From positions 1 to 64,000 of the forward strand of contig NZ_LWEX01000406.1 in the NCBI RefSeq assembly GCF_001634885.1: a DNA stretch of 64,000 nt. The letters are read 5' to 3'. The translations under genes and the position numbers were made by a program. The DNA is from Sulfitobacter sp. HI0040 (GTDB lineage Bacteria; Pseudomonadota; Alphaproteobacteria; Rhodobacterales; Rhodobacteraceae). Of this stretch, positions 1 through 64,000 are shown piece by piece. Each line of letters starts with the position of its first letter. The stretch's first letter is position 1. The notes beneath the pieces are model-generated. The model saw only the letters and a program-made list of their open reading frames with translations. It did no database searches and was not told the DNA's origin.

Positions 1-668
1 CCGGACCAGCCGTAGTGAAAGGCGCGGGCCTGCCCCGCTGTATGGGTGGTCCCCGGCGACGGCAGCAGAAGACCGGGGAAATGTTCGTGCCCCGTGCGCC
101 CGGTGCGGTTTTCGCGCGCGCGCATGCCTGCCGACCAGGGCGTGGAAACGGGCTGGAACTCGCCGCACCAGCGGCCGGCGAAATCGACCATTTTCCGTCC
201 GTTCTGCGGCGCGGGGAAAACCGGTGCGGCCAGCCAGTCCAGCGTGACGGGGTCGGGCGCATCGACCTCGGCCCGGGCCGTGACCATATGGGTGTCGGGG
301 TCGATCCCGAAAAAGGCGGCATAGCCAATTTCGCTCTCGGCATCGCGAAACCGCAGGGTGAGCATATCTTCCGCGCCCTCGTCACTTTCGAACCGGAAAC
401 GCGGGGTGAAGCGGCCCCCTTTGGCGTCCCGCAGGACAATCCCTGGCTGGCCCGGAAAGCCGCGCGTCTCCTCCGGACAGATCGACAGTTCCGGTGTTTC
501 GTCCAGCATGCCGCCGGTCACGTCGATGGCATGCGCCTGCGCAAGCGTCGAAAGCTCTTCGCCATCCGGCAGCCGCGGCCCCCAGTAGACGATCTCCGGC
601 AGGCGGTCCTCGCGGGAGGCGAGAACCAGCGACTGACGGGCATCATCGAGCCGCCAGCTTCGCATCAT
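1..668 (-). CDS. Alpha-galactosidase, GH36 family (partial, N-terminal part)
   Basis: This reading frame has no stop before the left window edge, so only about the first 222 residues are present. They look like the N-terminal beta-sandwich domain of GH36 alpha-galactosidases, which release terminal alpha-galactose from melibiose- or raffinose-type sugars. The best marker is the segment RTGHEHFPGL followed near the edge by HYGWSG, which matches the GH36 motif around RGRTSH...YxWSGNH. The catalytic aspartates lie beyond the window. The start ATG at 668 overlaps the stop of the upstream permease (ATGA), so the gene is the last visible cistron of the sugar-transport operon and probably acts on the imported sugar in the cytoplasm. 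Family assignment is good; the exact substrate is inferred. Confidence 0.8.
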   Translation of the reverse strand, partial: MMRSWRLDDARQSLVLASREDRLPEIVYWGPRLPDGEELSTLAQAHAIDVTGGMLDETPELSICPEETRGFPGQPGIVLRDAKGGRFTPRFRFESDEGAEDMLTLRFRDAESEIGYAAFFGIDPDTHMVTARAEVDAPDPVTLDWLAAPVFPAPQNGRKMVDFAGRWCGEFQPVSTPWSAGMRARENRTGRTGHEHFPGLLLPSPGTTHTAGQARAFHYGWS

Positions 669-1513
669 TTGACGGCCCCCAGTGTCAGCCCCGCGATGAA
701 GTGCCGCTGCATCAGAAAGAACATCAGCACCGGCGGCAGCGCCGCGACGATGGAACCGGCCGACACCAGATGCCACGCGGCGACCCATTGCCCGTTCAGC
801 GAATAGAGCCCGGCGGTGATCGGTTGCTGATCCGCCCCCTGCGTCAGCACGGTGGCCCAGAAATAGTCGTTCCAGATGAAAGTGAATATCAGCACCGACA
901 GGGCCGCCAGCGCGGGTTTCATCAGCGGCAGGACCACGAACCAAAAGATGCGGATCTCGGATATGCCCTCCACCCGCGCCGCCTCGATCAGTTCGAACGG
1001 CAGCGCCTTGATGAAATTACGCATGAAGAGCGTGCAGAAACCGGCCTGAAAGGCGATGTGGAACAACGCGAGCCCGTACCACGTGTTGTACATCCCCAGA
1101 TCGAGCGTGAGATCGCGCACCGGCACCATGAGAATCTGGAAGGGAACGAAATTGCCCGCGATAAACATGAAGAACAGCAGTAGGTTGCCCTTGAACTTGT
1201 AGACGGCCAAAGCGAAGCCGCTCATGCAGCTTATCGCGACCGCACCGATGACAGTCGGGATCGTCACCTTGAAGGAATTGAGGATGTACTGCCCGATGGG
1301 CGTCTGCTGGAAGATGGCGGTGTAGTTTTCCAACAGGTTGAAGCTGCTGGGCCAGCCCCAGTAATTCCCCGCGGTGATATCCCCCGCGGAACGGACGGAG
1401 GTCAGCGCCACGGCAATCAGCGGCAGCAGCCAGACGATGAGTGCCACCGGCAGCGCGACCTTGTAGACGGTCTGCGCCACGGCCGAGCGTTTCTGGATCG
1501 GCGTCGGAAACAT
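665..1513 (-). CDS. Sugar ABC transporter permease, MalG type
   Basis: A 282-residue inner-membrane permease of the carbohydrate uptake (CUT1) ABC family, carrying six predicted membrane segments. The EAA coupling loop is visible as EAARVEGISEIRIFWFVVLP around residues 177-196, which docks on the ATPase. It should pair with the permease encoded just upstream to form the channel for the sugar delivered by the binding protein. Its start lies one base after the stop of that gene (TGA-G-ATG), and its own stop overlaps the start of the alpha-galactosidase, so translation of the three is probably coupled. Substrate is not visible from the protein; an alpha-galactoside is suggested only by the neighbour. 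Confidence 0.92.
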   Translation of the reverse strand: MFPTPIQKRSAVAQTVYKVALPVALIVWLLPLIAVALTSVRSAGDITAGNYWGWPSSFNLLENYTAIFQQTPIGQYILNSFKVTIPTVIGAVAISCMSGFALAVYKFKGNLLLFFMFIAGNFVPFQILMVPVRDLTLDLGMYNTWYGLALFHIAFQAGFCTLFMRNFIKALPFELIEAARVEGISEIRIFWFVVLPLMKPALAALSVLIFTFIWNDYFWATVLTQGADQQPITAGLYSLNGQWVAAWHLVSAGSIVAALPPVLMFFLMQRHFIAGLTLGAVK

Positions 1514-1514
1514 C

Positions 1515-2441
1515 TCAGTAGCCCTTCTCGTCGCGGTACATCTTCCACAGGAAGCCGGTGATGTAGACCATCATGATCAGGAAAAGCACGACGGCGATGG
1601 CCGCCCCGTATCCCATGCGGAAGCCGTATTCGCTGAACGCCTGTTCATACATGTAGAACGCCAGCACGCGGGAGGAGCCCCATGGCCCGCCGTCCGTCAT
1701 GATCGAGATAAGGTCAAAGGAGCGCAGCGCGCCGATCACCGTGACCACCACGGCGATGAAGGTCGCGGGCCGTAGCTGCGGCAGGATCACGTACCACAGC
1801 AGCTTTGCCCCCTTGGCGTTGTCCAGCCGCGCGGCCTCGATCTGTTCGGGATCAACCGCATTCAGACCGGTGAGGTAAAGGATCATGCAATAGGCCGTCT
1901 GCGGCCAGAGACCGGCGGCAATGATCCCGTAGGTCACATAGTCTTCGTTGGCGAGCACGGCGATGGGTTCGATCCCGAACCACCCCAGCGCAATGTTCAT
2001 CAGCCCGTAGGAGGGATCGTAAAACCATGCGAAAACCAGGCCCACGACAACCTGACTGATGACAAAGGGAAAGAAGAAAAGGGATTTGTAGATGCGGATG
2101 CCCCGCACCGTCTGGTTGAGGAACAGGGCCACGAAAAGGCCCATGGGAATGGCCAGCATATAGAGCACCAGCCAGATCACGTTGTTCTTGAGCGAGGTAT
2201 AGAACGCCTCGTCGTCCATCAGTTCGACGTAGTTGTCGGCGCCGACCCATGTCCTTTCGCCAAGACCGTCCCAGTCGTAGAACGAGATATTGATCGACTG
2301 AAAGATCGGAATGATCACGTAGACCGCGAACATGAAGATGCCCGGCGCGAGGAAGAGCCAGGGCGCGAGGCGCTGCTGGTTCTCCTTCCACCATGACCGG
2401 CGCAGAGGCGGATGGGTATCGGGAACGATGGGAGCCGTCAT
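1515..2441 (-). CDS. Sugar ABC transporter permease, MalF/UgpA type
   Basis: A 308-residue membrane protein of the MalF/UgpA branch of CUT1 permeases. After a charged cytoplasmic N terminus the first membrane span begins near residue 30 (LFLAPGIFMFAVYVIIPIF), and the EAA loop is seen as EAARLDNAKGAKLLWYVILP in the C-terminal third. It forms a heterodimer with the MalG-type partner that follows one base later. The start ATG at 2441 is preceded by GGAGACAG at fair spacing. An 86-base gap with a GC-rich hairpin separates it from the binding-protein gene upstream in the same operon. Confidence 0.92.
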   Translation of the reverse strand: MTAPIVPDTHPPLRRSWWKENQQRLAPWLFLAPGIFMFAVYVIIPIFQSINISFYDWDGLGERTWVGADNYVELMDDEAFYTSLKNNVIWLVLYMLAIPMGLFVALFLNQTVRGIRIYKSLFFFPFVISQVVVGLVFAWFYDPSYGLMNIALGWFGIEPIAVLANEDYVTYGIIAAGLWPQTAYCMILYLTGLNAVDPEQIEAARLDNAKGAKLLWYVILPQLRPATFIAVVVTVIGALRSFDLISIMTDGGPWGSSRVLAFYMYEQAFSEYGFRMGYGAAIAVVLFLIMMVYITGFLWKMYRDEKGY

Positions 2442-2485
2442 GGCGCTGTCTCCGGCTGGAGTGGGGCGGCAGGTTCAGGTGTCCC

Positions 2486-2503
2486 GCCCGGGAGGGGCCG
2501 GGC
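2486..2503 (-). promoter_or_regulatory. GC-rich hairpin between binding protein and permease genes
   Basis: The sequence GCCCGG, a six-base loop, then CCGGGC forms a compact stem just downstream of the solute-binding protein stop codon and upstream of the first permease. There is no T tract, so a full terminator is unlikely. Hairpins at this position in ABC operons often protect the 3' end of the binding-protein message and lower expression of the membrane parts. Function here is inferred from position. Confidence 0.45.
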
Positions 2504-2527
2504 GAGACGGTAAAGCGCGATGCGGGA

Positions 2528-3766
2528 TTATTCGTAGACCCGCTGCCGCACTTTTTCGAGCCGCTCGAGGATCTTGTCCATGCGCTCTGGTTTGACCATG
2601 AATTCCTGAAAGCCTTCCATGCCGGCCTTGGCCATTTCGGCCGGGGCATCCCGGTCGAAGAACTGGGCGATGCCGCCTTCCGTCCCGCTCAGCATTTCGT
2701 AGCCTGCCTGCAGGAACTTGTCGTCACCGACCTGGCTGTCCTTGTTGATGGGCAGCTGGCCCAGCGTCTTGTTGACCTCGGTCTGCACTTCGGCGCGCGC
2801 GAGGTAGGCAAGGAACTTCTTGGCGTCTTCCTTGTTCTTCGCGTTGGCCGGAATGTGGATCGTATCGGTCGGCGCTTCCTCTGCCATGGGCACATCGTCG
2901 GAAATGCGCGGGAACTGGAAGAAGCCGATCTGCTCGTCCGTCAGCCCCGCCTCACGCAGCGGTGCCACGGCGAAGTTGCCCATGACGTACATGGCCGCGT
3001 CACCCTGCACCATGGGGGCCAGGGCTTCCTGCCATGAATAGGCGGCATGGTTTTCGAGGAAGCAGTTCGCATCCAGCATGCGCTTCCAGTTTTCCATCGT
3101 GGCCTTCACCCGGTCGTCCGTCCAGGGAACCTCCCCCTTGGTGAGCGCCATGTGAAAATCGTACCCGTTGGTCCGTAGGTTGAGGTAGTCGAAGACCCCT
3201 GCGGCGGTCCATAGATATTTCGTTCCGATGGTGATGGGTGTAATGCCCGCTTCGGAAAGCGTGTTGCAGGCAGCGAGCAGGTCGTCGAAGGTTTCGGGCG
3301 CGGTGATGCCGTTCTGCTCGAAAATGTCACTGCGGTAGTAGATGCCCCACTGGTAATAGGTATAGGGCACGCCCCAGATCTTGCCGTCGATGGTCATCGA
3401 CCCCTTGGCGGAGGCGAGCGTCTCTCCCAGCCCGTTCTGCTCCCACACGTCGTCGACCGGCTCGAAAAGGCCCGCCTCAACATAAGGCAGCATCCGGTTG
3501 CCCGCGTACCAGTTGGCAAGGTCCGGCGCATCGGCCGTCAGGAAGTTGCGGATCGATGTCTTGTACCCTTCGTGATCGAAAAGGTTCCACTTCACCGTGA
3601 TGTCCGGGTTCTCTGCCTCGAATCCCGCAATCAGCGCCTCGAAGGCGGCCTTCGGCGCTGGGTCCGAGGTATCGGTGTTGATGACAAGCTCACCGGCGAC
3701 GGCGGTGGACGTGAACAATGTGGTCGCGGCCAGCGCACCGGCCAGCCTGCTGTTGAATGCGTTCAT
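2528..3766 (-). CDS. Sugar ABC transporter substrate-binding protein (family 1)
   Basis: A 412-residue extracellular solute-binding protein that should capture a sugar in the periplasm and deliver it to the two permeases downstream. The N terminus is a Sec signal peptide (MNAFNSRLAGALAATTLFTS followed by a hydrophobic run and a VAG cleavage region). The mature part has the family-1 fold signatures, such as ELVINTDTSDPAPK at its start and the VMGNFA block in the middle. I chose the ATG at 3766 rather than one nine codons upstream because GGAGAAAGGGAGAACC lies directly before it. It is the first gene of the operon, transcribed away from the IclR regulator. Confidence 0.93.
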   Translation of the reverse strand: MNAFNSRLAGALAATTLFTSTAVAGELVINTDTSDPAPKAAFEALIAGFEAENPDITVKWNLFDHEGYKTSIRNFLTADAPDLANWYAGNRMLPYVEAGLFEPVDDVWEQNGLGETLASAKGSMTIDGKIWGVPYTYYQWGIYYRSDIFEQNGITAPETFDDLLAACNTLSEAGITPITIGTKYLWTAAGVFDYLNLRTNGYDFHMALTKGEVPWTDDRVKATMENWKRMLDANCFLENHAAYSWQEALAPMVQGDAAMYVMGNFAVAPLREAGLTDEQIGFFQFPRISDDVPMAEEAPTDTIHIPANAKNKEDAKKFLAYLARAEVQTEVNKTLGQLPINKDSQVGDDKFLQAGYEMLSGTEGGIAQFFDRDAPAEMAKAGMEGFQEFMVKPERMDKILERLEKVRQRVYE

Positions 3767-3895
3767 GGTTCTCCCTTTCTCCTCCCGATGCAAAGTCTCA
3801 AATAATGGGACAAATGTTTTGCATATTGATAAAATAATCTCATGATGCTAACCGAGTCAATGTCAACTTCGTTAATGCCGGGGCAGAAGGTCGGA
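3767..3895. promoter_or_regulatory. Divergent promoter region between ABC operon and iclR-type gene
   Basis: This 129-base AT-rich segment separates the divergent binding-protein and IclR genes and must hold both promoters. Around 3805-3850 it falls well below the local GC content and contains several TTTTGCAT / AAATAATCTCATGAT-like stretches, but I could not pick out one convincing operator palindrome. Regulation of the transporter operon by the adjacent IclR protein is the natural inference. Confidence 0.45.
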
Positions 3896-4681
3896 ATGAA
3901 CAAGCAGGTCGTATCGGACGGAACGCTGGGCAAATCGCTCGACATCCTCGACTCGGTCGTGGGCTTCGGTCGGGCCGTCCGCTTTTCTGAAGTGCTTGAG
4001 ATCAGCCCCTACCCCAAGGCCACACTTCACCGCATCATGCAGTCGCTCACCAGTCAGGGCATGCTGGCCTATGACGAGGAACGGCATGTTTACGTGCCGG
4101 GCATGCGGCTCGTCCGAACGGCGCGCCATGCGTGGAACCAATCATCGCTCGCACCTTTGGCCGCACCCTTTCTCGATACGCTTGCCAGCGATGTGGGCGA
4201 AACCGTTCACCTTGCGCAGATGGAAAACGGCAGGGTCGTGTTCATCGACAAACGCACCCCTGAAAACGGCTTCAAGACGATGGCCGTGGCCGGACGGCGC
4301 GCGCCTGCCCATTGCACCGGAGTGGGCAAGGCCATGCTCGCCTTCATGGACGAAAAGCGCAGGGCGCAGGCGCTCGAAAACCAGCTCTACGAACCCTTTA
4401 CCCCGGCGACCCATACAACCCCCGGCACACTGATGACGGAACTGGACGCGATCCGCGCCAGCGGCGTGGCCTATGACCGCGAAGAGCATGAACAGGGCAT
4501 CGTGTCCATCGCGGCGCCCATCTTCGACGGGTATCGGCGGGTGATCGGGGCGCTTTCCATCGTGACGTCGACCATGCGGATGGCCCCCGATGCGCTGGAA
4601 AATTTCCGGCCCGCCCTGCTGCGCACCACCGCCCAGATCGGGACGGAGGCCGCTGTCTGGCCATTTCCGGCCGCCCAGTGA
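3896..4681 (+). CDS. IclR family transcriptional regulator
   Basis: A 261-residue regulator with an N-terminal winged helix-turn-helix (roughly residues 10-70, including KATLHRIMQSLTSQGML) and a C-terminal IclR effector domain whose conserved parts are visible (AHCTGVGKAMLAF and GIVSIAAPIFD). It probably controls the divergent sugar transporter operon and the ATPase gene that follows it. The ATG at 3896 is preceded by AGAAGG; an in-frame ATG at 3842 would add 18 residues and cannot be excluded. The inducer is unknown, but IclR proteins usually bind a small metabolite of the pathway they control. Confidence 0.9.
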   Translation: MNKQVVSDGTLGKSLDILDSVVGFGRAVRFSEVLEISPYPKATLHRIMQSLTSQGMLAYDEERHVYVPGMRLVRTARHAWNQSSLAPLAAPFLDTLASDVGETVHLAQMENGRVVFIDKRTPENGFKTMAVAGRRAPAHCTGVGKAMLAFMDEKRRAQALENQLYEPFTPATHTTPGTLMTELDAIRASGVAYDREEHEQGIVSIAAPIFDGYRRVIGALSIVTSTMRMAPDALENFRPALLRTTAQIGTEAAVWPFPAAQ

Positions 4682-4713
4682 CATGACCTAAATTTCAGGG
4701 GAGCGAGGAACGA

Positions 4714-5775
4714 ATGTCAGGCGTAGCACTCAACGGGGCCGTCAAGCGATACGGTGAGGTGCAGGTGATCCACGGGGTCGATCTGCAGATCGATGACGGC
4801 GAGTTCTGCGTATTCGTCGGCCCGTCGGGCTGTGGCAAGTCCACCCTGCTGCGGATGATCGCGGGACTTGAGGAAACCACCGACGGCAGCATCGCGATCG
4901 GCGGGCGCGACGTGACCCGGGCGGATCCTGCGGAACGCGGCGTGGCGATGGTGTTCCAGACCTATGCGCTCTATCCCCATATGAGCGTTGAGGAGAACAT
5001 GGGCTTCGGTCTGCGCATGAACGGCGTGGACAAGGCAACCATCAAGTCGAAGGTGCGCGACGCAAGCCGCATCCTGCAGTTGGACGACTACCTCGCCCGG
5101 AAACCAAAGGCGCTTTCCGGCGGGCAGCGCCAGCGCGTCGCCATCGGCCGGGCCATCGTACGGGGGCCGGAGGTTTTCCTTTTCGACGAACCCCTGTCCA
5201 ACCTCGACGCGGAACTCAGGGTCGACATGCGGGTGGAAATCGCCCGACTCCACAAGGAGATCGGCGCCACGATGATCTATGTCACCCACGATCAGGTGGA
5301 GGCCATGACACTGGCCGACAAGATCGTCGTGCTGCGGGCGGGCCATATCGAACAGGTCGGCAGCCCGATGACCCTTTACGAGGATCCGGACAACCGCTTC
5401 GTTGCCGGGTTCATCGGATCACCCAGCATGAATTTCATGAACGGGGAGGTGACGGGCGGTAAGGTCGTGATCCCCGCGCTCGGCAACATGGCCATTCCCG
5501 CCAACGTCGCCCTGCCCGCTGATGGCCGCGCCGTGATCGTCGGTGTGAGGCCGCAGCACCTTTCGGTCACGGCGGCGGAATCCCCTGTGCGGATCGACAT
5601 TCGCGAACGCCTTGGCGGTGTCGCCTACGACTATCTCGATACGCCGACCGGCGAACGCATCGTCGTCGAAACACGGGGCGACGAAGCCATCCCGGAAGGC
5701 AGCGGCGTGCGGGTGGATTTCGACCCGGCACAGGCGATGTTCTTCGACGCGGAAAGCGAATTGCGCCTGCGCTGA
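4714..5775 (+). CDS. Sugar ABC transporter ATP-binding protein, MalK/UgpC type
   Basis: A 353-residue ATPase that powers the CUT1 importer encoded on the opposite strand. Walker A GPSGCGKST is at residues 36-44, the signature LSGGQ at 134-138, Walker B VFLFDEP near 154-160 and the switch histidine in THD at about 192. The C-terminal OB-fold regulatory domain (about 240-353) is typical of MalK/UgpC proteins, which serve as the single ATPase of CUT1 systems. It follows the IclR gene by 32 bases with GGGGAGCGAGG before its ATG, so regulator and ATPase form a small operon divergent from the rest of the transporter. Confidence 0.93.
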   Translation: MSGVALNGAVKRYGEVQVIHGVDLQIDDGEFCVFVGPSGCGKSTLLRMIAGLEETTDGSIAIGGRDVTRADPAERGVAMVFQTYALYPHMSVEENMGFGLRMNGVDKATIKSKVRDASRILQLDDYLARKPKALSGGQRQRVAIGRAIVRGPEVFLFDEPLSNLDAELRVDMRVEIARLHKEIGATMIYVTHDQVEAMTLADKIVVLRAGHIEQVGSPMTLYEDPDNRFVAGFIGSPSMNFMNGEVTGGKVVIPALGNMAIPANVALPADGRAVIVGVRPQHLSVTAAESPVRIDIRERLGGVAYDYLDTPTGERIVVETRGDEAIPEGSGVRVDFDPAQAMFFDAESELRLR

Positions 5776-5780
5776 GCCGT

Positions 5781-6335
5781 TCAGGCTTTCACCGCCTCCA
5801 TGAAGCGGTGCCGGATCACCACCGGGTCCAGCGTGATCACCGGCATCTTCACATTGCCGCTGTCGCACTTGCAGACGATCACGGTCATCTCGTCACTGTC
5901 GATCGCGTCCCTCAGGACCGGGCCGAGGTCCTTGTCCTGCACCTCGATCACGTTATCGCATCCGCAGGCGCGCGCCACTTCCGCAAGCGAGGTCTTTTTG
6001 CCCGCATAGGTCGGCTGATCGCCCGTTGACCCATAGGACCCGTTGTCGATGATCAGCAGCGTGTAATTGCCTGCGGCGTTGTTGCCGATGGTGGGCAAGG
6101 TGCCAAGGTTGGTCAGGACAGAGCCGTCCCCATCGATGGAAATGACCGGCTTCGGCTGCACCAGTGCCAGCCCGAACCCGATGGAAGAGGCCAGCCCCAT
6201 GGTGCCCAGCATGTAAAAGTTGGTGGGCTGATCATCGATGCTGTGCAGTTCCTGACTGGGCAGGCCGATATTGCAGACGACAAGGTGGTCACGGATGATG
6301 GGCGCGATGTCGCGCAGGATCTCGGAACGTATCAT
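5781..6335 (-). CDS. comE: Sulfopyruvate decarboxylase, beta subunit
   Basis: A 184-residue thiamine-diphosphate enzyme subunit. With ComD it converts 3-sulfopyruvate to sulfoacetaldehyde and CO2, a step in degradation of C3 sulfonates (sulfolactate, DHPS, cysteate) in marine bacteria and in coenzyme M synthesis in methanogens. The ThDP/magnesium motif is visible as GDGSVLTNLGTL followed some 20 residues later by IIDNGSYGSTG (GDG...N). The ATG at 6335 overlaps the comD stop (ATGA), so the subunits are co-translated. Phosphonopyruvate decarboxylase is the closest alternative, but that is normally one fused chain. No xsc (sulfoacetaldehyde acetyltransferase) is present in the window. Confidence 0.82.
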   Translation of the reverse strand: MIRSEILRDIAPIIRDHLVVCNIGLPSQELHSIDDQPTNFYMLGTMGLASSIGFGLALVQPKPVISIDGDGSVLTNLGTLPTIGNNAAGNYTLLIIDNGSYGSTGDQPTYAGKKTSLAEVARACGCDNVIEVQDKDLGPVLRDAIDSDEMTVIVCKCDSGNVKMPVITLDPVVIRHRFMEAVKA

Positions 6336-6838
6336 TGGTCGCCGTAGCCTCCCCAGAAGTTGGCGTCGGTCAGGATCGCCACGGGCTTGTTGCACATGAA
6401 GGTGTACTTGAGGATATTGTCGAGCTCCTCCACGTCCTTCTGGCGGTGAAAGTGATAGGTCGGAATGTTGAGTTGCGCGAGCAGCGCCTTGGTATGGACC
6501 GCCATTTCCACCTGACAGGCGACCGGTTCGCGCAACTCGCCCCGGTAGGAAATGATCATCGGCAGCGGCATCCGGTAGAACTGGATCAGCGTGACGAGCG
6601 TGTTGATCGTGACCCCGATGGCGGTGTTCTGCATGATGATCGCGGGCCGTTTGCCCCCCATGAAAGCCCCGGCGCAGAGCCCCATGCCTTCGTCCTCCTT
6701 GTTCGCGGGGACGTGCATGATGTCGTCGCGGCGCTCGACCTCCTCAATCACGCCGGCCAACTGCTTGCAGGGCACGGTAGTGACGAAGAACACGTCGTTC
6801 GCGACAAGGTCATCCGCGATCTTCCTGTCGATGTTCAT
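6332..6838 (-). CDS. comD: Sulfopyruvate decarboxylase, alpha subunit
   Basis: A 168-residue partner of ComE, equivalent to the pyrimidine-binding domain of ThDP enzymes. The conserved block ANKEDEGMGLCAGAFMGGK holds the glutamate that activates thiamine, followed by AIIMQNTAIG, both typical of ComD. The ATG at 6838 is preceded by GGAAAGGCAGA. Splitting into alpha and beta chains of this size is the usual ComDE arrangement. The pair reads toward the ABC ATPase gene and converges on it with only five bases between them. Confidence 0.82.
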   Translation of the reverse strand: MNIDRKIADDLVANDVFFVTTVPCKQLAGVIEEVERRDDIMHVPANKEDEGMGLCAGAFMGGKRPAIIMQNTAIGVTINTLVTLIQFYRMPLPMIISYRGELREPVACQVEMAVHTKALLAQLNIPTYHFHRQKDVEELDNILKYTFMCNKPVAILTDANFWGGYGDQ

Positions 6839-7101
6839 CTGGAGTCTGCCTTTCCTCTGGGGCGCCCGGCGGCGCTTTGGCGGGATATGGGGTGGGCTCT
6901 GTGCGGCAAGGAACCGTTCTGCGCCCGTAGCGGCTGTTGCCCCATTGGTAGCCCCCGGCGGGGGCCACCGCAATACGACCGGATCTGGTGCCGGGGCACG
7001 CGTATCGATCAGACCGGCGGCGAAAGAGGAGCCGCACATCGACGGCACGGGCGTGGCCTTCCATATCTTTCAGTCGGGATAAACGCGCCGCCGGGTGCAA
7101 A

Positions 7102-7581
7102 CTAGCCGAGGTATCCCACGAAAGAGACGATTTTCCAGTTTCCCCCCTCCTCTCGGACCAGGGTGAAGACGGATTGCCAGCCGTAGGGTTCGCGCGTGCC
7201 GTCCCGCAGCGGAAGGGCCCCGTCGAAAACCTTGTGAAGAAGCGCGGTGCCCTCCGCGTAGAAATCAATTCTGGCGATACGCGCGCCTTCGAACATGGCG
7301 CGCCGCAGCTTGTCCGGATCGGCCCGCTCCCGCGTGAGCGCCGACATCTCCAGCCAGCGGTCCCGGTATGCCGAAAGGTTTGGAAAACCCACCGTCCACT
7401 GGAGAGGATCCCGCGACCCGCCCGCGTCCAGCGCAATGAAGCGGGCCGCGTCGAAGTCATCTGCGACCGCAGCCCAATCTCCGGCGAGGAAGGCATCGAT
7501 ATCGGCACGCATGTGCCTTTCCCAGAGCGTGTGGCGCACAGGATCGTTACCGGAATCGAACGGATTGTCGAAAGGGCTCAT
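7102..7581 (-). CDS. NTF2/SnoaL-like protein of unknown function
   Basis: A 159-residue protein with the look of a cone-shaped NTF2/SnoaL-like fold: an N-terminal helix pair (FLAGDWAAVADDFDAARFIA) and a C-terminal sheet ending EEGGNWKIVSFVGYLG. Such folds serve as small-molecule enzymes or binding proteins, and no catalytic residues can be named here. The start at 7581 is chosen because the homologous-looking domain begins there, although an upstream in-frame ATG exists. It lies 263 bases upstream of comD on the same strand, so a shared transcript is possible but unproved. Confidence 0.6.
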   Translation of the reverse strand: MSPFDNPFDSGNDPVRHTLWERHMRADIDAFLAGDWAAVADDFDAARFIALDAGGSRDPLQWTVGFPNLSAYRDRWLEMSALTRERADPDKLRRAMFEGARIARIDFYAEGTALLHKVFDGALPLRDGTREPYGWQSVFTLVREEGGNWKIVSFVGYLG

Positions 7582-7736
7582 GAAAATCTCGCGGTGCAGC
7601 CGGGGCGATGTGCTTCGGGTAATACGACGCGGGGCCGGCAGCAATATGGCATCGCAAAGGGTCCGGGGCTGCTTCTGTCCTTTTCATCCGGAGGGCGCTA
7701 GGGAGGGGCATCCATTATCGAAATGCGCCCTGCCCA

Positions 7737-8765
7737 ATGACGATACCACCGCCCTCACACCTTTTGCCCGAAGACGCGCGCGGGTTTCTCGCGCGCTGCG
7801 GTCTTGCAGACCGCGACCTGCAGGTATTCGCCGCCGATGCATCGAGACGACAATATACCCGCCTTTTCGGGCAGGACGTGATCCTGATGGACGATAGGCA
7901 CGATCCCGCAGGTTTCGCCGCCTATCTTCAGGTCTCCGCCCATCTGAACGAAATGGGCCTTTCCGCCCCCCGGGTCCTCCATGCGGAACCCGACCCGGGT
8001 CTCGCCCTGCTGGAGGATTTCGGCGACGACACCTATGCGCGCTGCCTTGGAAGCGGCAGTGACGAAGAACACCTGTACGCGCTCGCCGTGGATGCGCTGC
8101 TTTATCTGCATCACCACCCCAAAGGCCCGGCCATCGAAAGACCCCTTTATGACATGGAGGTCCACCTTGATGAGTTGTCGATCTTTTCCCGGTGGTACGC
8201 GCCAGCAATGCGCCCCGATCTTGATATAGCCGCTTTCGACAAGGCGTGGCGGGCGCTCTGGTCCGCTGCCCTGCGCCCGGTGGCGGATCGATATGAAACC
8301 CTGGTGCTGAGGGATTTTCACATCGACAACCTGATGCTGTTACCCGGCAGGGAAGGCGTGCGCGCCTGCGGGCTGCTTGATTTTCAGGATGCGATCCTCG
8401 GCCCCTGTGAATATGACCTTGTTTCCCTGCTGCAGGACGCCCGGCGCGACATCGATCCCGCACTGGAGGAGCGCTTGTTCCAACGCTACTGCGCCGGTGC
8501 ACCGGATATGCTGGGCGATGTAGAGCAGATCCGCCAGCGCTACGCGATACTGGGCGCCCAGCGACATGCGCGCATCCTCGGCGTTTTCGTGCGGCTGCAT
8601 CAGAGGGACGGCAAATCCCGTTATCTGCCTTTCATGCCGCGCGTGCTCACCCAGTTTGAACAGGCGCTGGCTGCGGCAGATTTGGATGAGATCTCGGGCT
8701 TTCTGGATGACACCTTGGGGGATTGGCGGGACCTGGCAAAAATCTCCGATATGGCGGCGGGCTGA
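7737..8765 (+). CDS. Phosphotransferase of the APH family, AmgK-like sugar kinase
   Basis: A 342-residue kinase-fold protein. The catalytic loop reads LRDFHIDNLMLL and is followed by LLDFQDAILGPCEYDLVSLL, the pattern of AmgK-type enzymes that phosphorylate the anomeric carbon of N-acetylmuramate/N-acetylglucosamine in peptidoglycan recycling. The usual HRD histidine is leucine, which I also expect in alphaproteobacterial relatives. In many alphaproteobacteria this gene sits next to tsaE and a MurU-like nucleotidyltransferase; neither is beside it here, so the function is less certain than the family. Upstream bases 7650-7736 hold nothing obvious. Confidence 0.72.
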   Translation: MTIPPPSHLLPEDARGFLARCGLADRDLQVFAADASRRQYTRLFGQDVILMDDRHDPAGFAAYLQVSAHLNEMGLSAPRVLHAEPDPGLALLEDFGDDTYARCLGSGSDEEHLYALAVDALLYLHHHPKGPAIERPLYDMEVHLDELSIFSRWYAPAMRPDLDIAAFDKAWRALWSAALRPVADRYETLVLRDFHIDNLMLLPGREGVRACGLLDFQDAILGPCEYDLVSLLQDARRDIDPALEERLFQRYCAGAPDMLGDVEQIRQRYAILGAQRHARILGVFVRLHQRDGKSRYLPFMPRVLTQFEQALAAADLDEISGFLDDTLGDWRDLAKISDMAAG

Positions 8766-8786
8766 GCCGCGGCGCCCAAGCTGACC

Positions 8787-9452
8787 TCAAACCGGTTCGA
8801 CCAGTTCCGCGCCCTTCGCCCGGTTGGAGTTCACTTCGCGCCCCACACGGTGCCAGGTGAGCGTCTCTTCGGGGGCGGGTTGCAACAGGGTCGCGGCGCC
8901 TTTGCCCTCCTCCCCCAGCCAGAGAGGCATATCGGGTTCTTCGATGATGACCGGCATCCGGTTGTGAATGCGCCGCATCGGGGCGTTGGCGGCGATGGTG
9001 ACGACGGCGCAGGTGGCATGGCGGGCCCCGTCGCCGTCCTTCCAATCCTGCCAGATGGCGGCAAAAGCCAGCGGTGCGCCATCGCTTCGGGTGATGTACC
9101 ACGGATCACGCCCGCCTTCGGGATCCTTGGTCCATTCGTAAAAACCGCTCGCGATAATGAGGCCCCGCCGCTCGCGCACGGCATTTCGGAAGGCGGGCTT
9201 TTCTGCGACGGTCTCTCCCCGCGCGTTGATTAGCAGCGGGCCGTCCGACATCTTCTTGTACCATGGCGGCAGCAGCCCCCAGCGCATTGAACGCAGGGCG
9301 CGGCCCGCATCAGCCCCGGATGTCACGATATGGACCTGTGTCGTCGGGCAGACGTTGTAATTCGGCACCTCGGGCAGATCGTTCGCCGGTGCAGCGGCAA
9401 AGATCGACGCCATGGCATCATGCGGCAATGTGATCGCCATGCGTCCGCACAT
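8787..9452 (-). CDS. SOS response-associated peptidase family protein (SRAP/YedK/HMCES)
   Basis: A 221-residue SRAP protein. This family caps abasic sites in single-stranded DNA by forming a thiazolidine link through the N-terminal cysteine exposed after removal of the initiator Met. All key residues are present: Cys2 (MCGRM), Asn76 in LINARGET, Glu106 in SGFYEW, and His163 in RRIHNRMPVII. The start at 9452 is fixed by the need for Cys2, although the frame is open further upstream. It converges with the phosphotransferase gene and is divergent from the MFS gene. Confidence 0.92.
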   Translation of the reverse strand: MCGRMAITLPHDAMASIFAAAPANDLPEVPNYNVCPTTQVHIVTSGADAGRALRSMRWGLLPPWYKKMSDGPLLINARGETVAEKPAFRNAVRERRGLIIASGFYEWTKDPEGGRDPWYITRSDGAPLAFAAIWQDWKDGDGARHATCAVVTIAANAPMRRIHNRMPVIIEEPDMPLWLGEEGKGAATLLQPAPEETLTWHRVGREVNSNRAKGAELVEPV

Positions 9453-9638
9453 GTTGGATACCTCAGGTTTCGCTGCCTCCCCCGGAATATAGGCGCACGC
9501 CCCACGCCCCGCAAATCCGCCTAGGCGATAGGCGGCACAACTGACGGAGGCGAACCGCCGATCGCGGCACGCGTGACTTTTACCCCCCTCGTCTTTCTGC
9601 GAAAGAGACGGGCAACGTTTCACTTCCAAGGCCCCTTC

Positions 9639-10898
9639 ATGCTTCGTCAACTGCTTCCCGTCAGCGCATTGTTCCTCGGCTCCGCCTTTCTGCTCTTTGG
9701 CGGGGGGATCAATGGCCTCATCCTGCCGGTGCGCGGTACGAGCGAAGGGTTCTCCTCCCTCTCACTCGGCATGCTGGGCACGGGCTGGGCACTGGGTTAC
9801 GTGTCGGGCTGCGTGCTGACGGCGGGACTTGTTTCACGGGTGGGGCATATCCGTGCCTTCGGGGCCATGGCCGCGGTGGCGGCCATTACCATCCTCGCCA
9901 GCGCCCTGCTGATCACGCCCTGGGCGTGGATCGTGCTGCGGGGCATCTGCGGCTTTTGCTTTGCGGGCACGGCGATGATCGTCGAAAGCTGGCTGAGCGA
10001 CAGGACCGACCCGGAGGCGCGGGGCCGCATTTTCGGCATCTACACGATGGTGAATCTGGGGGCCACGACCGCGGGGCAGATGATGCTTACCCTGGGCGAT
10101 CCCAATGGCTTTGCCTTCTTTGCTCTGGCCGCGATCTTTTATTGCCTCGCCCTTGTACCCACCGCCGTCACATCCAGTTCCACCCCGCCCCCGCTCGCGT
10201 CGGTCAAGCTGAACATGCGGGCGCTCTGGCGCAATTCCTCGGTTTCGGTGTTCAGCGTTTTTTGGGTGGGCGTGTCTAACGCAGCCTTCGGTACGCTTGC
10301 CGCCGTCTATGCGGAGCGGATCGGGCTGGTTCTGGCAGCGATCGCCTTTTTCACCTCCCTGCCGATCCTTGCCGGTGCTGTCATGCAGGTGCCGGTGGGC
10401 TATCTGTCGGACCGGATGGACCGGCGGAAGGTTCTCATCGGTATCGCGGTGTTGGCCCTGCTGGCGGACGCGGGCTTTCTAGTCCTCGCACCCGAAAGCC
10501 GTGATCTGAACCTGCTGCTCGCTTCCGTTCTTGGGGGGTCGATCTATGCGATGTATCCGGTGATCGTGGCCCATGCGAATGACCACGCCGAACCGGGCAC
10601 CTCGCTGCAGATCTCCGGCGGGCTGCTGATGACCTACGGCATCGGGTCCATCGTGGGACCGCTGCTGGCAGGCTGGGCCATGGAGGACCTTGGTCTGCGC
10701 GCGCTTTTCGGCATGACCGCGCTGTCACATATCATGATCGTCCTGTTCACCATGTACCGGATCACCCGGCGCGAAGCCCCGTCCGAGGCGGAAAAGACGG
10801 TCTTCCAGCCGGCCACGGCAGGCAGAACCTCCACCCTGCAGACCATGCCCCTGAGGAACGGAGACCCCGCGCCCGGCACTGCAGAGCAACCCGCCTGA
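9639..10898 (+). CDS. MFS transporter, YcaD-like
   Basis: A 419-residue twelve-span major facilitator protein. The first span starts at once (LLPVSALFLGSAFLLFGGG), the conserved loop 2-3 region and the ESWLSDR motif in span 5 resemble YcaD-type exporters, and the loop DRMDRRKVLIG marks the second half. Substrate is unknown. The ATG at 9639 is preceded by AAGG at about nine bases; an in-frame codon 22 residues upstream would place a charged leader before the first span and is less likely. A strong bidirectional hairpin follows the stop. Confidence 0.85.
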   Translation: MLRQLLPVSALFLGSAFLLFGGGINGLILPVRGTSEGFSSLSLGMLGTGWALGYVSGCVLTAGLVSRVGHIRAFGAMAAVAAITILASALLITPWAWIVLRGICGFCFAGTAMIVESWLSDRTDPEARGRIFGIYTMVNLGATTAGQMMLTLGDPNGFAFFALAAIFYCLALVPTAVTSSSTPPPLASVKLNMRALWRNSSVSVFSVFWVGVSNAAFGTLAAVYAERIGLVLAAIAFFTSLPILAGAVMQVPVGYLSDRMDRRKVLIGIAVLALLADAGFLVLAPESRDLNLLLASVLGGSIYAMYPVIVAHANDHAEPGTSLQISGGLLMTYGIGSIVGPLLAGWAMEDLGLRALFGMTALSHIMIVLFTMYRITRREAPSEAEKTVFQPATAGRTSTLQTMPLRNGDPAPGTAEQPA

Positions 10899-10906
10899 GA
10901 AAGCAC

Positions 10907-10939
10907 AAAGGGGCGTGGCCACACCGGCCACGCCCCTTT
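10907..10939. terminator. Bidirectional rho-independent terminator
   Basis: A perfect 14-base inverted repeat (AAAGGGGCGTGGCC / GGCCACGCCCCTTT) around a five-base loop sits between the convergent MFS and 5'-nucleotidase genes. The A and T runs at the stem ends serve both directions. Confidence 0.9.
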
Positions 10940-10956
10940 CATTCTGAAACAGCTAT

Positions 10957-12513
10957 TTACTTCGCGACGATACGCCCGTCGGTATAGGGTTTGTAGGGCG
11001 CGTTCTGGGCCAGGAATTCCGCCGTCACATCCGCGAGGTCGGGGCCGAAGTCATAGGCATTTTCGGCTTCCTTGAACATCGCGTAGCCGTCCCCGCCGTT
11101 GCGCACGTAGTTGTTGGAAACCACACCATAGGTCTTTTCCGGCTCGAGCGGCTGACCGGCGATCATCACATCGCTGATACGGCTGCCCGCCGGCTGGCTC
11201 GCATCGAAGGTGAATGTCATCCCCGCGACCTGCGGGAAACGGCCTGCGCCTTCCTCGATCTGGGAAACCCCGTTCTCCAGCGCTTCCATCAACTGCTCTC
11301 CACTGACCTGAAAGGTGGACAGCGTGTTCTGGAACGGCAGTACCGTCAGCACCTCGCCCATGGTGACATCCCCCGCGTCGATTGAGGCGCGCAAACCGCC
11401 GCTGTTGGCGATGGCGACGTCGATCCCCTGATCGGCCACCCGGGCGAGCATCGCATCGGCCACAAGGTTGCCCATGGCGCATTCACCGGCACGGCAAATG
11501 TCGCGGCCCCCCTCGATCGCCTCCTCTGCCTGGGCCACCACGCGGTTGCGGATTTCCTCCAGCGGTTTTGCAGCCTCGCCAATGCGGTCCACGGTCGAGC
11601 TATCCTCCGTCACTGCGGCGTCGAGCAGAAGCGGGTCACCCACGGCTTCGATCACGCGACCTTCGTCATCGAAGGTGACATTCAACTCCCCGAGGAATTT
11701 ACCGTAGGCATAGGCCTGCACGATCGCCGTTTCGCCCTCCATGGTGGGATAGGGCCCTTCGGCGCGTTCATGCGTGTTGCTGAGCAGCGTGTTGGAATGA
11801 CCGCCGACAATCACGTCGACGCCGGTTGTTTCCCGCGCGACGCGCTGGTCCACGCCGAAGCCCGAATGGCTGAGCACGACGATCTTGTTGACGCCCTCTT
11901 CTGTCAGGCGGTCGACCTCGGCCTGCACCGCTTCGACCGGGTCGGTGAAGATGATGTTGTCACCGGGGCTGGCGAGTTCATGGGTGTCCTGCGGGGTCAG
12001 ACCGATCAGCCCGATCTTTTCGCCGTTCTTCTCGATCACCGTCGATTTGCGGATCGCATCCGCCAGCAGCGGCTCACCAGAGACATCGGCGTTCGACATC
12101 AGGATGGGGAATTCAACCGCATCCACGAAACCCTTCAGCACTTCGGGGCCGTCGTCGAATTCGTGGTTGCCCACGGTCATCGCGTCATAGCCCATCTTGT
12201 TCATCATTTCGGCGGCCAGCGCACCCTTGTAGTGGGTGTAGAAGAGCGTGCCCTGGAACTGGTCGCCCCCGTCCACCAACAGCGCATTGTCGGTCCGGCC
12301 CCGCGCTTCGTTGATGGCCGTCACCAGCCGGCCCGAGCCGCCAAAGCATTCGCCGGCGCTGTTGTCCTCGGCGGAACAGGGGCCGTCATACTTGCTGATC
12401 GGCTCGAACCGGGCGTGGAAGTCATTGGTGTGCAGGATGGTCAATTTGTACTCGGCGGCTGCCATTCCGCTGGTCATGGCCAGCGCGGCGGCGCTCGTCA
12501 GGAATCGTTTCAT
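10957..12513 (-). CDS. Bifunctional metallophosphatase/5'-nucleotidase, periplasmic
   Basis: A 518-residue exported enzyme that hydrolyses nucleotides (UshA/NT5E type) so that nucleoside and phosphate can be taken up. A Sec signal peptide (MKRFLTSAAALAMTSGMAAA) precedes the metallophosphatase domain with KLTILHTNDFHARFEP, VGNHEFDDG and VGGHSNT metal-site motifs. The C-terminal 5'-nucleotidase domain begins after about residue 330 and carries ANSGGLRASIDAGDVT and YGVVSNNYVRNGGDGY. The ATG at 12513 is preceded by GGGGAAGA. Nucleosides it releases could feed the salvage genes cdd-deoA-deoB-upp elsewhere in this window. Confidence 0.9.
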   Translation of the reverse strand: MKRFLTSAAALAMTSGMAAAEYKLTILHTNDFHARFEPISKYDGPCSAEDNSAGECFGGSGRLVTAINEARGRTDNALLVDGGDQFQGTLFYTHYKGALAAEMMNKMGYDAMTVGNHEFDDGPEVLKGFVDAVEFPILMSNADVSGEPLLADAIRKSTVIEKNGEKIGLIGLTPQDTHELASPGDNIIFTDPVEAVQAEVDRLTEEGVNKIVVLSHSGFGVDQRVARETTGVDVIVGGHSNTLLSNTHERAEGPYPTMEGETAIVQAYAYGKFLGELNVTFDDEGRVIEAVGDPLLLDAAVTEDSSTVDRIGEAAKPLEEIRNRVVAQAEEAIEGGRDICRAGECAMGNLVADAMLARVADQGIDVAIANSGGLRASIDAGDVTMGEVLTVLPFQNTLSTFQVSGEQLMEALENGVSQIEEGAGRFPQVAGMTFTFDASQPAGSRISDVMIAGQPLEPEKTYGVVSNNYVRNGGDGYAMFKEAENAYDFGPDLADVTAEFLAQNAPYKPYTDGRIVAK

Positions 12514-12670
12514 CGGTCTTCCCCTGTTGTGTTGATACCGCATGGTGGCGCGCGGCCCGGAGGGAGTCAAAGCGGATATGGCACTGCCCCAGCGGCAGGT
12601 CGCGCAGCGTCCGGTCAAAGGCGGCGCAGGCGGCCTTGACCGGACCTTCCCGCGCGGGCACTACGGGCCC

Positions 12671-13021
12671 ATGTTGATCTACAAGATATTCCGGTCCGAC
12701 GAATGGGCCGCGCTGCGCCGGGACGGCCATACCAAAGGCGCCCCCATCGACGTTTCCGACGGCTATGTGCATTTTTCCACCGCCGAACAGGCTCCCGAAA
12801 CAGCAGCGAAACATTTCGCGGGGGAGGAGGGATTGTATCTGCTGGCGCTTGATGCCGATACGCTCGGCCCCGAGTTGCAATGGGAGCCTTCGCGCGGCGG
12901 TGCCCTTTTTCCCCACCTTTACCGGGACCTGCGGATGGAAGATGTCGCCTGGGCCCAGCCGCTGCCGCTCGAAGACGGCCAACACCGCTTTCCCGCAGGT
13001 TTCGAAACGGAGGAACAATGA
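12671..13021 (+). CDS. DUF952 domain protein
   Basis: A 116-residue protein of the DUF952 family, recognised from IYKIFRSDEWAAL at the start and the central DGYVHFSTAEQ segment. The family has an unassigned function; its fold resembles ADP-ribosyltransferase-like proteins, which does not prove an activity. The start at 12671 places the domain at the very N terminus. Its stop overlaps the next start (ATGA), and that gene in turn overlaps pyrD, so the three are co-translated. This order is common in Rhodobacterales as I remember it. Confidence 0.85.
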   Translation: MLIYKIFRSDEWAALRRDGHTKGAPIDVSDGYVHFSTAEQAPETAAKHFAGEEGLYLLALDADTLGPELQWEPSRGGALFPHLYRDLRMEDVAWAQPLPLEDGQHRFPAGFETEEQ

Positions 13022-13449
13022 CCCGATATATCGATCCGGACCGCGCGCAGTTCGATGCTTTCAAAGCTCTTGACCGGGATGCGCCGCTCGACATGTTCAA
13101 CCTCGTCAAACTGCAGGACAAGGCCAATTATCCCGGGGATCACGGTCTTGCGCGGGATGGGCTGACCGGGGCGGACGCCTATGAGCTTTACGGGAAGGAA
13201 AGTGGCCCTGTTTTCGCCCGTGTGGGCGGAAAGATCGTTTGGCGCGGGCAATTCGATCTGACGCTGATCGGCCCGCAGGATGAAACCTGGGATGTGGCGT
13301 TCATTGCCCGCTATCCCAGTGCCCATGCCTTTCTGGAAATGATCTCTGACCCGATCTACAAGGACGCCGTGGTGCATCGGCAGGCGGCGGTGGAAACGTC
13401 CCGCCTGATCCGCACGCAGAACCTGCCCCTGACTGACGGCTTCGCGTGA
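13018..13449 (+). CDS. DUF1330-like protein
   Basis: A 143-residue protein resembling the DUF1330 dimeric alpha/beta-barrel family: [13 protein letters not shown] near residue 27 and [18 protein letters not shown] near residue 95 are the typical strands and helix. No enzymatic role is established. It overlaps DUF952 upstream by four bases and pyrD downstream by four bases (GTGA), which ties it to the pyrimidine gene by translation but not necessarily by function. Confidence 0.75.
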
Positions 13450-14492
13450 ACGCGCTTTTCGAACGGCTGGGCCTGCTCGCCCTGCACCGGCTCGACCCGG
13501 AGACGGCCCATGGCCTTGCCCTTCGCGCGCTCAATTCCGGTCTGACGCCGGCACCGGGGCCCATCACCTCCCCCCAGTTGAAGACCACGCTTGCGGGGCT
13601 GGCCTTGCCGAACCCCGTGGGTCTCGCTGCGGGTTTCGACAAGAACGCGACGGCGGTAAAGCCGCTGCAACAGGCCGGTTTCGGCTTTCTGGAGGTGGGC
13701 GCCGCGACGCCGAAGCCGCAGCCGGGCAACCCGCGCCCGCGGCTTTTTCGCCTGTCCGAAGACCGCGCGGCGATCAACCGTTTCGGGTTCAACAACGATG
13801 GCGCGGAGGAGATCGTATCCCGCCTCGCCCGGCCCCGGGACCCGGCGGTACCCGTGGGTCTGAACCTCGGTGCCAACAAGACCTCGACCGACCGGGCCGC
13901 CGATTTCGCCACCGTGATGCGTGCGGCCCGCGACCATGTGGATTTCGCCACCGTCAATGTCTCCTCCCCGAACACCGAAAGGCTGCGGGACCTGCAGGGC
14001 AAAGCGGCCCTTGCGGGATTGCTCTCCGGGGTCATGTCAGAACGCGGTGCCTGCCCGGTCTTTCTCAAGATCGCGCCGGACCTGTCCGACGCCGAAATAG
14101 CCGAGATCGCAGAGGTAGCGCAGGAAGCGGGTGTCGCCGCCATCATCGCCACCAACACGACGCTCGACCGGACCGGCCTTTCCAGCGCCTACGCGCAGGA
14201 AACCGGGGGCCTTTCGGGCAGACCGCTCATGGAAAGATCGACCCGCGTATTGGCACGGCTTTCCTTTTCCACCGATGTGCCGCTGATCGGCGTGGGCGGC
14301 ATCGCAAGCGCGGAGGACGCCTATGCGAAGCTTCGGGCCGGTGCCTCCGCCGTACAGCTCTATACCGCGCTGGTCTATGACGGGCTGTCGCTGGTGAGCC
14401 GCATCGTCGAAGGGTTGGACGGGCTTCTGAAACGCGACGGCTTTGCCTCTGTCGCCGATGCGGTCGGCACCGGGCGGGAGGCCTACCTTTAG
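13446..14492 (+). CDS. pyrD: Dihydroorotate dehydrogenase (quinone), class 2
   Basis: A 348-residue FMN enzyme that oxidises dihydroorotate to orotate and passes electrons to the quinone pool at the inner membrane, the fourth step of UMP synthesis. Family marks are [16 protein letters not shown] near 57, the lysine-rich substrate region [12 protein letters not shown], the catalytic serine block [15 protein letters not shown] near 174, and [12 protein letters not shown] before the phosphate site. The N-terminal extension of about 45 residues is what distinguishes class 2 from class 1. Translation starts at a GTG that overlaps the preceding stop. Its end overlaps the convergent MATE gene by four bases. 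Confidence 0.95.
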
Positions 14493-15895
14493 CCCGCAGT
14501 CGCCTTGCCTTGCCTGAGGGGCGGGGGCGGCGCATCCGCATCGGCTTCGAGCGAGGGATACCGCAGGCCCAACGTAATGCCCCGGGCGACGAAAGACGCC
14601 AGAAGGGATAGCCACAGCCCGTGATTGCCCAAGGCGGGCACCAGTACCAGCGCAAAACCCACGTAGATGGCGAAGCTGATCGCCATCATGTTGCGCATGT
14701 CGCGTGACCGTGTGGCACCGATGAAAATACCGTCCAGCATCCATGCCGCCCAGCCCGCGACCGGGGCCGCCACCATGTAGGGCAGGTAATCCCGCGCCAC
14801 GGCGCGCACCCCGGTCGCGGTCGCCATCAAATCGATGATCGCACCCCCTGCCAATGCGAAAGCGATTGCCATCCCGACGCAGGTGGCCAAGCCCCAGCCG
14901 CTCGTCAGCAAGGCGCCTCGGCGCAACACCGCACGCTGCCGCGCGCCCATGGCCCGCCCCACAAGCGCCTCGGCGGCATAGGCGAACCCGTCGAGCGCGA
15001 AGGCCGTGATCATGAGGAACTGCAACAGCACCTGATTGGCGGCGAGTGTGACATCGCCCAGCCCCGACCCCATGAAGAGGAAGGACACGAACATCGCCTC
15101 CAGCAGCATGGAACGGATCAGGATATCGGTATTCACCCGCATCATGTGCAGCCAGCGCGGCCCGTCAAAGACCTGGGCCCAGTTGCGCCATTCGGGCAGG
15201 CGGAACGCGGCCCGGCAAAACCACAGGCCCAGCGCGGCACCAGACCATTCCGACAGGAAGGTCGCGATGGCCACCCCCTGCACCCCCCAGTCGAGCCCCA
15301 GAACGAACCACAAATCGAGCACGATGTTCAGCCCGTTCATCCAGAGCTGGATGGCCAGAACGGCGCGTGTGCGCTCCTGCGCGATAAGCCACCCGGTGAT
15401 GGCGTAAATCGAAATCGCCGCCGGGGCCGACCAGACGCGGATGGCCATATATTGCTGGGCCAAGCCTTCCACCTCTGCGGAACCGGGCGAAAGCCGGAAG
15501 GACGCCCAAAAGAGAGGCAGTTGCAAAAGGATGATCGCGGCCCCTGCCCCTGCCCCGATCAACAGCCCGCGGGTAAGCAGGGCGGCGACTTCGGCATCGT
15601 CCCCGTGGCCCGCGGCCTGCGCCGTCAGACCGACAGTGCCCATCCGCAAGAAGCCAAAGATCCAGTAGAGCGCCGAGAGGATGATCGCCCCCAGCCCCAC
15701 CGCGCCGATGGGGGCGGCAAGGCCCATCTGGCCCACGACCCCGGTATCGACCGAACCAAGGATCGGGACAGTGGCATTGGAGATGACGATCGGGACCGCG
15801 ATGTTGAGAACCCGGCGATGGGTCACGACGTCGCGCGGTTCCAGCGCGCCCTTGTCGACGGCACGGACCTCCGCGTCGCTGAGAGGTTCGTCCAC
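14489..15895 (-). CDS. MATE family efflux transporter, DinF branch
   Basis: A 468-residue integral membrane protein with twelve predicted spans in two homologous halves. The start of the domain ([22 protein letters not shown]) and [16 protein letters not shown] are typical of the DinF branch of MATE exporters, which expel drugs or metabolites in exchange for protons or sodium. The start is a GTG at 15895, four bases after the stop of the thioesterase gene, so it is the last gene of a thioesterase-thioesterase-MATE operon. Substrate unknown. Confidence 0.9.
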
Positions 15896-15899
15896 CGGA

Positions 15900-16412
15900 T
15901 CAGCCCTGACGCCGGGGGATCACGAAATGGCCGGTAGCCTGGGCAAAAAGGCGCGCCCGGTTGTCCTGCCAGGCCTCTACGTGAACCGACGCATAGCGAC
16001 GGCCAGAACGGTTGATGCGGGCGCGGGCATAGGCATCCCGGGGCAGGCCCGACCGCAGATAATCGACAGTGAAGTCGATCGTCTTGGGCAACCGGGGAAG
16101 ATGCGCATGATCGAGGTTATCGAGATCGAGCGCACCGCTTTCCATATCCTCCCAGATCAATCCCCAGCTGAGCGTGACAATCGCCGTCATCTCCAGAAAT
16201 GCCGCCGTCACCCCACCGTGGAGCGCGGGCAGCAGCGGATTGCCGATGAGCGTATCGTTGAAGGGTAGAAGCCCGGTCAGCTCATCCCCCCGCCGTTCGA
16301 ACCGGATGCCCAGAAACTGGATATAGGGCACACCTTCGACAAGCGCGCGCAACACGCCATCCCGCCGCTGCTTGACCACCTGAACGGGTTCGGGGCGTTT
16401 CGAAAAGCTCAT
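15900..16412 (-). CDS. PaaI-type hotdog thioesterase
   Basis: A 170-residue hotdog-fold protein of the PaaI acyl-CoA thioesterase family. The motif PALHGGVTAAFLEM (HGG with a following acidic residue on the central helix) is the expected active-site region, and LPKTIDFTVDYLRSGLP the next strand. It would hydrolyse an acyl-CoA in the cytoplasm; the acyl group is unknown. Its ATG overlaps the stop of a second thioesterase gene upstream (ATGA). The two are diverged paralogues and could form a heteromer. Confidence 0.85.
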   Translation of the reverse strand: MSFSKRPEPVQVVKQRRDGVLRALVEGVPYIQFLGIRFERRGDELTGLLPFNDTLIGNPLLPALHGGVTAAFLEMTAIVTLSWGLIWEDMESGALDLDNLDHAHLPRLPKTIDFTVDYLRSGLPRDAYARARINRSGRRYASVHVEAWQDNRARLFAQATGHFVIPRRQG

Positions 16413-16831
16413 CTTTTGCCCTCCACCGTGAAGGTGCCGGTCGCGGTGGCGACCGGGTTATCGGCATCATCGTCGGTGGCCGTGGCCCGGACGAAGGCCA
16501 CCGACCGGGTGACATGATAGCAGGTCGCGGTCGTGCGGATCCGTTGCCCGGGGCGCGCCGCGCGCAGGTATTCGATGCGCAGATCCATGGTTGCCGTCCC
16601 GGCGGGATTGGTCGGATGGCTCATCACCGCTGCCCCGCAGGTGGTATCCATTAGGGCCGATACCGCACCGCCGTGAATCACCTTGGTCACCGGATCGCCG
16701 ATGAACCGCTCGTCATAGGCCATGGAAACAACCGCGGTACCGCGTTCGATATCCTCCACCTCCATCCCCAATGCCACGGCATGCGGCAGGGCCTGTATGA
16801 ATTGCCTCGCCATGCGCGTTTTGTCTGACAT
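16409..16831 (-). CDS. PaaI-type hotdog thioesterase
   Basis: A 140-residue paralogue of the following thioesterase and closer to the standard family length. The active-site helix is VIHGGAVSALMDTTCGAAV, with the conserved HGG and aspartate, and the typical MDLRIEYLRAARPG strand follows. It is the first gene of the operon with the second thioesterase and the MATE exporter, and is divergent from the first MerR gene. The proximity to the acyl-CoA oxidation locus suggests a role in keeping acyl-CoA pools free, but this is inference. Confidence 0.88.
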   Translation of the reverse strand: MSDKTRMARQFIQALPHAVALGMEVEDIERGTAVVSMAYDERFIGDPVTKVIHGGAVSALMDTTCGAAVMSHPTNPAGTATMDLRIEYLRAARPGQRIRTTATCYHVTRSVAFVRATATDDDADNPVATATGTFTVEGKR

Positions 16832-16948
16832 GTATCGCGCCCCTTTTTCCTGCCTGATGAACTTTATCCGTTGATGCCTTCCAAAGGGCAAGAGGACCTG
16901 TTGCTCATTCATCTGCTTGGACATAGCCTGTGGCGGAGGAGACCGCCC

Positions 16949-17317
16949 ATGGCCGACGACCGCCTGACTTTCAAGGAAATGTGCGCTACGTTCGACGTAA
17001 CGCCGCGCACGCTGCGCTACTATGAATACATAGAGCTGCTGCAACCTGACCGCGAAGGCCGTGCACGTTTCTACGGGGCACGGGAACGGGCGCGGATGAA
17101 GCTCATCATGCGGGGGCGGAAATTCGGATTCGCGCTCGAAGACATTCGGCAGTGGCTGCTTATCTACGAAAAAGAAGGCACCGACGCCCAGATGCGGACC
17201 TGGATCGAAATGGCGGACCGGCAGTTGGCCGAACTGGCCGATCAAAAGGCCCAGCTGGAAGAGGCGATGTCCGAATTGCAGCGCCTGCGCGACGACACCG
17301 CCGCCGCGCTCGACTGA
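16949..17317 (+). CDS. MerR family transcriptional regulator (first of tandem pair)
   Basis: A 122-residue MerR-type activator/repressor. The N-terminal winged helix reads [19 protein letters not shown], followed by a second wing helix and a long C-terminal coiled coil (about residues 80-120) for dimerisation. There is no cysteine-based metal site, so a metal sensor is unlikely; MerR proteins of this small type control acyl-CoA or branched-chain catabolism in other proteobacteria. The start at 16949 has GGAGGAG eight bases upstream. It is about half identical by eye to the next regulator, indicating duplication. Confidence 0.85.
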   Translation: MADDRLTFKEMCATFDVTPRTLRYYEYIELLQPDREGRARFYGARERARMKLIMRGRKFGFALEDIRQWLLIYEKEGTDAQMRTWIEMADRQLAELADQKAQLEEAMSELQRLRDDTAAALD

Positions 17318-17530
17318 TCCGAAAACCTTTCCCTTAGTTTGAATCGCTGTTTTCCCCCGATCCGGGGGCAGAACACCGCTGTATCATCCCGCTGACGCAC
17401 TAGGTCGTTACGTCAACTTCACAAGTGACGCGACGTCCAGCTTACGTCAACGTAAGGCATCGCTTTATATCCACCCCGAGTACCAAGATCGATCATCGAA
17501 AGCCAACCGACCCCAGAACGGAGGGACGTC
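17318..17530 (+). promoter_or_regulatory. Intergenic control region with MerR-type palindrome
   Basis: This 213-base region lies between the two MerR genes. It contains a perfect palindrome with six-base arms, CTTACG-TCAA-CGTAAG, at 17441-17456, and a half-site repeat GTTACGTCAAC at 17407-17417, about one three helical turns upstream. The TTACGT...ACGTAA core resembles operators I associate with LiuR-type MerR regulators of branched-chain and fatty acid catabolism. The site sits about 75 bases before the second MerR gene and so probably drives that gene and the acyl-CoA dehydrogenase operon. A small C-run/G-run hairpin at 17354-17368 may end the first MerR transcript. Confidence 0.6.
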
Positions 17531-17932
17531 ATGACCGAAGATACAAAAACAATTCGACAGATGTGCGACGCATTTGACGTCACGCCCCGGACATTGCGCT
17601 TTTACGAAGCCAAGGAACTGCTGTTTCCGATCCGGGACGGGCAAAAGCGCCTCTTCACGAAACGGGACCGCGCCCGGCTCAAACTGATCCTGCGCGGCAA
17701 ACGCTTCGGCTTTTCGCTCGAACAGATCCGCCAGCTGCTCGATCTCTATCACATGGGGGATCAGCAACATACGCAGATCGCCCGCACCTACGAGATCGCG
17801 AAAGAGCGCCTGGCCGATATGGAAGCCCAGCGCGACGAGCTGACCGAAGCGATCGAGGACCTGCAAGCACAGATCAAATGGGGCGAGAAGATGATCTCCT
17901 CCATGAACAATTCGCGCAAGGCGGCGGAATAA
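17531..17932 (+). CDS. MerR family transcriptional regulator (second of tandem pair)
   Basis: A 133-residue paralogue of the upstream MerR protein: the recognition segment [19 protein letters not shown] is almost the same, as is [21 protein letters not shown], followed by a C-terminal coiled coil. It lacks cysteines for metal binding. It is the gene nearest to the palindrome and only 43 bases before the acyl-CoA dehydrogenase gene, so it most likely regulates that operon and itself. The ATG is preceded by ACGGAGGGACGTC. Confidence 0.87.
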
Positions 17933-17975
17933 CCGCCCCGCGCCGTCCGAACCAAAGATTCCCAACGGAGACACC

Positions 17976-19757
17976 ATGCCCAGCTATACCGCCCCCATCG
18001 ACGATCTGCAGTTCGTGTTGCACGACGTACTGAACGTCACCGAGCAGAGCACACCCGGCTACGACGAACTGGAACCCGATTTCACCGCGGCCATCCTCGG
18101 CGAAGCGGGCAAACTCACCTCAGAGGTTTTGGCCCCGCTCAACACGGTCGGCGATACCGAGGGCTGCCGGTTGGAGAACGGGGTGGTCTACACGCCCAAG
18201 GGGTTCAAGGAAGCCTTCGAAAAGGTCAAGGAAGGCGGCTGGCCCGGTCTGGACATGCCCGAGCAATACGGCGGCCAGAACATGCCCTATGTGGTGGGCA
18301 CCGCCGTGGGAGAGATGTTTTCCGCCGCGAACCAGGCCTTCACCATGTATCAGGGTCTGACCCACGGTGCGGCCTCCGCGATCCTCGCCCACGGGACCGA
18401 TGGCCAGAAAGATACCTATCTGCCCAAGATGGTTTCCTGCGAATGGACGGGTACGATGAACCTGACGGAACCGCACTGCGGCACCGATCTGGGCATGATG
18501 CGCACCAAGGCCGCCCCGCAGGAAGACGGCAGCTACAAGATCACCGGGCAGAAGATTTTCATCTCTTCCGGCGAACATGACATGGCAGACAACATCATTC
18601 ACCTCGTTCTGGCCAAGATCGAAGGCGGCCCGGAGGGGATCAAGGGCGTGTCGCTTTTCATCGTGCCGAAATTCATGGTGAACGAAGACGGCTCGCTGGG
18701 CGAGCGCAACGGCGTATCCGTGGGTTCCATCGAGGAAAAGATGGGCATTCACGGCAATTCCACCTGCGTGATGAACTACGACGGCGCGACCGGTTACCTG
18801 TTGGGCAGTGAGCATAAGGGCATGCGCGCGATGTTCACCATGATGAACGAAGCCCGCCTGGGCGTCGGCATGCAGGGTCTCGCCCAGGCAGAGGTCGCCT
18901 ATCAGAACGCGCTGATCTACGCCAAGGACCGGCTGCAGGGCCGCGCTGTCACCGGCGCCGAGAATCCCGACGGGCCGGCCGATCCGCTCATCGTGCATCC
19001 GGACATTCGCCGCTCGCTGATGGACCAGAAAAGCTTTGCCGAAGGCGCGCGGGCGTTCATCCTGTGGGGGGCCACGCTTATCGACGCCGCGCATCGCAGC
19101 GGTGACGCCGATGCGGACGGGCTCGTGTCGCTGATGACGCCGGTCATCAAGGGCTTCCTGACCGATCAGGGCTACGACATGACCGTCAAGGCACAGCAGA
19201 TCTACGGCGGCCACGGCTACATCGAAGAATGGGGCATGTCGCAGTTCACACGCGACGCGCGTATCGCGATGATCTACGAAGGGGCCAACGGCGTTCAGGC
19301 GCTCGACCTCGTGGGCCGCAAACTGGCCGCCGACGGCGGCAAGCACGTGATGGCTTTCTTCGACATGGTGAAAACCTTCATCCGCGACAATTCCGGACAG
19401 GATGCGGAATTCGACAAGGCGTTCATGGAACCGCTGAAATCCGCCAGCAAGGATTTGCAGGCCGCCGGGATGTACTTCATGCAGAACGGGATGAAGAATC
19501 CCAATGATGCGCTCGCCGGTTCGAACGACTTCATGCATATGTTCGGTCACGTCTGCCTCGGCCTGATGTGGGCAAAGATGGGGCTCGCCGCAAAGAAAGC
19601 GCTGGCCGAAGGAAAAGGCGACGCCGCGTTTTACGAAACGAAGCTGACAACCGGGCGTTACTACATGGCACGCCAGTTGCCCGCGACCGCGCTGCACCTC
19701 ACCCGCATCCAATCGGGCGGCGAGACTGTCATGGCGTTGGAGGCGGCGAACTTCTAA
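17976..19757 (+). CDS. Acyl-CoA dehydrogenase, DmdC-type long form
   Basis: A 593-residue FAD enzyme that introduces the alpha-beta double bond into an acyl-CoA. The usual three acyl-CoA dehydrogenase domains are followed by an extra C-terminal domain of about 130 residues (after about 460), as in 3-methylmercaptopropionyl-CoA dehydrogenase DmdC and relatives. The catalytic glutamate sits in [19 protein letters not shown] at residue 435, the place I remember for DmdC. Roseobacters hold several such paralogues, and the surrounding thiolase and FadB genes argue for fatty-acid beta-oxidation rather than DMSP use, so I give no symbol. It is the first enzyme gene behind the MerR pair. Confidence 0.88.
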
Positions 19758-19801
19758 AATCGGCGGCGGGGGATCCCCCGTCTGCCACCTACGGAGACCA
19801 G

Positions 19802-20014
19802 ATGCCAAAACGCTTTCGCCTGACCCGCCGCTTTCCCGTCGCCATGACCGAAGACGGCTACCGGCGGCTGAAGAAATTCTCCGCCGATGCGGGGCTCGAC
19901 GAGGGGGAGGCGCTGTCCTTCCTGTTCGAGAACTTCAACAGCGTGATGAACGAGGAGAACCTCACGGCGCGGCTTCGGCTCTTCAATTCGGAACTGGACG
20001 ACCGAAAACGCTGA
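19802..20014 (+). CDS. Small conserved-looking protein of unknown function
   Basis: A 70-residue basic protein ([20 protein letters not shown] at the start). The ATG at 19802 has CGGAGACC just upstream and the gene sits in line between two acyl-CoA dehydrogenase genes, 44 bases after one and 20 before the next, so it is likely translated. A ribbon-helix-helix-like arrangement is possible: a short basic strand, then [13 protein letters not shown] and ALSFLFENF helices. That would make it a small DNA-binding or toxin-antitoxin-like protein, but this is only a suggestion. I do not recognise a named family. Confidence 0.6.
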
Positions 20015-20034
20015 CGAACCTGGGAGGGGGGTAC

Positions 20035-21192
20035 ATGACACAGATGCAGACCGGTCCGTCCTCCTGGATGACCGACGAACATCGGATGATTGCCGAGCTT
20101 ACGGCGCAATTCATCACCAAGGAATGGACCCCGCGCTTCGCCGAGTGGCGCGAGCAGGGCATGATGGATCGCAGCGCGTGGAATGAAGCGGGCGAACTGG
20201 GCCTGCTCTGCCCATCCATTCCGGAAAACTACGGCGGCGCGGGGGGAGACTTTGGCCATGAGGCGGCGATCCTCATCGAGGTCTCCCGCGCGAACCTCGC
20301 CTCATGGGGGCATAGCGTTCACTCCGGAATCGTGGCGCATTACCTGCTGGCCTACGGCACAGAAGAGCAGAAGAAGCGCTGGCTTCCCAAGATGGCCAGC
20401 GGCGAGATGGTCGGCGCCATCGCGATGACCGAACCCGCAACGGGTTCCGACCTGCAGCGTATCTCCACCCGCGCGACACGCGAAGGGAACGCCTACAAGC
20501 TCAGCGGGCAAAAGACTTACATCACCAACGGCCAACACGCGGATCTCATTATCGTGGCGGCCAAAACCGATCCGTCAGAGGGCGCAAAGGGCGTCTCCCT
20601 CATGGTGGTGGAGACGGACGGGGCCGAAGGGTTTCACCGCGGGCGCAACCTCGACAAGATCGCGATGCATGCGTCAGACACCTCCGAATTGTTCTTCGAC
20701 AATGTGGAAGTGCCGCCTGAAAATCTGCTCGGTCAACAGGAAGGCCGCGGCTTTTATCAGATGATGGAACAGCTTCCGCAGGAACGGCTGATCATCGGGT
20801 GCGGTGCCGTGGGCGCCATGGAAGGCGCTGTCGAACGCACCATCGCCTATTGCAAGGAACGCCAGGCTTTCGGCGGCCCCCTCACGCAGTTCCAGAATAC
20901 CCGGTTCAAACTCGCCGAATGCAAAACCCGCACTGCCGTCGCCCGCAGCTTCCTCGATTCCTGCATCGCCGAACATCTGGCCGGGGAATTGACCGTTGAA
21001 AAGGCCGCCATGCAGAAATACTGGCTGACCGAGACACAGGGACAGGTGCTCGACGACTGCCTGCAACTGCACGGCGGCGCCGGGTTCATGCAGGACGTCG
21101 CCGTCGGCGAGATGTGGGCCGATGCGCGCGTTCAGCGCATCTACGGCGGAACGAACGAGATCATGAAGGAACTGATCGGGAGGTCGCTGTGA
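20035..21192 (+). CDS. Acyl-CoA dehydrogenase, long-chain/isovaleryl-type active site
   Basis: A 385-residue standard acyl-CoA dehydrogenase. The first signature is seen as [13 protein letters not shown] (about 129-141) and the second near the C terminus as [20 protein letters not shown]. In this enzyme the usual C-terminal glutamate position is glycine (IYGG), and the base is instead expected at Glu250 in [10 protein letters not shown], as in long-chain and isovaleryl-CoA dehydrogenases. It therefore differs in active-site layout from the larger dehydrogenase two genes upstream. GGGAGGGGGG precedes its ATG. A role in fatty-acid beta-oxidation fits the operon. Confidence 0.92.
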
Positions 21193-21238
21193 CCCGGTCG
21201 GCCAAGGAGAATGACGCTTGCCGCCGGACCCTCCGGGG

Positions 21239-21420
21239 GGAGTATTTGCGGAAGGGTGAAGGATGGAAGACGTCCCCCCGCTACCGACCCTTTGGCCTTG
21301 AAGGAACGCCTTCACCCTTTGCGGTCATCGGCTCTCCAACCTGTACCGCATGCCAAGTTTTCAGCCAAACCGGTTCACAAACCGTAAATTTTCTGCCCTT
21401 CACCCTTTTTTCAATACTCC
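21239..21420. repeat. Palindromic intergenic repeat, GAGTATTT / GGGTGAAGG type
   Basis: The left arm at 21239-21262 (GGAGTATTT, four bases, then AAGGGTGAAGG) is matched by an inverted right arm at 21396-21420 (CCCTTCACCC, T run, CAATACTCC) and by a shorter inner copy at 21309-21320 (CCTTCACCCTTT). The same element occurs at 51759-51822. It fills most of the 283-base gap between the second acyl-CoA dehydrogenase and the GST gene and could end transcription on either strand. Confidence 0.7.
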
Positions 21421-21427
21421 ACGGGGT

Positions 21428-21448
21428 CCGGGGGTGTGAAACCCCCGG
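21428..21448 (+). promoter_or_regulatory. GC hairpin ahead of the GST gene
   Basis: A perfect eight-base stem (CCGGGGGT / ACCCCCGG) with a five-base loop GTGAA lies about 28 bases before the GST start. There is no T run, so it is more likely part of the repeat block or an mRNA leader structure than a terminator. Confidence 0.4.
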
Positions 21449-21475
21449 CGCCCGAGCCAGAAAGGACGGACCGAC

Positions 21476-22114
21476 ATGACGATAAAGCTGCACTGCTTCG
21501 GGGAATCCGGCAACGCCTACAAGGCGGCCCTTGCCCTTGAACTGTCCGGATTGGACTGGGAACCTGTCAAGGTGGACTTTTTCGGCGGGCAGACGCGCTC
21601 CGCCGACTACCGGGCGCAGATCAACAACATGGGCGAAGCGCCCGTGATGATCGACGGTGATGTCCGGTTGACCCAATCCGGGGTCATCCAGGATTATGTA
21701 TCGGAGAAGAGCGGCAAGTTCGGCGGAGCGAACGCGGAAGAGCGGCGCGAAATCCTGCGCTGGGTGCTGTGGGACAATCACAAGCTCAGCTCGAATGCCG
21801 GGGTCACCCGCTTCCTGATGAACTTCCTGCCCGAGGACAAGCGCCCGCAGGAAGTGATCGGCTTTCTGCAGGGGCGCTTGGCCGGCGCCTATGCGGTTCT
21901 GGACGACCATCTGAAGGACCGGGACTGGATCGTGGGCGATAAGCTCACGAACGCCGACCTGAGCTGCTGCGGATACCTCTATTATCCCGAGCCTTTCGGT
22001 TTCGACCGCAAGGAATGGGGCAACATCGACGCGTGGCTCACGCGTCTGTCCGAAACTCCGGGCTGGAAAGCCCCCTACGACCTGATGCCCGGCAGCCCTG
22101 CTGACCGCGCCTGA
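21476..22114 (+). CDS. Glutathione S-transferase family protein
   Basis: A 212-residue GST-fold protein. The N-terminal thioredoxin-like half begins IKLHCFGESGNAYKAALALE and has the cis-proline region GEAPVMIDGDVRLTQSGVI; the helical half includes the conserved LTNADLSCCGYL segment with its aspartate. The serine in ESGNAYK is the likely glutathione-activating residue. It lies between acyl-CoA dehydrogenase and thiolase genes on the same strand, with AAAGG before the ATG, so it may detoxify reactive enal or acyl intermediates of the oxidation pathway; that role is inferred. Confidence 0.85.
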   Translation: MTIKLHCFGESGNAYKAALALELSGLDWEPVKVDFFGGQTRSADYRAQINNMGEAPVMIDGDVRLTQSGVIQDYVSEKSGKFGGANAEERREILRWVLWDNHKLSSNAGVTRFLMNFLPEDKRPQEVIGFLQGRLAGAYAVLDDHLKDRDWIVGDKLTNADLSCCGYLYYPEPFGFDRKEWGNIDAWLTRLSETPGWKAPYDLMPGSPADRA

Positions 22115-22128
22115 AAAAGGAGAGAACG

Positions 22129-23340
22129 ATGACCGAAGCCTATATCTATGATGCATTGCGAACCCCGCGTGGCAAGGGCCGCAAGGACGGCGCGCTGCAC
22201 GAAGTGACCGCCCTGCGCCTCAGCGCCGAAACCCTCAATGCCGTCAAGGAGCGTAACAACCTCGAAGGTCATGCCGTCGAGGACGTGATCTGGGGCAACG
22301 TCACCCAGGTGATGGAACAGGGCGGCTGCCTTGCACGGTCCGCGGTTCTGGCGTCCGACCTTGACGAGCGTATTCCCGGCCTTGCGATCAACCGGTTCTG
22401 CGCATCCGGCATGGAAGCCGTGAACCTTGCCGCAAACCAGGTAAAGGGTGGCGCGGGCAACGCCTATATCGCCGGCGGCGTGGAGATGATGGGCCGCGTG
22501 GCCATGGGGTCGGACGGTGCCGCGATGGCGGTGGACCCTACCCTTGCCATGGAAAAGTATTTCGTTCCGCAGGGCATCTCTGCTGACATCATCGCCACCG
22601 AATACGGCTTTTCCCGCGATGAGGCGGACCAGCTTGCCATGCAGTCCCAGCAGCGTGCGAAGCGGGCTTGGGACGAAGGCCGCTTCGACAGGTCGGTCAT
22701 CACGGTGCGCGACCAGAACGGCCTGCCGATCCTAGACCATGACGAATACATGCGCCCGCAGACCGACATGCAGTCGCTTGGCAGCCTCAACCCCGCCTTC
22801 CAGCAGATGGGGGAGGTCATGCCCGGTTTCGACAAGGTGGCACTGATGAAGTACCCCCACCTTGAGAAGATCAACCACATCCACCATGCGGGCAACTCCT
22901 CCGGCATCGTGGACGGGGCGGCCGCGGTTCTGATCGGCAACAAGGAATTCGGCGAGCAATACGGGCTGAAGCCCCGGGCCCGCATCAAGGCCACCGCAAA
23001 GATCGGGACGGACCCGACCATCATGCTCACCGGTCCTGTCCCCGTGACCCAGAAGATCCTCAAGGACAACGGGATGAACATCAACGACATCGACCTCTTC
23101 GAGGTGAACGAGGCCTTTGCCGCGGTTGTCATGCGCTTCATGCAGGCGTTCGATGTGGATGACAGCAAGGTCAACGTGAACGGCGGCGGCATCGCGATGG
23201 GCCATCCTCTGGGTGCGACGGGGGCGATGATCATCGGCATCCTGCTCGACGAGATGGAGCGGACCGACAAGGAAGTCGGTCTGGCGACCCTCTGCATCGC
23301 GTCGGGGATGGGTGCGGCGACGATCATCGAACGCGTATGA
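22129..23340 (+). CDS. fadA: Acetyl-CoA C-acyltransferase (thiolase)
   Basis: A 403-residue thiolase that cleaves 3-ketoacyl-CoA with CoA, the last step of each beta-oxidation turn. The acyl-accepting Cys91 is in INRFCASGMEAV, the catalytic His359 in GIAMGHPLGATGA and the second Cys389 in LCIASGMGAA. It follows the GST gene after 14 bases (AAAGGAGAGAACG before the ATG) and overlaps the NTF2-like gene by four bases. With the multifunctional protein downstream it makes a complete FadAB set; the symbol is by function and synteny. Confidence 0.93.
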   Translation: MTEAYIYDALRTPRGKGRKDGALHEVTALRLSAETLNAVKERNNLEGHAVEDVIWGNVTQVMEQGGCLARSAVLASDLDERIPGLAINRFCASGMEAVNLAANQVKGGAGNAYIAGGVEMMGRVAMGSDGAAMAVDPTLAMEKYFVPQGISADIIATEYGFSRDEADQLAMQSQQRAKRAWDEGRFDRSVITVRDQNGLPILDHDEYMRPQTDMQSLGSLNPAFQQMGEVMPGFDKVALMKYPHLEKINHIHHAGNSSGIVDGAAAVLIGNKEFGEQYGLKPRARIKATAKIGTDPTIMLTGPVPVTQKILKDNGMNINDIDLFEVNEAFAAVVMRFMQAFDVDDSKVNVNGGGIAMGHPLGATGAMIIGILLDEMERTDKEVGLATLCIASGMGAATIIERV

Positions 23341-23768
23341 CCTTGGATCTTCAGGAATTCGCGGATGAGGTGGTCGATGCGATCAGGAGGGAAGACGTCG
23401 ACGCCTACCTCAGCCTGATGGCGGTGCCCTACCAGATCGTGACGGCCACGGAGTCGCGCACGATCGAAAAGATGGAAGGGCTGGCCGATCACTTCGCGAC
23501 CTATTGCAAGGGTCTCAGGCAACTTGGCTTCGAGGACCTGTCGCACAAGATGATCTCGACCACGCTTCTGGGGCCGGACCTTGCCGTAGGTATCTACCAG
23601 ACGGACCTCTACCGCGACGATCACCTCTATGTCGCGCCTTTCCGGTCCGTCGTGACCGTCAGGCGGGGCGAAGACCTGAAATGGCGCGCCGTGGCATCGG
23701 CGCACACCATCAATCACGCGGACTGGACCGGGCGGATGGACGCGGTTTCAGGCTCCACAAATATCTAG
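23337..23768 (+). CDS. NTF2-like protein of unknown function
   Basis: A 143-residue protein with the shape of a SnoaL/NTF2-like domain: an N-terminal helix pair (EFADEVVDAIRREDVDAYLS), then strands ending in LKWRAVASAHTINHADWTG. No catalytic set can be named. Its ATG overlaps the thiolase stop and it lies 19 bases before the FadB-type gene, so it is co-expressed with the beta-oxidation enzymes. A second NTF2-like protein occurs at 7102-7581 but shows no obvious close similarity. Confidence 0.65.
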   Translation: MTLDLQEFADEVVDAIRREDVDAYLSLMAVPYQIVTATESRTIEKMEGLADHFATYCKGLRQLGFEDLSHKMISTTLLGPDLAVGIYQTDLYRDDHLYVAPFRSVVTVRRGEDLKWRAVASAHTINHADWTGRMDAVSGSTNI

Positions 23769-23787
23769 GTAAAGGAAACCTTTGCAC

Positions 23788-25989
23788 ATGACCGATTTCA
23801 CAATGCAGACAGGCGATGACGGGATCGCCATCATCACCTGGGACGTTCCGGGAAAATCCATGAACGTGATGTCCTTCGACGGGCTGGTCGAAGTGGGCCA
23901 GCTTGTCGATGACGCGCTCGCGGACGAAGCCGTGAAGGGCATCATCATCACTTCAGGCAAGGAAGGGTCATTCGCCGGTGGCATGGACCTGAACCTGCTC
24001 GCGAAGCTGAAGGCGGACGCGGGCGACGATCCTGCCAAGGGCCTTTTCGAAGGCACGATGAAAATGCACGAGATGCTGCGCAAGATCGAGCTGGCCGGCA
24101 TGGACCGCAAGACACAGAAGGGCGGCAAGCCGATTGCCTCTGTCTTGCCCGGCACCGCCGCAGGCATCGGGCTCGAACTGCCGCTCGCGACGCACCGCAT
24201 TTTTGCCGCCAACAATCCCAAGGCCCGCATCGGCTTGCCCGAGATCCTTGTCGGCATTTTCCCCGGTGCTGGTGGTACCACGCGCCTGACGCGCAAACTG
24301 GGCGCCATGGGTGCCTCGCCCTTCCTTCTGGAAGGCAAGATGGTGTCCCCCGACGCGGCCAAGCGTGCCGGCATCATCGACGAAGTCAGCGACGATCCGA
24401 TGGCGGACGCTCGCGAATGGGTGCTGAATGCCAGGGACGCCGATCTGGTGAAGCCATGGGATGCCAAGGGCTACAAGATGCCCGGCGGCGCCCCCTACCA
24501 TCCGGCGGGCTTCATGACCTTCGTCGGCGCCAACGCAATGGTCAACGGCAAGACCCAAGGCGCGTTCCCCGCCGCGAAGGCACTGCTGTCGGCGGTCTAC
24601 GAAGGCGCATTGGTCCCCTTCGACACCGCCCTGAAGATCGAGGCACGCTGGTTCACCTCCGTCCTGATGAATCCCTCCTCCGAGGCGATGATCCGTTCGC
24701 TCTTCCTCAACAAGGAGGCGCTCGAAAAAGGCGCGGTGCGGCCCGAAGGCGTACCGGACCAGCGGGTGAAGAAACTCGGTGTACTCGGTGCCGGCATGAT
24801 GGGTGCGGGTATCGCACTGGTATCGGCACAGGCAGGCATCGAAGTGGTATTGATCGACCGTGATCAGGAAGCCGCCGACAAGGGCAAAGCCTATTCCGAA
24901 AGCTTCATGGACAAGGGTATCGCCAAGAAAAAGGCAACGCCCGAGAAGAAGGAAGCCCTCCTGAACCTCATCACGGCGACGACCGATCTGGAGGCGCTGA
25001 AAGGCTGCGACCTGATCATCGAAGCCGTTTTCGAGGATCCGGGCGTGAAGGCCGAGATGACAAAGAAGGTCGAGGCCGTGATCCCCGAAGACTGCATCTT
25101 CGCGTCAAACACCTCCACCCTGCCCATAACCGAGCTTGCCAAGGCATCGAGCCGGCCCGAGCAGTTCATCGGCATTCACTTCTTCTCTCCGGTCGAGAAA
25201 ATGCTGCTGGTGGAAATCATCAAGGGCAAGGAAACAGGCGACCGCGCGGTGGCCAAATCGCTCGACTATGTCCGGCAAATTCGCAAGACCCCGATTGTCG
25301 TCAACGATGCGCGCTTCTTCTATGCCAACCGCTGCATCATTCCCTACGGCAACGAAGCGACGCGGATGATCACGGAAGGCGTCGCACCGGCGCTGATTGA
25401 TCATGCCGCGCAGCAGCTCGGTTTCCCCGTGGGGCCGGTGCAGCTCGGCGACGAGACATCGATCGACCTTGCGACCAAGATCATGCGCGCCACGAAGGCG
25501 GCGATGGGCAATGCCTATCCAGCCTCCGAAGCGGATGACCTGATCGTGTGGATGGAAGATCTGGGCCGTCTGGGACGCAAGGCCAAGGCCGGCTATTTCG
25601 AGTATGACGACAAGGGCAAGCGGCTTGGATACTGGAAAGGCATCCATGACAAATATCCGCTGGCCGATGAACAGCCCGACCTGCGGGAGGTACAGGACAG
25701 GCTGATGTTCGCGCAGGTTCTGGAGGCCGTCCGCGCGCTGGAAGAAGGCGTGCTGGAAGACATCCGCGAAGGCGACGTCGGTGCCATCCTCGGCTGGGGC
25801 TTCGCACCGTGGTCCGGTGGCCCGTTCAGCTGGCTGGACATCATCGGCGCGCCCTATGCCGCCGAGCGCTGCGATCAGCTGGCAGAGAAATATGGCGAGC
25901 GGTTCGAATGCCCCGCCCTGCTGCGCGAAATGGCCGAAAAGAACCAGACGTTCTACGGTCGTTTCGGTCCCCAGGCGGAAGCCGCCTGA
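23788..25989 (+). CDS. fadJ: Multifunctional fatty-acid oxidation protein (enoyl-CoA hydratase/3-hydroxyacyl-CoA dehydrogenase)
   Basis: A 733-residue two-domain enzyme that hydrates enoyl-CoA and oxidises the 3-hydroxyacyl-CoA with NAD. The N-terminal crotonase domain (1 to about 210) has the oxyanion-hole regions SFAGGMDLNLL and GTAAGIGLELPLA and the catalytic glutamate in ARIGLPEILVGIFPGAGGT. The dehydrogenase half starts with the Rossmann motif GVLGAGMMGAGIALVSAQAG near 332, with catalytic His in GIHFFSPVEKM. I use ATG 23788 with AAAGGAAACC upstream rather than the TTG two codons earlier. fadB is an equally acceptable name. A terminator follows 34 bases after the stop. Confidence 0.93.
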   Translation: MTDFTMQTGDDGIAIITWDVPGKSMNVMSFDGLVEVGQLVDDALADEAVKGIIITSGKEGSFAGGMDLNLLAKLKADAGDDPAKGLFEGTMKMHEMLRKIELAGMDRKTQKGGKPIASVLPGTAAGIGLELPLATHRIFAANNPKARIGLPEILVGIFPGAGGTTRLTRKLGAMGASPFLLEGKMVSPDAAKRAGIIDEVSDDPMADAREWVLNARDADLVKPWDAKGYKMPGGAPYHPAGFMTFVGANAMVNGKTQGAFPAAKALLSAVYEGALVPFDTALKIEARWFTSVLMNPSSEAMIRSLFLNKEALEKGAVRPEGVPDQRVKKLGVLGAGMMGAGIALVSAQAGIEVVLIDRDQEAADKGKAYSESFMDKGIAKKKATPEKKEALLNLITATTDLEALKGCDLIIEAVFEDPGVKAEMTKKVEAVIPEDCIFASNTSTLPITELAKASSRPEQFIGIHFFSPVEKMLLVEIIKGKETGDRAVAKSLDYVRQIRKTPIVVNDARFFYANRCIIPYGNEATRMITEGVAPALIDHAAQQLGFPVGPVQLGDETSIDLATKIMRATKAAMGNAYPASEADDLIVWMEDLGRLGRKAKAGYFEYDDKGKRLGYWKGIHDKYPLADEQPDLREVQDRLMFAQVLEAVRALEEGVLEDIREGDVGAILGWGFAPWSGGPFSWLDIIGAPYAAERCDQLAEKYGERFECPALLREMAEKNQTFYGRFGPQAEAA

Positions 25990-26022
25990 CCGGGCGCCAA
26001 CGATTACGGACACCTGAACAGG

Positions 26023-26048
26023 AAGGGAGCCGTCAGGCTCCCTTTTTT
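26023..26048 (+). terminator. Rho-independent terminator of the beta-oxidation operon
   Basis: A nine-base stem AAGGGAGCC / GGCTCCCTT with a four-base loop, running into six Ts, lies 34 bases after the fadJ stop. Confidence 0.92.
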
Positions 26049-26080
26049 GTTACTTTTTCCGATTTTCCTTGTGTTTCTAA

Positions 26081-26106
26081 GGAACTTCCCTGCCGCCCAA
26101 AGCATT
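26081..26106 (+). promoter_or_regulatory. Possible EcfG-type promoter for the small PRC-barrel gene
   Basis: GGAAC at 26081-26085 is followed after 17 bases by CATT, one mismatch from the GGAAC-N16/17-CGTT consensus of the alphaproteobacterial general-stress sigma factor EcfG. It lies about 34 bases before the PRC-barrel start, a good distance. The match is weaker than the one at 28509-28533. Confidence 0.45.
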
Positions 26107-26139
26107 TAATTTACGAAGCAACTGATAAAGGAGATAGAG

Positions 26140-26568
26140 ATGAAACGCTTTGCATCTTTCGCAATGGCAGCGGCCATGGGCGCAACACCCGTTCTGGCAG
26201 AAACCCACATGGGCGAAGTCGATTACGCCCAGCTGATCCGGACACGCGACATCACCGGCGGTGAAGTTTACACCTTCGCAACCCCGCTGGACGATGACAC
26301 TTGGGGCGCCTACGAGGCCGACGCGATCGGCAACGATTGGAATGAAATCGGCGAAATCGAAGACGTGATCCTCGACCGTAGCGGTCAGATGATCGGTGTT
26401 GTCGCCGAAGTTGGCGGTTTCCTCGACATCGGTGACAAGCATGTCATGATTCCGGTCGAAAACCTTCGTCTGACGCCTATCGATGATCGTCACTACGCGA
26501 TCGTGACACGGTACACAGAAGAGCAGCTCGAAGAGCTGCAGAGCGTTGATGAAGGCTGGTGGGACTAA
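26140..26568 (+). CDS. Exported PRC-barrel domain protein
   Basis: A 142-residue protein with a Sec signal peptide (MKRFASFAMAAAMGATPVLA, cut before ETHM) and one PRC-barrel domain from about residue 50 to 125. The barrel core is DWNEIGEIEDVILDRSGQMI then GVVAEVGGFLDIGDKHVMIP. PRC barrels are small RNA- or protein-binding folds seen in RimM and photosynthetic reaction centre H; exported versions are common in alphaproteobacteria and of unknown role. AAAGGAGATAGAG precedes the ATG. It is flanked on both sides by good terminators, so it is transcribed alone. Confidence 0.88.
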   Translation: MKRFASFAMAAAMGATPVLAETHMGEVDYAQLIRTRDITGGEVYTFATPLDDDTWGAYEADAIGNDWNEIGEIEDVILDRSGQMIGVVAEVGGFLDIGDKHVMIPVENLRLTPIDDRHYAIVTRYTEEQLEELQSVDEGWWD

Positions 26569-26590
26569 TCCCAGCTTGAGTTAACTGCGA

Positions 26591-26620
26591 AAGGGGAGCC
26601 ATTTGGCTCCCCTTTTTCTT
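26591..26620 (+). terminator. Rho-independent terminator of the small PRC-barrel gene
   Basis: A perfect ten-base stem AAGGGGAGCC / GGCTCCCCTT with loop ATTT followed by a T-rich tail, 22 bases after the stop codon. Confidence 0.93.
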
Positions 26621-26685
26621 TGCGCGATTTCACGTGGCAAGGGTGGGTTCGGGTCCAAGGTCTTAAGGCTTAATGAACCACGGAC

Positions 26686-27131
26686 TTAACGGAGTTTAAG
26701 GCCGACCTTTGCTTCGGAATCCTTACGCCTGCACATTCTTGGTAGCTCTGCACGGACATTTAGTGAGTGCCGTCGAGAGACCGCAATCGAGACCATCCTG
26801 AGAAGCATTGGAAGTACTATCCGGTAGTCATGAATGCGAACTGTGACCCGAGGGACTAATGCTCTCAACCTGCCCTGATAGTCCTCAACCAACCACCTAC
26901 CATCGCAAATGTCGCTCGCCGGAACCTTACGGAAACAGCCGACGAGATCTGGTCGGTTCTCGACCATAAAACAGGGTGCCAGACTGACATCGCGCCAACC
27001 AGACTGATATCGCGCCAAAAGGTATGAGGGTTTTCAAACTTTCCTGGGGAGGCCCGCACAGTCGTCACGGGGCAGAGATGACCGCAGTCGATGCAGAACC
27101 ACTCGCGGATGTGTGGGCCAACTATCCCCAT
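26686..27131 (-). pseudogene. Degraded lower-GC reading frame, split by a 20-base tandem duplication
   Basis: The 707-base stretch 26569-27275 has no convincing intact gene and drops to about 50-53% GC. Two overlapping frames on the minus strand (27131 inward, and another ending at 26686) become one continuous 141-codon frame if one copy of a 20-base tandem duplication at 26979-27018 is removed; the join then reads HTFWRDISLAPCFMVENRPD. This looks like a gene broken by slippage. I do not recognise the product, and at this length an open frame by chance is possible, so it is a low-confidence call. The rest of the stretch holds only the flanking terminators. Confidence 0.35.
26979..27018. repeat. 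20-base tandem direct duplication
   Basis: Positions 26979-26998 and 26999-27018 are adjacent copies that differ at one base (ACATCG versus ATATCG in the middle). The unit is not a multiple of three, so it shifts any frame crossing it. Confidence 0.93.
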
Positions 27132-27224
27132 CCACCAATCAATCCAGCGCTAACGCGAACGGGTCGTAACTGAATGTTCGACCGGGCAAGGCCCCCTCGG
27201 CAAACCTCCCCTGCCCTGCCTGCA

Positions 27225-27251
27225 CAAAAAAGGGCCCGCCGAAGCGGGCCC
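27225..27251 (-). terminator. Rho-independent terminator of the repeat PRC-barrel gene
   Basis: Read on the minus strand, an eight-base stem GGGCCCGC / GCGGGCCC with a four-base loop is followed by a run of seven Ts. It lies 24 bases after the stop of the PRC-barrel gene. Confidence 0.92.
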
Positions 27252-27275
27252 AATCTTACTAAAACGTATTACTGA

Positions 27276-28415
27276 TTACTCAGGGTTGGTCAGATCCACG
27301 AGCGGGATGCTGTCATCGTCGATCATGCGGACTTCGTTCTCGTTGAACTCAGGCATGTTTTCCAGCTGGTCCTGCGTGACGCGGGGAACGACGATCTGGT
27401 TTTCGAACAGGGCAACCTGATCGATCGGCAGAGCAACGCTGTTCTCACCAAGACCAAGGAAGCCGCCAACGCCCACGATCATGACGATCGTATCGCCACG
27501 GACACCGACACCGTCGATTTCACCGACTTCTTCGCCGGTTTCCGTCACGACATTGCGACCCATCAGGTCAACGCCGCGCAGCTTGAAGATCGGACGGATG
27601 GTCGCCATCTCGCGATAGCGCGCACGGTCTTCTTCGGCAGCGATACGGCCGGTTTCGTCCGCGTTGAAGTCTTCAGCTTCGAAGTCCTCGATACGAATGA
27701 CAGCTTCTTCCTGCTGCACATTCACATTGGCTTCGCCACCGTCGACCACGTTAACCTGGGGCTCTTCCGCTTCCTCGACAACGACGTCAGCGTCTTCACC
27801 CTGCTGAACGTTGACCTGTGCTTCGGACTGTTCGACATTCACACGGGCAGCGTCGGACTCGGCGACATCCACCTGGGCTTCACCGGATTGCTCAACGCTA
27901 ATCTTCGGTTCGGATTCCTGAATGGTGATCTTCGGCTCGGGCCGGATGAAGCGCACGACGGGTTCGGGCTGTTCCAGATCGATGATCGGCTCGCCTGTGT
28001 TCACGTCGACTTCGGGCTTCGGTACCATCACGGTGACGACCGGCTCCGGAATACGCACCGTGATCTGCGGCTGAGCCTGCTCGACCGTGATGATCGGAGC
28101 CTGCTGCTGCACGCGCACGGTGGGTTCCGGAACGACCACGTCGATCTGCGGCTGGGGCTGTTCGACGGTCACGACCGGCGCGCCTTGGCTGACATCAACG
28201 TCGGGTTCCGGGACGGTCACATCGACGGTCGCGTCTTCCTGTTCAACAACGACCTGGCCGCCCTGGACGTTGGTCGCCTGAACATCGGTATCCTGCGTCT
28301 GTTCCGCTTCAGTCTCTGTCGTGCCGGTCGCGGTCTGAGCCATCGCATGCGGCGCCATCGCGAAAAGCGAGGCGGCGGAAACACCGATCAACAGTTTGGA
28401 TTTGAGGTTGGTCAT
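27276..28415 (-). CDS. Exported PRC-barrel protein with long PEP/VxV repeat region
   Basis: A 379-residue protein. After a signal peptide (KLLIGVSAASLFAMAPHAMA) comes an acidic repeat region, roughly residues 45-255, built of short units such as VTVPEPDVDVSQGAPVVTVE and VVVPEPTVRVQQQAPIITVE that alternate valine/isoleucine with Glu, Gln and Pro and then pass into VNVEQSEAQVNVQQGE units. This suggests an extended beta-strand or beta-solenoid-like stalk. The C-terminal PRC barrel (about 285-355) contains GEEVGEIDGVGVRGDTIVMI then GVGGFLGLGENSVALP. The ATG at 28415 follows GAAAGGATT. A near-perfect EcfG promoter lies 94 bases upstream, so it is probably an envelope stress protein. Function unknown. 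Confidence 0.85.
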   Translation of the reverse strand: MTNLKSKLLIGVSAASLFAMAPHAMAQTATGTTETEAEQTQDTDVQATNVQGGQVVVEQEDATVDVTVPEPDVDVSQGAPVVTVEQPQPQIDVVVPEPTVRVQQQAPIITVEQAQPQITVRIPEPVVTVMVPKPEVDVNTGEPIIDLEQPEPVVRFIRPEPKITIQESEPKISVEQSGEAQVDVAESDAARVNVEQSEAQVNVQQGEDADVVVEEAEEPQVNVVDGGEANVNVQQEEAVIRIEDFEAEDFNADETGRIAAEEDRARYREMATIRPIFKLRGVDLMGRNVVTETGEEVGEIDGVGVRGDTIVMIVGVGGFLGLGENSVALPIDQVALFENQIVVPRVTQDQLENMPEFNENEVRMIDDDSIPLVDLTNPE

Positions 28416-28508
28416 AGGTAACAATCCTTTCAATTCGTTAAAAAGCGAAAACGATACGGTCGAAGACCGCTGTGTTCGCTCATTCACCTGAATGTGTTCA
28501 CACGACCC

Positions 28509-28533
28509 AACGGCGGTTTTCCGCTTCTGTTCC
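28509..28533 (-). promoter_or_regulatory. EcfG-type general-stress promoter
   Basis: On the minus strand GGAAC (28533-28529) is separated by exactly 16 bases from CGTT (28512-28509), a full match to the EcfG consensus GGAAC-N16/17-CGTT of alphaproteobacteria. The start of transcription would be near 28500, giving a leader of about 85 bases for the repeat PRC-barrel gene. Confidence 0.72.
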
Positions 28534-28666
28534 GAAATTTCTCAGGAAATCGCGGTAAACGCCGCGTGGCCTGCTTTTTGGTCCCTAGGGGAGAAAACCG
28601 GTTTCCTAATATAACCAGAGCGTTGTGAAGTCCGCTGCGGGATTTGGGCAGCGGAGGTTCCTGTTT

Positions 28667-29404
28667 TCAGCTCGCGGGAACGCCGGGGGATACTTCTGGC
28701 GTGCGGGGGGCGATCTCATCCTCGATCACGATGCATTCGGCGAGGATCCGCGCGGCGTCGTCCTCGAGCACATCGTAGCGCGGCTCCGGCGCTTCGAGAA
28801 AATCGTCCAGCGCGACGGTCCGGGCCGGACAATAGAGAAGCGTGCCCCCCTCCACATAGATGACCTGTTCGCGCGCAAAGCTGATGCTGGTCAACTCGAC
28901 CGGACGGATCGGGGCGACACGTCTGATCCCCCGCTTCCCCACCAGCGCTGTCGCCGGGACAACTGCAAAGGGATCGCCAAAGGGGTCCCGGGCAGCCGTG
29001 CTTTCTACCAGCACCCCCTGTTCAGGCAGCAACGTGAGGGCAGACCGGTTGCCCAGCGCCTCCTGCGGGATTGATACGGGCCATTCGTGCCGGTCGCTTT
29101 CCGGCCCGCCCTGCCAGACGATGGTGCGATGTATGGCCGTAATGGGCTGCATCCCCCCATCGAAAGTCAGCACCTTGTCCCCCACGGAGAGCGCCCCCAC
29201 GGCGCGCAAGCCGAGGTTCGATGCGACCTTCGTTTGCGCCATCAGACCATGGGTCGTCGCGGTATCGGACCGCGGCAGTTCGGCTTCTTCGGGACTGGTG
29301 GCAAAAGCGGTCATGACAGGCGCAAAGATGTCGGACAGGCTGGTAGCAACCGAAGCGCCGGTACCGAAGTTTGATCGTTTACGTCTGACTATCTTGCCGA
29401 ACAT
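28667..29404 (-). CDS. Hint (hedgehog/intein) domain protein, no visible splice cysteine
   Basis: A 245-residue protein whose middle matches the Hint domain found in many Rhodobacterales proteins: VASNLGLRAVGALSVGDKVL, FDGGMQPITAIHRTIVWQGG and a later LLPEQGVLVES block. Such domains normally start with a Cys in a segment like CFTAGTRI; here the equivalent reads HGLMAQTKVA, with no Cys, Ser or Thr at the expected first position, so self-cleavage is doubtful. The N terminus is basic and without a clear signal peptide. I take the ATG at 29404, which has GGGAAGG six bases upstream, over one four codons earlier. Role unknown. Confidence 0.78.
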   Translation of the reverse strand: MFGKIVRRKRSNFGTGASVATSLSDIFAPVMTAFATSPEEAELPRSDTATTHGLMAQTKVASNLGLRAVGALSVGDKVLTFDGGMQPITAIHRTIVWQGGPESDRHEWPVSIPQEALGNRSALTLLPEQGVLVESTAARDPFGDPFAVVPATALVGKRGIRRVAPIRPVELTSISFAREQVIYVEGGTLLYCPARTVALDDFLEAPEPRYDVLEDDAARILAECIVIEDEIAPRTPEVSPGVPAS

Positions 29405-29613
29405 CTGCCTTCCCATCGTAAAAATAACCCAACCGTGGGTCTCAATAATTAACTGGTATGCAGGAGGCGCGATTCGAGAGACCGGGGTGCGTCACGAAAA
29501 CGGTAAGTTCACGGCATTGTCGTCAGAGCGCGAACGATTGGCGCCAGCCGCGGCCATCGATGCCAAGGCGAGGTCAATCAGGTCCATTTCCACTGCAAAA
29601 GGTAACGAACCTG

Positions 29614-30258
29614 TTAGAACGCATAGCCGAAGCGGCCGATGTCCTCTGCGCAGATCTCAGCCACGATATCGCGGGTCGATGCGTCGTAGTGCGACCGATA
29701 GTGCCCCCGCCCGTCTGAGGAATTGGCGTGCGGCAATTGAAGCTCGAAGCCGAGGTGATCCATCAACGGGCGCGCGTCCTGCTCGAAATGCTCCAGCCGG
29801 ATCATCAGGTCACTTCTGTCCCGGCCTTCTCCATCGCGCACGTAATGGGCAGCAGGAGCCGCGCGCTGGCCGGCCTGTGTCAGCGGATCGGACAGGAAAC
29901 CGGCAAAGCTCATCTCTTTCGCAAGGCGCACTGCAGGGTGGTCAAAGCTCTGCATGCGCAGCCAGTGATAATAGCTTACCATCCTGTCCCACGGGTTTCG
30001 CACCATCGTGAAGACGAAACATTGATCCATGTCCTGAGAGGTAATCAGCCCTTCGGCATCCGCCAGCGTTGAATGTTTCCAAAGCCGCCCGCGCGTTTCC
30101 ACATCCACAAGCCGCCGACGGCGTTTGCAGGCCTTTGGCGTATCGCCCAGCATGATGTCGTCCTTCATCGCGCGTGCCTCCAGCGCCAGCGCGAGCGAGG
30201 TGCCCCCGGTCTTGGGGATATGAACAAAGATATACGCCCTTCCACGGCTGATGATCAT
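29614..30258 (-). CDS. Sulfotransferase family protein
   Basis: A 214-residue protein of the PAPS-dependent sulfotransferase (Sulfotransfer_2-like) superfamily. The 5'-phosphosulfate loop is clear at the N terminus (AYIFVHIPKTGGTSLALAL) and the 3'-phosphate region appears as FTMVRNPWDRMVSYYHWL with its arginine and serine. It would transfer sulfate to a carbohydrate or other acceptor, which cannot be read from sequence. The ATG at 30258 overlaps the stop of the EamA transporter gene (ATGA). The pair may handle one metabolite, but that is speculative. Confidence 0.85.
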   Translation of the reverse strand: MIISRGRAYIFVHIPKTGGTSLALALEARAMKDDIMLGDTPKACKRRRRLVDVETRGRLWKHSTLADAEGLITSQDMDQCFVFTMVRNPWDRMVSYYHWLRMQSFDHPAVRLAKEMSFAGFLSDPLTQAGQRAAPAAHYVRDGEGRDRSDLMIRLEHFEQDARPLMDHLGFELQLPHANSSDGRGHYRSHYDASTRDIVAEICAEDIGRFGYAF

Positions 30259-31196
30259 TCCGGCACCCGCGTTGCCCGAAGGGGCGCGGGCTCCTCGCTG
30301 CGCAGGGCAATCACCGCGCCCGCCAGCGCGATGGCCGCCATTCCAACAAGACCAACTGCGGGTACGGTCTGCCCCCACAGGACCCACGCCCAGAAGGACG
30401 CGAATACCAGTAGCGAAAATTCGAATACGGCGACATGCCCCGCCTCGCCCAGCTGGTAGCCTCGAAAGATGAGCCCGATTCCGATGATGGAGCCCACCGC
30501 CTGCACCGCCGTCCAGAACAGCAGACCGGCGTCGAGCGGCACCCACCCCCGCAAGGCAAAGCCTGCATGGCCGGGTGGCCCGCCCGGGTCCAGCACCAGC
30601 AGGCCCACGGCACCGAACACCGTCAGCATCCCGAAGAAGCCGGCCGTCAGTGCCAATGTCCCTTCCCCTTCGCACCAGGACCGCGTCGCCACGGCCCCCA
30701 CCGCATAGAGCAATCCGGCAAAGATCGGCAGAAAGCTCACCGGGTCGAGCGCACCGGGATCGGGGCGGATCACCAGAAGCGCCCCTGCAAAACCCAGCAA
30801 CACGGCCCCCCAGCGTATCGCGCCCACCCGCTTGCCCTGAAAAAGGACGGAGATCACCAGCACGAAAAGCGGCGCGGTAAAGAGCCCCGCCACCACCACC
30901 CCGATGGGCATGATGGACAGGCAGCCGAAGTAGATCAGCATGGCCCCCGCGGTGAACAGGCTACGCCCCAGTACCGCGCCCCATCGCTTTGGCCGGATCA
31001 GACCGAACCCCACCGCCGCGAGACCCAGCAACAGCAGCAGCGCCATAAACCCGCGCAGCATGTGAAACTGCCAGAGCGAACCGCTCTGCGTCAGATAGGG
31101 CACGAAATTGTCCGTCAGGCCGAGCGTCATCATGCCACCCAGCACGGTAATGGCTGCCGCTGTCGGACGCGCCGATTGTATTGATTCCTGCTGCAT
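30255..31196 (-). CDS. DMT-superfamily transporter, EamA type
   Basis: A 313-residue membrane protein with ten predicted spans in two EamA repeats. The first span starts near ITVLGGMMTLGLTDNFVPYL and the repeat junction is near residue 150 (GALDPVSFLPIFAGLLYAVG). Members export or import amino acids, nucleotides, S-adenosylmethionine or drugs; the substrate here is unknown. The ATG at 31196 follows CAGGGGGC. The frame stays open upstream antisense to the acyl-CoA ligase gene, but there the composition is not coding on this strand. It is divergent from the ligase gene and overlaps the sulfotransferase gene. Confidence 0.85.
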   Translation of the reverse strand: MQQESIQSARPTAAAITVLGGMMTLGLTDNFVPYLTQSGSLWQFHMLRGFMALLLLLGLAAVGFGLIRPKRWGAVLGRSLFTAGAMLIYFGCLSIMPIGVVVAGLFTAPLFVLVISVLFQGKRVGAIRWGAVLLGFAGALLVIRPDPGALDPVSFLPIFAGLLYAVGAVATRSWCEGEGTLALTAGFFGMLTVFGAVGLLVLDPGGPPGHAGFALRGWVPLDAGLLFWTAVQAVGSIIGIGLIFRGYQLGEAGHVAVFEFSLLVFASFWAWVLWGQTVPAVGLVGMAAIALAGAVIALRSEEPAPLRATRVPE

Positions 31197-31295
31197 ATGC
31201 CCCCTGCCCTGTCCTTCTTTTGTACTTTCCAAACTCGCCTCGCCATCGCAATACTCAACCCCAAAAGCGACATCTGCGAAGACGGGGGGACAGTT

Positions 31296-32924
31296 ATGGG
31301 CTGGATGCGGGACGAAACGGGGCTGGACAAATGTGCCGCGAACCATGTGGCGCTGACACCGTTGTCCCACCTGAGACGGGCCGCCGACGTCTTTGCCGAC
31401 CGAACCGCGGTGATCTACGGCAGCCTTCGTCACAGCTATGCTGAATACTACGAACGTTGCACGCGACTGGCTTCGGCGCTCGGGGGCGCTGGGATGGAAC
31501 CGGGCGACGTCGTGGCGACCCTGTTGCCCAACCTGCCCGCGCAGGCCGAAGCGCATTTCGGCGTTCCCGCCTGCGGGGCCGTGTTGAACACGATCAACAC
31601 CCGCCTCGACGTGAACACCGTCGCATATATCCTTGAACACGGCGGCGCACGCGTGCTTTTGGCGGATACCCAGTTTCTGGAACTGGCCGAGGCCACCTGC
31701 GCGCAGATGGAAGGCGACGCCCCCCTGATCATCGAAGTGCCCGACGCAGAGGCAGGTTTCGCCCCCAGCGGACGGCACAAGACCTATGAAGACCTGCTCG
31801 CCGAAGGCGACCCCGGCTTCGACTGGATCATGCCGGAAGACGAATGGGAAAGTCTCGCGCTCAATTATACGTCCGGCACCACGGGGCGACCCAAGGGTGT
31901 CGTTTATCATCACCGCGGGGCCTATCTGATGACCATGGGCACGGTGATTTCGTGGCGGATGGTTCTACATCCGGTCTTCATGCAGATCGTTCCCCTGTTT
32001 CACTGCAACGGCTGGAACCACACATGGATGATGCCGCTGCTGGGCGGAACGCTCGTCTGCTGCCGCGACATCACAGCACCTGCCATCTATGACGCCATCG
32101 CCGATCACGGCGTGACCCACTTCGGCGGCGCGCCCATCGTGCTCAACATGCTGGTGAACGCCCCCGAAAGCGAACGCCGTGCCTTTGACCATCAGGTGGA
32201 GGTGTTTACCGCCGGTGCACCCCCCGCCCCGGCCACCCTGTCCAAGATCGAAAAGCTGGGCTTCAACGTCACGCAGGTCTACGGGCTGACGGAAACCTAC
32301 GGCCACGTGACGGAATGTCTCTGGCGACCGGAGGATTGGGACGCACTCGATCAATCCGCACGGGCGGCGGTAAAGGCGCGGCAGGGCGTCGCCTTTCCGA
32401 TGATGGAACATATCGACGTGACCGACGATGCAATGGCCCCCGTGCCGCGTGACGGCACCGCCCAGGGTGAGATCATGATCCGGGGCAACGCGGTGATGAA
32501 AGGCTACCTCAAGAACCCCGAAGCAACGCGGGAGGCCTTTGCCGGGGGATACTTTCATTCCGGCGACCTCGCCGTGCGGCACGCAGACGGTTACATCCAG
32601 ATCGCGGACCGCGCGAAGGACATCATCATCTCGGGTGGCGAGAACATTTCTTCCGTTGAGGTCGAAGGCGCGCTGATGGAACATCCTGATGTGAACCTTG
32701 CCGCCGTGGTCGCCCGCCCTGATGAGAAATGGGGCGAGGTTCCCTGCGCTTTCGTGGAACTGAAGCCCGGCACACCGGCAGACGAGGCGGCCCTGATCGC
32801 CTTTACCCGCGAAAGGCTGGCCGGGTTCAAGACGCCGAAGAAGGTCATTTTCTGCGAATTGCCCAAAACCTCCACCGGCAAGATTCAGAAGTTCGAACTG
32901 CGCCGTCAGGCCGCAGCGCTCTGA
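31296..32924 (+). CDS. Acyl-CoA synthetase (AMP-forming)
   Basis: A 542-residue adenylate-forming ligase that activates a carboxylic acid to its CoA thioester with ATP. The P-loop motif is LNYTSGTTGRPKGVVYHHRG near 190, the A5 motif VYGLTETYG near 335, the A7 aspartate in FHSGDLAVRHADGYI and the catalytic lysine in LPKTSTGKIQKFELR at the C terminus. Overall it resembles the medium-chain/benzoate-like AAE branch rather than acetyl-CoA synthetase. Its acid substrate is not defined. GGGGGGA precedes ATG 31296. It ends flush against the convergent GNAT gene. Confidence 0.9.
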   Translation: MGWMRDETGLDKCAANHVALTPLSHLRRAADVFADRTAVIYGSLRHSYAEYYERCTRLASALGGAGMEPGDVVATLLPNLPAQAEAHFGVPACGAVLNTINTRLDVNTVAYILEHGGARVLLADTQFLELAEATCAQMEGDAPLIIEVPDAEAGFAPSGRHKTYEDLLAEGDPGFDWIMPEDEWESLALNYTSGTTGRPKGVVYHHRGAYLMTMGTVISWRMVLHPVFMQIVPLFHCNGWNHTWMMPLLGGTLVCCRDITAPAIYDAIADHGVTHFGGAPIVLNMLVNAPESERRAFDHQVEVFTAGAPPAPATLSKIEKLGFNVTQVYGLTETYGHVTECLWRPEDWDALDQSARAAVKARQGVAFPMMEHIDVTDDAMAPVPRDGTAQGEIMIRGNAVMKGYLKNPEATREAFAGGYFHSGDLAVRHADGYIQIADRAKDIIISGGENISSVEVEGALMEHPDVNLAAVVARPDEKWGEVPCAFVELKPGTPADEAALIAFTRERLAGFKTPKKVIFCELPKTSTGKIQKFELRRQAAAL

Positions 32925-33428
32925 TCAACTGTTGCCCTGGCCGGGCAAGGTCTTCTCATAGCGCCATACGTCGAGCACCCACGCGCCCAGTGCCGCCTCG
33001 ACCGTGTAGCTTTCGGTTGCCGTACGCCGCCAGCCCGCCCGCTCGTAGAAGCGGGCGGCCCGCCTGTTGCCTACCGTGCAGACCAGTAACTTTTCCCCCG
33101 GCCCCATCGCGGCCTCCGCCCGTTTCATCAGCACGGTGGCAAGCCCGCTACCCCGGAGTGAGGGCGCCACGTAAAACTGGTAAAGCTCATCCCCTTCGAT
33201 CATGCAAAAACCCACGATCCGTCCTCCGTGCCATGCGGCCAGCGTGCCCGGGAGATGGGCCCGGGTTCGATCCTCGAACTCATCCAAGGTGCGCGATGCG
33301 GTCAGTTCCGGGGCGACAATCGCCGCGTGGCTATCATGCCAGCCGTCGTGCCAGATGCGTGCCAAACCGGGGATGTCTTCTGCCTGCCCGGGTTTCAACT
33401 GCAGATCGTTCCATTCGTCCGGTGCCAT
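32925..33428 (-). CDS. GNAT family N-acetyltransferase
   Basis: A 167-residue GCN5-type acetyltransferase. The acetyl-CoA pyrophosphate loop is seen as VAPSLRGSGLATVLMKRAEA (Q/RxxGxG/A pattern), and the preceding strand as IVGFCMIEGDELYQFYV. It acetylates an unknown amine. The start ATG at 33428 has GAGGTCGC upstream. It converges with the acyl-CoA ligase gene without spacing and is divergent from the membrane protein gene at 33490. Confidence 0.88.
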   Translation of the reverse strand: MAPDEWNDLQLKPGQAEDIPGLARIWHDGWHDSHAAIVAPELTASRTLDEFEDRTRAHLPGTLAAWHGGRIVGFCMIEGDELYQFYVAPSLRGSGLATVLMKRAEAAMGPGEKLLVCTVGNRRAARFYERAGWRRTATESYTVEAALGAWVLDVWRYEKTLPGQGNS

Positions 33429-33489
33429 TGCGACCTCTACTGCCTATGGTAGACTGCTGACAAAAGAACTGGGGCAGTACAAGCGACAG

Positions 33490-34503
33490 ATGACGGCGCT
33501 CACGAAATATGCGCGGATCGAGGCGACCGGCCTGTGGCGTCCCGATCCCAAAAGCCAGCGGCGCGAGGTTGTCGTTTCCATCGGGGATGCGACGCTTGTC
33601 ATTACCGATACGGCGGATCGTGCGCTGACCCATTGGTCGCTTGCCGCCGTCATGCGCGCGGATACCCAAGGGGCCGAGGCCGTCTATCACCCCGACGGCG
33701 ATCCGGGCGAAACGCTGGAGCTTTCGGCGGATGAGGGCGAGATGATCGCCGCCATCGAACAGCTGCGCCGCGCCATCAACCGCGCGCGCCCGCGCACGGG
33801 ACGTCTGCGGTGGCTCGGCGTTCTGCTCTCCGTGGCATTGGTGGCTGGGGTGGCGCTGGTTTGGCTGCCGGGGGCGCTGCGCGATCACACCCTGAACGTC
33901 GTGCCGCAGGTGAAGCGTGCTGCCATCGGGGCGGCGCTGCTCCGACGGATCGAACGTCTTTCCGGCCCCGGTTGCGCGGCCCCCGAAGGCAAGCTGGCGC
34001 TGGCGCGGCTCGGCGCGCGGCTGAAGGCGGGGGACCTCGCCGTTTTGCCTGACATGGTGCAACCCAGCCTGCACCTTCCCGGACGGCTCATCGTGCTGGA
34101 CCGCAGTCTGGTCGAGCAATTTGACGAACCGGACGTGGCCGCAGGCTATATCCTGACAGAAGACACCCTGCGGCTCGGCAACGACCCCCTGCGGGATCTG
34201 CTGAACTACGTCGGCCTGAGAGAGACCTTTCGCCTGCTTACCACGGGCGAAATCGCGGCCCCCGCGCTCGATACCTATGCAGAGGCGCTGATGACCCGGC
34301 CCCGCCCCGCAGCGCCGGTAGGGCCGTTGCTCAAGCGGTTCGAGCGGGCGGCGCTGCGCAGTACCCCCTATGCCTATGCGCGGGATCCCTCGGGGGAAAA
34401 AACGCTCGATTTGATCGAAGCCGATCCGATGGCCGGCCGCGCAACAGAACCATTGATGTCCGACGCGGACTGGTTGCGGCTGCAAAGCATCTGCGGGGGG
34501 TAG
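33490..34503 (+). CDS. Single-span membrane protein with degenerate M48-peptidase-like domain
   Basis: A 337-residue protein: a cytoplasmic N-terminal domain (1 to about 100) with strands such as REVVVSIGDATLVITD, one membrane span at about 108-126 and an outer C-terminal domain. The latter follows the layout of M48 metallopeptidases (LHLPGRLIVLDRSLVEQFDE, then PDVAAGYILTEDTLRLGNDP, then NYVGLRETFRLLTTG), but where the zinc motif HEXXH belongs it reads ILTED, so it would be inactive as a protease. This likeness is my inference from pattern only. Two bases separate it from the SGNH hydrolase gene, so the two are probably one functional unit. Confidence 0.7.
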   Translation: MTALTKYARIEATGLWRPDPKSQRREVVVSIGDATLVITDTADRALTHWSLAAVMRADTQGAEAVYHPDGDPGETLELSADEGEMIAAIEQLRRAINRARPRTGRLRWLGVLLSVALVAGVALVWLPGALRDHTLNVVPQVKRAAIGAALLRRIERLSGPGCAAPEGKLALARLGARLKAGDLAVLPDMVQPSLHLPGRLIVLDRSLVEQFDEPDVAAGYILTEDTLRLGNDPLRDLLNYVGLRETFRLLTTGEIAAPALDTYAEALMTRPRPAAPVGPLLKRFERAALRSTPYAYARDPSGEKTLDLIEADPMAGRATEPLMSDADWLRLQSICGG

Positions 34504-34505
34504 CC

Positions 34506-35210
34506 ATGCTCGACCTGCCGGCCCGCTTGCTGCTGTCCCCCCTATTGGCAGCGCAAGCCGTGGGGGTCCGGCGCCGGGCGCTCCGTCTGCCGGAACCCGA
34601 AGGCCCCCGCGCGGGCCAAACGGGGGCGGGACCGCCCCTGTCGCTGCTGATCATCGGTGACAGTTCAGCCGCGGGGGTTGGCGTAACCCGGCAGCAGGAC
34701 GCGCTTTCAGGGCAGCTTACCCATCGGCTTGCCCAGCGGTTCGATCTGCGCTGGCGGTTGCAGGCCCGCACCGGGGCCACCACCGGCAGCACACTGGCCG
34801 ATCTGGCGACGGCCAAACCGGAACCGTTCGACGTGATCATCACCGCGCTTGGCGTGAATGACGTGACGCGTCTGGTGCCCTATCCCCTCTGGCTTCGTCG
34901 GCAGGGCGCCTTGCTCGAACGCCTGCGCCTGCTTCACGGACCCCGGCGCATCTACGTTTCCGGCGTACCGCCCGTCGGAAGCTTCCCGCTACTGCCCGAT
35001 CCCCTGCGTTGGACGCTGGGGCGTCAGGCCACCCGATTTGACCAAGGGTTGGCCGCCTTGCTGCACGGCACATCCGATGCGGTGCATGTCCCGTTCGACC
35101 TGCCGATGGACCCCTCGCTGATAGCACAGGACGGGTTTCATCCCAGTGCAAGCCTCTACGCGGAATGGGGTGAAAGAAAAGCCAGCCGGATCGTCTCCGA
35201 CTGGCTTTGA
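34506..35210 (+). CDS. SGNH/GDSL hydrolase family protein
   Basis: A 234-residue esterase/acyl-hydrolase fold. All four blocks are present: block I LLIIGDSSAAGVG with the nucleophile serine, block II around the glycine in ARTGATTGSTL, block III ALGVNDVTR with the asparagine, and block V AQDGFHPSASLY with the catalytic aspartate and histidine. It could remove acyl groups from lipids or glycans; the substrate is unknown. A short hydrophobic N terminus may act as an anchor. It directly follows the M48-like membrane protein gene and converges with the SPOR protein gene. Confidence 0.88.
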   Translation: MLDLPARLLLSPLLAAQAVGVRRRALRLPEPEGPRAGQTGAGPPLSLLIIGDSSAAGVGVTRQQDALSGQLTHRLAQRFDLRWRLQARTGATTGSTLADLATAKPEPFDVIITALGVNDVTRLVPYPLWLRRQGALLERLRLLHGPRRIYVSGVPPVGSFPLLPDPLRWTLGRQATRFDQGLAALLHGTSDAVHVPFDLPMDPSLIAQDGFHPSASLYAEWGERKASRIVSDWL

Positions 35211-35232
35211 TCATGTCTGACGAAGTGGCGCG

Positions 35233-36795
35233 TCAGCGGCGCGCGAATGCGTCCCGGTATCCGGCACCCCGCAGGCGCGAAATCGCCGTTCTGGTAGCCT
35301 GATCCCCGGTGAAGGGACCCGCCTGCACGATCATCAATGTACGACCGCCGGACCTTGCCTGCCCGATATGGGCGCGCATTCCCATCGCGGCAATGCGCTG
35401 GGCGGCGCGTTGGGCATTGGCCGGATCGCCATAGCTGCCGACCTGCACGAAACTGGCACCTGCGCCGGTTGTAGCCTGTCGCACCGCGGCGGCGCTTTGC
35501 ACGCTGGCTCTTGCCGGTGATTGCGCGACCTTGGCGTGGCGCCTGGCCTTCGGGGTGGACCGGCTGGAATAGACAGGTTGGCGGCCAGCGCGGGCGGACG
35601 TGCCGTTGCGGATGACCTGTTTCACAACCACGCCATCGCGGCGGACGATTTTCACCACACCCAGTTCACGGCGCTGCACCGCAATGCTGAGATAGGGATA
35701 GACGAGCGGCACCGTAGCCGTGACATCCTTGCCCGTGCGCTGGTTGATCAGCCGGCGGGGCAGCTCATTCGTCCAGATCAGCATCATATCGGCGCGGCCA
35801 CTCAGGGTTTGCTCCGCCCGGTTCGGGTTCAACCGACCGTCTTCCCAGACCCGGCGATAGCCCTGCGGCACGGCAACGTTCCGGGTATTCAACCGATTGA
35901 TGGCCACATGCTTCGGCACCACACGGGTCTGCCCAGTAATCTCGGGGACAACAGGCCGCGCGACGCGGGAGGCTACCGGCGCAGTAACGACCGCGGTCTG
36001 CGCGGCCGGGGCGGCCGTTACGGGCGCAGGCCGGGCCGCGGGGACGGGCGCAGGCTGCAGCGCCGGTGCAACGGCGCTGGTCCGATTGCTCGGCTGCGCG
36101 GTCCGCACCCCGGTGCCATGATAGGGAACGATGGGCGCGGCCTGCGGGCCGCAGCGAACAGCGAGCTTGCCGTTCGTAGGCAGATAGCGCTGGCCCATCG
36201 CGGAAACCCCCGGGCAGACCGAAGCGGTACGCCGCGTGGTCACCGTCGCCGGGGAGGCAGGCTTGGGTGTGGGGGCGACAGCCGCAGGACGCGAGACAAT
36301 CACCGGCGCGGGCCGCGGGGCGGTCTGCCGCACCACGACCGGCGCAGGCGCAGGCTTTGGTACACGGCGCACCGTGGTTACCCGCCGCGGCGCGGGCTTC
36401 GGCTGGGCCACGGGGGCTGTTACGGCCGCAGTGGCCCTCGGCGTCGTGCGGCGCACAGGCGCCGTGGTGGAAGCAGCGGGCTGCCGTGGTGCATTATCGA
36501 GCGTAATCTGCTCCACCGCCGGTGCGGGCTGCGGCGCGGCGGCCACCTGCCCCAGATTGGTGGGGGCAAAGCCACAGACAGTTTGCCGCTTGCGTGAAAC
36601 CCGAGGCACCCAGGTCACGTTGCCGTCGATCCCTGCACGGATAAATACGCAGCCCTTGCTGTCCACGTATTGCTTGCCCTTGTAGCTTGCAGGCGGGAAC
36701 TCGGCTGGCAGCTGGTTCCTGATCTGCGCCTGAACTGCACCGGTTCCGACCGTGGCCGAAAGCAGGGCGATAGTGATAATCCTTGTGATCTTCAT
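35233..36795 (-). CDS. Exported Ala/Pro-rich SPOR domain protein
   Basis: A 520-residue envelope protein. A signal peptide (MKITRIITIALLSATVGTGA) is followed by a short Cys-containing domain (GKQYVDSKGCVFIRAGIDGN, then VCGFAPTN), repeated later with CPGVSAMGQRYLP, a long low-complexity Ala/Pro/Val/Thr linker (about 90-290), and a C-terminal SPOR domain of about 75 residues beginning SFVQVGSYGDPANAQRAA. SPOR domains bind denuded peptidoglycan at the division septum, so a periplasmic role in cell division or wall remodelling is likely. The ATG at 36795 lies 24 codons inside the open frame, where the signal peptide begins. Confidence 0.85.
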   Translation of the reverse strand: MKITRIITIALLSATVGTGAVQAQIRNQLPAEFPPASYKGKQYVDSKGCVFIRAGIDGNVTWVPRVSRKRQTVCGFAPTNLGQVAAAPQPAPAVEQITLDNAPRQPAASTTAPVRRTTPRATAAVTAPVAQPKPAPRRVTTVRRVPKPAPAPVVVRQTAPRPAPVIVSRPAAVAPTPKPASPATVTTRRTASVCPGVSAMGQRYLPTNGKLAVRCGPQAAPIVPYHGTGVRTAQPSNRTSAVAPALQPAPVPAARPAPVTAAPAAQTAVVTAPVASRVARPVVPEITGQTRVVPKHVAINRLNTRNVAVPQGYRRVWEDGRLNPNRAEQTLSGRADMMLIWTNELPRRLINQRTGKDVTATVPLVYPYLSIAVQRRELGVVKIVRRDGVVVKQVIRNGTSARAGRQPVYSSRSTPKARRHAKVAQSPARASVQSAAAVRQATTGAGASFVQVGSYGDPANAQRAAQRIAAMGMRAHIGQARSGGRTLMIVQAGPFTGDQATRTAISRLRGAGYRDAFARR

Positions 36796-36885
36796 GTCGT
36801 GCCCCCACACAATGTTGTGTCCACGATGCCTCATCGCGCGAATCGAGTAAAGCGGTCCGGGGCACAATTCGACCGCCTCGGGGGA

Positions 36886-37527
36886 TTATTTCGTGCCGAA
36901 CATCCTGTCGCCCGCGTCGCCGAGTCCGGGCACGATGTAACCCACCTCGTTCAGTGCCTCGTCCACCGCGGCAGTGACGATGGGCACGTCCGGATGCGCC
37001 TCTTTCATACGGGCCACGCCTTCGGGTGCGGCGAGCAGGCAAAGAAAGCGAATGTTCGTGGCACCCGCCTGTTTCAACAAATCGATCGCCGCCGCAGAGG
37101 AGTTGCCCGTGGCCAGCATCGGGTCTACCGCAATGACCAGTCGGTCATCAAGGCCTTCGGGGACTTTGAAATAATACTGCACCGGCTGCAGCGTCTTTTC
37201 ATCGCGGTACAGACCCACGAAACCGACCCTCGCGGAAGGAACCAGTTCCAGCACGCCGTCCAGCAGACCATTCCCCGCCCGCAGGATCGAGATGAGCGCC
37301 AGCTTCTTGCCGTCCAGCGTCGGGGCATCCATTTCCTGCATCGGGGTGGTGATGCGCTTGGTCGTCATCGGCAGGCCCCGGGTGACTTCATAGGCCAACA
37401 ACTGGGAGATCTCTCGCAGCAACTGCCGGAAAACCGCCGTGGGGGTATCGCGGTCGCGCATGATCGTCAGCTTGTGCTGCACCAATGGATGATCGACGAT
37501 CTTGAGGTGTTCGGGTGTATCGGTCAT
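36886..37527 (-). CDS. upp: Uracil phosphoribosyltransferase
   Basis: A 213-residue enzyme that makes UMP from uracil and PRPP. The PRPP-binding motif is [18 protein letters not shown] near residues 130-147 and the uracil-binding C terminus is [21 protein letters not shown] 37527 has AAGGAG upstream and gives the usual family length; the frame stays open upstream but without coding character. It runs in the same direction as deoB-deoA-cdd further right, and is separated from them by the oppositely oriented fusion gene. Confidence 0.95.
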
Positions 37528-37820
37528 GGGCGGGCTCCTTCGGTTCTTCCGCTTCTGCCGCGAAACGCGCGATATCGCAAGGCGGCGGAACTTTCCTTCG
37601 CTGATGTAGCGACCGGAAGGCTGCCGCGTCTTGGGGTTCTGATCAGTATCTTCGATCGGCGTGAACTTGATCATGCAATCTGAAAGTTCGCCGATGCCGC
37701 CCCCGGACATGCCACTGGCCTTCCTGCTGTGCGTGACATATAGAAACTTCGCGCAATGCGCCCTGCAAGCATCTGAAATTATTCGTCCCAATTAGCTCGT
37801 CTTTACCAGCTAACTTATCC

Positions 37821-39026
37821 ATGGAGCTTCCTTTGAAAGTCGTAATTACCGGCGCCTCGGGATATGTTGGTCAAAATATTGTTCCCATTCTCAAAGCGCA
37901 ATGCGATGCCATTTTGCTCGTTGGCCGAGATGTAAGTAAATTGCGGGAAACCTTCCCCGGACTGGAATATTGCACTTTTCAAGAGTTGGAAGCGAAGGCG
38001 GCAGGCTTCGATACGCTTGTCCATCTATCTGTGTTGAATAACGACCAGGAGGGAACTGAAGCCGATTTCCACAAGGTGAATACAGAACTTACGATCCAAA
38101 CGGCAAAGTCGGCAGAGGCCTGCGGCATCCAGAGGTTCTACAACATATCTTCGGTACATGCCTTGGATGAGCAGAATCTATCCCTCTATGCCAAAAGCAA
38201 GCGTGCCGCCGTCGCGGGTTTATCTGAATTCACCCGCCTTCAGGTTATCAACGTCTATCTTCCTTTCGTGCGCGGAACTCAATGGAACGGAAAGCTGGCC
38301 TTTCTCAATTCAGTGCCGCCGGTTGTGGAAAGTTCGCTGAAGACTTTCCTCCTCGCGCTCAAACCCTCGGTGGAAGCCCGCGAATTGGCCGACTTTATTT
38401 TGCACTCTGACAGCAAACAAGACACGGTGATCTTATCCAATGGGCAGTCAAACAACCCTGCCTACGCGATAATCAAGCGAGGGATCGACCTCCTCTTTGC
38501 CATCGCGGTTATTGTCGTGATGGGTTGGGCGCTTTTGATTGTCTGGGCTCTGATACGCTTCGGGTCGCCCGGGCCCGGAATTTTCGCGCAAGACCGTGTA
38601 GGCCAGCATGGGAAGACGTTCACCTGCTATAAATTCCGTACGATGCAGGATGGAACGGTTCAGTTGGGAACCCACGAGGTATCGCAATCGGCTGTTACGC
38701 CGATCGGTCGCTTTTTGAGGCGCACCAAGATCGATGAACTGCCTCAGGTCTGGAACATCTTCAAAAATGAAATCAGCCTGATTGGCCCTCGTCCCGGGCT
38801 ACCTGTTCAGACGGATCTATTTCAGGCCCGGCAAGCCCGCGGTGTGTTCGAGGTAAAGCCGGGTATCAGCGGTTTGGCCCAGGTCAACGATATTGATATG
38901 AGCGATCCGGAAAAACTGGCGAAATGGGACGCGCGCTATATTCGGCTGCAGTCGCTGATACTGGACCTTAAACTTGTATTGGCGACCATCAGGGGCAAAG
39001 GTCAAGGCGACAAGACTAGCGCTTAG
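37821..39026 (+). CDS. Fusion of SDR epimerase/dehydratase and monotopic phosphoglycosyl transferase
   Basis: A 401-residue two-domain protein. Residues 1 to about 205 form an extended-SDR domain with the NAD motif GASGYVGQ at 11-18 and Tyr123-x3-Lys127 (YAKSK). Residues 213-401 are a bacterial sugar transferase: a re-entrant membrane helix at about 221-245, then SPGPGIFAQDRVG, YKFRTM, the catalytic Asp305-Glu306 in KIDELPQVWNIFK, LIGPRPGLP and KPGISGLAQVN. It should transfer a sugar phosphate to undecaprenyl phosphate, with the SDR half modifying the UDP-sugar. GC is about 50%. The ATG at 37821 lacks a good ribosome site; the GGAG inside codons 1-2 suits a TTG start at 37833. No other glycan gene is nearby. 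Confidence 0.87.
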   Translation: MELPLKVVITGASGYVGQNIVPILKAQCDAILLVGRDVSKLRETFPGLEYCTFQELEAKAAGFDTLVHLSVLNNDQEGTEADFHKVNTELTIQTAKSAEACGIQRFYNISSVHALDEQNLSLYAKSKRAAVAGLSEFTRLQVINVYLPFVRGTQWNGKLAFLNSVPPVVESSLKTFLLALKPSVEARELADFILHSDSKQDTVILSNGQSNNPAYAIIKRGIDLLFAIAVIVVMGWALLIVWALIRFGSPGPGIFAQDRVGQHGKTFTCYKFRTMQDGTVQLGTHEVSQSAVTPIGRFLRRTKIDELPQVWNIFKNEISLIGPRPGLPVQTDLFQARQARGVFEVKPGISGLAQVNDIDMSDPEKLAKWDARYIRLQSLILDLKLVLATIRGKGQGDKTSA

Positions 39027-39128
39027 CGCCAGCGGCTCTCTATCAGCCCAAACATTGGCGATTGAGTTGACCCTCGGTTGGCTCGGGTAACATCCGATCG
39101 TTGAGCTGCCGGCCTTTCTTCAAGCGAC

Positions 39129-40328
39129 TCAGCCCTCCGGAATGGTCACTCCCAGATGCGCCGCCACCAGTGGCGCCACATCGGCAAATCCTATCTGTCC
39201 CAGAGATCCTGCCCTTGTTCCGGCCACGAGAACAGGCACGCGTTCGCGGGTGTGGTCCGTACCGATCCACGTGGGGTCGTTGCCATGATCGGCCGTCAGC
39301 AAAAGCATGTCTTCAGGGCGCAAACGTTCAAGTACCTTGCCCAATCGCGCGTCGAACCATTCGAGCGCCCGCGCATAGCCCGATACGTCCCGGCGGTGGC
39401 CATAGATGCTGTCGAACTCCACGAAATTGGCGAAGGTCAGACACCCTTCGGGGGCTTCTTCGACAGCGGCGGCGAGATGGTCCATCAGCGTCGCATCCGT
39501 CCCCTTGCTGACCCGGTCGATACCCTGCATGGAAAAAATATCGCCAATCTTGCCGATCGCATGCACGGCGTGGCCCGCGTTCTGAACCCAGTTCGTCAGC
39601 ACCGGGCGGGGGGGCAGGATCGCGAAATCACGCCGGTTGGGCGTCCGCTCGAACCCGTTTTCCGCATCCCCCACGAAGGGGCGCGCGATGACCCGACCGA
39701 CCTTCATGGAATGGAGCCGGGGTGCCACCGCTTCGCAAAGCTCAAGCAGGCGGTCCAACCCGAAGGTCTTCTCATGCGCGGCAATCTGGAAGACCGAGTC
39801 CGCCGAGGTGTAGCAGATGGGCCAGCCACTGCGCATATGCTCCGCGCCCAGCGCCTCGATGATCGCGGTACCGGGGGCGTGGCAGTTCCCGAGGATACCG
39901 GCGGTGCCCGCCGCTTCGGCGACATGATCGATGAGGTCGGGCGGAAAGGACTCTTCGGTCTTTTCGAAATAGTGCCAGTCCCAGGGCACCGGCAACCCGG
40001 CGAGTTCCCAGTGACCCGATGGCGTGTCCTTGCCGCGGGACGTTTCGGTTGCGGCACCCCAGCGGCCATGTGGCGTGACGCGGGGCAACCCGGCAGGGCC
40101 CTCACCGGCCGCCAATTCCATTGCATGTGCCAGACCAAGGCTGTTGAGGTGGGGCACATGGAGCGGGCCGGAGCGCCCCTCTTCTGCCCTGCCCTGCGCG
40201 CAAGCCTCCACGATATGGCCGAGCGTATTTGCTCCGGTATCGGGGACGCTGCCGTTGAAGAATTCGCCTGCATCCGGCGCTCCGCCAATGCCGACGGAAT
40301 CCATTACTACCAAGAAAGCGCGGGCCAT
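39129..40328 (-). CDS. deoB: Phosphopentomutase
   Basis: A 399-residue metalloenzyme of the alkaline phosphatase superfamily that interconverts (deoxy)ribose 1- and 5-phosphate. Metal-site segments are visible: [18 protein letters not shown] at the N terminus, [12 protein letters not shown] near 335 and [12 protein letters not shown] next to it. The central mobile cap includes [10 protein letters not shown]. The start overlaps the deoA stop by one base. It completes nucleoside breakdown begun by DeoA, so sugar carbon enters the pentose pathway. Confidence 0.95.
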
Positions 40329-41632
40329 CAGCCGATCCTGTCAAGTATGAGCGGGGTCGGCGGCAACGGCTCCGACCCCAGTTCGATGGCGACCAGGAGG
40401 CTCTGCGCTGCCTCTTCCGCCTCGGTCTCGTTCCTCGCGTGAACGACAGCAAGCGGATCGCCCTTTTCGACGCGGGTCCCCAATGCGCAGACGTCCGACA
40501 GGCCTACCGCGGGATCGATCCGGTCACTTTCGACCGCGCGCCCCCCGCCTAGGCCGACGACCGCGAGGCCCAGCGCTTCACCATCAATGCGGGTGACGAA
40601 GCCGGCATCGGGCGCCGGCACGGGCCGCAGGATGGGCGCTGTCGCCAAGTGAGCTTGCCAATTTTCTACGAAATCGGACGGCCCGCCCAATGCCGCCACC
40701 ATGCGACCGAACCGTTCAGCGGCCTCGCCCGACTGCACGGCACGCCGAATCGCGCCCGCACCGGCTTCCGCATTTTGGAACAGGCCGCTGCGGGCAAGAA
40801 GGATGCCGCCCAGCTCGGCGGAAAGCTCCAGCAGCCGCCCTTCGGCCGCACCGGTCAACACCTCCATCACGGCAGCGATTTCGAGCGCATTGCCGAGGCT
40901 GCTTGCCAAGGGCTGGCTCATGTCGCTGATAACCGCCGTCGTGGGGCATCCGGCAGCATTCGCCGTATCGCTGAGCGCGCGGGCGAGGTGCCGGGCATCG
41001 TCCTGCGTTTTCATGAAGGCGCCGCTGCCGACCTTTACGTCCAGTACCAGCCCGTCGAGCCCCGCCGCCAGCTTCTTGCTGAGGATCGAGGCGGTAATGA
41101 GGTCGAGTGAATCGACCGTCGACGTGACATCCCGCACCGCGTAAAGCCGCCGGTCCGCTGGGGCAATATCGGACGTGGCACTCACGATCGCGCACCCCGT
41201 ATCCGCCACGATGGCCCGGAATCGCGCCTCATCCAACTGAACATCGACCCCCGGGATGGCTTCAAGCTTGTCTAATGTGCCGCCCGTATGCCCCAGCCCC
41301 CGGCCCGAGATCATCGGGACATAGGCACCGCAGGCCGCAAGTGCGGGAGCCAGAACCAGCGACACGCAATCGCCCACACCCCCGGTGGAATGTTTGTCGA
41401 GCACCGGGCCATCGAGATGCCAGTCAAGAACGCGCCCGCTGTCGCGCATCGCCAGCGTAAGTGCCACACGCCCCGCGTCGCCCAGCCCGTTACGGCAAAC
41501 CCCCATGGCAAAAGCCCCGGCCTGTGCGTCGCTCAGACCGCCATCAGCTAACCCGCGCGCAATCCACGCAATATCCTCTTCGGACAGGGGATGCCCGTGC
41601 CGCAAGCGGGACAGGATGGCGCGCGCACTCAT
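40328..41632 (-). CDS. deoA: Thymidine phosphorylase
   Basis: A 434-residue enzyme that splits thymidine or deoxyuridine with phosphate to base and deoxyribose 1-phosphate. The family signature is [18 protein letters not shown] near residues 83-100, with the phosphate and base-binding lysine region [19 protein letters not shown] further on. The cysteine after VGD replaces the more usual lysine. Its start overlaps the cdd stop by four bases. DeoA products go to DeoB; the freed base can be rescued by Upp after deamination by Cdd. Confidence 0.94.
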
Positions 41633-42030
41633 CCCTGTTCCGCCATGTGATCGCGCCCGAAGGCGCCGGGCAGAAGAGAGCCGAGGGTCGTTCGTTCTTC
41701 GGCGCCTGCCATGGTTGCCATGGTGACAGGCACATCGCCCTTTCCGAATTCGGCCAATTTCTGCCGACAGCCCCCGCAGGGCGACACCGGTTTTTCGCCG
41801 CCCGACACCACGTAGACCTCGCTCAGCTCGGTTTCACCCGCGGCCACCATGGCGGCGATGGCACCCGCTTCGGCGCAGGTCCCCTCCGGATAGGCGACGT
41901 TTTCCACGTTGCAACCCCCGAAAATACGGCCCGAAACCGTGCGAACCGCCGCGCCGACCTTGAAGCCGGAATAGGGTGCATGGGCATTCTCTCGCACCTC
42001 GCATGCGGCGGATCGTAAATCTTCTGACAT
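41629..42030 (-). CDS. cdd: Cytidine deaminase
   Basis: A 133-residue zinc enzyme that deaminates cytidine and deoxycytidine. The zinc/proton-shuttle motifs are EGTCAEAGAIAAM (CAE) and VSPCGGCRQKLAEF (PCGxCRQ), and the substrate Asn lies in GGCNVENVAYPE. It is the first gene of cdd-deoA-deoB and its stop overlaps the deoA start (ATGA). Transcription starts in the 121-base gap to the divergent maeB gene. Confidence 0.95.
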   Translation of the reverse strand: MSEDLRSAACEVRENAHAPYSGFKVGAAVRTVSGRIFGGCNVENVAYPEGTCAEAGAIAAMVAAGETELSEVYVVSGGEKPVSPCGGCRQKLAEFGKGDVPVTMATMAGAEERTTLGSLLPGAFGRDHMAEQG

Positions 42031-42108
42031 CTCGGCTTCCTTTTTTCCGGTTATAGAAAAACCCCGGGCCGGGTGCGACGTGAAACTGTGAACTTGGACC
42101 TCCTTCAG

Positions 42109-42132
42109 GAATAGTTTAACACTGAACTATTC
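42109..42132 (+). promoter_or_regulatory. Palindromic operator candidate upstream of maeB
   Basis: Perfect eight-base arms GAATAGTT and AACTATTC flank an eight-base centre, 20 bases before the maeB start codon and directly before its ribosome site. Arms 16 bases apart centre to centre face the same side of the helix, as for a dimeric repressor. The gap is shared with the divergent cdd operon, so either or both could be controlled. The regulator is not known to me. Confidence 0.6.
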
Positions 42133-42151
42133 TCAGCAGGAGCGAACCCGC

Positions 42152-44425
42152 ATGTCCGACACCCCCAATGCGCGCCAGGCCGCGCTTGATTATCATGAGT
42201 TCCCAAAACCCGGCAAGCTTGAGGTGCGCGCGACAAAACCGCTGGCCAACGGGCGGGATCTGAGCCGGGCCTATTCGCCCGGCGTCGCCGAAGCCTGCAT
42301 CGAAATCGGCAAGGACCCGGCCAATGCCGCCCGCTTCACCGCGCGGGGTAACCTTGTAGCCGTGGTCACGAATGGCACCGCCGTGCTTGGGCTGGGCAAC
42401 ATCGGGGCGCTCGCTTCAAAGCCGGTGATGGAGGGCAAGGCGGTCCTGTTCAAGAAATTCGCCGGCATCGATTGTTTCGATATAGAAGTCGATCAATCCG
42501 ACCCCGAAAAGCTGGCCGATATCGTCTGCGCGCTGGAGCCGTCCTTTGGTGCCGTGAACCTCGAAGACATCAAGGCACCCGATTGTTTTACCGTTGAACG
42601 TATTTGCCGCGAGCGGATGAACATCCCCGTCTTTCACGACGATCAGCATGGCACCGCCATCGTCGTGGGCGCGGCCGCGACCAACGCGCTCCACGTGGCG
42701 GGCAAGAAGTTCGAGGACATCAAGATCGTTTCCACCGGGGGCGGTGCTGCAGGGATCGCCTGTCTCAACATGTTGCTGAAGCTGGGTGTGAAACGCGAAA
42801 ATGTCTGGCTCTGCGATATTCACGGGCTTGTCTACGAAGGCCGGACGGAGGACATGAACCCCATCAAGTCCGAATTCGCCCAGGAAAGCGACCTGCGGAC
42901 TCTCGCGGATGTCATCCCCGGAGCGGACTTGTTCCTGGGCCTTTCGGGCCCGAACGTCCTGACGCCCGAGATGGTCCAGCAGATGGCCGAAAAACCGATC
43001 ATCTTCGCGCTGGCCAACCCGAACCCTGAAATCATGCCGGACCTGGCCCGGGCCGTGTCGCCTGACGCCATTATTGCGACGGGTCGTTCTGATTTTCCCA
43101 ATCAGGTCAACAACGTCCTGTGCTTTCCCTTCATCTTCCGCGGCGCGCTGGATGTTGGTGCCACCATGATCAACGACGAGATGAAGATTGCCTGTATCGA
43201 AGGTATCGCGGCGCTGGCGCGGGCCACAACCTCTGCCGAAGCGGCTGCCGCCTATCAGGGCGAGCAGCTGACATTCGGGCCCGATTACCTCATTCCGAAA
43301 CCATTCGATCCGCGACTGATCGGCATCGTTTCTTCCGCTGTGGCCGAAGCCGCGATGGCAACGGGCGTGGCGACCCGGCCCATTGAGGACATGGAGGCCT
43401 ACCGCGACAGGCTCGAAAGTTCGGTGTTCAAATCGGCTCTGCTGATGCGCCCGGTCTTCCAATCCGCGCGATCCGCCCCCCGCCGCATCGTCTTCGCCGA
43501 AGGTGAGGACGAACGCGTGCTGCGCTGCGCACAGGCCATGCTGGAGGAAACGACGGAGCGCCCGATCGTGATCGGCCGCCCCGAGGTGATCGAGCGGCGG
43601 ATTGAGCGCGCGGGGTTGACGATCCGGCTGGGCATGGATGTCGACCTCGTGAACCCGGAGAATGACCCTCGCTACCGCGACTACTGGGAAACCTACCACG
43701 GTCTCATGTGCCGCCGTGGCGTTTCCCCCGACATCGCCCGCGCGGTGATGCGGACGAATACGACCGCCATCGGCGCGGTGATGGTCCATCGGGAAGAGGC
43801 CGATTGCCTGATCTGCGGCACTTTCGGTGAAACCCGGTGGCATCTCAACTACGTGGAGCAGGTGCTTGGCCGGGACGGGCGGCGTGCCCATGGCGCCCTG
43901 TCGATGATGATCCTCGAAGACGGCCCGCTTTTCATCGCCGACACGCAGGTGCACCTGCATCCCGATCCGCAGCAACTGGCGGAAATCGCCATCGGAGCTG
44001 CGCGACATGTGCGCCGCTTCGGGATCGAGCCAAAGGTCGCCTTCTGCTCGCAAAGCCAGTTCGGAAATCAGGGGGAAGGGTCGGGCAAACGTCTTAGGGC
44101 GGCGATCAGGCTGCTCGACGAAATGTCGCCCGGCTTCTCCTACGAGGGGGAGATGAACATCGATACCGCGCTGGATCCGGATCTGCGCGAGCGACTTCTG
44201 CCGGGTAACCGCATGTCGGGGCCTGCCAACGTGCTGATCTTTGCCCATGCGGATGCGGCGTCGGGCGTCCGGAATATTCTGAAGATGAAGGGCGGCGGGC
44301 TTGAGGTCGGCCCGATTCTCATGGGCATGGGTAACCGCGCCCATATCGTATCCCCCGCCATCACCGCCCGCGGCCTTCTGAACATGAGCGCCATCGCGGG
44401 CACGCCGGTGGCTGAATACGGTTGA
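42152..44425 (+). CDS. maeB: NADP-dependent malic enzyme with phosphotransacetylase-like domain
   Basis: A 757-residue MaeB-type protein that decarboxylates malate to pyruvate with NADP. The malic half (1 to about 425) has [14 protein letters not shown], the catalytic region [14 protein letters not shown] and the nucleotide motif [15 protein letters not shown]. The C-terminal half is a phosphotransacetylase-like domain ([19 protein letters not shown]) that in this family is usually regulatory, sensing acetyl-CoA, rather than catalytic. GCAGGAGCG lies before the ATG. It supplies pyruvate and NADPH during growth on acetyl- or propionyl-CoA-yielding substrates such as those handled elsewhere in the window. 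Confidence 0.95.
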
Positions 44426-44436
44426 ACGCCTGAGGT

Positions 44437-44475
44437 AAAAAAAATCGCGCCGTGCCGGGATGGCAACGGCGCGAT
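44437..44475 (-). terminator. Minus-strand rho-independent terminator downstream of a small gene
   Basis: A nine-base stem (ATCGCGCCG / CGGCGCGAT), extendable with TGCC/GGCA, is preceded on the plus strand by eight As, which makes a T tail for minus-strand RNA. No known minus-strand gene ends here except the small frame at 44616-44687, so it supports a short transcript from the 520-base gap 44426-44945. Confidence 0.8.
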
Positions 44476-44615
44476 CTGATGAAACGGATTGGGGCCTATC
44501 GAAGAGTGATCAAGAAATTCGATCAGGTTCCCGCCAAGTCTCTGGACGTTGATTATGGATACGTCCGGCGCGTCGCCCCAAAGAGGGGCGACGGCATTCC
44601 GATGAGAACAGAACC

Positions 44616-44687
44616 TTACTTCTGCTGCGGCTTGTCGCCGGGCTTGGAGGGGTTCTTCTTGGTCTGGGGTTTTGGCGAAGTTGCCAT
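44616..44687 (-). CDS. Candidate 23-residue Lys/Pro-rich small protein
   Basis: The frame encodes MATSPKPQTKKNPSKPGD and five more residues, rich in lysine, proline and glutamine. Codon choice is GC-rich in third positions like the neighbours, a GAGAG motif sits about eight bases before the ATG, and a strong terminator on the same strand lies 140 bases downstream. Such a short frame could be chance; a small RNA from the same transcript is an alternative. The rest of the 44426-44945 gap holds only two terminators. Confidence 0.4.
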   Translation of the reverse strand: MATSPKPQTKKNPSKPGDKPQQK

Positions 44688-44875
44688 GACGCATACTCTC
44701 GTTTGCAGGTCGAACCGACACCATGCCGGCTCTGATACCATGTTGTCACCGCAGCCGCCCCGACGTCTTCCCCTTTTCGACAGCGATGTCGCAAACGCGG
44801 ATTTTCGGCCAAGCGCCGCGCATTGAGCTCCCGGGGCGGGCAGTTTTTTGCCCCGCTACACGGCCCTTTCCGAAA

Positions 44876-44903
44876 ACGAAAAACGCAGGCGGAACCGCCT
44901 GCG
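44876..44903 (-). terminator. Rho-independent terminator of the MipA/OmpV gene
   Basis: On the minus strand a nine-base stem CGCAGGCGG / CCGCCTGCG with a two-base loop is followed by a T-rich run. It lies 43 bases after the stop of the OmpV-type gene. Confidence 0.85.
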
Positions 44904-44945
44904 CCTCTTGGGTGTTCTGTGGGTCGCGGTCCCGCGGACCCGGGA

Positions 44946-45722
44946 TCAGAAGCGAAGGGTGAATGCCCGGCTCAGACCGATTCGCACCCGCCACTGGTCT
45001 TCCGACCCGACAGCGGTGATCGGGCTGTCCCCGGCGTCCTCCACCAGCTTTTCATAGCTCACTAGACCTTCGGCCGCCCAGTCGTCGCTGATCCGGTAGA
45101 TGGCCTGCACGTCGAAGCCCGCACCCAGAACACCGCCATCAGCATCGAAGGCCGAAAAGCTGGAAGCCGCCGCTTCCGCCGGCGTCACCCCGAAGTAGGT
45201 TGAAGAATATTCGCTGTCGCCCAGATGCAGACGGGGGCCAGCAAAGATCGTCCAGCGGTTATCGGGACGGAAAATCGCGTCGGTTCCGACGGTGCCGGTA
45301 ACGCCGTCATGCCCACCGAAGCCCTTCCGGACGTCGACAAAGGCCTGATAGTTGGTCTGGCGATAGATAAGACCCAGCCCCAGTTCCAATGTCGCATCGA
45401 CATCGTTCAAACCGGACAGCACCGGATAATCCGCATCGTCCCGCTCACCGATGTAGCGAAACGCGCCGCGCACGCCGAAGCCATTGTCAGGAATGACACC
45501 GATGCCGGTCCCGAGGCTCAGCCGGTCGAACCGAAGCGCGCCGAAGGTGAAACCCAGATCGGGGGCGGCTTCGTAGTCGTCCGAACCCGGATATGCCGGC
45601 GCGGCAGCGACCCCGCCGCGAATGGCGAAGTTGAGAGAGCGTTCCTGCGCGGCGGCCGGCAGAGCCGTCAGCGCGGCGATGGCCACGGCACAGGAAGCAG
45701 AAAAAATTGTGGAAAGGCGCAT
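44946..45722 (-). CDS. MipA/OmpV family outer membrane protein
   Basis: A 258-residue beta-barrel protein. A Sec signal peptide (ending ALTALPAAAQ) precedes the family start GGVAAAPAYPGSDDYEAAPD, and the chain ends in Phe (AFTLRF), the usual signal for barrel assembly. MipA/OmpV proteins are porin-like or scaffold proteins linked to murein enzymes; the exact role is unknown. GGAGTC lies before the ATG. Its leader, 45754-45777, contains an eight-base inverted repeat CCGCGTCC / GGACGCGG that may fold in the mRNA. It is divergent from prpE. Confidence 0.9.
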   Translation of the reverse strand: MRLSTIFSASCAVAIAALTALPAAAQERSLNFAIRGGVAAAPAYPGSDDYEAAPDLGFTFGALRFDRLSLGTGIGVIPDNGFGVRGAFRYIGERDDADYPVLSGLNDVDATLELGLGLIYRQTNYQAFVDVRKGFGGHDGVTGTVGTDAIFRPDNRWTIFAGPRLHLGDSEYSSTYFGVTPAEAAASSFSAFDADGGVLGAGFDVQAIYRISDDWAAEGLVSYEKLVEDAGDSPITAVGSEDQWRVRIGLSRAFTLRF

Positions 45723-45979
45723 CGATAACGACTCCTAGCAGGAACAGGCAGCTCCGCGTCCATGGCAGCGGACGCGGTCTTTGTGGCATCTAACCCATCT
45801 TCAGAAGACGGACAGCAAAAACCGCGGATTTGGCCGCTATCCTCTCCGGGGTGACACATGAAGTCCACGGTTTTTCTTGAAAAGACCGCATCTCTTACCC
45901 CTATGCAGGACAGCGCGGACTTGCCCCGCGCCCAAGGCTCGCCTACCCCTTTGTCACCCGAATTGAGGAGGAGGCTGTG

Positions 45980-47881
45980 ATGGGCTATCGCGAAACCTAT
46001 GAACGCTGGCAGGACGACCCGGAAAGCTTCTGGCTGGAACTGGCGGAAGACATCGACTGGGTCGAACCGCCAAAGCAGGCCCTGTTCGATCGCGGCAATG
46101 ATACCTACGAATGGTACGCCGATGCCAAGCTGAACGGCTGTTACAACACGATCGACCGCCATGTGGAAAACGGGCGCGCGGATCAGGTGGCCATCATCCA
46201 CGACAGCCCCATCACCGGAACCAAATCGCACGTCACCTTCCGCGAGATGCGCGACCGTATCGCGGCGCTGGCCGGGGTGCTGAAAGCACAGGGCCTGGCA
46301 AAGGGCGACCGCGTGGTGATCTATATGCCCATGATCCCCGAGGCGATCGAAGCGATGCTGGCCTGCGCCCGCATCGGCGCCGTCCATTCCGTCGTCTTCG
46401 GCGGTTTCGCGGCAAATGAACTGTCGGTGCGTATCAACGACTGCAAGCCCAAGGCGATCCTCGCCGCCTCCTGCGGGTTGGAGCCCGGGCGCGTCGTCGC
46501 CTACAAACCGCTGATCGACGGGGCCATCGAACTGGCCACCCACAAGCCCGACTTCTGCGTCATCCTTCAGCGCGAACAGCAGCCCTGCACCCTGACCGAG
46601 GGCCGGGATCTGGACTGGTACGAAGCGCGCGAAGGCGTGGCCCCGGCGGACTGCGTCCCGGTGGAGGGCAACCACCCCGCCTATATCCTCTACACCTCCG
46701 GCACTACCGGCGCGCCCAAGGGCGTGGTGCGCCATACGGCGGGCCATCTGGTCGCGCTCTACTGGAGCATGAAGAACGTCTATGACGTCGAACCGGGAGA
46801 GGTCTTCTGGGCGGCGTCGGACGTAGGCTGGGTCGTGGGGCATTCCTACATCTGTTATGCGCCGCTGGTACACGGGAACACGACCGTCGTCTTCGAAGGC
46901 AAACCCATCGGCACACCGGATGCCGGCACCTTCTGGCGCATCATCGAAGAACATGACGTGCGCAGCTTCTTCACCGCGCCCACGGCGATCCGGGCCGTGA
47001 AACGGGACGATCCCACGGGCGAGGAACGCAAGAAATACGACCTGTCGCGCCTGCGCGCGCTCTACCTTGCGGGGGAACGGGCCGATCCAGATACGATCCT
47101 CTGGGCGCAGGACGTTCTGGGCGTGCCGGTCTACGATCACTGGTGGCAGACCGAAAGCGGCTGGCCAATGGTGGCCAATCCCGCTGGCCTTGAAAGACTG
47201 CCGGTTAAGATCGGCTCACCCACCGTGGCAATGCCGGGGTACGACATCCGTGTGTTGGACGAGGCGGGCCAGGAAAAGCCCCGGGGACAGCTTGGCGCAA
47301 TCGCGGTGCGCCTGCCGCTTCCCCCGGGCACCCTGCCGACGCTGTGGAACGCGCCGGAACGGTTCCACAAATCCTACCTCGCCACCTTTCCCGGATATTA
47401 CGAGACAGGCGATGCCGGGATGATCGACGAAGACGGCTATATCTACATCATGGCCCGCACCGATGACGTCATCAACGTGGCCGGCCACCGCCTGTCCACA
47501 GGCGCGATGGAAGAGGTGCTGGCGGGCCACCCCGACGTGGCCGAATGTGCCGTTATCGGCGCGTCCGATCCGCTAAAGGGGCAGACGCCGGTCGGTTTTC
47601 TGTGTCTCAGCAAGGGCGTGGACCGCCCCCACGAAGAGATCGTGGCCGAATGCGTCCAGAGGGTCCGGGATCAGATCGGCCCCGTTGCCGCCTTCAAAAA
47701 GGCAGTCGTGGTGGACCGTCTGCCCAAGACCCGCTCGGGCAAGATCCTGCGGGCGACCATGGTAAAGCTCGCCGACGGCGAAGACTTCAAACTGCCCGCC
47801 ACAATCGACGATCCCGCCATTCTGGACGAGATCAGCGTGGCTTTGGGCGAAGTGGGGCTAGGAAAGAAAGCAGCTTCCTGA
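45980..47881 (+). CDS. prpE: Propionyl-CoA synthetase
   Basis: A 633-residue acetyl/propionyl-CoA synthetase that activates propionate (or acetate) to the CoA ester. The ATP loop is YILYTSGTTGAPKGVVRHT near 235-253, followed by WAASDVGWVVGHSYI, DHWWQTESGWPM, and the catalytic lysine in LPKTRSGKILRATM near the C terminus. Its N terminus YRETYERWQDDPESFW and VHSVVFGGFAANEL fit PrpE better than Acs. The ATG at 45980 is placed by AGGAGGAGG upstream; a GTG lies one codon earlier. It is followed by a strong terminator. Confidence 0.9.
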   Translation: MGYRETYERWQDDPESFWLELAEDIDWVEPPKQALFDRGNDTYEWYADAKLNGCYNTIDRHVENGRADQVAIIHDSPITGTKSHVTFREMRDRIAALAGVLKAQGLAKGDRVVIYMPMIPEAIEAMLACARIGAVHSVVFGGFAANELSVRINDCKPKAILAASCGLEPGRVVAYKPLIDGAIELATHKPDFCVILQREQQPCTLTEGRDLDWYEAREGVAPADCVPVEGNHPAYILYTSGTTGAPKGVVRHTAGHLVALYWSMKNVYDVEPGEVFWAASDVGWVVGHSYICYAPLVHGNTTVVFEGKPIGTPDAGTFWRIIEEHDVRSFFTAPTAIRAVKRDDPTGEERKKYDLSRLRALYLAGERADPDTILWAQDVLGVPVYDHWWQTESGWPMVANPAGLERLPVKIGSPTVAMPGYDIRVLDEAGQEKPRGQLGAIAVRLPLPPGTLPTLWNAPERFHKSYLATFPGYYETGDAGMIDEDGYIYIMARTDDVINVAGHRLSTGAMEEVLAGHPDVAECAVIGASDPLKGQTPVGFLCLSKGVDRPHEEIVAECVQRVRDQIGPVAAFKKAVVVDRLPKTRSGKILRATMVKLADGEDFKLPATIDDPAILDEISVALGEVGLGKKAAS

Positions 47882-47923
47882 CACGTGGCGGGAGGCCACC
47901 GCCACCACCCGGCCTTCCTCACG

Positions 47924-47966
47924 AAAAAAGGCGACGAGCGATCTGAAACCGCTCGCCGCCTTTTTC
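47924..47966. terminator. Bidirectional terminator between prpE and a convergent gene
   Basis: A 16-base inverted repeat with one mismatch (AAAAAGGCG...CGAGCG / CGCTCG...CGCCTTTTT) around a nine-base loop. The A run and T run at the ends allow termination in both directions. Confidence 0.9.
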
Positions 47967-47982
47967 AATGATGTGGCCCGGA

Positions 47983-48450
47983 TCAAGCGGCCTTGGTCTC
48001 AGCCTTCGGGCTGACGGCGGCATCCGCGTTTTGGTCGGCCATCAGGGTCGCCTTGTAGGAATTGGCCCCCTGCGACGCCTTGCTCACACCGGAGATCTGA
48101 TCGATCAGCAGTCGAGCCTTCGCCGCCTGCTGCTGCCGCTCCGCGGCAACCCGGGCAAAGGATTCATCTGTGACCGCCTGCTCGGGCTTTACCAGCGTGC
48201 GCTCGACAGATGTACTCGCCTGAGCGGCGCCGGTGGCCTGAACAGCACGCGACTGCGATACCTGCTTGCTTTCCGGAGCGGCACTGGCGGCCGCGGCGCC
48301 TTCGCTGCGGGACGGCTCTGCAGTGTTGGTGCCTGACTTGGTCTCGGCTGATGCTTTGTCCTTGTTCTGACCCTGGGCTTCGGACTTGCCCGGGGGCGGA
48401 GAATACGCCCGGGGGGCGCCTCCTCCAAAGAGTGGAGAAATCGGATTCAT
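47983..48450 (-). CDS. Disordered Ala/Gln/Ser-rich hypothetical protein
   Basis: A 155-residue protein, mostly low complexity (Ala, Gln, Ser, Glu, Lys), with one probable helix near the C terminus (ESFARVAAERQQQAAKARLL, then IDQISGVSKASQG). The N terminus MNPISPLFGGGAPRAYSPPP has no signal peptide. A GGTG-containing ribosome site and the bidirectional terminator at its 3' end support it as a gene. I do not recognise a family. Proteins of this look occur near flagellar or cell-surface genes in roseobacters, but nothing here confirms that. Confidence 0.6.
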   Translation of the reverse strand: MNPISPLFGGGAPRAYSPPPGKSEAQGQNKDKASAETKSGTNTAEPSRSEGAAAASAAPESKQVSQSRAVQATGAAQASTSVERTLVKPEQAVTDESFARVAAERQQQAAKARLLIDQISGVSKASQGANSYKATLMADQNADAAVSPKAETKAA

Positions 48451-48605
48451 TGGTTCACCTATTTCAATTTGGTTACTCGGAATGAACCGTAGAAGAAGCC
48501 TCGAACTAAGGCATCTTCATGTCGCCGCCCGGGCCTTTCGCGTACATATCAGCGCATTGTATTGGGGTGGTAAACAGTTGTGATTTAATGGTTTTATTGT
48601 CCACA

Positions 48606-51164
48606 TTACCCGCATTTGCTGTGGCCGCAACTTCCGCAGGTCATACATCCCTCGACCATGCGCAGATCGAACTGACCGCAAGAGGGGCAGGTCTTTCCAC
48701 GGGGCGCATCCAGACCGACGACCTTGGCTTGCGGGTCGGTCTTGAGCCCCATGCCCTCGCCCGCGATAAAGCCCGTGGCGATCATATGCCGTTCGATCAC
48801 CCCGCCGATGGCCGCGAGGATCGAGGGGATGTATTTGCCCCCCATCCAGGCACCGCCACGCGGGTCGAAGACGGCCTTCAGCTCTTCCACCACGAAGGAC
48901 ACGTCACCGCCACGCCGGAACACGGCGGAGATCATCCGGGTGAGCGCCACGGTCCATGCGAAATGTTCCATGTTTTTCGAGTTGATAAAGACCTCGAAGG
49001 GGCGACGGTGGCCGTTCAGGACAATGTCGTTGATGGTGATATAGAGCGCATGTTCGCTGTCAGGCCATTTGACCTTGTAGGTGTTACCCTCCAACTCGTT
49101 CGGCCGGTCCAGCGGTTCGGACATGTAGATGACATCGCCTGCGTTGGCGTCTTCCACAACCTCTGGCGTGCCACTGCCCAAGGGCTGGCCCTGACTGCGG
49201 GCGGGGTCGAAGGCCCCGCCCATGGGGGCGGTCGGGGCCTGCCCGGCTGCGCCGGGCGTATCGCCGCCAATTAGCTGACCAACTGGAACGCCGAGAGCTC
49301 GCGCGATACTTTGAAGGGTAGAGACTTTCGGTGACCCAATTTTTCCACTCAGAATATCATATACCCCAGTGTAGTTAAGGCCCGCCTTCCCCGCCAAACT
49401 CTTCGCGTTCACCTTTTTTTCTTCCATTAGCACTTTCAAGTTATGACGAAGGTCAAACTTCGGCTTCTCCTCCGCCACGCTCAACACGCTGCCGGTCACG
49501 TCGTTCGGGCGGTAGGTCGTGCAGCCCTTGCAGCCGGAATCCCACGCTTCCATATAGACGTCCTTGAACGCCTCGAAGCTGATATCCTCGGGGCAGTTGA
49601 TCGTCTTTGAAATGCTCGAATCCACCCATTTCTGCGCCGCCGCCTGCATCTTGACGTGATCGAGCGGCGCCAGCGTCTGCGCATTGACGAAGTAATCGGG
49701 CAGGTCCGCATCCCCCTTCAGGTCGCGCCACATCTGCACGGCGTAATCCACCACCTCCTCCTCGGTGCGGCTGCCATCCTTCTGAAGCACCTTGCGGGTG
49801 TAGGCATAGGCAAAGACCGGCTCGATCCCCGAAGAGACATTGCCCGCATAAAGGCTGATCGTCCCCGTGGGCGCGATGGAAGTAAGGAGCGCATTACGAA
49901 TGCCATGGGTCCGCACGGCTTCGCGCACGTCCTCGTCCATCCCCTGCATCGTGCCCGACGCCAGATAGGCCTCGGCATCGAAAAGGGGAAAGGCGCCCTT
50001 TTCCTTCGCAAGTTCCACTGATGCAAGGTAGGCGGCGCGGGCAATGGCGTGCAGCCATTCTTCGGTCTGCGCCGCCGCCTCATCGGACCCATAGCGCAGC
50101 CCCATCATCAAAAGCGCGTCCGCAAGCCCGGTGACCCCAAGCCCGATCCGCCGCTTGGCCTGCGCTTCGCGCGCCTGCGCCTCCAACGGAAACTGGGACA
50201 CGTCCACCACGTTGTCCATCATGCGCACCGCTGTCGCCACCAGCTCGTTCAACGCATCCTGATCGAGCGCCGCGCCTGCGTCGAACGGGTCCGTCACCAA
50301 CCGCGCGAGGTTGATCGACCCGAGAAGGCAGGCCCCGTAGGGCGGCAGCGGCTGTTCGCCGCAGGGGTTCGTCGCGGCAATCGTCTCGCAGTAGGACAGG
50401 TTGTTGGCCGCATTGATCCGGTCGATGAAGATGACACCCGGCTCGGCGAAATCATAGGTCGCCTGCATGATCCGGTTCCACAGGTCGCGCGCCTCCACGG
50501 TGCGATAGACCTTGTCGCCGAAAACAAGGTCCCATGACGCATCGGCTTTCACCGCCTCCATGAAGGCATCGGTGATCAGAACCGACATGTTGAACATGCG
50601 CAGCCGGGCCGGGTCCGACTTGGCAGAAATGAAATCTTCCACATCGGGATGATCGCAGCGCATGGTCGCCATCATCGCACCCCGCCGCGATCCGGCGGAC
50701 ATGATGGTACGGCACATGGCATCCCAGACGTCCATGAAACTGAGCGGCCCCGATGCATCCGCCGAGACACCCAGCACATCCGCCCCCCGGGGCCGGATCG
50801 TCGAGAAATCGTAGCCGATGCCGCCGCCCTGCTGCATGGTCAGGGCCGCCTCCTTCAGCATATCGAAAATGCCCGCCATGCTGTCCGGAACGGTGCCCAT
50901 GACGAAGCAGTTGAACAATGTGACGCGCCGCGCCGTGCCGGCCCCCGCCGTGATGCGGCCCGCAGGCAGGTATTTGAAGTCCTGCAAAGCATCGTAAAAA
51001 CGCTCCGTCCAGAGCGCCTTGTCCTCCTCGACCTGCGCCAGATCGGTGGCGATACGGCGCCATGTATCCTCCACCGTGACATCGCGCGGGGTTCCGTCGG
51101 CGTCCTTGAACCGGTATTTCATGTCCCAGATCTGTTCGGCAATGGGGGTGGAGAAACGGGTCAT
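48606..51164 (-). CDS. nrdJ: Adenosylcobalamin-dependent ribonucleotide reductase (class II) with embedded helix-turn-helix domain
   Basis: An 852-residue reductase that makes deoxyribonucleotides with B12. The barrel has the redox Cys in RRVTLFNCFVMGT, the radical Cys268 and Glu270 in ATNPCGEQPLPPYG, the partner Cys in YGACLLGSINLARL, and ends GCKGCTTYRPNDVTGS near 545. A TSCPD domain follows (YKVKWPDSEHALYITINDI), then a redox tail, CPSCGQ...CMTCGSCGHSKCG. Between barrel and TSCPD, residues 568-633 form a Cro/C1-type HTH, NLKVLMEEKKVNAKSLAGKA to STLQSIARALGVPVGQL, coded by DNA of about 47% GC. The ATG at 51164 follows CAGGAATCGCC. Confidence 0.93.
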   Translation of the reverse strand: MTRFSTPIAEQIWDMKYRFKDADGTPRDVTVEDTWRRIATDLAQVEEDKALWTERFYDALQDFKYLPAGRITAGAGTARRVTLFNCFVMGTVPDSMAGIFDMLKEAALTMQQGGGIGYDFSTIRPRGADVLGVSADASGPLSFMDVWDAMCRTIMSAGSRRGAMMATMRCDHPDVEDFISAKSDPARLRMFNMSVLITDAFMEAVKADASWDLVFGDKVYRTVEARDLWNRIMQATYDFAEPGVIFIDRINAANNLSYCETIAATNPCGEQPLPPYGACLLGSINLARLVTDPFDAGAALDQDALNELVATAVRMMDNVVDVSQFPLEAQAREAQAKRRIGLGVTGLADALLMMGLRYGSDEAAAQTEEWLHAIARAAYLASVELAKEKGAFPLFDAEAYLASGTMQGMDEDVREAVRTHGIRNALLTSIAPTGTISLYAGNVSSGIEPVFAYAYTRKVLQKDGSRTEEEVVDYAVQMWRDLKGDADLPDYFVNAQTLAPLDHVKMQAAAQKWVDSSISKTINCPEDISFEAFKDVYMEAWDSGCKGCTTYRPNDVTGSVLSVAEEKPKFDLRHNLKVLMEEKKVNAKSLAGKAGLNYTGVYDILSGKIGSPKVSTLQSIARALGVPVGQLIGGDTPGAAGQAPTAPMGGAFDPARSQGQPLGSGTPEVVEDANAGDVIYMSEPLDRPNELEGNTYKVKWPDSEHALYITINDIVLNGHRRPFEVFINSKNMEHFAWTVALTRMISAVFRRGGDVSFVVEELKAVFDPRGGAWMGGKYIPSILAAIGGVIERHMIATGFIAGEGMGLKTDPQAKVVGLDAPRGKTCPSCGQFDLRMVEGCMTCGSCGHSKCG
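49268..49462 (-). other. Lower-GC insert coding an XRE/Cro-C1 HTH domain within nrdJ
   Basis: Counting bases 49271-49460 gives 89 G+C of 190 (47%), against roughly 64% on either side. The borders are sharp, at the codons for KFDLRHNL and IGGDTPG, and the reading frame is kept. The encoded helices (LMEEKKVNAKSLAGKAGL, then YTGVYDILSGKI, then STLQSIARALGV) have the spacing of phage-repressor-like HTH_3 domains. Confidence 0.85.
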
Positions 51165-51294
51165 GGCGATTCCTGCAGCTTGGGGAAGGCGACCAAGATA
51201 ACCCAATCCAAGACGCCAGTCCACCACACCTTGATCGAACTCTGCGCCCGGCTACCTTATATCGTAGGTTTCACCCATGCCCCCGGAAGGCCCC

Positions 51295-51726
51295 ATGAAT
51301 CCATATATGAACCTCATCAAGCTCAGCGTTGGCAGTGATAGCGTGGAATCGCTCATCGACTGGCAGACCAACCGCTCCGGCCAGCGATCCGAAGGTAAAT
51401 ATTACCATGTCACCCGGATGTGGCCCAAACGCGAAGCGGAGATCCTCGCCGGCGGTTCGATCTATTGGGTGATAAAGGGCGAGATCCTGTGCCGCCAACG
51501 CATCCTCGGTTTCGACGAGAAAATAGGCAATGACGGGATCCGCCGCTGCGGTATCGTTCTGGATGCCGATATTCGCCGCGTCTCTCCGGTTCTGCGGCGT
51601 CCCTTCCAAGGCTGGCGCTACCTGTCGCCCGTCGATGCGCCCCCCGACCTACGCCACGGGCGGGAGGACGAACCCGCCTTGCCCCGCGATCTCGACCGAG
51701 CCTTGGCGGAAATCGGCGTTCTCTGA
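51295..51726 (+). CDS. DUF1489 family protein
   Basis: A 143-residue protein of the DUF1489 family, recognised from NLIKLSVGSDSVESLIDWQ at the start, TRMWPKREAEILAGGSIYWV and the later RPFQGWRYLSPVDAPPDL. The family is conserved through alphaproteobacteria with no known function. The ATG at 51295 has GGAAGG five bases upstream. It is divergent from nrdJ and is followed by the palindromic repeat that separates it from the acyl-CoA ligase gene. Confidence 0.88.
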   Translation: MNPYMNLIKLSVGSDSVESLIDWQTNRSGQRSEGKYYHVTRMWPKREAEILAGGSIYWVIKGEILCRQRILGFDEKIGNDGIRRCGIVLDADIRRVSPVLRRPFQGWRYLSPVDAPPDLRHGREDEPALPRDLDRALAEIGVL

Positions 51727-51758
51727 TCAGACGGCGGGAAGCGCTGCATCCGGGGTGC

Positions 51759-51822
51759 TTGAGTATTTATGAAAGGGTGAAGGAGGGCAGACCGCTCCCT
51801 TCACCCTTTTCCAAATACTCAA
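51759..51822. repeat. Palindromic intergenic repeat, GAGTATTT / GGGTGAAGG type (second copy)
   Basis: Left arm 51759-51785 (TTGAGTATTTATGAAAGGG then TGAAGGAG) and right arm 51795-51822 are inverted copies with only a few mismatches around a nine-base loop. It is the compact form of the element at 21239-21420. Lying between convergent genes, it should act as a terminator for both. Confidence 0.82.
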
Positions 51823-51849
51823 ATCCACCGTTCCTACCGAAAGCTCCGT

Positions 51850-53667
51850 TCACCGGTAAAGGGCTTCTATTTCCTCGGCATAGATTTCGAATATTTTCGC
51901 GCGCCTGACCTTCATCGTCGCGGTAACTTCGCCGTCATCGTGATCCAGCTCCTTGCGCAGCAGCCAGATTTTCTTGACCTGCTCGACCCGTGCCAGATCG
52001 TCATTGCGCTTTTGCACCTCGCCTTCGATCAATGACTGAACCTGCGGATTCTCCGCCAGCGAACGGAAGGTCGTATAGGCGATACCCTGGCCCTCCGCCC
52101 AGAGGCGCACGTTGTCCATATCGAGCTGTAAAAGTGCCGCGACATAGGGGCGCTTGTCGGCCACGACGATCACCTCTTTGATAAAGGGGCTGGCCTTGAT
52201 GACGTTCTCGATATGCGCGGGCGACAGGTTCTTGCCGGCGGCGTTGATCATGATGTCTTTCTTCCGGTCCACAAGCGACAATGACCCGTCTGGCTCGATC
52301 CGTCCCACGTCCCCGGTGTGCAGCCATCCATCCTGAATAGCTTCGGCGGTCGCCTTCGGGTTCTTGTAGTAACCTTTGAAGATCGTGGGGCCCTTGAACA
52401 GTACCTCGCCATCTTCGGCCAATCTTGTCTCGACGCCTTCCACGGGAAAGCCGATCCGACCGTCGCAGGCTCCCCAGTCCGACTGGATGGTTCCCACCCC
52501 CGATGTCTCGGACATCCCCCAGGCTTCACGGATATTGATCCCGATCCCGCGCAGAAAGCCGAGAAGGTCGGCACTGATCGGAGCGGCCGCCGTAATGGCG
52601 AAACGGGTGCGGCCGAGGCCCAGGTAGCTGCGAATATGACGGTAAATAAGCGCATCCCAGAAGCTGTGCGCCAACCGGTCGCGCAGGGTCCACCGGTCGC
52701 GGCGTATCGCGCCGCGGCGCTGGGCGCCCCTGAGTGCCGCGAGCGTCAGTGGGCGGCGCAAAGGCCCTGCCGTCTGTGCCTGTACCAGCACACCGGCTTG
52801 CATCTTTTCCCAGATGCGGGGTACGCCAAAGAAGATCTGCGGCGCGACTTCGCGAAGGTCCAGTGTAATGGTCCGCAAGCTCTCGCCGAAGTTCATCACG
52901 AACTGCTGGCTGAGCCCGTTGATCACCGTGACCGCCTGTTCCGCGATATGACACAGGGGAAGATAGCTGAGGACGTCTGTACCGGCTGGAAAATGCCCAA
53001 AAGTCGCCCGGGCGATCGCCCCGCCCGCGTGAATATTGCCAAAGGAGATCTCTGCCGCCTTCGGCAGCCCCGTGGAACCGGAGGTAAAGACCATCATCGC
53101 CGTGTCGTCAGATGTGATCCCTGCCTGTCGCGCCGCGAGGTCCCCGGCCAGTTCCGACAGCTGCGCCCGCCCCAGTTCCAGCAGGCGTTCGAAACTGATG
53201 AGGCCAAGCGTTTCATCCCCTAGGCACCCCTTGGGATCGAAAACGATGAGTTGCGTCAGCGCGGGCACCTTCCCGTCGAGATCCTTGATCTTGTCGAGCT
53301 GCTCCTGATCCTCGATGAACAGGATCGTGGTGTCGGAGGCATTGATCAGGTGATCCAGCTCCGCGGCGGGGCTGGTGGGATACATGCCCACCACCACGCC
53401 CGCGGCGGCGTTGATCCCGAACTGCGCCTGCACCCATTCGCTGCGGTTTTCTGACAGGATGCCAACGTGGCCACCGGGCGCCAGGCCCAGCGCCATCAGG
53501 CCCGCGCCCACCGCTTCCATGATGTCGCGCAGATCGGCCCAGTTGATCTCATGCCAGATGCCGAATTCCTTCTGGCGCATTGCCACCGCCGCGCCATGTT
53601 CGGCAGCGTGATCGTGGACCATTTGCACGAGGGGCCGAAATCCACCGGGCCTTTCGTCGAATGCCAT
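51850..53667 (-). CDS. Long-chain-type acyl-CoA synthetase (AMP-forming)
   Basis: A 605-residue adenylate-forming ligase of the long-chain branch (FadD15/ACSL-like). The ATP loop is MMVFTSGSTGLPKAAEISFG near 190-209, the A5 motif EAWGMSETSGVG, the hinge aspartate in LHTGDVGRIEPDGSLSLVDR and KKDIMINAAGKNLSPAHIEN. The C terminus is longer than in short-chain enzymes, as expected. It is the last gene of the livGHMKF operon, nine bases after livF, which suggests that the acid imported by the ABC system is activated here. In other alphaproteobacteria such pairs serve fatty or aromatic acids. Confidence 0.9.
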   Translation of the reverse strand: MAFDERPGGFRPLVQMVHDHAAEHGAAVAMRQKEFGIWHEINWADLRDIMEAVGAGLMALGLAPGGHVGILSENRSEWVQAQFGINAAAGVVVGMYPTSPAAELDHLINASDTTILFIEDQEQLDKIKDLDGKVPALTQLIVFDPKGCLGDETLGLISFERLLELGRAQLSELAGDLAARQAGITSDDTAMMVFTSGSTGLPKAAEISFGNIHAGGAIARATFGHFPAGTDVLSYLPLCHIAEQAVTVINGLSQQFVMNFGESLRTITLDLREVAPQIFFGVPRIWEKMQAGVLVQAQTAGPLRRPLTLAALRGAQRRGAIRRDRWTLRDRLAHSFWDALIYRHIRSYLGLGRTRFAITAAAPISADLLGFLRGIGINIREAWGMSETSGVGTIQSDWGACDGRIGFPVEGVETRLAEDGEVLFKGPTIFKGYYKNPKATAEAIQDGWLHTGDVGRIEPDGSLSLVDRKKDIMINAAGKNLSPAHIENVIKASPFIKEVIVVADKRPYVAALLQLDMDNVRLWAEGQGIAYTTFRSLAENPQVQSLIEGEVQKRNDDLARVEQVKKIWLLRKELDHDDGEVTATMKVRRAKIFEIYAEEIEALYR

Positions 53668-53676
53668 GTGCTTTTC

Positions 53677-54474
53677 CTAGCTCAGCCAGCGCTTGCGGCG
53701 CTTGTAGTGTTTCACGTCGCGGAAGGATTGCCGCGCTTCACTGCCATCGTCGGAAACCCCAAGGTAGAACGACTGGATGTCCTTGTCGTTGCGCAGGGTC
53801 GAAACGTCACCCTCCAGCACGATCTGGCCGCTTTCCATGATGTAACCGTAATCGGCCACCGAAAAGGCGACGCCCGCGTTCTGTTCGACCAACAATATGC
53901 TCGTTCCGTCCTCTTCGTTCAGGCGGCGGATCGTATCGAAGATCTCCTCGACGATCTTGGGGGCGAGCCCCAGCGATGGTTCGTCCATCAGGATCAGTTC
54001 GGGCCGTGCGATCATTGCCCGCCCGAAGGCCAGCATCTGCTGTTCCCCGCCCGAAAGGTAGCCCGCGATCTGGCGGCGGCGTTCCTGCAGGCGCGGGAAG
54101 AAAGCATAGACCTTGTCGTAATCGGGCTTCGCCTTGCGTTGGTCCAGCGCATAGGAAGCGGCGATCAGGTTGTCTTCCACCGTCATCTCCGAAAAGATAC
54201 GTCGCCCCTCGCGGACATGAAAAAGCCCCTGCTGCACGAGCCGGTCCGGCTGGATCGACAGGATGGATTTGCCCTTGAACGAGATGCGCCCCTCGCCCAC
54301 TTCGCCGTTTTCCAGCGCCAGCAGGTTGCTCGCGGCTTTCAGCGTCGTCGTCTTGCCCGCGCCGTTCGTGCCCAACAGGGTCACGATCTTGCCGTCCGGC
54401 ACCTCCAGCGACAGGCCGCGCAGGGCCTGTACCGTATGGTGATAGGTGACTTCGATGTTCTCGATGGTCAGCAC
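53677..54474 (-). CDS. livF: Branched-chain-type ABC transporter ATP-binding protein
   Basis: A 265-residue ATPase of the LivF type. Walker A is LLGTNGAGKTTTL near 34-46, the signature YLSGGEQQMLAFGRAM near 139, Walker B LILMDEPSLGLAPK, and the switch His equivalent is Gln in LLVEQNAG, as usual for LivF. A basic C-terminal tail (FRDVKHYKRRKRWLS) extends beyond most family members. It pairs with LivG on the LivHM channel. A hairpin separates it from the binding-protein gene upstream. Confidence 0.92.
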   Translation of the reverse strand: MLTIENIEVTYHHTVQALRGLSLEVPDGKIVTLLGTNGAGKTTTLKAASNLLALENGEVGEGRISFKGKSILSIQPDRLVQQGLFHVREGRRIFSEMTVEDNLIAASYALDQRKAKPDYDKVYAFFPRLQERRRQIAGYLSGGEQQMLAFGRAMIARPELILMDEPSLGLAPKIVEEIFDTIRRLNEEDGTSILLVEQNAGVAFSVADYGYIMESGQIVLEGDVSTLRNDKDIQSFYLGVSDDGSEARQSFRDVKHYKRRKRWLS

Positions 54475-54514
54475 GCGGGCGATCCTCGTTTCGGCAAGGC
54501 ATGGGAATGGTCGA

Positions 54515-54539
54515 CGGGCCGGAGGTACCCCCCGGCCCG
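54515..54539 (-). promoter_or_regulatory. Hairpin between the binding protein and livF genes
   Basis: An eight-base GC stem (CGGGCCGG / CCGGCCCG) with a nine-base loop lies seven bases past the binding-protein stop codon. It has no T tract. Like the hairpin at 2486-2503, it follows the substrate-binding gene of an ABC operon and probably stabilises that part of the message. Confidence 0.5.
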
Positions 54540-54546
54540 CTTCGTG

Positions 54547-55755
54547 TCACTCGACGGTGAACCAGTCCGACGTGGGCTGGAACAGGCCGCTCGCCGCTTC
54601 GTAGGTATAGACCCGCCCGGTGCCGATCTTGTTGTTCTTCATGCTTACAGGTCCGCCGAAGAAGCCGCCGGTATCGTAGTCGGTGATGCCAGCCAGTTCC
54701 TCTGCCGCCCGCTCCGCGGTCAGTTCCTCGCCCTTCCCGGCCACCCGGCGCAGCGCCTCGACCCCGAGGTTCATCGAAATCAGCGATTGCAGACCCCAGG
54801 TCGGCATGTAGTTTTCCAACGGCGTGCCCGCGAAAGCGGACTTCTGGAAAGCCGCATAGCGCTGATAGATCGGCGCCTCTTCGGCATCGTAGGAATAGCG
54901 GTAGGGCATCACCCCGGAATAGCCGTCGAGGAAGGGGCCCGCCTCTGCCGTTACCCGATCCGCTATCAGTTTCTCCATGCCCCAGAACGTGCCGTAGAAC
55001 TGCGTGGGCAGACCGAACTGGCGCGCGCCGCCGATAAGCTGCGGCCAGACCCCGGTGACATAGCCCTGCAGGATGCAATGTTCCGCACCCGACTGGGCGA
55101 GCTTGGTCACATGGGTCGGGATATCCGCCCCCTGCGCCTTGGTCGTCTCTTCCAGCACGACTTCGAGGCCAAGCTTCTCTGCTTTCTTGCGACCGTGTTC
55201 GATAGGGTCGCGCCCAAACTCGGTGTTGGAGAAGATGAAGGCGACGTTGGTGCCACCCGCGTTCTTGATGTTTTGCAGCAGGATGTCGACCTGATCCTCA
55301 TAAGAGGGGCCCGGCAGATACTGGTACGGGTTCTCCGCCGGGTTCGCGAGGTCGGAGGCGAATGAGGTGGAGCCCATCAACGTCGCATTCTTGCCCTTCA
55401 GTTCGGGCGCCACCAGTTTCATGAAGCCGGTGCTGTCACCGTAATAGAGCACCATGTTCGGCTCCGTCGCCAAGGCGCGCTGGTAATTCGCAAGCGCCGT
55501 CGCGGGCACATAGCCTGAATCCTCGATCACTGTACGGATGGGCACGCCGCCGATGCCGCCGTCCTCATTCACCAGCGCCTCGAACATCTTCATGGCCGGT
55601 GAAACGAGCTGACCTGCCGTGGCGAAGGGGCCGGTAAGCGGCAGCGAAGAAGCCACGACATATTCCTTGGGCTGGGCGCGCAGGATCATGGGCGTTCCCA
55701 TAACGGCGGTCGCCGCGGCGGATGTGGCTAGAAACGAACGTCTGCTGAGTGTCAT
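54547..55755 (-). CDS. livK: Branched-chain-type ABC transporter substrate-binding protein
   Basis: A 402-residue periplasmic protein of the Peripla_BP_6 (LIV-binding-like) family. Its N terminus, LSRRSFLATSAAATAVMG, is a twin-arginine signal, so it is probably exported folded. The mature start YVVASSLPLTGPFATAGQ and the region NEDGGIGGVPIRTVIEDSGY are typical of this family. Although named after branched-chain amino acids, members bind many acids and amides; the acyl-CoA ligase in the operon suggests a carboxylic acid. It is encoded after livM, an order seen in such catabolic clusters. Confidence 0.88.
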   Translation of the reverse strand: MTLSRRSFLATSAAATAVMGTPMILRAQPKEYVVASSLPLTGPFATAGQLVSPAMKMFEALVNEDGGIGGVPIRTVIEDSGYVPATALANYQRALATEPNMVLYYGDSTGFMKLVAPELKGKNATLMGSTSFASDLANPAENPYQYLPGPSYEDQVDILLQNIKNAGGTNVAFIFSNTEFGRDPIEHGRKKAEKLGLEVVLEETTKAQGADIPTHVTKLAQSGAEHCILQGYVTGVWPQLIGGARQFGLPTQFYGTFWGMEKLIADRVTAEAGPFLDGYSGVMPYRYSYDAEEAPIYQRYAAFQKSAFAGTPLENYMPTWGLQSLISMNLGVEALRRVAGKGEELTAERAAEELAGITDYDTGGFFGGPVSMKNNKIGTGRVYTYEAASGLFQPTSDWFTVE

Positions 55756-55801
55756 GTTGGTCTCCCTGTCTGGTTTGGTCGTTTATCTTGGTATTCCGGT
55801 A

Positions 55802-56872
55802 TCACCCGCGCGCGAAGGGCCAGCGGTTCGCCGCGCGCAGGATGCGATCCACGATCTGATTGATGCCCAGCGGCTCCTTCAGCAGAAACAGAACGAGCAA
55901 TGCGCCGAAAGCGATTTCCTGCAAGGGCGCGCGCAGTTGCGCCATTCCGGCGGCATCGCCGGTGACGGCCCCGAAGGTGATCTTGATCAACTCGGGCACC
56001 AGCACGATCACGATAACACCGAAAACCGGGCCCATGGTGCGCCCCAACCCCCCGACGATCAGCGCCGCGACGAGTTGAAGCGACAGCGCGAGTTCAAATT
56101 GTTCGGGCAGGATGCGCGCGTAGAAATATGCAAACAACGCCCCGGCAAGGCCGCAATAGGCAGCGGAGATCGCGAAGCTCGTCAGTTTGTAGCGCAAAAG
56201 CGAGATACCGAGGATCTCGGCGGAATAATCACGGTCGCGGATCGCGATGAAGGCGCGGCCCACGCGCGTCCGCATGAGGTTTTGTGCCGCCAGAAGCGCC
56301 AGCACCCCAAGCACCGCGATCAGGCCGAACATCTCGCGTTTGGTGTCCAGCACCCATCCGAAGAAGTTGGGCGCATTGGTGGTAAGCCCCACCATCCCGC
56401 CCGTCCAGGGTGCGAACAATTCCTCCTCGATCAGGAAGATGACGATGAAGTTCGCCGCCAGCGTCGCCACGGCAAGGTAAAGCCCCTTCACCCGCAGTGA
56501 AGGCAGCCCCACCAGCACGCCGACCGCGGCGGCAAGAAAGACGGCAAAAGGCAGCGACAGGAACGGCATGATCCCTGCCGGGATAATCCCCGTGGCGACA
56601 TTGTTGAAGATCGTCACCGCATAGGCACCGATCGCCACGAAGGCCCCGTGCCCCAGCGACACCAGCCCGGTATAGCCTGTCAGTACGTTGATCCCCACCA
56701 CCGCGATGAGCAGGATGCCCATCTGGCTGCCGATCAGAATGGCATAGTCGCTCCCGAAAAGCGTAAAGAGCGCAAGCAGCAGGATCGATCCGTAGACGAA
56801 GCCCTGCTTGTAGCGGTTGTCCAGCACGCGTTCGTCGGCGGCATAGGACGACTTGAGGTTGGCGTTGATCAT
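55802..56872 (-). CDS. livM: Branched-chain-type ABC transporter permease
   Basis: A 356-residue membrane protein of the LivM type with about nine spans. Family marks are GYTGLVSLGHGAFVAIGAYA in the first half and the coupling loop IAIRDRDYSAEILGISLLRY, followed by FAISAAYCGLAGALFAY. It forms the channel with LivH, whose stop overlaps its start by four bases. Confidence 0.93.
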   Translation of the reverse strand: MINANLKSSYAADERVLDNRYKQGFVYGSILLLALFTLFGSDYAILIGSQMGILLIAVVGINVLTGYTGLVSLGHGAFVAIGAYAVTIFNNVATGIIPAGIMPFLSLPFAVFLAAAVGVLVGLPSLRVKGLYLAVATLAANFIVIFLIEEELFAPWTGGMVGLTTNAPNFFGWVLDTKREMFGLIAVLGVLALLAAQNLMRTRVGRAFIAIRDRDYSAEILGISLLRYKLTSFAISAAYCGLAGALFAYFYARILPEQFELALSLQLVAALIVGGLGRTMGPVFGVIVIVLVPELIKITFGAVTGDAAGMAQLRAPLQEIAFGALLVLFLLKEPLGINQIVDRILRAANRWPFARG

Positions 56873-57873
56873 ATCCGTTCAACTTCCTTCTGGCCCAGCA
56901 GCCCGTGCGGACGCCAGATCAACACGACCAGCACGGCGACGTAAGGAACGATCTCGGCCCAGTTGCCGCCCATCTTCCATTGCGTCATCGCTTCGAGCAC
57001 GCCCACCGTCATCGCGGCGATGAAAACGCCCACGTAGCTGTCGAGCCCGCCCATCAACACGATCGCCAGCACGCTGAATCCGAAAAGACCGAGACTGGGG
57101 GAAATGCCGTTCCGAGTGGCAAGGATCGCGCCTGCGATGGCGCCGGTCGTGCTCGCCAATACCCATGCGCGGCTGAAGACCTTGGGGACCGAGATGCCCA
57201 TCGAATAGGCGGTGGACTGGTCTTCGGCGGTCGCGCGGATGGCGATACCGCCCTTGGTGAAGCGCACGAAGGCCACGATGGCCGCGAACAGCACCAGCGC
57301 GATGATCATGTTCACCAGATCGGTGCCGAAGAGGAAGATCATCGACCCGAAGAGTTCAAATCGGATCGGCGTGTTGGGCGCGATATAGGGCACGTTGGCG
57401 GCATCAGCCGTCCAGATGAGCTGCGCGGACCCGGACATGATCGAGATGAGCCCCACGGTCACCATGATCATCGCGAACACGCTCTGTCCCATCAGCGGGC
57501 GCATCAGCACGCGCTCGATAATGCGGCCCACGATGGCATTGCAGACAAGCGCCCCCGCCAGCCCCAGCAGGATGCGCGGCACGTTGGCCGCCCAGTCTAG
57601 GATCGCCCCCATGGGCGAGAACATCGGCAACCCCTCGCGCATCTCGACCATCCATTCCGGGTTCCAGCTTGCCAGCCACTCAGGCGCCCAGGGCTGGTTC
57701 GGGACGATGACGGCGAAGGTGAAATAGAAATAGGCCCCGAACATGATGAGGTAGCCATGCGCGAAGTTGACGACTTTCGTCGCCTTGTAGACCGACACGA
57801 TGCCGACGGCGATCAGCGCGTAGATCGCACCGCTCATCAAACCGTTGATGGCGAATTGCATGAACTGTCCCAT
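56869..57873 (-). CDS. livH: Branched-chain-type ABC transporter permease
   Basis: A 334-residue membrane protein of the LivH type. The N terminus [20 protein letters not shown] and [20 protein letters not shown] are typical, as is the coupling loop [21 protein letters not shown] periplasmic insert of about 50 residues after the second span ([20 protein letters not shown] and onward) is longer than in E. coli LivH. Its start overlaps the livG stop by one base and its stop overlaps livM. Confidence 0.92.
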
Positions 57874-58634
57874 CAGGCCGCCGCCCCCAGATATGCTTCA
57901 ATAACCGTCGGATCGCGGCTGACCTCGGCGGGCGATCCTGCCGCGATCTGCTGGCCGAAGTTGAGCACGACGATATGACTGCAGATGTCCATCACCATGT
58001 GCATGTCATGCTCCACCAGCAGAATAGTCGTGCCGAACTGTTCCTGCACATCGAGGATGAAACGCGCCATGTCGGCTGTTTCCTCGCGGTTCATCCCCGC
58101 CACGGGTTCATCCAGCAGCAAAACGCGCGGACGCATGGCCAGGGCGCGGCCCAGCTCCACACGCTTCTGCAATCCGTAGGACAGCATGGTGATCGGATAC
58201 TTGCGGATGTGGTCGATCTCGAGAAAATCGATCACCCGCTCCTCAATTTCGCGGCGCAGTTCCAATTCTTCCCGCTGGGCGGCGCCGAAATACCGCAGGG
58301 CCTGCCAGACGCCGGTATTGAGCCGCGTGTGCCCGCCCAGCTTGATATTGTCGAGCACTGTCATCCCGCGAAAAAGCGCGATGTTCTGGAAGGTCCGCGC
58401 CAGCCCCAGGCCGGCCCTCTTGTCCGGGCTGAGGGCGGTGATGTCGTCCCCGTCGAAGAACACCCGCCCCCGGTCCGGTGTATAGAACCCGGAAATCGCA
58501 TTAAAGAGCGATGTCTTGCCCGCGCCGTTCGGGCCGATCACGCCGGTGATCTCGCCCTCACGCGCTTCGAAATTCACGCCCTGCAGCGCTTTGATGCCGC
58601 CGAACGACAGATGCAGATCTTCGACCCTGAGCAA
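57873..58634 (-). CDS. livG: Branched-chain-type ABC transporter ATP-binding protein
   Basis: A 253-residue ATPase of the LivG type. Walker A is [20 protein letters not shown] near 32-51, signature [16 protein letters not shown] (SYGLQ rather than SGGQ, seen in this group), Walker [13 protein letters not shown] and switch histidine in [12 protein letters not shown]. No ATG suits the domain start; a TTG at 58634 with GGGGAGG at ideal spacing gives [13 protein letters not shown], so I take that. It is the first gene of the six-gene uptake-and-activation operon. Confidence 0.9.
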
Positions 58635-58893
58635 TCGGACCTCCCCAAGCCTTCGCGCCCTTGCTGCGGGTCTTCTGCCCGCTTGGCGCTGCTCCGGGCA
58701 ATGGCCATCTTCCCCGCCCGGCGGGTGATCCATCTTCCGGTTTGCGGCACCACCCTATCGCGGGCCGAAGCGCGTGCAAGCGCCATCGATACGGAAGGAA
58801 CCGGTCGATGGAGGGAAAGCGGTAGTGACTATAAATAATTTCAGCGGGTTATGAGATTGATGGCGAACGGGGCCGCATCGGCCTTACGGAACG

Positions 58894-59583
58894 TCACGTA
58901 ATCAAGCGCATCAGCGCACGCAGCGTATCGCGCTCACTGTCCTCCATCGGGGCGGTCCTGCTCCGCCAGAGCGTGGCCTGCGATTGCAGGATCAGCCCGT
59001 CCGCCAACACCTTGAGGTGATTGGCCCGCAAAGTCTCCCCGCTCGAGGTGATATCGGCGATGGCTTCGGCTGTTTCGTTCTTCACGGTACCTTCCGTCGC
59101 ACCCTGACTGTCCACAAGCGCGTAATCCGCCACGCCGGCCTGCCGCAGGAATTCCCGCACCAGCCGGTGATACTTGGTGGCGATCCGCATGCGGAAACCG
59201 TGATGGGCCCGAAACATAGCAGCCGCAGCATCCAGATCGTCGAGCGTATCGACGTCGATCCAGGCCTGGGGAACGGCGAGGATCAGATCGGCATGACCGA
59301 ATCCAAGCTCCTCCAGAGGCTCGACGAGTTGTCCCCAGAGCGCCAGTTTCTCCTGCACGAGGTCGGTGCCTGTCACGCCCAGATGCAGGCGACCGGCGGC
59401 AAGCTCACGCGGGATCTCTCCGGCAGAAAGCAGCATCAACTGCACGCCTTCCACACCATCCACCGCACCGGCATATTCACGGTCCGATCCCGAACGCTGC
59501 AGCGTCACACCCCGCGCGCCGAACCAGTCGAACGTCTTTTCCATCAGGCGGCCCTTGGACGGGACCCCAAGCTTGAGCGTCAT
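58894..59583 (-). CDS. hisG: ATP phosphoribosyltransferase, short form
   Basis: A 229-residue catalytic subunit of the first histidine-pathway enzyme, joining ATP and PRPP. It starts LKLGVPSKGRLMEKTFDWF, has VTGTDLVQEKLA and the PRPP region VDSQGATEGTVKNETAEAIA. The C-terminal allosteric domain of long HisG is missing, so it needs HisZ, which is encoded just upstream with a four-base overlap. Histidine feedback would act through the HisG/HisZ octamer. Confidence 0.95.
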   Translation of the reverse strand: MTLKLGVPSKGRLMEKTFDWFGARGVTLQRSGSDREYAGAVDGVEGVQLMLLSAGEIPRELAAGRLHLGVTGTDLVQEKLALWGQLVEPLEELGFGHADLILAVPQAWIDVDTLDDLDAAAAMFRAHHGFRMRIATKYHRLVREFLRQAGVADYALVDSQGATEGTVKNETAEAIADITSSGETLRANHLKVLADGLILQSQATLWRSRTAPMEDSERDTLRALMRLIT

Positions 59584-60659
59584 GGCGCGCTCTCCAGTTC
59601 GAGCATGAGACCGGGGCGCAGAACCCCGCCCACGGCGGGAATTTCACCGCCCGATCCAAGGCGGCGGGTCAGTGCATCATAGCGTCCGCCACTGGCGATG
59701 GAGGGCAGTTCAGGCCGCCCCACAGCACGGAAGCCGAAGACGAAACCATCGTAGTATTCCATCGACGTCCGCCCATAACTCGCCTCGAACGGCAGCTGGG
59801 CGGTATCGATCCCCTGTGCTTCCAACGCCTCGGCGCGGGCACCGATACGGGCCACGGCGGGCGCGATCTCGGGCAGATCGACGGCAAGATCATGTAACCG
59901 GCTGAGCGCGTTTGGCATGGTTTCGCGCACGTCGAGCAAGGTCTCGATCAGGTCGACCTGCCCTTCGGCCAAGGGTGGCGCGGCCGCGTCTTCGGCCAAT
60001 GCCGCGATCCGGGCCTCGATCTCGTCACGGGTACGCAGGCCCAGAAGTGGCGCTTCCATTTCCACCTCTCCCGCGAGCAAAGCGGTGCGGGTGGGCGGTA
60101 CATCGCTGCGGCCCGCGAAACGGTCCAGCAGGGTGCGGAACCGGCGCGGGCGCCAGATGTGCCGCATCAGCGCATCCTTGCGCCGCTGGGTTGTCCGCAA
60201 CCCCGCGACGGCTGCCATCAACACACCGATATCCCCGGTCACGGGTTTGGCCGGGACGCCCTGCATCGCCGCGGCGATGGTCGCGAAAACCTCTGCGTCC
60301 GCTGCGGCGGGATCGGCGCGGTCAAAGATCTCGAATCCGACCTGGACATATTCGTTGGCGCGGGCCGGGTCATGCTCCTGCCGGCGAAAGACCTCTCCGG
60401 CATAGGTGTAGCGCGCGGGTTCGGCCCCGTGGGCCATATGCATCTGCACCACGGGAACGGTGAAATCGGGCCGGAGCATCTGCTCGCCACGCAGCGCATC
60501 ACTGGTGACATAGGCGCGCGCGCGGATGTCCTCGCCATAAAGATCGAGCAGCGTGTCAGCGGGCTGCAGAATGGGCGGCTCCACCGCGACGGCGCCATGC
60601 GCCTCGAACAGCGCGCGCAGTTCCGCAGCCTTTGCAAGGGTCTCAAAGCGTGTCGGCAT
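59580..60659 (-). CDS. hisZ: ATP phosphoribosyltransferase regulatory subunit
   Basis: A 359-residue paralogue of histidyl-tRNA synthetase without its anticodon-binding domain. It retains the class II core (motif-2-like RYTYAGEVFRRQEHDPARA and the RTSMEYYDGFVFGFRAVG / SGGRYDALTRRLG blocks) but not the set needed for aminoacylation, and serves to regulate HisG. It lies between hisS (one-base overlap) and hisG (four-base overlap), the usual alphaproteobacterial order. Confidence 0.94.
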   Translation of the reverse strand: MPTRFETLAKAAELRALFEAHGAVAVEPPILQPADTLLDLYGEDIRARAYVTSDALRGEQMLRPDFTVPVVQMHMAHGAEPARYTYAGEVFRRQEHDPARANEYVQVGFEIFDRADPAAADAEVFATIAAAMQGVPAKPVTGDIGVLMAAVAGLRTTQRRKDALMRHIWRPRRFRTLLDRFAGRSDVPPTRTALLAGEVEMEAPLLGLRTRDEIEARIAALAEDAAAPPLAEGQVDLIETLLDVRETMPNALSRLHDLAVDLPEIAPAVARIGARAEALEAQGIDTAQLPFEASYGRTSMEYYDGFVFGFRAVGRPELPSIASGGRYDALTRRLGSGGEIPAVGGVLRPGLMLELESAP

Positions 60660-62290
60660 CAGCGGTGCAAATCCAGTATCTCGCGTACCTTCGACACAAG
60701 CTCATCTCGCGGCACCTCGTACTGGCTGGGCCGGTCTTTCCACTCCTCCAACGTCGCATCCTGCGCCAGTTTCGCACCAAGGATGAGATCCTTGATCTGG
60801 ACCACGCCCCGGTCCTTTTCGTCGCCCCCTTCGATCACGGCAACAGGGCTGTTCCGGCGGTCGGCGTATTTCAACTGGTTGCCGAAGTTCTTCGGATTGC
60901 CGAGGTAGACCTCGGCGCGGATCCCGGCGGAGCGCAGTTCGGCCACCATGGACTGGTAATCCGCCATCCGGTCACGATCCATCACCGTGACGACGACCGG
61001 TCCCTCGTGGGTCGCATCCAGCCGCCCCTTCGCCTCCAGCGCGGCGAGCAATCTGTCCACCCCGATGGAAACGCCGGTCGCCGGCACTTCCTGCCCGGTG
61101 AAACGCTTGACCAGATCGTCGTACCGCCCGCCCCCGGCGACGGAGCCGAAATTGCGCTTGCGGCCTTTTTCGTCCTCGATCTCGAACGTCAGTTCCGCCT
61201 CGTAGACGGGACCGGTGTAATAGCCGAGGCCCCGAACGACCGAGGGGTCGATCACGATGCGGTCCGCGAAATACTCTTGCGCACTAAGTAGGTCTGCGAT
61301 GAGGCCTAGCTCATGCACGCCCTCTAGGCCCATAACTGAATCGCTTACCAAACGCCTTAGGTACGAAATTGTAAGTTTGTTCCTTAATTCGCTCGGAGCC
61401 GTACCCGATCTATCTGCCTCGCTGAAAACTCGCCGTAACTCGTTAGAAAAATCAAGTGCGATGGGGTCTTCAGAATAGTTAGCGCTACTTTGATTGAGAT
61501 GCTCAATCTGAGCTAGAACTTCGTCATTCGCCGAAACAAATCCCATCACCAGAACTATCTGTTCCTCGCTCAGTCCCGCACCCTTGGTGAAATCACCGCT
61601 GTCGTCCTTGCGGCCCTCGCCCAGCAAGGCGCGCACGCCATCCGGCCCCAGCCGGTCGAGCTTGTCGATCGCGCGCAAAACAATGCCGCGTTCGGCTTCC
61701 TTGTCGTCGCCGGAAAGGCCAGCAACCTCAAGCACCCCGTTCAGCACTTTGCGGTTGTTGATCCGCACCACGTAATCGCCCCGGGCGATACCGACTTCTT
61801 CGAGGCAGTCGGCCAACATGGCGCAGATCTCCGCATCCGCCGCGACGGAGGATGCGCCGACGGTATCGGCATCGCACTGGTAGAACTGGCGGAACCGCCC
61901 CGGGCCGGGCTTTTCATTGCGCCAGACCGGCCCCATCGCATAGCGGCGGTAGGGGGTGGGCAGATCGTTGCGGTGCTGGGCATAGACGCGAGCGAGCGGG
62001 GCTGTCAGGTCATAGCGCAGCGCCAGCCAGTCGCCGGGCTTGTCGCTTTCGGCATCTTCCTGCCACGCGAAGACGCCTTCGTTGGGCCGGTCGACATCGG
62101 GCAGGAACTTGCCCAGAGCCTCCACCGTTTCCACGCCGGAGCTTTCCAGCGCGTCGAAGCCATAGCGGTGATAGACCGCCGCGATCCTGGCCAGCATTTC
62201 GGTGCGGCGCGTGACCTCGACACCGAAATAATCCCGGAAGCCTTTCGGCGTTTCGGCCTTCGGGCGCGGGCTCTTTTTCGTCTTGGCCAT
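60659..62290 (-). CDS. hisS: Histidyl-tRNA synthetase with an unusual internal segment
   Basis: A 543-residue class II synthetase that charges tRNA-His. Motif 1 region [13 protein letters not shown] (50-62), motif 2 [20 protein letters not shown] (120-139), the His-binding GLGYYTG (354-360) and motif 3 [12 protein letters not shown] are intact, followed by the anticodon-binding domain. The chain exceeds the roughly 500 residues I expect for this group because of residues 244-340 between motif 2 and GLGYYTG: there the DNA falls to 47% GC and the protein has Ser/Asn-rich helical sequence ([19 protein letters not shown] and onward). The frame is kept, so the enzyme should be functional. First gene of hisS-hisZ-hisG. 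Confidence 0.94.
61271..61560 (-). other. Lower-GC patch inside hisS
   Basis: Counting 61271-61560 gives 136 G+C of 290 (47%), with abrupt return to high GC on both sides. It codes for residues 244-340 of HisS. The ends still carry recognisable HisRS sequence ([11 protein letters not shown] and [12 protein letters not shown]), so it is a replaced and enlarged segment rather than a clean insertion. Confidence 0.8.
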
Positions 62291-62377
62291 GGCATATGAT
62301 CCTGCTGCGGCGATTGCGCCCGCGTCTATCCCAGCCCCGCCGCAAGGGCAAGCGACGGGCGGGGCGCGGGATGCGCT

Positions 62378-63181
62378 TCAGATGAGGCCGAAGTCCCCGC
62401 CGCGTCCCTTACCCGCCGCAAAGCGTGCGGCCCCCTCGCGGCCTTCGGAATGGAACATCGCGGCAGAGGCCCACTCCCGCCGCAGGGCGCTCGCCAGTTC
62501 GGCAGGCGCCAGCCGGGCCGAAAGGTGATCGGCGCGCATGCAGCCCTGCGGAAACCGGGTGAGGCTTTCCGCCAGCGTCAAGGCTTCGTCAAGCGCGGCG
62601 CCCTGCGCCACCATCCTGTCGGCCAGTCCCATCTGATAGGCTTCCTGCGCGGGCACCGGGCGACCGGTAAGGATTAGGTCGTTCGCCCTGCCTTGCCCGA
62701 CGATCCGGGGCAGGCGCACCGTGCCCCCATCCACCAGCGGCACCCCCCACCGCCGGCAATAGACCCCCATGACAGCGTCCTTGGCGACCACGCGCATGTC
62801 GCACCACAGGGCCAGTTCCAAACCGCCCGCCACCGCAGGCCCTTCGACCGCCGCAATCACCGGCTTCGACAGCATCAGCCTGCTGGGGCCCATGGGGCCC
62901 GGACGCGGATCACCCGCCGGATCGTGCCAGCTTTCGGGAATGTCGATCGCATCGATCCACTCCCGGGCGCTTCCGTCGGCGGCTGTCTTGAGGTCGAAGC
63001 CCGCACAGAATGCGCCCCCCGCCCCGGTCAGGATAGCCACGTCGAATGCCGGGTCAGCCTCGAAAGCGACGTAAGCGTCGAAAAGCGCCTGCGCCGTGGC
63101 CGGATCGACCGCGTTACGTGCCTGCGGGCGGTCGATCGTCACCACCCTGATCCGCCCCCGAGCCGTGATGCGAACTGTCAT
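62378..63181 (-). CDS. Crotonase-family protein (enoyl-CoA hydratase/isomerase type)
   Basis: A 267-residue crotonase-fold protein. The oxyanion-hole regions are present (GAFCAGFDLKTAA and EGPAVAGGLELALWCDM). The glutamate of GLELAL corresponds to the first catalytic Glu of rat hydratase, but where the second should lie (PEIxLG) the sequence is VYCRRWGVPLVDGGTVRL, so the second is absent. That argues against ordinary hydratase activity and for another reaction of the superfamily. It stands alone, divergent from slyX. Confidence 0.85.
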   Translation of the reverse strand: MTVRITARGRIRVVTIDRPQARNAVDPATAQALFDAYVAFEADPAFDVAILTGAGGAFCAGFDLKTAADGSAREWIDAIDIPESWHDPAGDPRPGPMGPSRLMLSKPVIAAVEGPAVAGGLELALWCDMRVVAKDAVMGVYCRRWGVPLVDGGTVRLPRIVGQGRANDLILTGRPVPAQEAYQMGLADRMVAQGAALDEALTLAESLTRFPQGCMRADHLSARLAPAELASALRREWASAAMFHSEGREGAARFAAGKGRGGDFGLI

Positions 63182-63241
63182 GCCATCCCCCCTTTAGCAC
63201 TGCATCCACCCATGCTAGGGCAAGGCCGAAGGGGATGCAGC

Positions 63242-63436
63242 ATGCAAAAGCTCGAAGAACAGATCGCCCATCTCACCCGCACCGTCGATGACCTCTCCGC
63301 GGTCGTGGCACGGCAGGCCGAAGAGATCACGACGCTGAACCGGCGCGTTCGGATGCTCATGCAGCGCGAAGGTGAACGGGAAGCCTCAGGTGGGGGCGGC
63401 GCGGTTTTCGGCGACGACAGACCGCCGCATTATTGA
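63242..63436 (+). CDS. slyX: SlyX family protein
   Basis: A 64-residue coiled-coil protein (LEEQIAHLTRTVDDLSAVVA, then RQAEEITTLNRRVRMLM) that ends in the family's characteristic PPHY. Function is unknown. The ATG at 63242 follows GGGGATGCAGC and gives the usual SlyX length. Confidence 0.88.
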   Translation: MQKLEEQIAHLTRTVDDLSAVVARQAEEITTLNRRVRMLMQREGEREASGGGGAVFGDDRPPHY

Positions 63437-63466
63437 CCGCCCGCCGATGAGGAGCGACGCCCGCCC

Positions 63467-64000
63467 TCAGTTTGCGGATTTGAGGGCCGCCGCCATTACA
63501 GCGCCATCGTGGATCAGGTACTCGGACCAGCGCCCGTCCCCGGGCCGTCCGGTATAGGCCGTCACGAAAAAGGTGCTTGCATCGAGTTTGCCGATCTTGC
63601 GCCCGCATGGCGCCGCGGCACCCACCCTGCAAACGCCTGACTTCACGCGGTCATAGGCGGCATCGGTCGCCGCGCGCGGCAAGGTGCCCGCCGCGGGACC
63701 AAAGCGATAGCTTTCGTAGCTGGAGGCATCGCTCAACATCGCGGCACCGGCGGTCAATTGGCGCGGGCAACCATCGCTGAAGCCGGTAATGTAGAAGGTG
63801 CGCGCGCCGGTCGCCCCCGGCGCACTGTCATGCAGGGCGAACCCCCGGGCCCGCGCGGCCTCGACCAACTGACCCAGTGGCTTGCCCTTGGCCGCACAGA
63901 CCCGCGCGATCTCGCCATGGGGCAGAACGGTGCCGAAGGCCACTTCCCGCGCGTCCGGACCGTCACCCGCGGGGACGCTGTTGGAACCGCCGCCAAAGAG
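63467..64000 (-). CDS. Hypothetical protein (5' part beyond the window)
   Basis: The frame is open to the right edge, giving at least 177 residues of the C-terminal part: LFGGGSNSVPAGDGPDAREV at the edge, then VLPHGEIARVCAAKGKPLGQ, ARTFYITGFSDGCPRQLTAG and a second half with KIGKLDASTFFVTAYTG. The paired Cys residues (VCAAK with GCPRQ; GVCRVG with PCGRK) and the ARTFYITGF / ASTFFVTAYT likeness suggest disulfides in an exported protein with an internal repeat. The start and any signal peptide lie outside. I do not recognise a named family. Confidence 0.65.
   Translation of the reverse strand, partial: LFGGGSNSVPAGDGPDAREVAFGTVLPHGEIARVCAAKGKPLGQLVEAARARGFALHDSAPGATGARTFYITGFSDGCPRQLTAGAAMLSDASSYESYRFGPAAGTLPRAATDAAYDRVKSGVCRVGAAAPCGRKIGKLDASTFFVTAYTGRPGDGRWSEYLIHDGAVMAAALKSAN

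Follow-up and report, generated by a model that had tools for sequence, protein, structure and literature searches.

The window analyzed here, a stretch of 64,000 nucleotides from Sulfitobacter sp. HI0040, encodes a predicted adenosylcobalamin-dependent (class II) ribonucleotide reductase (RNR), NrdJ, with a Cro/C1-type helix-turn-helix (HTH) domain in the linker between its catalytic barrel and its TSCPD domain. The gene, its parts and its divergent neighbor were located as follows, the Pfam residue numbers for the barrel, the HTH and the TSCPD domain being one too high, here and below:

48606..51164, minus strand: nrdJ, class II ribonucleotide reductase with the HTH in its linker, 852 aa from its ATG at 51164
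49512..50912, minus strand: RNR catalytic barrel PF02867 (Pfam E 5e-131, residues 86-552)
49452..49511, minus strand: 5' flank of the insert, ending ...GSVLSVAEEKP, a partly disordered tether
49263..49457, minus strand: Cro/C1-type HTH domain, five helices, low GC (Pfam, AlphaFold, Foldseek, composition)
49131..49262, minus strand: Pro/Gly-rich disordered tether 3' of the HTH, very GC-rich, in part common to genome G010
49198..49252, minus strand: short GC-rich palindromic sequence within that tether, resembling three other places in the same genome
48783..49079, minus strand: TSCPD domain (Pfam 697-795), then a Cys-rich tail
51277..51726, plus strand: DUF1489 protein, divergent neighbor of nrdJ, kept in relatives with and without the HTH

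The protein scored 598 bits against TIGR02504 (curated cut-off 400, E 1.9e-179), and its best fold matches were to NrdJ of T. maritima. The NPCGE motif, which has a role in the active site of class II RNRs, and the C-terminal cysteines, which also have a role in these enzymes, were invariant in 25 aligned homologs with and without the HTH, so the enzyme looks intact. The initial annotation had called this NrdJ essential, a description left unsupported, as the same genome also has a class II RNR gene of a different type (contig C141, open frame of 1084 aa, 34% identity in the best piece). Most other members of the genus hold RNR matches of the same kind as the C141 gene. No RNA family reached its gathering score between positions 44000 and 56000.

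The domain order by Pfam was RNR barrel, HTH_26/HTH_3 and TSCPD. Both HTH models passed their gathering scores, HTH_26 at residues 576-633 (E 4.1e-9, 37.0 bits against 22) and HTH_3 at residues 577-630 (E 8.8e-6, 26.1 bits against 23). An HTH between barrel and TSCPD domain, as the initial annotation had it, was thus borne out by profile search and by structure prediction, and the coordinates given for it were right. The annotation had also described a low-GC patch in a richer gene. The patch was there at 47-48% GC, although the gene as a whole had 62% rather than the 64% claimed, and GC at third codon positions (GC3) was 0.48 in the HTH and 0.80 in the gene. Among 186-base windows along nrdJ none was as low as the HTH patch; a very GC-rich stretch (0.71-0.84) bounds it at the 3' side.

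In an AlphaFold2 model of the window NrdJ made with 25 aligned sequences, residues 572-632 formed five helices with pLDDT 82-90, and the linkers on both sides had pLDDT below 50 and were disordered. Mean pLDDT was 69 for the whole protein and 74.5 for the HTH modeled alone. Foldseek with the HTH alone gave a probability of 1.00 to DdrO, controllers of restriction-modification systems, CapH, SinR and 434 Cro, with TMq of 0.58-0.64 to 434 Cro, SinR, CapH and DdrO; the domain is very short, and no match had an E value below 0.001. The HTH is thus predicted to have the five-helix fold of lambda-like repressors. No S24 peptidase match was found behind the HTH by Pfam or structure prediction, the tether and the TSCPD domain standing there instead, so the insert is not an S24/CI phage repressor. 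The Pfam matches of the window NrdJ included no intein model, which argues against an intein, and the only PADLOC defense model matched was the generic HTH_VI (E 0.0044), which did not assign the protein to a defense system.

The closest named relatives of the window NrdJ were from Sulfitobacter and Roseobacter (among the best 80 of 588 loci). An nrdJ gene was found in 60 of 62 genomes of the genus, and the HTH columns were spanned only in the window gene and in G010. G010 likewise carries an HTH there (HTH_3, E 1.2e-12), unlike that of the window gene but set between the same outer flanks. The linkers of the other measured members of the genus were 37-44 aa long, and two of these short-linker genes, in G031 and G011, form a group with the window gene that leaves G010 outside (support 95/87).

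To survey more widely, the window protein was searched against one genome each of 84,980 species. Eighteen of the best 80 of 588 loci had linkers of 107-129 aa, all of which were read as HTHs, and 62 had linkers of 34-52 aa. Of the six patterns used in the search, one fell within the window HTH, and filled genes may have been ranked higher, so that 18 of 80 should not be read as a frequency. The filled loci included Tateyamaria, Sedimentitalea, Pelagimonas, Pseudooceanicola, Antarcticimicrobium, Puniceibacterium, Roseovarius, Rhodosalinus, Aliishimia, Psychromarinibacter, Defluviimonas and Rhodovulum. In the Rhodobacteraceae, 394 genomes representing approximately one per genus were searched with a profile of 20 HTH-bearing linkers. 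An nrdJ match was found in 350, and 46 of these had an HTH at the linker site. Forty-five matches spanned the insert columns (one of them to column 175 of 197), all without an internal stop, and the 46th filled genome, G202, had a match from column 44 and two HTHs in tandem. The remaining 304 of 350, or about 87%, lacked the HTH by span; most of these were judged by the insert not being spanned among the matches listed, and the 60 measured by script had linkers of 34-48 aa. In the genus of G116, one of five was above the limit of 1e-60. None of the 102 matches from outside the family spanned the insert columns in a class-wide sample (289 genomes, 106 matches, judged by alignment span).

Assembly error is an unlikely source of these inserts, since HTHs were also found in genomes of one or two contigs (G225, G185, and G359). 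Other kinds of insert were sought at the linker site in seven loci with odd frames, and all had linkers of 39-51 aa; four of the seven had intein-like inserts at NPC, as judged by sequence. Among the NrdJ loci of viral contigs (best 80 of 232), linker length was obtained in 56 and linker sequence in 26, and no HTH was seen by eye. Three of the viral linkers were 60-79 aa, by length only, and the 157-aa linker of one further locus, L317, was by eye not an HTH. A viral origin of the whole HTH-bearing NrdJ was rejected, as the phage NrdJs listed were 56-67% identical and three of them, at 756-776 aa as annotated, would leave no room for the insert.

A comparison set was built from 57 HTH-bearing genes, whose linkers had 102-206 aa, and 148 empty genes with linkers of 32-52 aa. 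Removal of duplicates had reduced 224 rows to 206, and an uncounted number of loci without the downstream motif were skipped; L190 and L201 were too short for the set of 57, and L045, with a 62-aa linker, belonged to neither group. The 57 HTHs were mostly unlike one another, with a median pairwise identity of 27.5%. They formed 11 clusters with the cut that was chosen and 7-17 with others.

A FastTree phylogeny was inferred from 151 NrdJ sequences, 57 filled and 94 empty, with the linker left out. The presence or absence of the HTH required at least 33 changes on this tree, 10 of them forced by well-supported branches. Presence was nonetheless clustered (33 changes against a shuffled mean of 45.7, with 0 of 500 shuffles as low), and the nearest NrdJ neighbor of an HTH-bearing gene also carried an HTH in 39 of 57 cases. 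This indicates that part of the presence is inherited. The type of HTH, however, was random on the tree, with no sign of a link to nrdJ ancestry: it required 38 changes among the 57 (shuffled mean 39.2, 164 of 500 shuffles as low), the HTH cluster was the same in 6 of the 39 HTH-bearing nearest-neighbor pairs where 4.7 were expected, and NrdJ distance was not correlated with HTH score (Mantel r -0.036, p 0.23).

A second tree was built with more care from 31 rows, selected once the first tree was available. It included 18 HTH rows and required nine changes, seven of them forced. On this tree a single clade was rejected both for the 18 HTH rows (AU p 1.07e-51) and for the six rows of cluster 1 (AU p 2.31e-61). 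Fully supported sisters carried unlike HTHs in two cases, L084 (cluster 1) with L158 (cluster 4) and L078 (cluster 8) with L090 (cluster 1). Mapped in this way, the insert was present, absent or different between close relatives. Such diversity bears on the suggestion in the initial annotation that the reductase could bind replication forks, and on the fuller reading in which the HTH, which would permit it, would tether the reductase to DNA at forks or on a phage genome for local delivery of dNTPs. Diverse, sequence-specific HTHs are a poor fit to general recruitment to forks, no precedent was found in the literature searched, and we regard tethering as very improbable.

Closely similar genes occurred both filled and empty. 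The barrel DNA of HTH-bearing L169 and of R. pomeroyi L123, which has a short linker, was 95% identical over 1,440 bases, and two other filled/empty pairs (L077/L121 and L085/L205) were 85-87% identical. Among the best 80 of 588 loci, a divergent DUF1489 gene adjoined 16 of the 18 filled nrdJ genes and 61 of the 62 empty ones, and the nrdJ locus is conserved between filled and empty relatives. No target-site duplication was seen in the filled/empty alignments. The inserts usually differed in composition from their genes: in 49 of 57 the HTH had a lower GC than the remainder of its gene, GC3 was lower in 53 of 57, and 38 of the 57 HTHs fell within the lowest 5% of windows of their own gene. The HTHs of cluster 2 were mostly GC-rich and acidic on average (mean net charge -2.7), a composition and charge that would suit a long-resident domain, which may not bind DNA.

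This cluster is one reason to consider that the HTH does not bind DNA in the setting of NrdJ and is a structural or protein-interaction domain that tunes the assembly or the partners of NrdJ, a role that HTHs seem to have in some metabolic enzymes. The HTH is also predicted to fold and looks constrained, and sequence and fold searches pointed to HTHs in other enzymes, HppE, HEPD/PhpD and methylphosphonate synthase (MPnS). A structural role would, however, favor one conserved domain over a range of unlike types scattered randomly across the tree, and most of the family's genomes with NrdJ (about 87%) manage without it. Net charge in cluster 1 was near that of standalone relatives (0.33 and 0.44), and in cluster 8 it was somewhat below theirs (3.1 and 4.9). 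We consider a structural role unlikely, if the least so of the alternatives.

It is also conceivable that the inserts are tolerated passengers, functionless HTH fragments repeatedly left in a flexible linker by mobile DNA. Such fragments would be at home in the window NrdJ, where both flanking linkers are disordered in the model and a dispersed GC-rich repeat adjoins the HTH, and the commonness of empty genes is in keeping with them. Functionless fragments are harder to reconcile with the long host linkers that were read, which contained HTHs and no other domain, and with inserts that by eye equal the extent of the domain. HTH_3 was matched in 49 of the 57 HTHs, the 45 spanning matches had no internal stop, and pN/pS was below 1 (0.19-0.56 in HTH pairs of at least 50% identity), though part of this history may predate the fusion. 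Passengers are accordingly judged improbable, more so than a structural domain.

Codon use just 5' of the insert differed between the 57 filled genes and 110 empty ones (GGG 0.63 against 0.29, TTG 0.53 against 0.25, and AGT 0.46 against 0.12), which suggests that the inserts travel with some of their flank. In clusters 8 and 1, the closest sequence for 15 of the 17 NrdJ HTHs was another NrdJ HTH rather than one of the eight or nine standalone relatives compared. Exchange among nrdJ genes is therefore likely, besides fresh capture, and fresh capture as the explanation of every case is weakened.

The kinship of the domains is with repressors. A phage regulator family, phrog_8, was matched by 50 of the 57, a match that any XRE domain may give. 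Against a phage collection the window HTH matched nine records, among them a CI-like repressor from Rhodobacter phage RcapNL (40%), and a cluster-3 HTH matched S24 repressors of Rhizobium phages at 36.5%. A cluster-1 HTH had no match in the phage collection; on plasmids it had two, which are annotated as HigA antitoxin (41.5%). Seven relatives of clusters 8 and 1 on viral contigs were read. Of the four tested, three were HTH-S24 repressors at the Pfam cut-off and one fell below it; the others were open frames of 109-202 aa. The searches brought up no nearly identical HTH in any phage: identity was 62% over 42 residues in the closest viral relative and below 50% in most.

Standalone relatives in genomes of the family were mostly open frames of 111-378 aa, with one of 616. 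Four genome-encoded relatives of the window type, of 213-254 aa, carried HTH_26; none had S24 at the Pfam cut-off and one matched it weakly. Ten proteins were scanned in two of the eight retrieved regions that surround standalone HTHs: one of the two neighborhoods had an integrase approximately 3 kb from the HTH relative, and the other had helicase and FtsK-like genes.

The initial annotation had proposed that a repressor fragment was captured in frame. That an HTH of repressor type and foreign composition was gained in frame is supported by Pfam, GC3, the empty sites in close relatives and the kinship with repressors, but a single capture fails, since insertion and swapping recur across the family. 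Computation places the HTH at a single site, with a predicted fold and a usually foreign composition; it varies between close relatives and keeps its signature. We conclude with high confidence (probability about 0.95) that the barrel-TSCPD linker of chromosomal Rhodobacteraceae NrdJ is a recurrent site of insertion and swapping for the HTHs of Cro/C1 repressors.

What the domains do may be explained, tentatively, if the swap site displays HTHs against the operators of mobile elements. NrdJ would stay an enzyme while carrying the HTH, and the HTH would silence temperate phages, or mobile elements of other kinds, by binding their operators. Pairing, which normally comes from the C-terminal domain of the phage repressor, would be supplied by the probable NrdJ dimer, dimerism being taken, for NrdJs of the window kind, from PMC9669993. 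Such a repressor could not be removed by SOS cleavage, and turnover of phage immunity types would lead to frequent replacement of the HTH type and to many empty genes. Confidence in the immunity part was slightly lowered by the finding that, by Pfam, the genome-encoded relatives of the window type are not S24 repressors, and this explanation as a whole, though the likeliest of those considered, is possible rather than probable. Counting against it as well are the clustering of HTH presence on the tree, the distance of the viral relatives, the closeness of NrdJ HTHs to one another in clusters 8 and 1, and the composition and charge of cluster 2. Slightly more doubtful still is the fuller statement, in which a core enzyme would be the fixed scaffold for exchangeable repressor HTHs, acting as an uncleavable chromosomal immunity repressor whose HTH is swapped among nrdJ alleles and mobile elements.

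PutA and BirA combine catalysis with a DNA-binding domain and control the pathways in which they act, and they offer a precedent for NrdJ as a trigger enzyme, sensing nucleotides or B12 while the HTH controls nrdJ or other host genes. Palindromes in the 130 bp upstream of nrdJ were not in excess in 31 HTH-bearing genes compared with 144 empty ones, a weak test in which start codons were guessed by motif. The scan speaks against autoregulation and gives no support to the binding of its own promoter by NrdJ, which the initial annotation had suggested. Each of the frequent changes of type would also require new operators in the host, and host regulation seems as improbable as a passenger.

Housekeeping enzymes are expected to retain their domain plan, and yet most genera have nothing in this linker, while about one in eight (46 of 350) has it filled with one of many unlike repressor domains. 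If the domains bind operators of phages or mobile elements, they would represent a new kind of immunity, and host genomes would hold a readable catalog of immunity specificities. The uncleavable NrdJ-HTH repressor, if true, would be both a form of anti-phage immunity and a hypervariable recognition locus. If they bind no operators, it is still unusual for one fold to have been gained again and again at one position, and this would provide a clean system for studying natural domain insertion and exchange.

The nearest known system is the class II NrdJ with a long C-terminus, which is described in PMC9669993 as having an IscU-like domain and a zinc finger. The window NrdJ shares the barrel, NPCGE, the TSCPD domain (probably this IscU-like domain), the Cys-rich tail and the fold of T. 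maritima NrdJ, and differs in holding a Cro/C1 HTH in the linker; its empty relatives occupy the same chromosomal locus. No helix-turn-helix or HTH occurs in PMC9669993, by term search of the main text or in the section on C-termini, and the term helix-turn-helix is absent from PMC5704485. The passages of PMC10684548 consulted name phage proteins other than RNRs with helix-turn-helix domains, and an exchange of domains in a phage RNR, with no HTH in an RNR. Among the papers listed, few of them from subscription journals, titles and abstract openings gave no pointer to an HTH in NrdJ and no sign of an immunity or hypervariable recognition locus of this kind.

Inteins are likewise patchy in-frame inserts in RNR genes, but the intein-like inserts lay at the NPC motif and the NrdJ HTH lies in the C-terminal linker. 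With phage repressors of the CI/S24 type and with short repressors of the prophage type, NrdJ shares the HTH (HTH_3/HTH_26, PHROG repressors, five helices); it differs from them in that no S24 peptidase follows the HTH and that the domain lies inside a housekeeping enzyme. HppE, HEPD, MPnS, PutA and BirA also have an HTH fused to a catalytic domain. There it is a fixed part of the enzyme, while in NrdJ it is optional and unlike between neighbors. The target-recognition domains of restriction systems are exchangeable recognition modules on a constant scaffold, and NrdJ likewise combines a constant scaffold with an exchangeable module, which is a candidate for recognition. The difference is that in NrdJ the scaffold is a housekeeping reductase.

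The empty nrdJ linkers, which are short and lack the helix-turn-helix (HTH) domain (loci L204-L263 and others), were of two kinds, distinguished by the presence or absence of a PEVV...PHGDV flank. This flank was common to the filled genes, which carry the HTH, and to one kind of empty linker; among the 94 empty-gene rows of the NrdJ tree, it was present in 31 and absent from 63. The empty genes that have the flank may be the remains of genes that were once filled.

The 206-aa NrdJ linker of G202 (L202) carried a tandem pair of HTH domains that differ in type, and reading by eye found no HTH in the 157-aa NrdJ linker of the viral-contig locus L317. Outside the linker, nrdJ of four relatives (L383, L384, L387, and L388) contained a long insert immediately 3' of the NPC motif, intein-like as judged by its sequence, and L045 had a long insert close to the same position. 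The coding sequence of nrdJ in one genus member, G064 (L389), was split among several reading frames, which points to a pseudogene or an assembly error. A second class II ribonucleotide reductase gene was found on another contig (C141) of the window's genome, and most of the genus members listed had matches to both kinds of gene.

One further feature adjoined the HTH in the window:

49198-49252, short GC-rich palindromic sequence

Similar sequence, with 80-89% identity across approximately 38-55 bases, was found at three other places in this genome. At the protein level, some short open frames in other members of the genus matched the stretch weakly. It is probably a dispersed REP-like repeat that is translated in frame within nrdJ.
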